DNA of 23,652 bases from a virus. This document shows, in pieces, positions 1 to 23,652 of this stretch (positions are counted from its first letter, which is position 1; each line of letters starts with the position of its first letter). The notes under the pieces are model-generated. The model was not told the DNA's origin, searched no databases, and worked only from the letters and a program-made list of their open reading frames with translations. A program made the translations under genes and the position numbers. The stretch covers positions 1 to 23,652 of IMG/VR virus record IMGVR_UViG_3300012920_000268; one strand, 5' to 3'.

Positions 1-253
1 ATACCATTGGTAAATCTAAAGGAACTCTCATTCCATTATAATCACCGTACTCTCCAATATCTGTTGTCTCTACTAAGTGCTTATCTTCTTCGTTTAACTG
101 TATTTTACCGTCTCTATGAGCTTTTCTTGCTTCTTTGAATAGTTGTATAAAAGCATCAGAATTATAACGGTAGACATTAGAATGTAAAGTTAATTCATTA
201 TCAATATGATACTGTAATGATGGTAGTCCGACAAGTTCTTGTAATTTAATCAT
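1..253 (-). CDS. Hypothetical phage protein, N-terminal 84 residues, cut by the window edge
   Basis: An open frame starts with ATG at 253-251 and runs without a stop to the left edge, giving 84 codons. The start is supported by an ATGA overlap with the stop of the gene before it (stop at 252-250), the classic arrangement for coupled translation. The visible part starts MIKLQELVGLPSLQYHIDNE and later has TTDIGEYGDYNGMRVPLDLP. It is hydrophilic, with no signal peptide or membrane segment. From memory, the IGxYGxYxGxxVPLDxP stretch resembles small uncharacterised proteins of marine T4-like phages, but I cannot assign a function. The C-terminus lies outside the window. Confidence 0.75.
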   Translation of the reverse strand, partial: MIKLQELVGLPSLQYHIDNELTLHSNVYRYNSDAFIQLFKEARKAHRDGKIQLNEEDKHLVETTDIGEYGDYNGMRVPLDLPMV

Positions 254-765
254 GATATGTATTTACTAATTTTTTTCATAGCTTCTTCTGCAGAGAATTC
301 ACCACCCATCCAATTGTTATGAACGTAGTACATAACGTCTTTTATATTGTCTATATCTCCTCTAATTCTTATGCCTGAGTCAACTACTTTTTCCATTTCG
401 TCGCTAGGTTCAGATAAGCTTCTACTTTCGTTTTTATCTCTCTTTTTAAATTCTCCTTTTTCCTCTTTCATTTCTGGGTGAAATAAGAATTTAATTATTT
501 TTGCATCTTTAGCTACTTCTTTGCCATCAATTTCTATTCCGATAGGGTAAGGTTTTGTTTTATCGTCTGCCCAATAAGCTACGTCGTAACTTTTATCTTT
601 ATTACTTGTTACTAATAAACCTCTATTATATGTATCTTCTTCAGCTTGGAGCACAACCATTTTACCGGTTGGAAGTATCATATCGCCCATAAGCTTAATA
701 TCTCCTTCGTCGTATCCGTCGTCATTATAACGATTTTGCTCTAAAAGTATATCAGTTAGTTTCAT
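250..765 (-). CDS. Hypothetical phage protein, 171 aa
   Basis: I do not recognise a family. The protein opens MKLTDILLEQNRYNDDGYDE and has a beta-rich middle (about residues 30-95, including GKMVVLQAEEDTYNRGLLVT). A highly charged Lys/Glu/Arg stretch follows at about 98-125, then a short helical C-terminus ending GEFSAEEAMKKISKYIS. There is no signal peptide, membrane segment or visible catalytic motif. The start is fixed by context: it overlaps the last 14 bases of the GIY-YIG gene, and its TGA overlaps the next ATG. It is therefore translated as part of the same chain as both neighbours. A short MKL-x-x-(I/L)L opening also appears on the 149-residue protein at 18349-18798, which may only reflect general phage sequence habits. 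Confidence 0.8.
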   Translation of the reverse strand: MKLTDILLEQNRYNDDGYDEGDIKLMGDMILPTGKMVVLQAEEDTYNRGLLVTSNKDKSYDVAYWADDKTKPYPIGIEIDGKEVAKDAKIIKFLFHPEMKEEKGEFKKRDKNESRSLSEPSDEMEKVVDSGIRIRGDIDNIKDVMYYVHNNWMGGEFSAEEAMKKISKYIS

Positions 766-1240
766 TTAAAAAATCTTTTCTATAGAATTTACCTAATATA
801 TTATCATTTATATACTGGTGGTTTCTTTCTAGTACTTCATTAATAAATAGCTCTTTACACTCATAATATGTTAATTCCTTCTTTGACTTCACAAATGAAA
901 GTATTTTTCTGCTGAAGGCCATCTCTCCGTCTTTTTTTAAAAGCTCTTTTATCTTAGGGTGAGAACCGTAATAGTCTTTCCAATCAGATTCAGTTACTAC
1001 TTTTTGCTTTAAAGGTACTCTTCCTTTAATTCCTTTTTTAGCTCTTTCTTCTCTTAATGCCTCTAAGGCTCTCTTTCCTAATCTTTTATTTCTTTCAAAG
1101 TATAATACTTTTTTGCCGATATATTTTAATCCTGATTTTTTATGATTTACTTGGTAGATGAAACCGTAAGTATTCTCAGGCATATCCTCTATAGATGTAA
1201 TTAATCTATCTTGATATATCCATGTGGGTAATGTTACCAT
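752..1240 (-). CDS. GIY-YIG fold protein, SegE-like putative endonuclease
   Basis: A 162-residue protein. The two halves of the GIY-YIG motif are visible as GFIY at residues 26-29 and KYIG at 39-42, in the usual spacing for an N-terminal nuclease module. After a basic helical stretch (about 48-80) comes ESDWKDYYGS (84-93), and near the end NDNILGKFYRKD. From memory these blocks fit the SegE-type GIY-YIG proteins common in T4-like phages. Known relatives include homing endonucleases, but free-standing phage members are often of unknown role. No DNA-binding helix-turn-helix or zinc finger is evident, so homing activity is not shown. The leader before the ATG is A/T-only with no Shine-Dalgarno site. 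The end overlaps the next gene by 14 bases. Confidence 0.75.
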   Translation of the reverse strand: MVTLPTWIYQDRLITSIEDMPENTYGFIYQVNHKKSGLKYIGKKVLYFERNKRLGKRALEALREERAKKGIKGRVPLKQKVVTESDWKDYYGSHPKIKELLKKDGEMAFSRKILSFVKSKKELTYYECKELFINEVLERNHQYINDNILGKFYRKDFLNETN

Positions 1241-1274
1241 AATATAATATATGTAATTTAAATTTTAGATACAA

Positions 1275-1787
1275 CTAATAAGTAACAGGATTAGCTAAAA
1301 AAGGTAGGTAATAATGTCCTCCTGGGTTTATACTACCGCTATATCTTGTTTCTAAAGTTGTATATGTGTTATCGATGATATCTGATTCTCCTCCAAACCA
1401 TATATCTATTAATATTAAATCATAACTTCTTGTAGGAGTATAAGTATATATATCTCCGTCTATAATATTGATAGTACTGTCTAAATGTCCACTAGAAGAT
1501 ACCCAGTGTGTTATTTCTGAGTTATTATCGACTACATCTATCACACTGCAAGAAGTATTTTGAGCTATCCATTCAGGTATAACTCCCATTCCTAAACCTC
1601 CTATCAAAACAGAATCATAAGATAAAGAAGAAAGCTTTGGGCAGCCTTTAGTTATATATAATTCATTATCGTGAATGATATGTTTATCATCGGTTGTAAA
1701 AGATATACTAACATCTTCAGTTTCTTTATATATAGAAAATGACGAGGTTGTAAAATTAGTAATTAAATCTTTATTTAATATTCCCAT
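1275..1787 (-). CDS. Short Rossmann-fold methyltransferase / spermidine-synthase-like protein
   Basis: A 170-residue protein with the marks of a class I SAM-dependent fold. A glycine-rich loop VLIGGLGMGVIP lies at 60-71, and a second strand with acidic end VIDVVDNN at 82-89. A D-G-D triplet sits at 110-112, followed by the hydrophobic strand DLILIDIW at 123-130. The order and the GGLGMG loop resemble spermidine synthase-like proteins. Full-length enzymes are usually near 280 residues, so this one is much shorter and has only a stub before the Rossmann core. Its substrate cannot be told. It lies 10 bases after the larger repeat protein, last after the fibre genes, so it could act on virion or host components. 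That is inference from position only. A second ATG seven bases upstream (1794-1792) is out of frame. Confidence 0.65.
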   Translation of the reverse strand: MGILNKDLITNFTTSSFSIYKETEDVSISFTTDDKHIIHDNELYITKGCPKLSSLSYDSVLIGGLGMGVIPEWIAQNTSCSVIDVVDNNSEITHWVSSSGHLDSTINIIDGDIYTYTPTRSYDLILIDIWFGGESDIIDNTYTTLETRYSGSINPGGHYYLPFLANPVTY

Positions 1788-1797
1788 TTTTCATTTT

Positions 1798-4700
1798 TTA
1801 ACAAGGGTTACATTGTCCTGCGTTTGTAAATACCCCAGAAGCGTTTGTTGTTCCTTTTTCAACTCCATCAGTAACAGCTCTATTTACAAACAGTTTTCCT
1901 GAGCAAGTACTAAACGTGTATATTTTACCCCCAGATTGACTTAGATCTCCATTTCCAAATGCATCAACTTTAGTATAGTAAACAGTAATACTAGTAGTAC
2001 ATCCATTATCTTCATGAGCTTGACAAGCATCGTTTGCGTTAGAGCTAAAATCAAATGCTACATCTACTGCACCACATCCTGAGGAAGAAGAACTAGATGG
2101 TCCAGGGATACCAGCAGAAGAGCGAGATGGAGTCACTGAAGGAGTAGATGTTACTGACGGGGTAGGTGTAGGAGAAGCAGAAGCTCCGCATAAAGTTGCT
2201 CCTTGAGTTATTGCTCCTACACCATTAATAGTAAAGTAATAACTACCTAATCCGTTAGGTCCTATACCAGACCAGCCAAAGTATCCTCCATTTATTACTA
2301 CATTACTAAAGTATGTGAATCCTATATCACCAGTTTCTGGATAAGAGGCAGTATTGCCATATCCTTTTATTAGTTGATGTGTTCCTCCACTTTGAGTTCC
2401 TCCATACTCGTAATTACCGCTAGTAACTGCAACACAAGCATCTGAGCTACTACTATCTCCTCCTGAGTTATAAGTCCAAGTTGCATTAGTAACGTACCAT
2501 TCGAACTGATTAATTCTAGTATATGACGATGGAGAAGGAGTAACAGAAGGAGTTTTAGTTACTGAAGGAGTTACTGAAGGAGTTACGGACCTAGTAGGAG
2601 TTACGGACCTAGTAGGAGTAACAGATGGAGTTACTGATCTAGTAGGCGTTACTGATCTAGTAGGCGTTACTGATCTAGTAGGAGTAACAGATGGAGTAAC
2701 AGATCTAGTTGGAGTTACCGACCTAGTAGGTGTTACACTTCTTGTAGGAGTAACAGAAGGGGTAACAGATCTAGTTGGAGTTACACTTCTTGTAGGAGTA
2801 ACAGAAGGAGTTACGGATCTAGTAGGAGTAACGGATCTAGTAGGAGTAATAGACGGAGTTACTGATCTAGAAGGAGTAACAGATTTTGTTGGAGTTACTG
2901 AAGGAGTTACGGATCTAGTAGGAGTTACTGATTTAGTAGGCGTTACTGAAGGGGTTACTGAGGTTGATGGAGTTACTGAAGGAGTAACAGATCTAGAAGG
3001 TGTTACAGAACTAGAAGGAGTTACTGAAGGAGTTTTAGTTACTGAAGGTGTTACAGAACTAGAAGGAGTTACTGAAGGAGTTCTAGAAGTCGATGGAGTT
3101 ACGGAGCTAGTAGGAGTTACTGAAGGAGTTCTAGAAGTCGATGGAGTTACGGAGCTAGTAGGTGTTATACTTGGTGTTACTGATCTAGACGGTGTTACAG
3201 ATCTAGTCGGTGTTATTGAAGGAGTAACTGAACTAGAAGGAGTAACTGAACTAGAAGGAGTTATTGACGGTGTAACTGAGTTAGATGGAGTTACAGATCT
3301 GGTAGGAGTAATAGACGGAGTTACTGAAGTTGAAGGGGTAACAGATCTTGTTGGAGTAATACTAGGAGTAACAGAACTAGAAGGAGTAACAGATCTAGTA
3401 GGTGTTACTGATGGTGTTACAGAACTTGATGGAGTAACAGATCTAGTAGGTGTTACTGATGGTGTTACTGATCTAGTTGGAGTCACACTTCTTGTAGGAG
3501 TAATAGAAGGTGTTATTGAAGGAGATGGAGTTACTGACTTAGTAGGGGTAATACTAGGAGTAACAGAGCTAGATGGAGTTACTGACTTAGTAGGAGTTAT
3601 GGAAGGAGTAACAGAGCTTGATGGTGTAACTGATCTTGTTGGAGTAATACTAGGTGTTACAGAACTTGATGGAGTAACAGATGTACTAGGAGTAACAGAT
3701 GTACTAGGAGTAATACTAGGTGTTACAGACCTTGTTGGAGTAACTGAATTAGATGGAGTAACTGAATTGGATGGTGTTACAGACCTTGTTGGAGTAATTG
3801 AAGGTGTTACTGAACTAGATGGCGTTACAGAGTTAGTAGGTGTAATTGAAGGAGTACTACTAACAGAAGGTGTAACTGATTTAGATGGTGTTACGGAATT
3901 AGTAGGAGTAATACTTGGCGTTGCAGATACTGAAGGAGTACTAGATACTGAAGGGGTAGTAGAAGGGGTAACAGATCTTGTAGGAGTAATACTTACAGAA
4001 GGAGTAGCTGTATTACTAGGAGTAGTAGATGCTGTAGGAGTTATACTTACAGAAGGAGTAACAGATCTTGTAGGAGTTATACTTACAGAAGGAGTAACCG
4101 AATTACTAGCAGTAACAGAAGGAGTTACCGAACTAGAAGGAGTTGCAGATACAGAAGGGGTTCTACTTGGTGTAACAGAATTACTAGGGGTTACAGAACT
4201 AGAAGGTGTTACACTATTACTCGGAGTAGCAGATATAGATGGAGTTCTACTCGGTGTTATGGAATTACTAGGAGTTACTGATGGAGTAGTAGATGCACTT
4301 GCTGCAGGAGTTTGAGTTCTTGTAGGTGTGATAGAAGGAGTTACGCTTCTTGTAGGTGTTACAGATCTAGTTGGAGATATAGATACTGAAGGAGTAACAC
4401 TTGCTGTAGGTGTTTTAGATGGTGTTGTTGATGTTGAAGGAGTAGTAGATGGAGTAACAGAGCTCGTAGGGCTTACACTAATAGAAGGCGTTGAAGTTAT
4501 TGAAGGGGTAACAGATGGAGTTACAGAATTTGTAGGAGTAATAGAAATCGATGGTGTAACTGATCTGGTAGGGGTTACACTAGCTGTAGGAGTAATAGTA
4601 GCAGAAGGAGTTACTGATGGTGTTACTGAATTAGATGGTGTTATAGAATTAGAAGGAGTAGCTGATGTTGAAGGTGTTCTTGATGGAGTTACAGAGTTAG

Positions 4701-5253
4701 AAGGAGTAACTGATCTAGTCGGAGTAACGGAAGGTGTTACAGAGCTTGATGGAGTAACAGAATTAGACGGTGTTACTGAATTTGATGGAGTAGTACTTGG
4801 CGTTACCGATACTGAAGGAGTAACTGAACTAGTAGGAGTTACCGATACTGAAGGAGTAACTGAACTAGTAGGAGTTATTGACGGTGTTACAGAACTAGAA
4901 GGAGTAATTGATCTAGTTGGTGTAATAGAAACTGTAGGGGTAACAGAAGGGGTAGCAGAGACTGATGTAGATGGAGTAATTGAAGGAGTAGTAGATTTTG
5001 ACGGAGTAACAGAAGGGGTTACAGTTCTACTTGGGGTTATGCTTACAGATGGTGTTGCTGATGTACTAGGTGTAGCTGAAGGAGATATAGAAGGAGAAGG
5101 AGTAGGAGAAGCTGGAATAAAAGGTCTTTCACCATAAGGTACGAATACTATACCGTTATCAATAAGTTCACTACCTGATAAAGTATATTCTTTATTAGCT
5201 TCATATGAGCTAATATATCCATCCTTATTATCTATTTTTTTAAATATACTCAT
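1798..5253 (-). CDS. Giant modular T-P-S repeat fibre-like virion protein, 1151 aa
   Basis: Domains in order: an N-terminal module (1-47, with [19 protein letters not shown]) and a Ser/Thr/Pro rod of about 860 residues (48-908). The rod is built from four- and six-residue steps of the type xTPS and xSVTPS/T. A globular domain follows (909-1022, two Cys), then a second short linker (about 1023-1058), and a C-terminal Cys-containing module (1059-1151) ending in CNPC. It is a paralogue of the 728-residue protein encoded just before it, sharing the N-terminal, globular and C-terminal modules. There is no signal peptide. Position after the baseplate genes and the extended rod suggest a fibre, whisker or host-binding projection; this is inferred. 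The ATG lies 18 bases after the preceding gene's stop. Alternatives include a head or collar decoration. Confidence 0.85.
3065..3160 (-). repeat. Perfect tandem duplication, 2 x 48 bases
   Basis: Bases 3065-3112 and 3113-3160 are identical by direct comparison. Each unit is 16 codons of the T-P-S rod, so the duplication keeps frame. Perfect identity among otherwise diverged units suggests a recent event. Confidence 0.95.
4802..4873 (-). repeat. Perfect tandem duplication, 2 x 36 bases
   Basis: Bases 4802-4837 and 4838-4873 are identical, each 12 codons of the rod. Like the 48-base duplication in the same gene, it changes rod length without a frameshift. Confidence 0.95.
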
Positions 5254-5271
5254 TTAACCTATATACATATA

Positions 5272-7458
5272 TTAAGCTATCTCACATAATCCGACATCGC
5301 TATATAGACCATTAGCATTAGTCGTACCATGTTTTGTACCGTTAGATACAATTTTATTTGCAACTACATTATTAAACTGATCATAAACTTTAGATACACC
5401 ATGCTGTAAAGTTCCAGTTCCAAAGTTTTGCGTAGTTGATTTTAATGTTTTTGGATTTAGTCCGTTTGCTTGATCACAAGCATTAACGCTAGAAACTGTT
5501 GAAAATCCTCCATCAAAAGGATAGAGTGGAACTGGGCTAGGAGTTACTGAAGGAGTAACAGATCTAGAAGGTGTAACAGAAGGTGTTCTAGAAACTGATG
5601 GTGTTATTGATGGTGTTACTGATGTAGATGCTGATGGTGTTACAGAATTAGATGGTGTTACGGAATTAGAAGGGGTAACAGAAGGAGTTCTAGAAGGAGT
5701 AGGTGAAACACCAGAACACGGTACTAGATTAATGTCTACAGCTCCATCTCCTGTACCGGTATAAGTAAAGTAATAATTTTGAGGACCTCCTCCTAGGTTT
5801 ACTGAAATACCGTAGTACCCGCCTTGAATTATCTGACCTCCTTCTTTTATTGTATCATTAACTTCAGGGTAATTATTTGATTGATTATTACCTTGATCTT
5901 TAATTAAAGTAACACTATAACAGTAATTACCTGAAGTAACAGCATTACAAGCGCTTGTAGCATTATTATCTCCAGCTACTGATTTATTCCAGCTTGCATT
6001 TGAATTACATATAGTTATATTATATTGAGATGGCTGTGAAGGACTTGGTGTTACAGACGGGGTAACTGAAGGTGTTCTAGAAGGTGTAGGACTTGTAGAT
6101 GGTGATACCGGACAAGTGCCTGTTGCAAATACGTATGCTTGGCCACTATTATTACCTACTGTTAATACTGTTACGTTACCAATAGTGGTGTCATAAATAT
6201 ACAGAGAAGTTGATGTTGACCCTATTTCGGCTTGCAGTTCAGCTAGCGTCCATGGATTAGTTGCAAATGCATTTTGCCATAGGTAATCTCCTGCACCGAT
6301 AGGGTGGCTTGTAGCATAAACAGTTATTAAGGAAGTTCCTGCTCCTCCGTTACAAGCACCGTCTTCAGTTTCTGCTAACCTATATGTAGCATCATCTAGA
6401 GGGTCAGATGGAGTAACAGATGGAGTAACAGAATTAGATGGTGTTACTGAATTTGATGGAGTAACTGATGGAGTAACTGATGGTGTTGCAGAATTAGAAG
6501 GAGTTCTAGAAGGAGTAGGTGAAACACCAGAACAAAGTACTAATCCAGAATCAACTACTCCTGCTCCTGTACCTGTATAAGTAAAGTAATAATTTTGAGG
6601 TCCTCCTCCTAGGTTAGTTGATATACCATAGTACCCTCCTTGTATAGTTTGTCCGCTTTCTTTAATTACATCTTTAGATTCTGGATAATTATTTGTTTGT
6701 ATATTATCTTTATGCTTTATTAAAGTAACTGTATAACAATAATTACCTGAACTAACAGCATTACATGCATTTGTAGCATTAGTATCTCCGGCTACTGAGT
6801 TATCCCAACTTGCGTTTGAATTACATATAGTTATCGTATACTGAGACGGTGGTGATGGACTAGGTGTTACTGACGGTGTAACACTATTAGAAGGAGTAAT
6901 ACTTGGTGTAGTAGATGTCGAAGGTGTTACAGAGTTAGAAGGAGTAATACTTGGTGTAGGAGATATTGAAGGTGTTACAGAATTAGATGGTGTTACGGAA
7001 TTAGAAGGGGTAACAGAAGGAGTAACAGAATTAGATGGTGTTACTGAATTTGATGGAGTAATAGAGGGAGTTACAGAGTTAGAAGGAGTTATACTTGGTG
7101 TAGGAGATATTGAAGGAGTAACTGAATTAGATGGAGTAACTGAATTAGATGGAGTAATACTTGGTGTAAGAGATACTGAAGGTGTAACAGAAGTAGAAGG
7201 AGTTATAGAAGGTGTTACTGATATACTAGGAGTAGCCGAAGGAGTAGTTGATGGGGTAGTAGAGGCTGAAGGAGATGGAGTTGGAGATATAGGTATAGAG
7301 GGAGCTGCCCCAAACGGAACAAATACTATACCATTATTAATTAAATCGGAGCCAGATAGAGTATATCTTTTTTTAGCTAAATAAGTTGAAATATATACAT
7401 CGTTCTGATCTAGTGACTTCCAAACTCCTTGTTGACTTAGTTGTTTCCAAATGCTCAT
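5272..7458 (-). CDS. Modular T-P-S repeat fibre-like virion protein, 728 aa
   Basis: Domain order: N-terminal module (1-57, with YTLSGSDLINNGIVFVPFG); T-P-S rod (58-204); globular domain A1 (205-309); linker (310-351); a different globular domain B (352-449, with YRLAETEDGACNGGAG); linker; A2 (477-581), a near copy of A1; linker (582-645); and a C-terminal module (646-728, with HGTTNANGLYSDVGLC). A1 and A2 differ at 23 of 105 positions in my hand alignment. Each A domain carries four Cys at matching places, which could form disulfides outside the cell. There is no signal peptide, so release would be with the virion. The protein is paralogous to the 1151-residue product that follows 18 bases later. 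A role as fibre or receptor-binding projection is inferred from architecture and position. Confidence 0.85.
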   Translation of the reverse strand: MSIWKQLSQQGVWKSLDQNDVYISTYLAKKRYTLSGSDLINNGIVFVPFGAAPSIPISPTPSPSASTTPSTTPSATPSISVTPSITPSTSVTPSVSLTPSITPSNSVTPSNSVTPSISPTPSITPSNSVTPSITPSNSVTPSNSVTPSVTPSNSVTPSNSVTPSISPTPSITPSNSVTPSTSTTPSITPSNSVTPSVTPSPSPPSQYTITICNSNASWDNSVAGDTNATNACNAVSSGNYCYTVTLIKHKDNIQTNNYPESKDVIKESGQTIQGGYYGISTNLGGGPQNYYFTYTGTGAGVVDSGLVLCSGVSPTPSRTPSNSATPSVTPSVTPSNSVTPSNSVTPSVTPSDPLDDATYRLAETEDGACNGGAGTSLITVYATSHPIGAGDYLWQNAFATNPWTLAELQAEIGSTSTSLYIYDTTIGNVTVLTVGNNSGQAYVFATGTCPVSPSTSPTPSRTPSVTPSVTPSPSQPSQYNITICNSNASWNKSVAGDNNATSACNAVTSGNYCYSVTLIKDQGNNQSNNYPEVNDTIKEGGQIIQGGYYGISVNLGGGPQNYYFTYTGTGDGAVDINLVPCSGVSPTPSRTPSVTPSNSVTPSNSVTPSASTSVTPSITPSVSRTPSVTPSRSVTPSVTPSPVPLYPFDGGFSTVSSVNACDQANGLNPKTLKSTTQNFGTGTLQHGVSKVYDQFNNVVANKIVSNGTKHGTTNANGLYSDVGLCEIA
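5716..6030 (-). repeat. Duplicated globular domain, copy A2
   Basis: Encodes residues 477-581 of the 728-residue protein. It matches copy A1 (6532-6846) with 82 of 105 residues identical by hand alignment and high DNA similarity, including long shared stretches near 5760-5800 and 6575-6615. The copies lie about 500 bases apart with domain B between them. Confidence 0.9.
6532..6846 (-). repeat. Duplicated globular domain, copy A1
   Basis: Encodes residues 205-309 of the 728-residue protein, including ICNSNASW, ACNAVSSGNYCY, GGYYGIS and NYYFTYTGTG. It is the partner of copy A2. A more diverged third copy ([20 protein letters not shown]) lies at 2188-2529 in the next gene. Confidence 0.9.
6847..7287 (-). 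repeat. Codon-phased T-P-S repeat, shorter array
   Basis: Encodes residues 58-204 of the 728-residue protein, mostly [10 protein letters not shown]-type units. It is the counterpart of the far longer array in the next gene. Further short stretches of the same repeat link the globular domains at about 6406-6531, 6031-6111 and 5524-5715. Confidence 0.9.
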
Positions 7459-7479
7459 TCATTAACATTCTCTTGTTTA

Positions 7480-8538
7480 TTAGTAATCGAGCTTTATTCT
7501 TATAAGTGCTTCTTTAGTAAAGTCCTTAAGTAATGGTGTTGAAAGTTTAGCAACTGCTAATAAATCATTATTATCGTTATATAGTCCTACTGCTGTAATG
7601 TACGATTGAGGATTATCAATCATAACGTTATGTCTAAGTTCTCCTGAACCGGTTATGTTAGAAGGGTTATTAGAATAATTAAATTCAGCATTTCTACATC
7701 TTACAAACACATAGTTAGAAGAAACTGTTTCTTGTGATCTTAAAGTAAATCCTCCTCCTGTTAAACCAGAACCATCATCTACTGAGTCGTATATTGCTTC
7801 ATTATTATTAAAAGTAGTTTGATTATTAATAGAAGATGATTGTAAAGCAACATATCCTGATGCGCTTAGTATATCTCCATTTAAGGCTATAATACCTAAA
7901 TCAGGGAAAAGGTTACCATATTGTACTTCTCTGTTATGTACAGTACCTGCTGACCCTGAATATATAGCATAAACTCTTCCTCCGTCAACGAAAGTATCTG
8001 TAGTTACATTTAAACTATCATCAGTTAAAACCAGTCCTTGAGTTGTATCTGTAGAAGGATCAGCTAACTGAGTACCACTACCGGTTAAGGTAAGTGTCAT
8101 AGAACCAGGTAAAATCTTTTCTTTAAATCTAGCTCTTTCAACAGATATAAAAACCATATCATCTGATGTAGTAGTTGATGCTCCACTTTCAGATAAAAAA
8201 GTAAAATCGGTATCTTCATCGCCGAATATTAAAGTTCTAAACTGGCCATATACGGTTGAACTGTAGGATTTACCTTTGACAGAGCTGTCGTATAGAGCTG
8301 AGCCGCTACCTAGCCTATTTCCATATGCTACAGAATACTGAATAGATTCTGATGTATTAGCTACTGAACCTGGGTCGGCATTATAAATATTATAATAATA
8401 GTTACCGCTACTAGCTCCTACTTGTGTAGAGCTTGTAAAGGCAGTTGTTAAAGTTACTCCATTGTCTGACCATGCTGGGGCAGTAATAGAATCTGAACTT
8501 ACAACTATATCTTCTAAATCAAATCTTTTGTACGACAT
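7480..8538 (-). CDS. Virion structural protein with shared C-terminal domain, 352 aa
   Basis: A beta-rich, Ser/Thr/Gly-rich protein with no signal peptide. The middle has RARFKEKILPGSMTLTL (about residues 132-150), and residues 264-352 form a C-terminal domain with AEFNYSNNP, then SYITAVGLYNDNNDLLAVAKLS. The same blocks occur in the 289-residue protein at 10646-11515, so the two are paralogues. From memory, the EFNYS.NP and YIT.VGLYN blocks recur in uncharacterised structural proteins of marine T4-like phages. It starts 4 bases after the preceding gene's stop with a purine-rich AAGAAG directly before the ATG, the nearest thing to a ribosome site in the operon. A tail or fibre-associated role is likely; the exact part is unknown. 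Confidence 0.75.
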   Translation of the reverse strand: MSYKRFDLEDIVVSSDSITAPAWSDNGVTLTTAFTSSTQVGASSGNYYYNIYNADPGSVANTSESIQYSVAYGNRLGSGSALYDSSVKGKSYSSTVYGQFRTLIFGDEDTDFTFLSESGASTTTSDDMVFISVERARFKEKILPGSMTLTLTGSGTQLADPSTDTTQGLVLTDDSLNVTTDTFVDGGRVYAIYSGSAGTVHNREVQYGNLFPDLGIIALNGDILSASGYVALQSSSINNQTTFNNNEAIYDSVDDGSGLTGGGFTLRSQETVSSNYVFVRCRNAEFNYSNNPSNITGSGELRHNVMIDNPQSYITAVGLYNDNNDLLAVAKLSTPLLKDFTKEALIRIKLDY

Positions 8539-8542
8539 CTTC

Positions 8543-9202
8543 TTAGTTATTTACTTTTGTTATAGTTACCGGAATAGTAATTCTAGCTCCAGAATCTCTA
8601 CCAATAATCTGTAAGGTAGTTTGGAGTTCTGTGTTAGTTCCAAATAAAGTATTAACAGTAGTTGCAGTTAAATTGATTGAAGTACCAATTACAGTTTTAG
8701 ATACATTTGTACCAACAGTTGTTACTGTATTTAATCTTTCTGCTTCCTCTGTATTAATTCCTACTCCTGTAAAGTTAGACATTACTCTTACATCTGCAAT
8801 AGTAGCAGTATATCCTCCAGCTTCAAAAGTAGAAGTAGCTCCTAAGTAATTAAGAGTTTGAGGAGTGATTGCTAATGAACCACCTTGCTTTAATCTTATA
8901 GCTGCATATCCTGCTTCTAATAAAGGTAACTTAGATGTACCTCTAGGTAAAGTAGCAAGTTTATATTTCATTATTTTTGTCTCATCAGGAAATGCCTCTA
9001 ATAGTGGCATGTTTTCTATAGCTTGACCATAGAATTGTGAACCTGATGGATGTAAAGGATTATAAAGTGTATAATCTATTTCATCATCTGCTAAGGCAAA
9101 TTGAGTTACTTTGAAAGACCCATCGCCTCTAGCTAGTAATTCTCTACCTTTTTTTGTTAAAATTGCGTCAACTGTTACAACGCCGTTATTTAAATATCCC
9201 AT
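8543..9202 (-). CDS. Conserved T4-like phage structural protein, 219 aa
   Basis: The N-terminus MGYLNNGVVTVDAILTKKGR, followed by GDGSFKVTQFALADDEIDY and LYNPLHPSGSQFYG, closely matches from memory a structural protein found across environmental T4-like phages. Its role in the particle is not known to me. Residues 1-130 carry these conserved blocks. The last 90 are Thr/Val/Ile-rich beta sequence (GTNVSKTVIGTSINLTATTV), typical of virion surface or fibre-linked domains. There is no signal peptide or membrane segment. It sits between two other structural genes, with a 41-base A/T-rich gap before it that lacks a Shine-Dalgarno site. The start is chosen because the conserved MG(Y/F)L opening begins there. 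Confidence 0.8.
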   Translation of the reverse strand: MGYLNNGVVTVDAILTKKGRELLARGDGSFKVTQFALADDEIDYTLYNPLHPSGSQFYGQAIENMPLLEAFPDETKIMKYKLATLPRGTSKLPLLEAGYAAIRLKQGGSLAITPQTLNYLGATSTFEAGGYTATIADVRVMSNFTGVGINTEEAERLNTVTTVGTNVSKTVIGTSINLTATTVNTLFGTNTELQTTLQIIGRDSGARITIPVTITKVNN

Positions 9203-9243
9203 TTTACTTTTGTTCTTTTATATAAATATATTAAATTAAACTT

Positions 9244-10644
9244 TTAGAAGTCTTCTTTGTATCCGTAATTCCATATTAACTGTCCGTTTTCGTTAATATA
9301 TAAAATTTCTCCCGTTTCTTCAACTAATAATTTTTTATTTCCTACTTTTTGTAATTTGTTATTTTCTGATCTAAATACAGAATCACCTAAACATACCCAC
9401 ATATTTACGTGTGAAGTATGATCTGCGTAATTACCTATTGTAGAAAAATCAGCATTAGAATCAGCAAATATATCGGTATTAATTTGTTGAGTTGGATAAT
9501 TCCTACTACCTGTTTTAAGGTATAAAAATGTAGTACCTCCTCTATTAGGTGTTGCTGCATTAGCTGGAACGAATTCTACTCTTTCGGCTTGGAAAAATTC
9601 GCTTTTTGAATTAGACGAATCTAAAAAGAAGACTGTATTTTGATCTGTTCCACCGAAGTCGTTATACGAACCAGAATGTAATATTAAGTTAGCAGCTACT
9701 GATAAATGACTACCAGATATAAAATATGTACCGGTTTGTCCTGTACCTACATCTTCAAAGTCTGCGCTTCCTAAAACAGGGCCGGTACCTTGATTTGTGT
9801 TATTTACAACACTTGTTTCTATTTTTACAAATCTTGCATTAGGAGTATCAACTTGTATAGAACCGCTAAAATATCCTCTAGTAATATAAGTACTTTTTTC
9901 CAACTTATTAGAAGTTATAGCCCAGTTATACCCCGGGTCGATAGTAAATAATAATTCTTCATAACTCACACCGTCAGATGAACTTGCAATAGTTGCTAGA
10001 GGAGTAATAGGATCGTATAACTTTCCTTTAAATAGTTTACCAGATAATGCTGAACCAATTCCATAATCTAATTTATCAGTTTTAGTACCTGTATATCTAC
10101 CGGAAGTAAAAGTTAAAGAAGAATAATTAGAATCCTGAACTGACGCTGTAACAGCAGAACCGTCTAAAATACTGTTAATATTTTGAGGTGCTATAGTCGA
10201 ACCTGATCTTTCGCTTTCTACTTCAAATATATAATCAGATCTTCTAAGTTTAGTTGCATCATTATAAACAGCGTTGTATTCATTTAATCTAAAGTCAGTA
10301 CCTACTGTAGGGAAAAAGTTTACATTTTGACATATATCTTCACTCTCTATATTATCTGAATTTAAAGTAACTTGAGGAACGATATCGAAATGTACATGAT
10401 TAGTATACGTTACTGGATTACTAAGGTTGAATACATATGGACCGCCAGTGCCTGGGAGAGTAATTCTAGTTAGCTTTTTTAAATCTTCTAATCTATTCGT
10501 ACCCCCGCAGTCGTTTACATGTATATTCATTTCTTCAGCTACTCCTGATGCGTTACTTAGTGCACTAAAAAGTAGTTCTATATACGCAAAACCGGGGTTA
10601 TGCGAATCAAAATCATTAATACCTATTGGTGTTCCATCTGCCAT
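9244..10644 (-). CDS. Putative virion structural protein, 466 aa
   Basis: I do not recognise a named family. The protein opens MADGTPIGINDFDSHNPGFA and is Ser/Thr/Asn-rich with regularly spaced beta-type stretches (for example GYFSGSIQVDTPNARFVKIE and GQTGTYFISGSHLSVAANL). It ends with a compact module containing KKLLVEETGEILYINENGQL and a Trp. There is no signal peptide, membrane segment or catalytic motif. Its ATG follows the stop of the preceding gene with one base between (TAATATG), indicating linked translation with that fibre-like protein. Context and composition suggest a tail or baseplate-associated beta protein; this is inferred. Confidence 0.75.
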   Translation of the reverse strand: MADGTPIGINDFDSHNPGFAYIELLFSALSNASGVAEEMNIHVNDCGGTNRLEDLKKLTRITLPGTGGPYVFNLSNPVTYTNHVHFDIVPQVTLNSDNIESEDICQNVNFFPTVGTDFRLNEYNAVYNDATKLRRSDYIFEVESERSGSTIAPQNINSILDGSAVTASVQDSNYSSLTFTSGRYTGTKTDKLDYGIGSALSGKLFKGKLYDPITPLATIASSSDGVSYEELLFTIDPGYNWAITSNKLEKSTYITRGYFSGSIQVDTPNARFVKIETSVVNNTNQGTGPVLGSADFEDVGTGQTGTYFISGSHLSVAANLILHSGSYNDFGGTDQNTVFFLDSSNSKSEFFQAERVEFVPANAATPNRGGTTFLYLKTGSRNYPTQQINTDIFADSNADFSTIGNYADHTSHVNMWVCLGDSVFRSENNKLQKVGNKKLLVEETGEILYINENGQLIWNYGYKEDF

Positions 10645-10645
10645 A

Positions 10646-11515
10646 TTATAAATCTAATCTTACTTTAATAGTTAATTCAGTATCAGCTGGTTTACGTAAT
10701 GGTTTTGCTAATTTTCCTATAGCAATTAAATCTTGCTGATCATTATAAAGTCCAACTGTTGTTATATAAGGTTGAAAATCTGAACCTGTTATATTGTCGG
10801 TTAAAACTCCAGAAGGTCTAAAATAAGAACTTCCAGTTATGTTTTCACTACCTGAATATAAATACGTACTGCTTCCAGATTGTGCTGTAGGATTGTAGGT
10901 ATAATTATATTCATAGTCATTAATTCTTATGTTAAAAGTTTGAGTATATATTTGAACATTACTTTTAAACTTTATAGTCGCTGCTCCTGGTTGAGCGTTT
11001 ATTACAAATGAATTAGGATTAGATGTTGAACCGCTTTCGTAAAAATTAGCTGTGTCAGGATTAGTTATTATCAGTTGACCGTGACTATAAATAACATTAC
11101 CCATATGTTGACCTGCAGGTGTATTTAGTTTAAGATTACCTTCACCATCATCTACAATAGTATTATATGAACTTGAAATCATTACTGACCCAGGTTCAAT
11201 ATGAGTACCAAATAAATTTCTCGGTATAGAATAGGTTGCACCTCTAGCAGTTAAGAATCTTGAACCTGAAGCGTGGTAAGAGGTTTCAGTAAAATTATCG
11301 AAACCAACATTTCTTATTTCTACAGCACTTGACGATTTTAATAAATCGCTTTCACTATTATAGTTTTCAGCTACATAACCTGAACCTGTATCATAGTTAG
11401 AATAGTAAAGTTGATTCAACCCTCTTCTAGTAATAATTCTATTGTTTCCTCCTTTAAGTGAGTATGACCCTGTATAGTGTTGACCTGAAGTAGTTGATGT
11501 ATCTATGTATGACAT
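10646..11515 (-). CDS. Virion structural protein with shared C-terminal domain, 289 aa
   Basis: A paralogue of the 352-residue protein at 7480-8538. The N-terminal half has GNNRIITRRGLNQLYYSNYD and a central IEPGSVMISSS block that parallels the partner's ILPGSMTLTL. Residues 181-289 form the shared C-terminal domain (DYEYNYTYNP, then PYITTVGLYNDQQDLIAIGKLAKPL). Strong Tyr/Ser/Gly content and beta character fit an extracellular part of the particle. There is no signal peptide. It starts 13 bases after the large baseplate protein, with an A-rich leader (AAAAATAAATAGAAT) and no Shine-Dalgarno site. The exact particle location is unknown. Confidence 0.75.
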   Translation of the reverse strand: MSYIDTSTTSGQHYTGSYSLKGGNNRIITRRGLNQLYYSNYDTGSGYVAENYNSESDLLKSSSAVEIRNVGFDNFTETSYHASGSRFLTARGATYSIPRNLFGTHIEPGSVMISSSYNTIVDDGEGNLKLNTPAGQHMGNVIYSHGQLIITNPDTANFYESGSTSNPNSFVINAQPGAATIKFKSNVQIYTQTFNIRINDYEYNYTYNPTAQSGSSTYLYSGSENITGSSYFRPSGVLTDNITGSDFQPYITTVGLYNDQQDLIAIGKLAKPLRKPADTELTIKVRLDL

Positions 11516-11528
11516 ATTCTATTTATTT

Positions 11529-14500
11529 TTATGCTAAACTACAACCACAGTGTTCATCTGGGCATTCTGCTCCATCGTCAAAGAAGTATCCACTAATTGC
11601 AGCGAATTGAGTAGTTCCTGTATATCTAGCTATTTGGTTATTATCTGGTGAATCACTATCACATTGAGTATCTACAATAACTTCGTAGTACTTTCCACTT
11701 ATTGGAGCATTAGTAACTGTTCTGTTTTGTGTTCCTCCAAATCCAGTACATATAACCCCTGGTCCGCTTCCTCCGTTAGTATTTTGAGGTATGTTAATAA
11801 AGGTACCAGAAGCTGTTCCGTTACCATCACCAGCAGTACAAAGTTGGAATCTATAGGTTAAGAATAAAGGAGAAGGAGATGGAGTAGGTGAAGGTGAAGT
11901 AAGCTGTTTAGAAGGAGAAGGAGTAATAGAAGGAGTAATAGAAGGTGTTACTGAAGGAGATGGAGTTGGTGAAGGAGAAACGTCTGTACCTTTAAGAACT
12001 GGTCTAATTTTATATTGTAAATTAGTTCCGCCTTCATACTTAAATATATTTGCTATATTAAGTTCATTAGGAAAATAGCTTGATGATATGACACTACCGC
12101 TCAATTCACCATCATACCTAGCCTCTTCGTGATTATGATATTCGTATGTTGCTAACCCTCCTGAAGTCATAACCTGTGCGGTATAACTAGCAGTTAAAGG
12201 TATAGTTAGTTCTAATTCATTTTGACCTCCATAAGCCCCACCTGAGCTTCCTGTATTTTCATTTATTGAAATACTTCCTGTCAAAGTAATATCACCTATA
12301 AACTGATTCTGTATTTCTTGAGAAGCTGAATTTAATAATTGACTTCCGGAAATTTGTAATTGCTTTATTTTATTTCTTTCTAAAATATGAGGCTTTACTA
12401 TTAAACCTTCACTTAAACTACTTCTTGCAGGAATGTAATCTTTTATAGATTTAAATATAACATTATCGTAAAACTTTAAAGTTCTAACAATATCGCTATA
12501 ATTATGGCTACCTGATATTATATAATCATCATTTTGAGTGTGGGTGTTTTGACTACCGGTCATAATATCTGATACTATATCACTTGCCGAATCAAATAAT
12601 TCTATATAACTAGATGAATACTGATATCCAGGATCGCCTAGAAAATTATCTATATTGAAATCCCCACTTTGAGAATCTATAAAGTAGTTATTTATTCTTT
12701 CATCTAGTACATGCGTAGGGGAAAATCCAACCTCAACTCCATGTAAATCATCTGCGTACTTACTATCTCTCTTTACTATCGATATATATTGCGATAAAGT
12801 AGTACCTTCTATACTACCGGTATTGTCTATTCTTACTCTACCTAACGATGATGTTATATCTGTAAATTGACCTAAATTAGGAGTATTATTAGCAGCGTTA
12901 GAAGCTGAGTCAATTAAGCCTCCTCCCATAACTCTAACTAATAATCCGTTATGTGATCCATCAGCTCCGGTAAAATTATTATTAGTAGGAATACCAAAGC
13001 TTGAAACTAATGCCTTTACACCTCTTTCTGTTCCTTTAGATTTAAGCAATAAAGGTAAATTGTGGTAGAGCCTTTTATATAATTGAGTTCTATATTCGTC
13101 TTCAGATACTAACTCTTGTGAACCGGTCAATGAACCTGTTGTAAAGGTATTTATCAACTCACTTCCTGTGTTATAAAGTTCTCCTTGATAAACAGATACT
13201 AATGATTCTATCGATCTGTTACTAGCATATAATTTAACACCGAAGTTTCTTAATGCTTCTTCTACTAGTTGTGCAGGTATACCGTTATATATTCTATTAT
13301 CAGCATCGTACTTGTCTGATAGCGCTTTTGAGTAAACCCATATATTATCAAAATGCTGACCTATCATATCACCAAAGGTTACAAAAGGTGCATTAGCAGA
13401 GTCATCCTGTAGGTATGCAGGTACTGCATTAACAAGTCTAGATTGATTTTCAGCATCAAAATTACTAGCAGATAATATCTTATCATCATACCATGAACCG
13501 GTAGCTGAACCGGTTGCTAGTATAAAGGGTTTTTCTATTATACCATTAGGTCCTACTTGCTTAGGCCAAGAGTGAGAGCTAGATTGATAATATAAGAATC
13601 TTTCAAAATGATCAAAATTATCTATAACACTATTTATACTAGAGCTATGAAAATTTAATTGACCAGTATTGTCTCCTGTACTGGCGTCGTATGCAGCATC
13701 ATATAAGGCTTGAGACGAAGATATTAAATTTACTTTATATCTAAAGTTTTTTAACCTTTCTTCTACAGAACTGAAATTAATAAAATTGTTAAAATCTTTA
13801 TAGTCTATACTTACATCTATTCCTTTTTCGTTGAATAATGAATTTAATTGTCTAAAACTTTCACTTACAGGAAAATTAAAGAGTTCATCATAATTAAAAT
13901 ACTCAGTAGAAGAGATTACCTGTTTTTCTTCCTCTATGTTAAAATTAGCAGGCTTTAATAAAGGTACTCTAATTTCATCAGGTATGACTTCTCCTTCTAT
14001 TTCATAACCTACAGAATCAGATACTATTCTATCTAAAGTTAACGTAGATTTTAAATCATACTGTTTAGGTAGTGGTGCATATAATTTTACTACAATGGAT
14101 GTGAATTCCCTATATGGCTGTGAGTCAATATTAATACCTATAGCTAAATTATTGCTACCAAAGTTAAGTCTAAAGTCATCTAAATATGACTTACTTTCTA
14201 ATTCTTTTTTAAGCTCTTCAGTAGTGTCTAATAGTAATTGATCTTTGACCTGTGTTGTTAGAAGTCTTATTTCTGTTCTATCTTTAGATATTTCTTCAAT
14301 AAAAAAAGTTACAGGAACTTTATTATCAGAGTATATATCATCTAAAAAATTATATACTACTTTAACATCGCCTTGAGAATATCCTTTTCTTTGAATATCA
14401 CTAATAGGGTCAATAGTCATTTCGACTACTTTACCATCGTTATCAGATTGAGATCCTTGCAAAAAAGATTGTTCACTATAATTATCGTAAGATTGTAATA

Positions 14501-14660
14501 GAATATCATCTATAGAGTAAATATGATATTCGATTTTATTTTCAAATGCTTTAAACTCAGAATTTATTTCAAACGACTTTATAACAGACGTATCCTGTGC
14601 AGAAAACTTTTGCAGATTATCTGGTTCTATTAACTGTATATTATACTTAACTTGCGGCAT
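11529..14660 (-). CDS. Large baseplate/tail-tip structural protein with Cys-rich C-terminal addition, 1043 aa
   Basis: Residues 1-893 make up a long soluble protein with an N-terminal beta region and a helical middle. The middle includes VPAYLQDDSANAPFVTFGDM, IGQHFDNIWVYSKALSDKYD and YKRLYHNLPLLLKSKGTERG. From memory these blocks recur in large uncharacterised structural proteins of environmental T4-like phages. A Ser/Thr/Pro linker (894-931) then joins a 112-residue C-terminal domain rich in Gly and Cys (seven Cys) that ends HCGCSLA. Size and position soon after the gp6-like gene recall T4 gp7 (about 1030 residues), but I see no sequence proof. The first 14 bases overlap the preceding gene. 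The linker is of the same kind as in the two giant repeat proteins. Confidence 0.8.
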   Translation of the reverse strand: MPQVKYNIQLIEPDNLQKFSAQDTSVIKSFEINSEFKAFENKIEYHIYSIDDILLQSYDNYSEQSFLQGSQSDNDGKVVEMTIDPISDIQRKGYSQGDVKVVYNFLDDIYSDNKVPVTFFIEEISKDRTEIRLLTTQVKDQLLLDTTEELKKELESKSYLDDFRLNFGSNNLAIGINIDSQPYREFTSIVVKLYAPLPKQYDLKSTLTLDRIVSDSVGYEIEGEVIPDEIRVPLLKPANFNIEEEKQVISSTEYFNYDELFNFPVSESFRQLNSLFNEKGIDVSIDYKDFNNFINFSSVEERLKNFRYKVNLISSSQALYDAAYDASTGDNTGQLNFHSSSINSVIDNFDHFERFLYYQSSSHSWPKQVGPNGIIEKPFILATGSATGSWYDDKILSASNFDAENQSRLVNAVPAYLQDDSANAPFVTFGDMIGQHFDNIWVYSKALSDKYDADNRIYNGIPAQLVEEALRNFGVKLYASNRSIESLVSVYQGELYNTGSELINTFTTGSLTGSQELVSEDEYRTQLYKRLYHNLPLLLKSKGTERGVKALVSSFGIPTNNNFTGADGSHNGLLVRVMGGGLIDSASNAANNTPNLGQFTDITSSLGRVRIDNTGSIEGTTLSQYISIVKRDSKYADDLHGVEVGFSPTHVLDERINNYFIDSQSGDFNIDNFLGDPGYQYSSSYIELFDSASDIVSDIMTGSQNTHTQNDDYIISGSHNYSDIVRTLKFYDNVIFKSIKDYIPARSSLSEGLIVKPHILERNKIKQLQISGSQLLNSASQEIQNQFIGDITLTGSISINENTGSSGGAYGGQNELELTIPLTASYTAQVMTSGGLATYEYHNHEEARYDGELSGSVISSSYFPNELNIANIFKYEGGTNLQYKIRPVLKGTDVSPSPTPSPSVTPSITPSITPSPSKQLTSPSPTPSPSPLFLTYRFQLCTAGDGNGTASGTFINIPQNTNGGSGPGVICTGFGGTQNRTVTNAPISGKYYEVIVDTQCDSDSPDNNQIARYTGTTQFAAISGYFFDDGAECPDEHCGCSLA

Positions 14661-15006
14661 TTGCTTCTAAGTTTGATATTTCAATTGTATCTTCAATTGC
14701 GTTTTGTTGCATTAATAATATTCTTTCTCTTAATACTGCTATTTCATCTAAAAGTGGTTGAATAGCTTCATTAGTCTGGTCTAGCTGAATAAGTTTGCTG
14801 CTTTCTTTTATTAAAAATTCATGCGAATTATTATCTCCTTCAACAGGAATTTCATAATAAAATTTATCGTAAAGTCTAAAAAATTCTTGAATAGAGTCAG
14901 TTTCTACTTCTTCTTGTATAGTGACAAAACTCTTAAATGATGAATCGATAGACTTATCAAAATCATTTTTATCTAAAACTTTTTTTCGCATTCTTATTTT
15001 AGCCAT
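14647..15006 (-). CDS. Small coiled-coil phage protein, 119 aa
   Basis: A short charged protein opening MAKIRMRKKVLDKNDFDKSI. Its C-terminal third is a predicted coiled coil with leucine/isoleucine spacing (IAVLRERILLMQQNAIEDTI, about 87-106). There is no signal peptide or membrane segment, and I do not recognise a family. It overlaps the gene before it by 8 bases and the gene after it by 14, so it is translated between the DNRLRE-like protein and the 1043-residue protein. A small assembly or bridging component of the baseplate would fit; this rests on context only. Confidence 0.75.
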   Translation of the reverse strand: MAKIRMRKKVLDKNDFDKSIDSSFKSFVTIQEEVETDSIQEFFRLYDKFYYEIPVEGDNNSHEFLIKESSKLIQLDQTNEAIQPLLDEIAVLRERILLMQQNAIEDTIEISNLEANAAS

Positions 15007-16114
15007 TTCTTACTACTTTAAATACGTTACTATCATCAACTAAAGTACTTCCGTCTAATTCGCTTTTGATTAATAACCTATAATATCTTTCTGGTTGTAA
15101 GCCATTCATATAAAGATCTATATAAGAACCTGATGTATCACAGCTTACTTTAGTACTACTGTTATTAAAGTCTATTTCCATTTCTTCTGTATATTCATCT
15201 TTAAGACCGTACACAGAACCTGAAGGTAGAGCAAAGTTTGTTTTAAATATAGAACCTGTTGTAAAAGTTCTTGTAGGGTTTTTAGGTCTAGCTAGTAATC
15301 TAAATCTATATTTACCTACATCTGGGTATGAACCTCTATTATTAGTAACTTCGATTACTGCTTGTGAGTTATTTAATACGCTTAAACTACCTGTTTCATA
15401 TACCTGATCATCCCATTCAAACGTTAATGTAGGAGGGTAAATAGTATTAGTATCACTACTATAGTATCTAGTTATAAGTGATGCACTAGTATAAAACTCA
15501 ATACTGTCTTCTAACTTAAGGATAAAACCATTATTGTCTATAGTACCAGAATTATGTAAATGTACAGCGTTAGTAACATCCAGGTATATATCAAGATCTT
15601 GACCTGTTGAAAAGGATTGTGTTGATTCTAAGTTATAAGTAGCAGATGCTGTAAACCAACTACCTCCGCCTGGATATGTAGAATTATAAGAGGCGGTTTG
15701 ATAGGTACTAAATCCGCTAGTTGTCCACGGATCGGTATATTCTGATTTTCTATATCTCCATGATACACCTGATCTATCTTCAGAGCCGGTTAGTATGTCG
15801 TCAGCAAATTTTCCTACACCGCCTTGGAAGCTTTCTGCTAAAGGGTAACATTCTATTTTATATTCTTGAGGCATTTCATAAGCATCAGCAAGTGATAGAT
15901 CGATACTAGCAGTAAACACGTTGTCTCCTACTATATTACCTAGCACATTATTAACTTCGCTTGTTTTAAAATGAATAAGAGTTCTTGAAGTTTGCCCTAC
16001 TTCTTGTACAGGGTAACCTGCTAACTCAAGCATTTCGTCAAAACCAGCATTAGCTGTTACTACTTGAGTATTAATGAGTGAATCATAATCAGAAAATAAT
16101 TTATATACTGCCAT
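14999..16114 (-). CDS. DNRLRE-like beta-sandwich virion protein, 371 aa
   Basis: Residues 44-234 follow the pattern of DNRLRE-type domains. There is a first strand RTLIHFKTSEV, an aromatic block GVSWRYR (116-122) with DPWTTSG (128-134), then DIYLDVTNAV (175-184), and NNGFILKLE (194-202). The block ends YYSSDTNTIYPPTLTFEW. In other proteins this domain is an extracellular beta module, often in adhesins. The remaining C-terminal part (about 235-371) is also beta-rich and ends with a fibronectin-like stretch (LQPERYYRLLIKSELDGSTL). It begins one base after the gp6-like stop, which places it in the baseplate wedge block, perhaps as a peripheral baseplate protein in the slot of T4 gp7 or gp8. The domain call is by eye only. 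Confidence 0.65.
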   Translation of the reverse strand: MAVYKLFSDYDSLINTQVVTANAGFDEMLELAGYPVQEVGQTSRTLIHFKTSEVNNVLGNIVGDNVFTASIDLSLADAYEMPQEYKIECYPLAESFQGGVGKFADDILTGSEDRSGVSWRYRKSEYTDPWTTSGFSTYQTASYNSTYPGGGSWFTASATYNLESTQSFSTGQDLDIYLDVTNAVHLHNSGTIDNNGFILKLEDSIEFYTSASLITRYYSSDTNTIYPPTLTFEWDDQVYETGSLSVLNNSQAVIEVTNNRGSYPDVGKYRFRLLARPKNPTRTFTTGSIFKTNFALPSGSVYGLKDEYTEEMEIDFNNSSTKVSCDTSGSYIDLYMNGLQPERYYRLLIKSELDGSTLVDDSNVFKVVRNG

Positions 16115-16115
16115 T

Positions 16116-17942
16116 TTACGCTGTTGTTATTCGTCCTTTAATATCTAATGATGGATATTTAACTTCAAAAATACAAGGATCAAAAGAAGGATAAACTATA
16201 CTACTTCTTGTTGCTCCTTCGATATCATATCCAAAACTAGAATAAGCTCCATCATTTACTGTTTTATTAACTATTTCTATTTTTTGAACTGTTTGTACTC
16301 CTTTTACTTTATCGAGTAAAACAAAAAGTTCAGCTAGATTAATAGTTTGATTTATATTTCTTTTACTTATGTCAAAATATTCTTGAAGAGCTAAATTACA
16401 GTTAAGTAAAACGTTTCTTCCTGTATAGTTAGGTCTTACTATTATTTCATAATTAACCCCTATATTTACTATGAATGCATCTTTTATATTAACGCTATCA
16501 GATAACATCATCCATTCACTCAAATAAGTTTTAAGGTTTTCTTTTAAGGTTGAAGATGCTGTCTGTAAGTTTTTATTAAGATCGTATGCTAGTACATAAA
16601 CTGATAAAGCTAAAGGATTGTTATCTACTATACCGTCATTAATGTTTGTATTAGTTCTTTTGTCTTGAGTAACAAAAACTTTACCTATACTTCCGAATTT
16701 TGCAGGTAACGATAAAGCTCGTACTGTATAATCTTGTAGAGTAACTGCTCTTCCTTGTTCATTAAAAGCTCTTAAAGAATTCTCTCTTAATTCAGTTACT
16801 GTATCTCCATCTCTACCTCCTTTAGCTGGTTCAATGTTTGTAAAAGTAACGTTATTTGTAGAAGCATTACTTCGTAATTGAATACCTACAGAAGTTTTAC
16901 TTGTGATTGAATTAGCAGGTACGTTAGCTGATACTCCTCCGCCGGTTATATACCTTACCAATAGATCTTCGTTAGGTGCTACTCCATATGCTCTACTGAA
17001 TGTAAAGTTAGAAGGATCCCATGCACTATCTAATTTTTTCTCTCCTAAGTCTGTACCATTACCTACATTAGTAGGATCAGGTAATAAAACTGAATCATCA
17101 CTATCGTATGTACCTGCTCCAAACTGTATGTTTAGATCTCCGCTAGACTGGAACCTACTAACGAATCTTTTAGGTGCTTTACGTAAGCTCAAACTAAAAG
17201 GTACAAGTCCTGAATCTGCTCCACCATTAGTCTCATCTGCAAACACAGTATCTTGACCTAGAAAAGGAACTTCAAAATACGTGTCTCCGCTACTTCCAGT
17301 GACATCTAATATTCCTACTAGGTTAGTATCAGAAAGTGTGATAGTCTTGAATTTTTCCGATGAATCTATTTCGTATGTATTAGACTTAATAGTACCTGAA
17401 TAGGCTTTAACTTTCTTTTTGAGAATATATTCAGAAGGGTTTCCAGATGCAATAGAGTTAATTAAAACTTCAGTAGGATCGTATGAACTGCTAAATTGAA
17501 AGTCTACAGGTGCAGTAGTTATAAAGTCTGTGTTAGATTTATCAGTTGAGGTTACAACTGAATTAGCGTCTATTACTACAGCATGAGCCCAGTTAGGGTT
17601 ATAATCGTCAGATGCATTAGCAGGAACTACACATGATACTGTAAGTTCAACTTCTGATACTCCGGTTACCTTAGGTTTATACCCCATCATATAAGCTAGG
17701 TTAAATAGATTCTTTTTATCTTGAGCATAAGTTAAAAATGTCTCTTGCAATTGAGTATCTTGATAAAAAGATAAAACGTCACCTACATAAGATGCCATTT
17801 CAATAATCATCATACCAGGTGATGTATCAGAAAAGTCATTATAAGTATCAGGAAAATAGCTTTTAGCCATTTCTATTAACGAAGCTCTAAAATCGTTAAA
17901 GTTCCTATTTGAATATTTTATTTCTCTTTCTTTATTAGCCAT
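16116..17942 (-). CDS. gp6: Baseplate wedge protein, gp6-like (baseplate J family)
   Basis: A 608-residue protein, close to T4 gp6 (about 660). The N-terminus has NFNDFRASLIEMAKSYFPDT and the typical helical block YVGDVLSFYQDTQLQETFL (52-70) with NLFNLAYMMGYKPK. The middle carries EPAKGGRDGDTVTELRENSL followed by RAVTLQDYTVRA, the hallmark of baseplate J/gp6 proteins. In T4, gp6 dimers form the ring of wedges that holds the baseplate together and interact with gp25. The gp25 gene lies directly upstream, and the start overlaps its stop by one base (TAATG). No unusual features were seen; the identification is firm at family level. Confidence 0.88.
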   Translation of the reverse strand: MANKEREIKYSNRNFNDFRASLIEMAKSYFPDTYNDFSDTSPGMMIIEMASYVGDVLSFYQDTQLQETFLTYAQDKKNLFNLAYMMGYKPKVTGVSEVELTVSCVVPANASDDYNPNWAHAVVIDANSVVTSTDKSNTDFITTAPVDFQFSSSYDPTEVLINSIASGNPSEYILKKKVKAYSGTIKSNTYEIDSSEKFKTITLSDTNLVGILDVTGSSGDTYFEVPFLGQDTVFADETNGGADSGLVPFSLSLRKAPKRFVSRFQSSGDLNIQFGAGTYDSDDSVLLPDPTNVGNGTDLGEKKLDSAWDPSNFTFSRAYGVAPNEDLLVRYITGGGVSANVPANSITSKTSVGIQLRSNASTNNVTFTNIEPAKGGRDGDTVTELRENSLRAFNEQGRAVTLQDYTVRALSLPAKFGSIGKVFVTQDKRTNTNINDGIVDNNPLALSVYVLAYDLNKNLQTASSTLKENLKTYLSEWMMLSDSVNIKDAFIVNIGVNYEIIVRPNYTGRNVLLNCNLALQEYFDISKRNINQTINLAELFVLLDKVKGVQTVQKIEIVNKTVNDGAYSSFGYDIEGATRSSIVYPSFDPCIFEVKYPSLDIKGRITTA

Positions 17943-18349
17943 TATTCAAAATTTATTAATATAGTATCATTTATATTAGAATCTGCTATTGCATATCTCA
18001 TACTAAATGTAATTGTATTTTTATCTGGTTCTCCTATAAGATTTATAGATGTTGGTTTAACTCTAGGAAAAAAATTTTTGAGATCATCTTGTATCTTCAT
18101 TTTAATTTCTTCTAAAGTATTATCATCTATCTGTTCAAATAAAAGCTCTCTAAGACCAGCTCCAAAATCTACATTAAAAAATCTTTCACCAGGTGTGGTT
18201 AGAAAGTAATTAATTAAATTTGCTTTTATAGCGTCTTTAGTTTGAAAAGTAGAGTTAAATACTGCATTACCAGAAAAGGGTAGATCAAGTCCGACTGCTT
18301 TTCTTGGTTCTAAATCAATGGGCATTATTTTTTTAAACTCTATTGCCAT
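17942..18349 (-). CDS. gp25: Baseplate wedge protein gp25 (GPW/gp25 family)
   Basis: A 135-residue protein, nearly the size of T4 gp25 (132). It has an N-terminal MPIDLEPRKAVGLDLPF (9-25) with the LEPR motif. The family signature PGERFFNVDFGAGLRELLFE follows at 53-72, then an acidic helical segment (QIDDNTLEEIKMKIQDDLKN) and a last beta strand pair. In contractile tails gp25 lies at the baseplate core and helps nucleate the sheath. It is also related to TssE of type VI secretion. The start overlaps the stop of the 149-residue gene by one base (TAATG), and its own stop overlaps the gp6 start the same way, so the two wedge proteins are translationally linked. Confidence 0.92.
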   Translation of the reverse strand: MAIEFKKIMPIDLEPRKAVGLDLPFSGNAVFNSTFQTKDAIKANLINYFLTTPGERFFNVDFGAGLRELLFEQIDDNTLEEIKMKIQDDLKNFFPRVKPTSINLIGEPDKNTITFSMRYAIADSNINDTILINFE

Positions 18350-18798
18350 TATCTTACTTTATCTTTTTCTATAGATTTATCGTATACTTGTTTAGCTTTT
18401 TTTACAAAATCTAATTTACTAATATCAATACCTGGCATAGGGCCTGAGTTTGCAGTTAATCCCATATCGGTAGCAATATTAGATGCGAAGTTAGGTTTTT
18501 GAACCATAGAAGAGTCAGCGTTAACTACGTTCCTATAGTCTTCTCCTGTCATAGAAGCAGCTGTTTGCTGAATCATTTCTTCTAAAGGTACGGTACCTGT
18601 ATTCATTTTACCAATAGACCAAGTCCTTGCTAGGTCTTTTTGTTTTACCTCTCTGTAGTTCGTACCTGAGGTATTTTTATTATTAGGTGTAGGGGTACTT
18701 GCATGTTTAACTGCTTCGTTAAGCATATCTTGTAACTCTTCCTTCACTGCGGCTCTCACCTCTTCTCTAATAATTTTCCTTAATACATCTAGTTTCAT
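18349..18798 (-). CDS. Small baseplate-region protein with N-terminal helix, 149 aa
   Basis: The protein opens with a charged amphipathic helix (MKLDVLRKIIREEVRAAVKE, about residues 1-30). A low-complexity Thr/Pro/Asn linker (34-47) follows, then a conserved-looking middle (DLARTWSIGKMNTGTVPLEE) and a basic C-terminus (DFVKKAKQVYDKSIEKDKVR). There is no signal peptide or membrane segment. I do not know a function; from memory, proteins with this opening lie next to gp25 in environmental T4-like phages. It starts 17 bases after the previous gene, with ATTTATAATT before the ATG and no Shine-Dalgarno site, and its stop overlaps the gp25 start. A baseplate structural or assembly role is inferred from context. 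Confidence 0.75.
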   Translation of the reverse strand: MKLDVLRKIIREEVRAAVKEELQDMLNEAVKHASTPTPNNKNTSGTNYREVKQKDLARTWSIGKMNTGTVPLEEMIQQTAASMTGEDYRNVVNADSSMVQKPNFASNIATDMGLTANSGPMPGIDISKLDFVKKAKQVYDKSIEKDKVR

Positions 18799-18815
18799 AA
18801 TTATAAATAGTTAAG

Positions 18816-19649
18816 TTATGGAAGTTGATTGTCAATTCTGAATTTTAATTCATCTTTTAATATCTGAGCACTGCTAGAATAAGAGGCGGGACCTCTTAAA
18901 ACAACAATTTCTCTAAAATCTTTTGCTATAGCCTGGCGTCTAGGAACATTTATAGTATTATCTAGAACTTGTACAACGTCTAGTTCGTAAACTTTACCGT
19001 TAGAAGATCTATACTCTTCTATATCGGATCTATCTCCGGGTTTAGCTTTGTTGTTTAGTATTTTATCTCTCTCTTCTTTTGATAAATTAGGATCAAGAGC
19101 ACATCTTTCTAGAAGATCCTTTAATAACTGTAGTCTGCTTTTAACAGGATCCAACGCTCCTTGAGCTCCCATAGCTATTACACCTATACTTTCTTTTTCA
19201 TCTTCTAATGTAAATACAATCTTTTTAGCATCTTCTAATCTACCTGCTTGAGTCAATATTTTACCTAATCTTTCAGAGAATAGAACACCTGGTACAGGAC
19301 CTCCAGTAGGGGGTATAACTCCTATAGTAGTAAACTTAGCTTCTAATACATGGGTAAGAATATCAATTGCTACTTTAGCAAGTAAAATAGGTTTATCTAA
19401 TTTTTTAGGCAGCTGATTAACTTTATCTACGGTTTTTTCATAACTCTGCTCTAAACGCTCTATAGTATTTATAGTTCTATTTATTTGTTCTAATACCTGA
19501 GGTGGTGGGCATTGCTCTAAAAACTCATTTATATACCCTTCTATTCTTTCTCTAGCATAGTTAGTAACAAAAATTTTAGCATCTGTTACTAATGATGAAG
19601 CTATTGCAGCTAATTTACCTTCTTCTATTCTTATTAAACTATGCGGCAT
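18816..19649 (-). CDS. Baseplate-region structural protein, 277 aa
   Basis: Residues 1-100 are mainly helical with a coiled-coil-like stretch (VLEQINRTINTIERLEQSYE). A Gly/Pro-rich segment (TTIGVIPPTGGPVPGVLFSE) follows at about residue 107, then another helical region. The C-terminus has DFREIVVLRGPASYSSSAQI leading to LKDELKFRIDNQLP. I recall similar C-terminal blocks in uncharacterised proteins near gp5 and gp25 of environmental T4-like phages, without a known role. Its start overlaps the stop of the gp5-like gene (TAATG), indicating stoichiometric production with the spike protein. It could be a partner of the hub, but this is inference. Confidence 0.75.
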   Translation of the reverse strand: MPHSLIRIEEGKLAAIASSLVTDAKIFVTNYARERIEGYINEFLEQCPPPQVLEQINRTINTIERLEQSYEKTVDKVNQLPKKLDKPILLAKVAIDILTHVLEAKFTTIGVIPPTGGPVPGVLFSERLGKILTQAGRLEDAKKIVFTLEDEKESIGVIAMGAQGALDPVKSRLQLLKDLLERCALDPNLSKEERDKILNNKAKPGDRSDIEEYRSSNGKVYELDVVQVLDNTINVPRRQAIAKDFREIVVLRGPASYSSSAQILKDELKFRIDNQLP

Positions 19650-20767
19650 TATTCAGTAAATGTTTTTCTTGATTTTAAACTATCAGTAATTTTATCTAAA
19701 CTATTTACTCCTGCTTTTAATTGTTTAGCAGCTCCGTTTACTAAGGGAGCTTGAAGTTTAGCTATTCCTTTACCAGGTATTATAGTATCTGCAAAAGCTC
19801 TTAAGTTTGCATTAAGTGTTTTTAAGTAACTTTCCAGAGCTGTTCCTTTTATTACAGGCTCTCTTTCGTTTACTCTTGCTTTTTTACCTAAATAAATTTT
19901 CTTAGCATCTAATCCTATATAGGTTTCTGCATCTAAACTAATATCATTTGAGGTTACACCAAAAGACTCTTGACTTGAAAATAATATATCTTCGTCTTTA
20001 GCGTTAAAATATAGTCTACCTGAGTTAATTACTATTTGTCTTCCTTTATATTCTGAAGCTAAAACAGGGTCTTGTTTAACAGCATCAAACTTATCTCTTA
20101 TCTGAGTAAGAGGTACGGTATGGTCTGAGGTGATGTATATTGATGAATCATCTTCATTTATATCCTCTTGTATCATTCCTGTACTTTCTGTTTCAAACTG
20201 ACCGTTCCTTATAACTATATAAGGTTTACCGTTATTTTCGTTATCTGAAAGTATACTATCTTTATGATTATATCCAGATAGCCTTATAGAATTCCCTAAT
20301 CTACCTTGAACAAGATAGTCTCCTGGGTAAGGCTGTAAGTTATTAATCTTTACTTCCGGTATATCGTCTCCTAAATCTAATGAACCGTAGTCTCTAGCTA
20401 TAGAATTATGATTTATATTATCGAATAAAGCTACTACTGATAAGTAATAAGTAACCATATTCCTATCAGAAAGAAAGCCAGATTGAGCTTTAGTTATTAA
20501 TACTATTTCATTTTTTAAAGGATAACCTCTTTCTCTATCGTAAAGCGGATATGCTACAGGAAATTCTTCTTTTGCTTTTTCATCGTTATCATCACCTATA
20601 GGTTGGTACTTTATACACCCTATACTTCTTTCTCTACCGAATTTTGGATATTCAGAATTTTCATCATCAATAATTACGTCAATTACCCTAGCTAAAGTAA
20701 GTCCTTTGAGAGAAAACTCAACTGCATCTGCTACGCTATTTACAGTTCTAGGATTTAAACTATACAT
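19649..20767 (-). CDS. Baseplate hub/spike protein, gp5/VgrG-like, without lysozyme domain
   Basis: A 372-residue protein. Residues 22-125 look like an OB-fold: GLTLARVIDVIIDDENSEYP, then FPVAYPLYDRERGYPLKNEI, with an aromatic beta strand after. Next is GDYLVQGRLGNSIRLSGYN (about 149-167), a conserved join seen in phage hub proteins. The last part (SLDAETYIGLDAKKIYLGKK, then EPVIKGTALESYLKTLNANL) resembles the triple-stranded beta spike base and end of gp5/VgrG proteins. T4 gp5 (575 residues) has a lysozyme domain between these parts. None is visible here, so wall digestion during entry must be done elsewhere. It starts 2 bases after the preceding stop and overlaps the next gene (TAATG). Confidence 0.65.
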   Translation of the reverse strand: MYSLNPRTVNSVADAVEFSLKGLTLARVIDVIIDDENSEYPKFGRERSIGCIKYQPIGDDNDEKAKEEFPVAYPLYDRERGYPLKNEIVLITKAQSGFLSDRNMVTYYLSVVALFDNINHNSIARDYGSLDLGDDIPEVKINNLQPYPGDYLVQGRLGNSIRLSGYNHKDSILSDNENNGKPYIVIRNGQFETESTGMIQEDINEDDSSIYITSDHTVPLTQIRDKFDAVKQDPVLASEYKGRQIVINSGRLYFNAKDEDILFSSQESFGVTSNDISLDAETYIGLDAKKIYLGKKARVNEREPVIKGTALESYLKTLNANLRAFADTIIPGKGIAKLQAPLVNGAAKQLKAGVNSLDKITDSLKSRKTFTE

Positions 20768-20769
20768 AT

Positions 20770-21135
20770 CTACTCTTCTTCGTTATTACCTTCTTCTATC
20801 TGCTTAACATCGTCACTTATCTGTTCTTGCTCTAATAATAGATCTTGAAGTTCAGATAAATCAAACTCTTCACCACCTCCTTTAGCAGCTGTTGCTTCTA
20901 ATCTTTGGACGACTTGTGCTAGTTTAATTAAATGCTCGTCGTTTTTTACCCCTATTTCTAAATACTCTTTTATCATAGGAACTAACAATGTAGCATCTCC
21001 TATGTTTTCTATAAGAGGTTTTAACTCTCCTATCAGGCCTTTTATTTGACCTTTTGTTTCTTTTGAATTATCATAAATTTCAGAAAATAGATCAGATAGA
21101 GATTTACCTTTAAATATTTCTTTATCAGTACTCAT
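20770..21135 (-). CDS. Small acidic helical phage protein, 121 aa
   Basis: A hydrophilic, largely helical protein (MSTDKEIFKGKSLSDLFSEI at the start) with a middle helix region ending QVVQRLEATAAKGGGEEFDL. The C-terminus is extremely acidic (QLEEGNNEEE-like, ending EEGNNEEE). There is no signal peptide, membrane segment or motif I can name. It lies between the sigma factor and the gp5-like gene, 21 bases after the former and 2 bases before the latter, so it belongs to the baseplate transcription unit. Small acidic helical proteins at this place could be assembly chaperones or hub components, but nothing in the sequence decides this. Confidence 0.75.
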   Translation of the reverse strand: MSTDKEIFKGKSLSDLFSEIYDNSKETKGQIKGLIGELKPLIENIGDATLLVPMIKEYLEIGVKNDEHLIKLAQVVQRLEATAAKGGGEEFDLSELQDLLLEQEQISDDVKQIEEGNNEEE

Positions 21136-21156
21136 GGTTATTTTCTAATAAATAGT

Positions 21157-21861
21157 TTATTCCACGTTATTGCGTAAAAGTCCCATATCATACGCTTTTT
21201 GATGCTTCTTTTTAAAATCAGCTTTTAGTACGTTAATAACACGAGTTAGGTTGGGGGTATCGCAATCGGTCATTTCTCTAATATAGATATACAGTGCTTT
21301 CTTTTTAAACATATCTATATCGTATCTAGTTTTAAATATAGTAAGAACGGCGTCGGCGATATGCTTATCTGAGTCTTTTACGAATAGTTCGTCCAAAATA
21401 GTATATGTATGCTCAACCCAGTTATCTATAAACCTACTAAGCGTCTTAGCAGCATTGTGGTCTACATTATAACTCTGTTCATAGCTATCTTCTATATCTG
21501 AAAAACTACCTACCTGTTTAAGTTTTTTATAATTCTTGTTATTGTAGTTAATTAACCACCTCTTAATGATAGTACCGAAATAAGAATAAGCTTTAGCCCC
21601 ATGATCAGGGTCAAACTTCATTATCTTCTCTTCGTAAATAACCGATACTATTTCGTGTTTTAAATCTTCTATATTATCTACATCAGTATAGTAGAACTTA
21701 AAAGTATGTATAATGTTTTCAGCTAGCTTATAAAAAGGGAAGTAGATGTGGTCAGTAAATATCTTCTGTCTGTACTTAGTATCAGTAGACGTATTAAACT
21801 TTTTTATGTATTCTTCTGTTTCTTTTGTAAAGTAGTTAGCTTTCGATCTCTTTCTTGCCAT
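21157..21861 (-). CDS. gp55: Phage late-transcription sigma factor, gp55-like
   Basis: A 234-residue basic protein. Residues 41-105 match the core helices of sigma region 2 as seen in T4 gp55 (185 residues). They include FYKLAENIIHTFKFYYTDVD, then EDLKHEIVSVIYEEKIMKFD and AKAYSYFGTIIKRWLINYN, with the F-D...A-Y spacing shared with gp55. In T4, gp55 binds host RNA polymerase and directs it to late promoters. A second helical part (about 130-225) has no recognisable region 4, again like gp55. The first 26 bases overlap the preceding membrane-protein gene, and there is no alternative ATG before residue 81. Its place just ahead of the baseplate genes fits control of late expression. A distant ECF-type sigma is the main alternative. 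Confidence 0.68.
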   Translation of the reverse strand: MARKRSKANYFTKETEEYIKKFNTSTDTKYRQKIFTDHIYFPFYKLAENIIHTFKFYYTDVDNIEDLKHEIVSVIYEEKIMKFDPDHGAKAYSYFGTIIKRWLINYNNKNYKKLKQVGSFSDIEDSYEQSYNVDHNAAKTLSRFIDNWVEHTYTILDELFVKDSDKHIADAVLTIFKTRYDIDMFKKKALYIYIREMTDCDTPNLTRVINVLKADFKKKHQKAYDMGLLRNNVE

Positions 21862-22156
21862 AATTTTCCGGGAGCATATATCTATTCAATTCTTCTTGAA
21901 CAGCTTGCATTTGTTTAAAAAACTCTCCCACTTCATCATCACCTTGAAAGACCCCTCGTTCGTCGAGATTTTGTAAGTGTTTTTGAGACTTTCCGATAGT
22001 ATTAGAGATATTCTGTAGATATTGTGTTTGATCTTGAACAACATCTTCGTAGTTCTCTACTTTTATCATCAAGTTTCTAATAATATACATTAAAGTTCCC
22101 GAAAAGGCAACTAAAATACCAAAAATTATATAAAAAGTTGTTGGATTAATATTCAT
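21836..22156 (-). CDS. Small membrane-anchored coiled-coil protein, 106 aa
   Basis: One N-terminal hydrophobic segment (FYIIFGILVAFSGTLMYII, residues 8-26) is followed by basic residues. Next comes a long charged, Gln-rich helical region with heptad-like spacing (NYEDVVQDQTQYLQNISNTI, then FFKQMQAVQEELNRYML). The positive-inside pattern (R/K after the segment) predicts a cytoplasmic C-terminus. There is no cleavage site or lipobox. The family is unknown to me. It starts one base after the HD gene's stop (TAATATG) and overlaps the sigma-factor gene by 26 bases, so its translation is likely tied to the sigma factor's. A membrane tether or a lysis- or entry-related role are possibilities without direct support. 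Confidence 0.78.
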   Translation of the reverse strand: MNINPTTFYIIFGILVAFSGTLMYIIRNLMIKVENYEDVVQDQTQYLQNISNTIGKSQKHLQNLDERGVFQGDDEVGEFFKQMQAVQEELNRYMLPENYGKKEIES

Positions 22157-22157
22157 A

Positions 22158-22892
22158 TTATAGCTTTTTTAACATACTATCTAAACCTTTTGAAGATTTA
22201 AACGTTTTCTTTTGATTATATCTTGGTTTTGTTTCTTTTGGTATAAGGCTTCCTCCATCTCTTCTCCACATATCGAACTCTACCTTAGAAGCTAAGAAGT
22301 CTGCTGAGTGTAAAACGTAGACTATATTAGTCTTCATCCTAGAAGTCGGCATATTACTAAAGAAATAAGCTTCATTAGCTTTATCAAACACACCATCATG
22401 TAGTCTGATACCTAAAAATTCGTTTTGAGTAACTGATATACCAAACTTCTGTAGAATAAATAAAGATCTATCAGGTACTAACATAAAATCTAAATCTGGA
22501 TTATATGTATAATTTTCAAATAGCTTATTCTTTCTCCATTCGTCGGTCTGGATTATATAATTATTCTTATCTCCATCACCTATTTTACCTAAATCATGAA
22601 ATATAGCTGCAAATACTAACTCTTCATCTGTAAAATCTATAGTACCTCCCATTTCCTCAAACAGCTTCTTCTGTTTAATAGCAAATTCAACTACTCTATT
22701 AACGTGGTCTATATATCCTCCTGGAAAAGCATTATGATGCCAAGACTTACCACTAGCAGGAGCCATAATATATGCCTCTCCTAAGTGTTCTATAAGTTTT
22801 TTACATGCATCTTTACGATCACCTATATAATGATCTATTATTTTAAGATGTTTTTCATAATTCGAATGGATTTTCTCCGCTTGCAATGCCAT
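22158..22892 (-). CDS. HD-domain metal-dependent phosphohydrolase
   Basis: A 244-residue protein with an HD fold. GGYIDHVNRV gives a first His ligand (H63), FHDLGK the H99-D100 doublet, and VLHSADFLASK the distal Asp (D196). An R-L-H-D block at 161-164 may add a further ligand. The opening helices with APASGKSWHHNAFPGGYIDH resemble HD hydrolases of the kind found in nucleotidases and in YhaM-type exoribonucleases, but no OB-fold RNA-binding part is present. Substrates could be nucleotides or cyclic nucleotides; the sequence does not decide. It starts after the 120-base AT-rich gap and is the first gene of the unbroken gene chain that leads into the sigma factor and baseplate genes. Confidence 0.8.
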   Translation of the reverse strand: MALQAEKIHSNYEKHLKIIDHYIGDRKDACKKLIEHLGEAYIMAPASGKSWHHNAFPGGYIDHVNRVVEFAIKQKKLFEEMGGTIDFTDEELVFAAIFHDLGKIGDGDKNNYIIQTDEWRKNKLFENYTYNPDLDFMLVPDRSLFILQKFGISVTQNEFLGIRLHDGVFDKANEAYFFSNMPTSRMKTNIVYVLHSADFLASKVEFDMWRRDGGSLIPKETKPRYNQKKTFKSSKGLDSMLKKL

Positions 22893-23012
22893 ATTAGATT
22901 AATTATTTGTTTATATATTATTATTTTATTATATTATATTATAATTAATACTTTATATATATTATAATTCTTAATATATAATTAAGATAATGATTATTTT
23001 TCAAAAGATCAA
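22893..23012 (-). promoter_or_regulatory. AT-rich intergenic gap, probable promoter/leader region
   Basis: The only gap above 50 bases. By my count just 9 of its 120 bases are G or C. A 6-bp inverted repeat with a 5-base loop lies at 22970-22986, but it is all A/T apart from one pair and no T-run follows, so it is a weak terminator candidate at best. I found no match to the Bacteroidota TAnnTTTG element or to the T4 late box TATAAATA on the minus strand. The promoter role is inferred from position before the HD gene. Confidence 0.35.
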
Positions 23013-23633
23013 CTATTCTACAATAAATTTTTCCCTAAAGTTACTTTTAAGTATAGATTCACTACCTGCATCCCAAAAAACCTCCATATAAACAGTAATA
23101 GTATCACCTATAGCTGTAGGCGGAAGTGGACCTATAGTACGTTTACTCCTTAATCTAGTATGGTCTTCTGTAAAATATATAGGACTATCTTGAACTACTC
23201 CTACTTTCATACCTTGAAATTGAGTTAAATTAACTGTTGTGGTACCATACGGTAAAAGGTTTCCGGAATAATCATAGTTACCCATAAAAGGATTATAGTT
23301 ATTTACCGTAAACGTTAAAGTATCTCCTATCACCCAATACGTATCACTTTCAAAACGAGCCTCTACGTTATGTACTCCGTTATATAGATACTCTTCTCTT
23401 AGTTTAGATGCGAATACATCGATAGTAAAGTAAGGTAAGTACTCACTTGTCCAATCAAGCTCTACATGGTAAAAGCCGTTACTGTCTCGTTCATTTGGAA
23501 AAACCATAGTAGCGTTACAATCGCCGTCAAGGCAGGGGGAGAGCGCTATATCATCTTTTGAACAAGCAAGGAGCAACGCGACCGCCGCGCAAAACGCGCA
23601 AAGTCGCCACGAAAATTTTATATATCTAATCAT
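23013..23633 (-). CDS. Phage-encoded lipoprotein with Bacteroidota-type export signal, 206 aa
   Basis: The N-terminus has a basic start (MIRYIKFSWR), a hydrophobic core (LCAFCAAVALLLA) and a lipobox L-L-A-C at residues 21-24. The residues after the cysteine are S-K-D-D, matching the acidic surface-export signal described for Bacteroidota lipoproteins. The mature part is beta-rich with many aromatic residues (GFYHVELDWTSEYLPYFTID, then YWVIGDTLTFTVNNYNPFMG), without a family I can name. It would be anchored in the host outer membrane, possibly facing out. The bases coding the signal region are far richer in G+C than the rest of the gene. Roles could include superinfection exclusion or altering the host surface, both inferred. 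Its promoter would lie beyond the right edge. Confidence 0.82.
   Translation of the reverse strand: MIRYIKFSWRLCAFCAAVALLLACSKDDIALSPCLDGDCNATMVFPNERDSNGFYHVELDWTSEYLPYFTIDVFASKLREEYLYNGVHNVEARFESDTYWVIGDTLTFTVNNYNPFMGNYDYSGNLLPYGTTTVNLTQFQGMKVGVVQDSPIYFTEDHTRLRSKRTIGPLPPTAIGDTITVYMEVFWDAGSESILKSNFREKFIVE
23521..23610 (-). other. GC-rich patch over the lipoprotein signal peptide
   Basis: By direct count 53 of 90 bases are G or C (59%), in a window otherwise roughly one third G+C. The patch covers codons for about residues 8-38, that is the signal peptide core and the first mature residues. It includes two near-copies of an 8-9 base CGCGCAAA-type motif. Both edges are abrupt. Confidence 0.8.
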
Positions 23634-23652
23634 TTTTTATATTCTCATTTAC

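Follow-up and report, generated by a model that had tools for sequence, protein, structure and literature searches.

Our analysis indicates that orf728 and orf1151, two consecutive genes of an uncultured aquatic phage, probably encode paralogous adhesins, in which a stalk with Ser or Thr at every second residue would be docked by its N-terminus and carry small heads that bind glycans on the surface of the host or the environment. Phage adhesin loci as such are already known. No library family corresponds to the rule followed by the stalk, to the heads, or to the combination of heads with several different anchors; neither these features nor such phage stalks are described in the open-access papers to which our literature search was confined.

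The window, by which we mean the whole stretch of DNA analysed, is a 23,652-base IMG/VR virus record (IMGVR_UViG_3300012920_000268). The orf728 (728 aa) and orf1151 (1151 aa) genes both lie on the minus strand and are separated by 18 nt (Table 1). orf728 runs from an anchor through a 146-residue rod, head A, a short rod, head B, a short rod, a second head A, and a further rod to a tip; orf1151 consists of an anchor, an 860-residue rod, head A, a short rod, and a tip. The initial annotation had described shared N- and C-terminal modules, A-type domains in both proteins, and rods of strongly unequal length, and all of these are present. The N-terminal motif YTLSGS[DE]LIxNGIVFVP[FY]G aligns between the two proteins, as do, at about 30% identity, the C-terminal modules (GTTNA[NS]G...GxC). 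The two A-type domains of orf728 are 79% identical, the single one of orf1151 is divergent (about 40%), and the rods measure 146 and 860 residues against the claimed 147 and 861. The extent given for the feature holds for both genes and is otherwise too narrow: orf1043 (11529-14660) bears a third, shorter TPS rod and its own Cys-rich end, so the feature is wider than positions 1798-7458. The Cys-rich end is absent from the orf1043 counterpart gp109 of the cultured Flavobacterium phage immuto_2-6A, whose match stops at residue 972, and no homologue of it was found among the fetched relative loci. Two plus-strand open reading frames (3599-4315, 238 aa; 4328-5137, 269 aa) mirror the rod repeat and are unlikely to be genes. 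AT-rich tandem repeats lie in an intergenic stretch upstream of the operon, at positions 22891-22985.

Table 1. Features of the rod-bearing genes and of the borders of their slot in the window (residue numbers refer to the encoded protein)
Feature	Position	Strand	Basis
orf728	5272-7458	minus	open reading frame
orf728 N-terminal anchor module, residues 1-51	7306..7458	minus	hmmsearch family of 114 distinct N-termini
orf728 main rod, 58-203, [S/T]-X frame	6850..7287	minus	73/73 alternate positions S/T
orf728 head A copy 1, 206-312	6523..6843	minus	alignment; AF2 pLDDT 90.1, pTM 0.84
orf728 head B, 352-451	6106..6405	minus	12 homologous stretches, anchor-II proteins included
orf728 head A copy 2, 478-584	5707..6027	minus	79% identity with copy 1
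orf728 distal rod, 585-644	5527..5706	minus	29/30 alternate positions S/T; Pro in other register 14/14
orf728 C-terminal tip C, 645-728	5275..5526	minus	module alignment with orf1151 tip
orf1151	1798-5253	minus	open reading frame
orf1151 N-terminal anchor module, 1-42	5128..5253	minus	aligns with orf728 anchor
orf1151 rod, 51-910, [S/T]-X frame	2524..5103	minus	429/430; Pro positions with 16-residue superperiod
orf1151 head A, 913-1024	2182..2517	minus	divergent, about 40% identity
orf1151 C-terminal tip C, 1060-1151	1801..2076	minus	AF2 pLDDT 88.3, pTM 0.79
orf1043 third TPS rod, 887-938, near C-terminus	11847..12002	minus	sequence
orf1043 Cys-rich C-terminal domain, 939-1043	11532..11846	minus	sequence
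gp106-like gene orf352, upstream border of fibre slot	7480..8538	minus	51% to immuto gp106; same neighbour in relatives
SegE-type GIY-YIG gene, downstream border of slot	752..1240	minus	PF19835 E 6e-28; immuto counterpart gp100

Gene order and sequence similarity place orf728 and orf1151 in the fibre slot of a baseplate operon of the T4-like type. The whole window is syntenic with gp122-gp099 of immuto, and every neighbour matches in order: the phosphohydrolase, gp118, gp117, gp116, gp115, gp114, the gp25-like gp113, and the baseplate wedge gp112, followed by gp111, gp110, gp109, gp108, gp107, gp106, the fibre slot, gp100, and gp099. Identity to the window genes is 56% for gp112, 81% for gp107, and 51% for gp106. 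The immuto slot contains gp105, then gp104 (annotated as tail fiber) and gp103 and gp101 (annotated as tail spike); in the window, orf728 and orf1151 take the place of gp104-gp101, and the slot also contains a small methyltransferase-like ORF. The SegE-type gene marks this end of the slot in immuto as well as in those relatives whose sequence extends that far; the immuto label “NAD synthetase” for its family (phrog_447) looks wrong. The methyltransferase-like ORF (Rossmann-type, 1275-1787, minus strand; phrog_15480, E 1e-4) lies between the rod genes and the SegE-type gene; a 50% identical copy adjoins a rod gene in L171/L172, and the ORF is absent from L165 and L166. Relatives in IMG/VR were recruited via gp107 (593 confirmed stretches, 80 kept). 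In their slot, an ANCH-I protein (300-360 aa) comes first, and behind it lie YadA-head-like fibres, collagen-like (GXY)n proteins, or Ser/Thr-X rods. The collagen-like proteins occur in L026, L027, L052, and L055, and up to 51 consecutive Gly-X-Y triplets were seen downstream of the gp106 homologue in L026 and L027. By analogy with immuto, the host is probably a bacterium of the Bacteroidota.

The N-terminal 42 residues define the anchor, and the HMM search suggested by the initial annotation recovered this module in 114 distinct proteins among the fetched loci. All matches start at or near residue 1, and most members are a gp105-like protein encoded directly behind gp106. The immuto gp105 protein itself matches the anchor (47% over 32 residues, E 0.002, BLASTP). 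In the window genes, the anchor is joined directly to the rods. A docking part would be expected to recur in this way, as one short N-terminal piece on otherwise unlike products of a single tail operon; this agrees with the earlier idea of a fixed anchor and suggests that the peptide docks orf728 and orf1151 on the tail or baseplate.

The rod unit is not T-P-S, as had been annotated, but a dipeptide frame of Ser or Thr followed by any residue. In the orf1151 rod, Ser or Thr occupies 429 of 430 alternate positions, while shuffling of the same residues gives 240 +/- 4.3; in the main rod of orf728, the count is 73 of 73 (shuffled mean, 41 +/- 1.9). All Pro residues, 160/160 in orf1151 and 33/33 in orf728, lie outside the Ser/Thr register, and the spacing between them is even throughout, nearly always 4 or 6. 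The rods are composed of S, T, P, V, R, I, A, N, K, and Q; Gly is absent. The tandem periods listed for the rods are all multiples of 6 nt, and hence even numbers of codons, and stalk length may shift through duplications of this kind, consistent with the adjustable rod length that had been proposed. The rods of relatives follow the same rule even where their ends differ, with 0-2 Pro in the Ser/Thr register of the longest rod of each relative (100-860 residues). In a first tally of relatives, Ser/Thr occupied 2041/2072 positions and Pro fell into that register in 5/884 cases; only the Pro tally is independent, because the stretches behind the other were picked for alternation. The window, L166, and L167 share a superperiod of 16 residues, at which lag the autocorrelation of Pro is 0.67-0.83, and other superperiods occur elsewhere, namely 14 with 24 and 38 residues in L165 and L147-type rods and 18 in L045. 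Since the superperiod varies between lineages and the dipeptide frame is constant, selection appears to hold the frame and not a fixed coil.

Codon usage indicates that this frame is maintained at the protein level. The 74 copies of SVTPS have 51 DNA spellings, and the 20 copies of TPTRSVTPS have 20. Identical hexapeptides in the orf1151 rod use the same codon with a frequency of 0.471, compared with 0.460 expected under independent choice, and this value rises to 0.599 for copies less than 20 residues apart. Codon identity is thus near the independent expectation and higher for close copies, indicating that most copies are old and that local duplication is ongoing. Because synonymous sites are near saturation and the residue frame is intact, the pattern is held at the protein level. 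The rods of L166 and L006 show codon behaviour like that of orf1151, and the codon-identity excess is larger in those of L147, L145, and L151.

Among the modules for which structure prediction had been suggested, head A and tip C were modelled confidently with AlphaFold2, from 18 sequences for head A (pLDDT 90.1, pTM 0.84) and 13 for the orf1151 tip C (pLDDT 88.3, pTM 0.79). Both models have the same E-H-E-E-E-E-E order (strand, helix, five strands), with an Ala-Cys pair within the helix and the last Cys after the last strand, an arrangement that may permit a disulfide. Comparison of profiles with hhalign related tip C to tip E (67%, E 5e-5) and did not support a relationship for the pairs A-B, A-C, A-E, and B-E. 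We therefore set aside the treatment of all heads as one sequence family, head A and tip C sharing just their strand order; a single head superfamily is plausible. Scans of Pfam, PHROG, and NCBIfam found no family for the head, tip, or anchor modules, and these libraries gave no hit to an established family of non-virion proteins, the outcome that the initial annotation had named as grounds for rejection. The rods matched only phrog_15511, a family without assigned function, with NF033849 far under its cut-off. In the family and fold searches, none of the modules matched a lectin fold or any receptor-binding family already described. Comparison of head A and tip C with the PDB gave best Foldseek E values of 1.3 and 2.0 and best VIA Z scores of 3.1 and 2.8; there was no significant match for head A in the PDB and BFVD or for tip C in the PDB, which does not in itself prove a new fold. 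A tblastn search of head A, tip D, and tip E against 50,697 phage records returned nothing, nor did a scan of GTDB genomes for head A and one tip, which used short exact patterns that distant cellular homologues could escape.

Clustering of the non-rod segments into head and tip types revealed that the same heads occur on different anchors, as the notion of swappable Cys-containing heads had implied. Head A, head B, tip D, and tip E are each found in two to four N-terminal contexts. Head A is carried by anchor I (orf728, orf1151, L085, L165), anchor II (L145, L147, L151), and another N-terminus (L006 at 3738), and head B by anchor I (orf728) and anchor II. Tip D is found with anchor I (L085), with anchor II, and at the C-terminus of an orf1043-type baseplate protein, and tip E likewise with anchor I, anchor II, and an orf1043-type protein. 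Flanking the slot on either side (window 1-1287 and 7316-7713), the DNA of the close relative L166 is 86-88% identical to the window; inside the slot, the rod repeats alone match, and the L166 tip is of type D, not C. The tip described as fixed is accordingly so only within the window genome. A headless 99-aa anchor-plus-rod protein, the product of the first of the two L166 genes, replaces orf728 in L166 256-555 / L085 and overlaps the beginning of the rod gene that follows. Heads might be swapped between anchors by recombination within the slot; that the bordering GIY-YIG endonuclease gene drives this exchange is offered only as an idea.

The position of both genes in the tail operon, as seen from the synteny with immuto and the slot genes of relatives, and the combination of a conserved N-terminal attachment part with a variable distal part resemble tail fibre and receptor-binding proteins, although Pfam contains no curated fibre or receptor-binding family that matches orf728 or orf1151. 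The fibre and spike genes of immuto (gp104, gp103, gp101) occupy the same slot between gp106/gp105 and SegE in the same operon order, but lack rods and AC heads, the N-module (on gp105) alone being in common. The collagen-like fibres of relatives are likewise repetitive, length-variable rods in the same slot; they are built of Gly-X-Y triplets in contrast to the Ser/Thr-X frame of the Gly-free rods studied here. The Pro-Thr box linkers of bacterial cellulases are (T-P)n chains that also have Thr at every second residue, but they are short and lie inside enzymes, unlike the phage rods. The gp62 protein of Cellulophaga phage phi18:1 (L175 7752-8192, 146 aa), encoded by the last gene before the holin and after a tail protein proven by MS, has a C-terminal half weakly like the AC...C tip (tblastn E 0.4); it has no rod and was not itself detected by MS. 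Its sequence makes it a suggestive candidate for a cultured, tractable relative of the heads. Its N-terminus is weakly like anchor II, and we set this assignment aside, as E was only 0.11.

The best reading of the stalk, by analogy, is that it works like that of the serine-rich-repeat proteins (SRRPs) of Gram-positive bacteria (Fap1, GspB, PsrP, and SraP). In SRRP stalks, Ser alternates with another residue and is O-glycosylated (PMC3601411, PMC6973325), as in the (E/V/I)S dipeptide repeats of Fap1 (PMC3601411), and the variable repeat number is thought to extend the reach of the binding region (PMC6973325). orf728 and orf1151 have the long stalk with Ser or Thr at every second residue, and in SRRPs, too, the non-repeat binding regions sit in the stalk. 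In contrast to SRRPs, these are phage genes, Thr is as frequent as Ser, Pro occupies the X register, and the anchor is N-terminal and phage-specific. The LPxTG cell-wall anchor (LP.T[GA] motif) is absent from both proteins, and no accessory Sec component (SecA2/SecY2) was matched among the subset of window ORFs scanned by Pfam, PHROG, and NCBIfam. Glycosylation of the stalk is a guess from this analogy. The Bacteroidota O-glycosylation sequon D[ST][AILVMT] does not occur in orf1151, and GT2 glycosyltransferases were not enriched with rods (3/8 rod-bearing contigs vs. 5/10 others). In the L100 record (G007), three GT2 matches, one above the curated cut-off, lie at 15478-18702, a few kilobases from the fibre genes.

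The adhesin reading places function in the heads, held away from the virion by an extended and perhaps glycosylated stalk, and recognizing glycans or proteins of the host or environmental surface. The rod could instead be the functional part, as a coat resembling mucin, which would shield the virion, provide spacing, or retain it in mucus or algal gel, with the heads merely capping or folding the chain. The rod composition, the 860 residues that dominate orf1151, and the headless protein of L166 fit such a coat; we nevertheless consider it unlikely, since the heads keep an AC...C grammar that is invariant across heads A and B and tips C/E, are common to different anchors, and occur, several at a time, on nearly all complete rod proteins.

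Strict alternation could also reflect inward and outward residues of a folded beta-solenoid, a fixed coil forming a rigid fibre shaft, and the 16-residue superperiod of the window, L166, and L167 would suit it. This appears distinctly improbable, as the superperiod is not conserved in L165, L147-type, and L045 rods and the dipeptide frame alone is constant; moreover, beta-strands seldom have Pro at intervals of 4-6 residues. Repeats of the T/P/S type can also come from slippage, and the genes might then encode functionless linkers, or else secreted or cell-surface proteins of the phage that are not part of the virion. We regard both possibilities as very remote, because the genes lie within a baseplate operon, share their anchor with gp105-like proteins, lack the LPxTG motif, and preserve the amino-acid frame while their synonymous sites are close to saturation. 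A docked stalk with binding heads thus remains our preferred explanation. The more far-reaching view, that these proteins are the phage counterpart of SRR adhesins, of independent origin, with a virion-mounted O-glycosylated stalk and interchangeable heads of new fold, and widespread in an almost uncultured aquatic clade, is tentative and on present evidence doubtful.

This study also provides a search rule for such stalks, namely Ser or Thr at every second residue with Pro kept out of that register, and new head domains whose ligands are directly testable. The clade has hardly any cultured members, and its contigs in IMG/VR number in the hundreds. If the adhesin reading is right, folded beta-fibres and collagen-like rods would be joined, in tailed phages, by a third type of fibre shaft: a mucin- or SRR-like chain whose length and heads can be freely changed.
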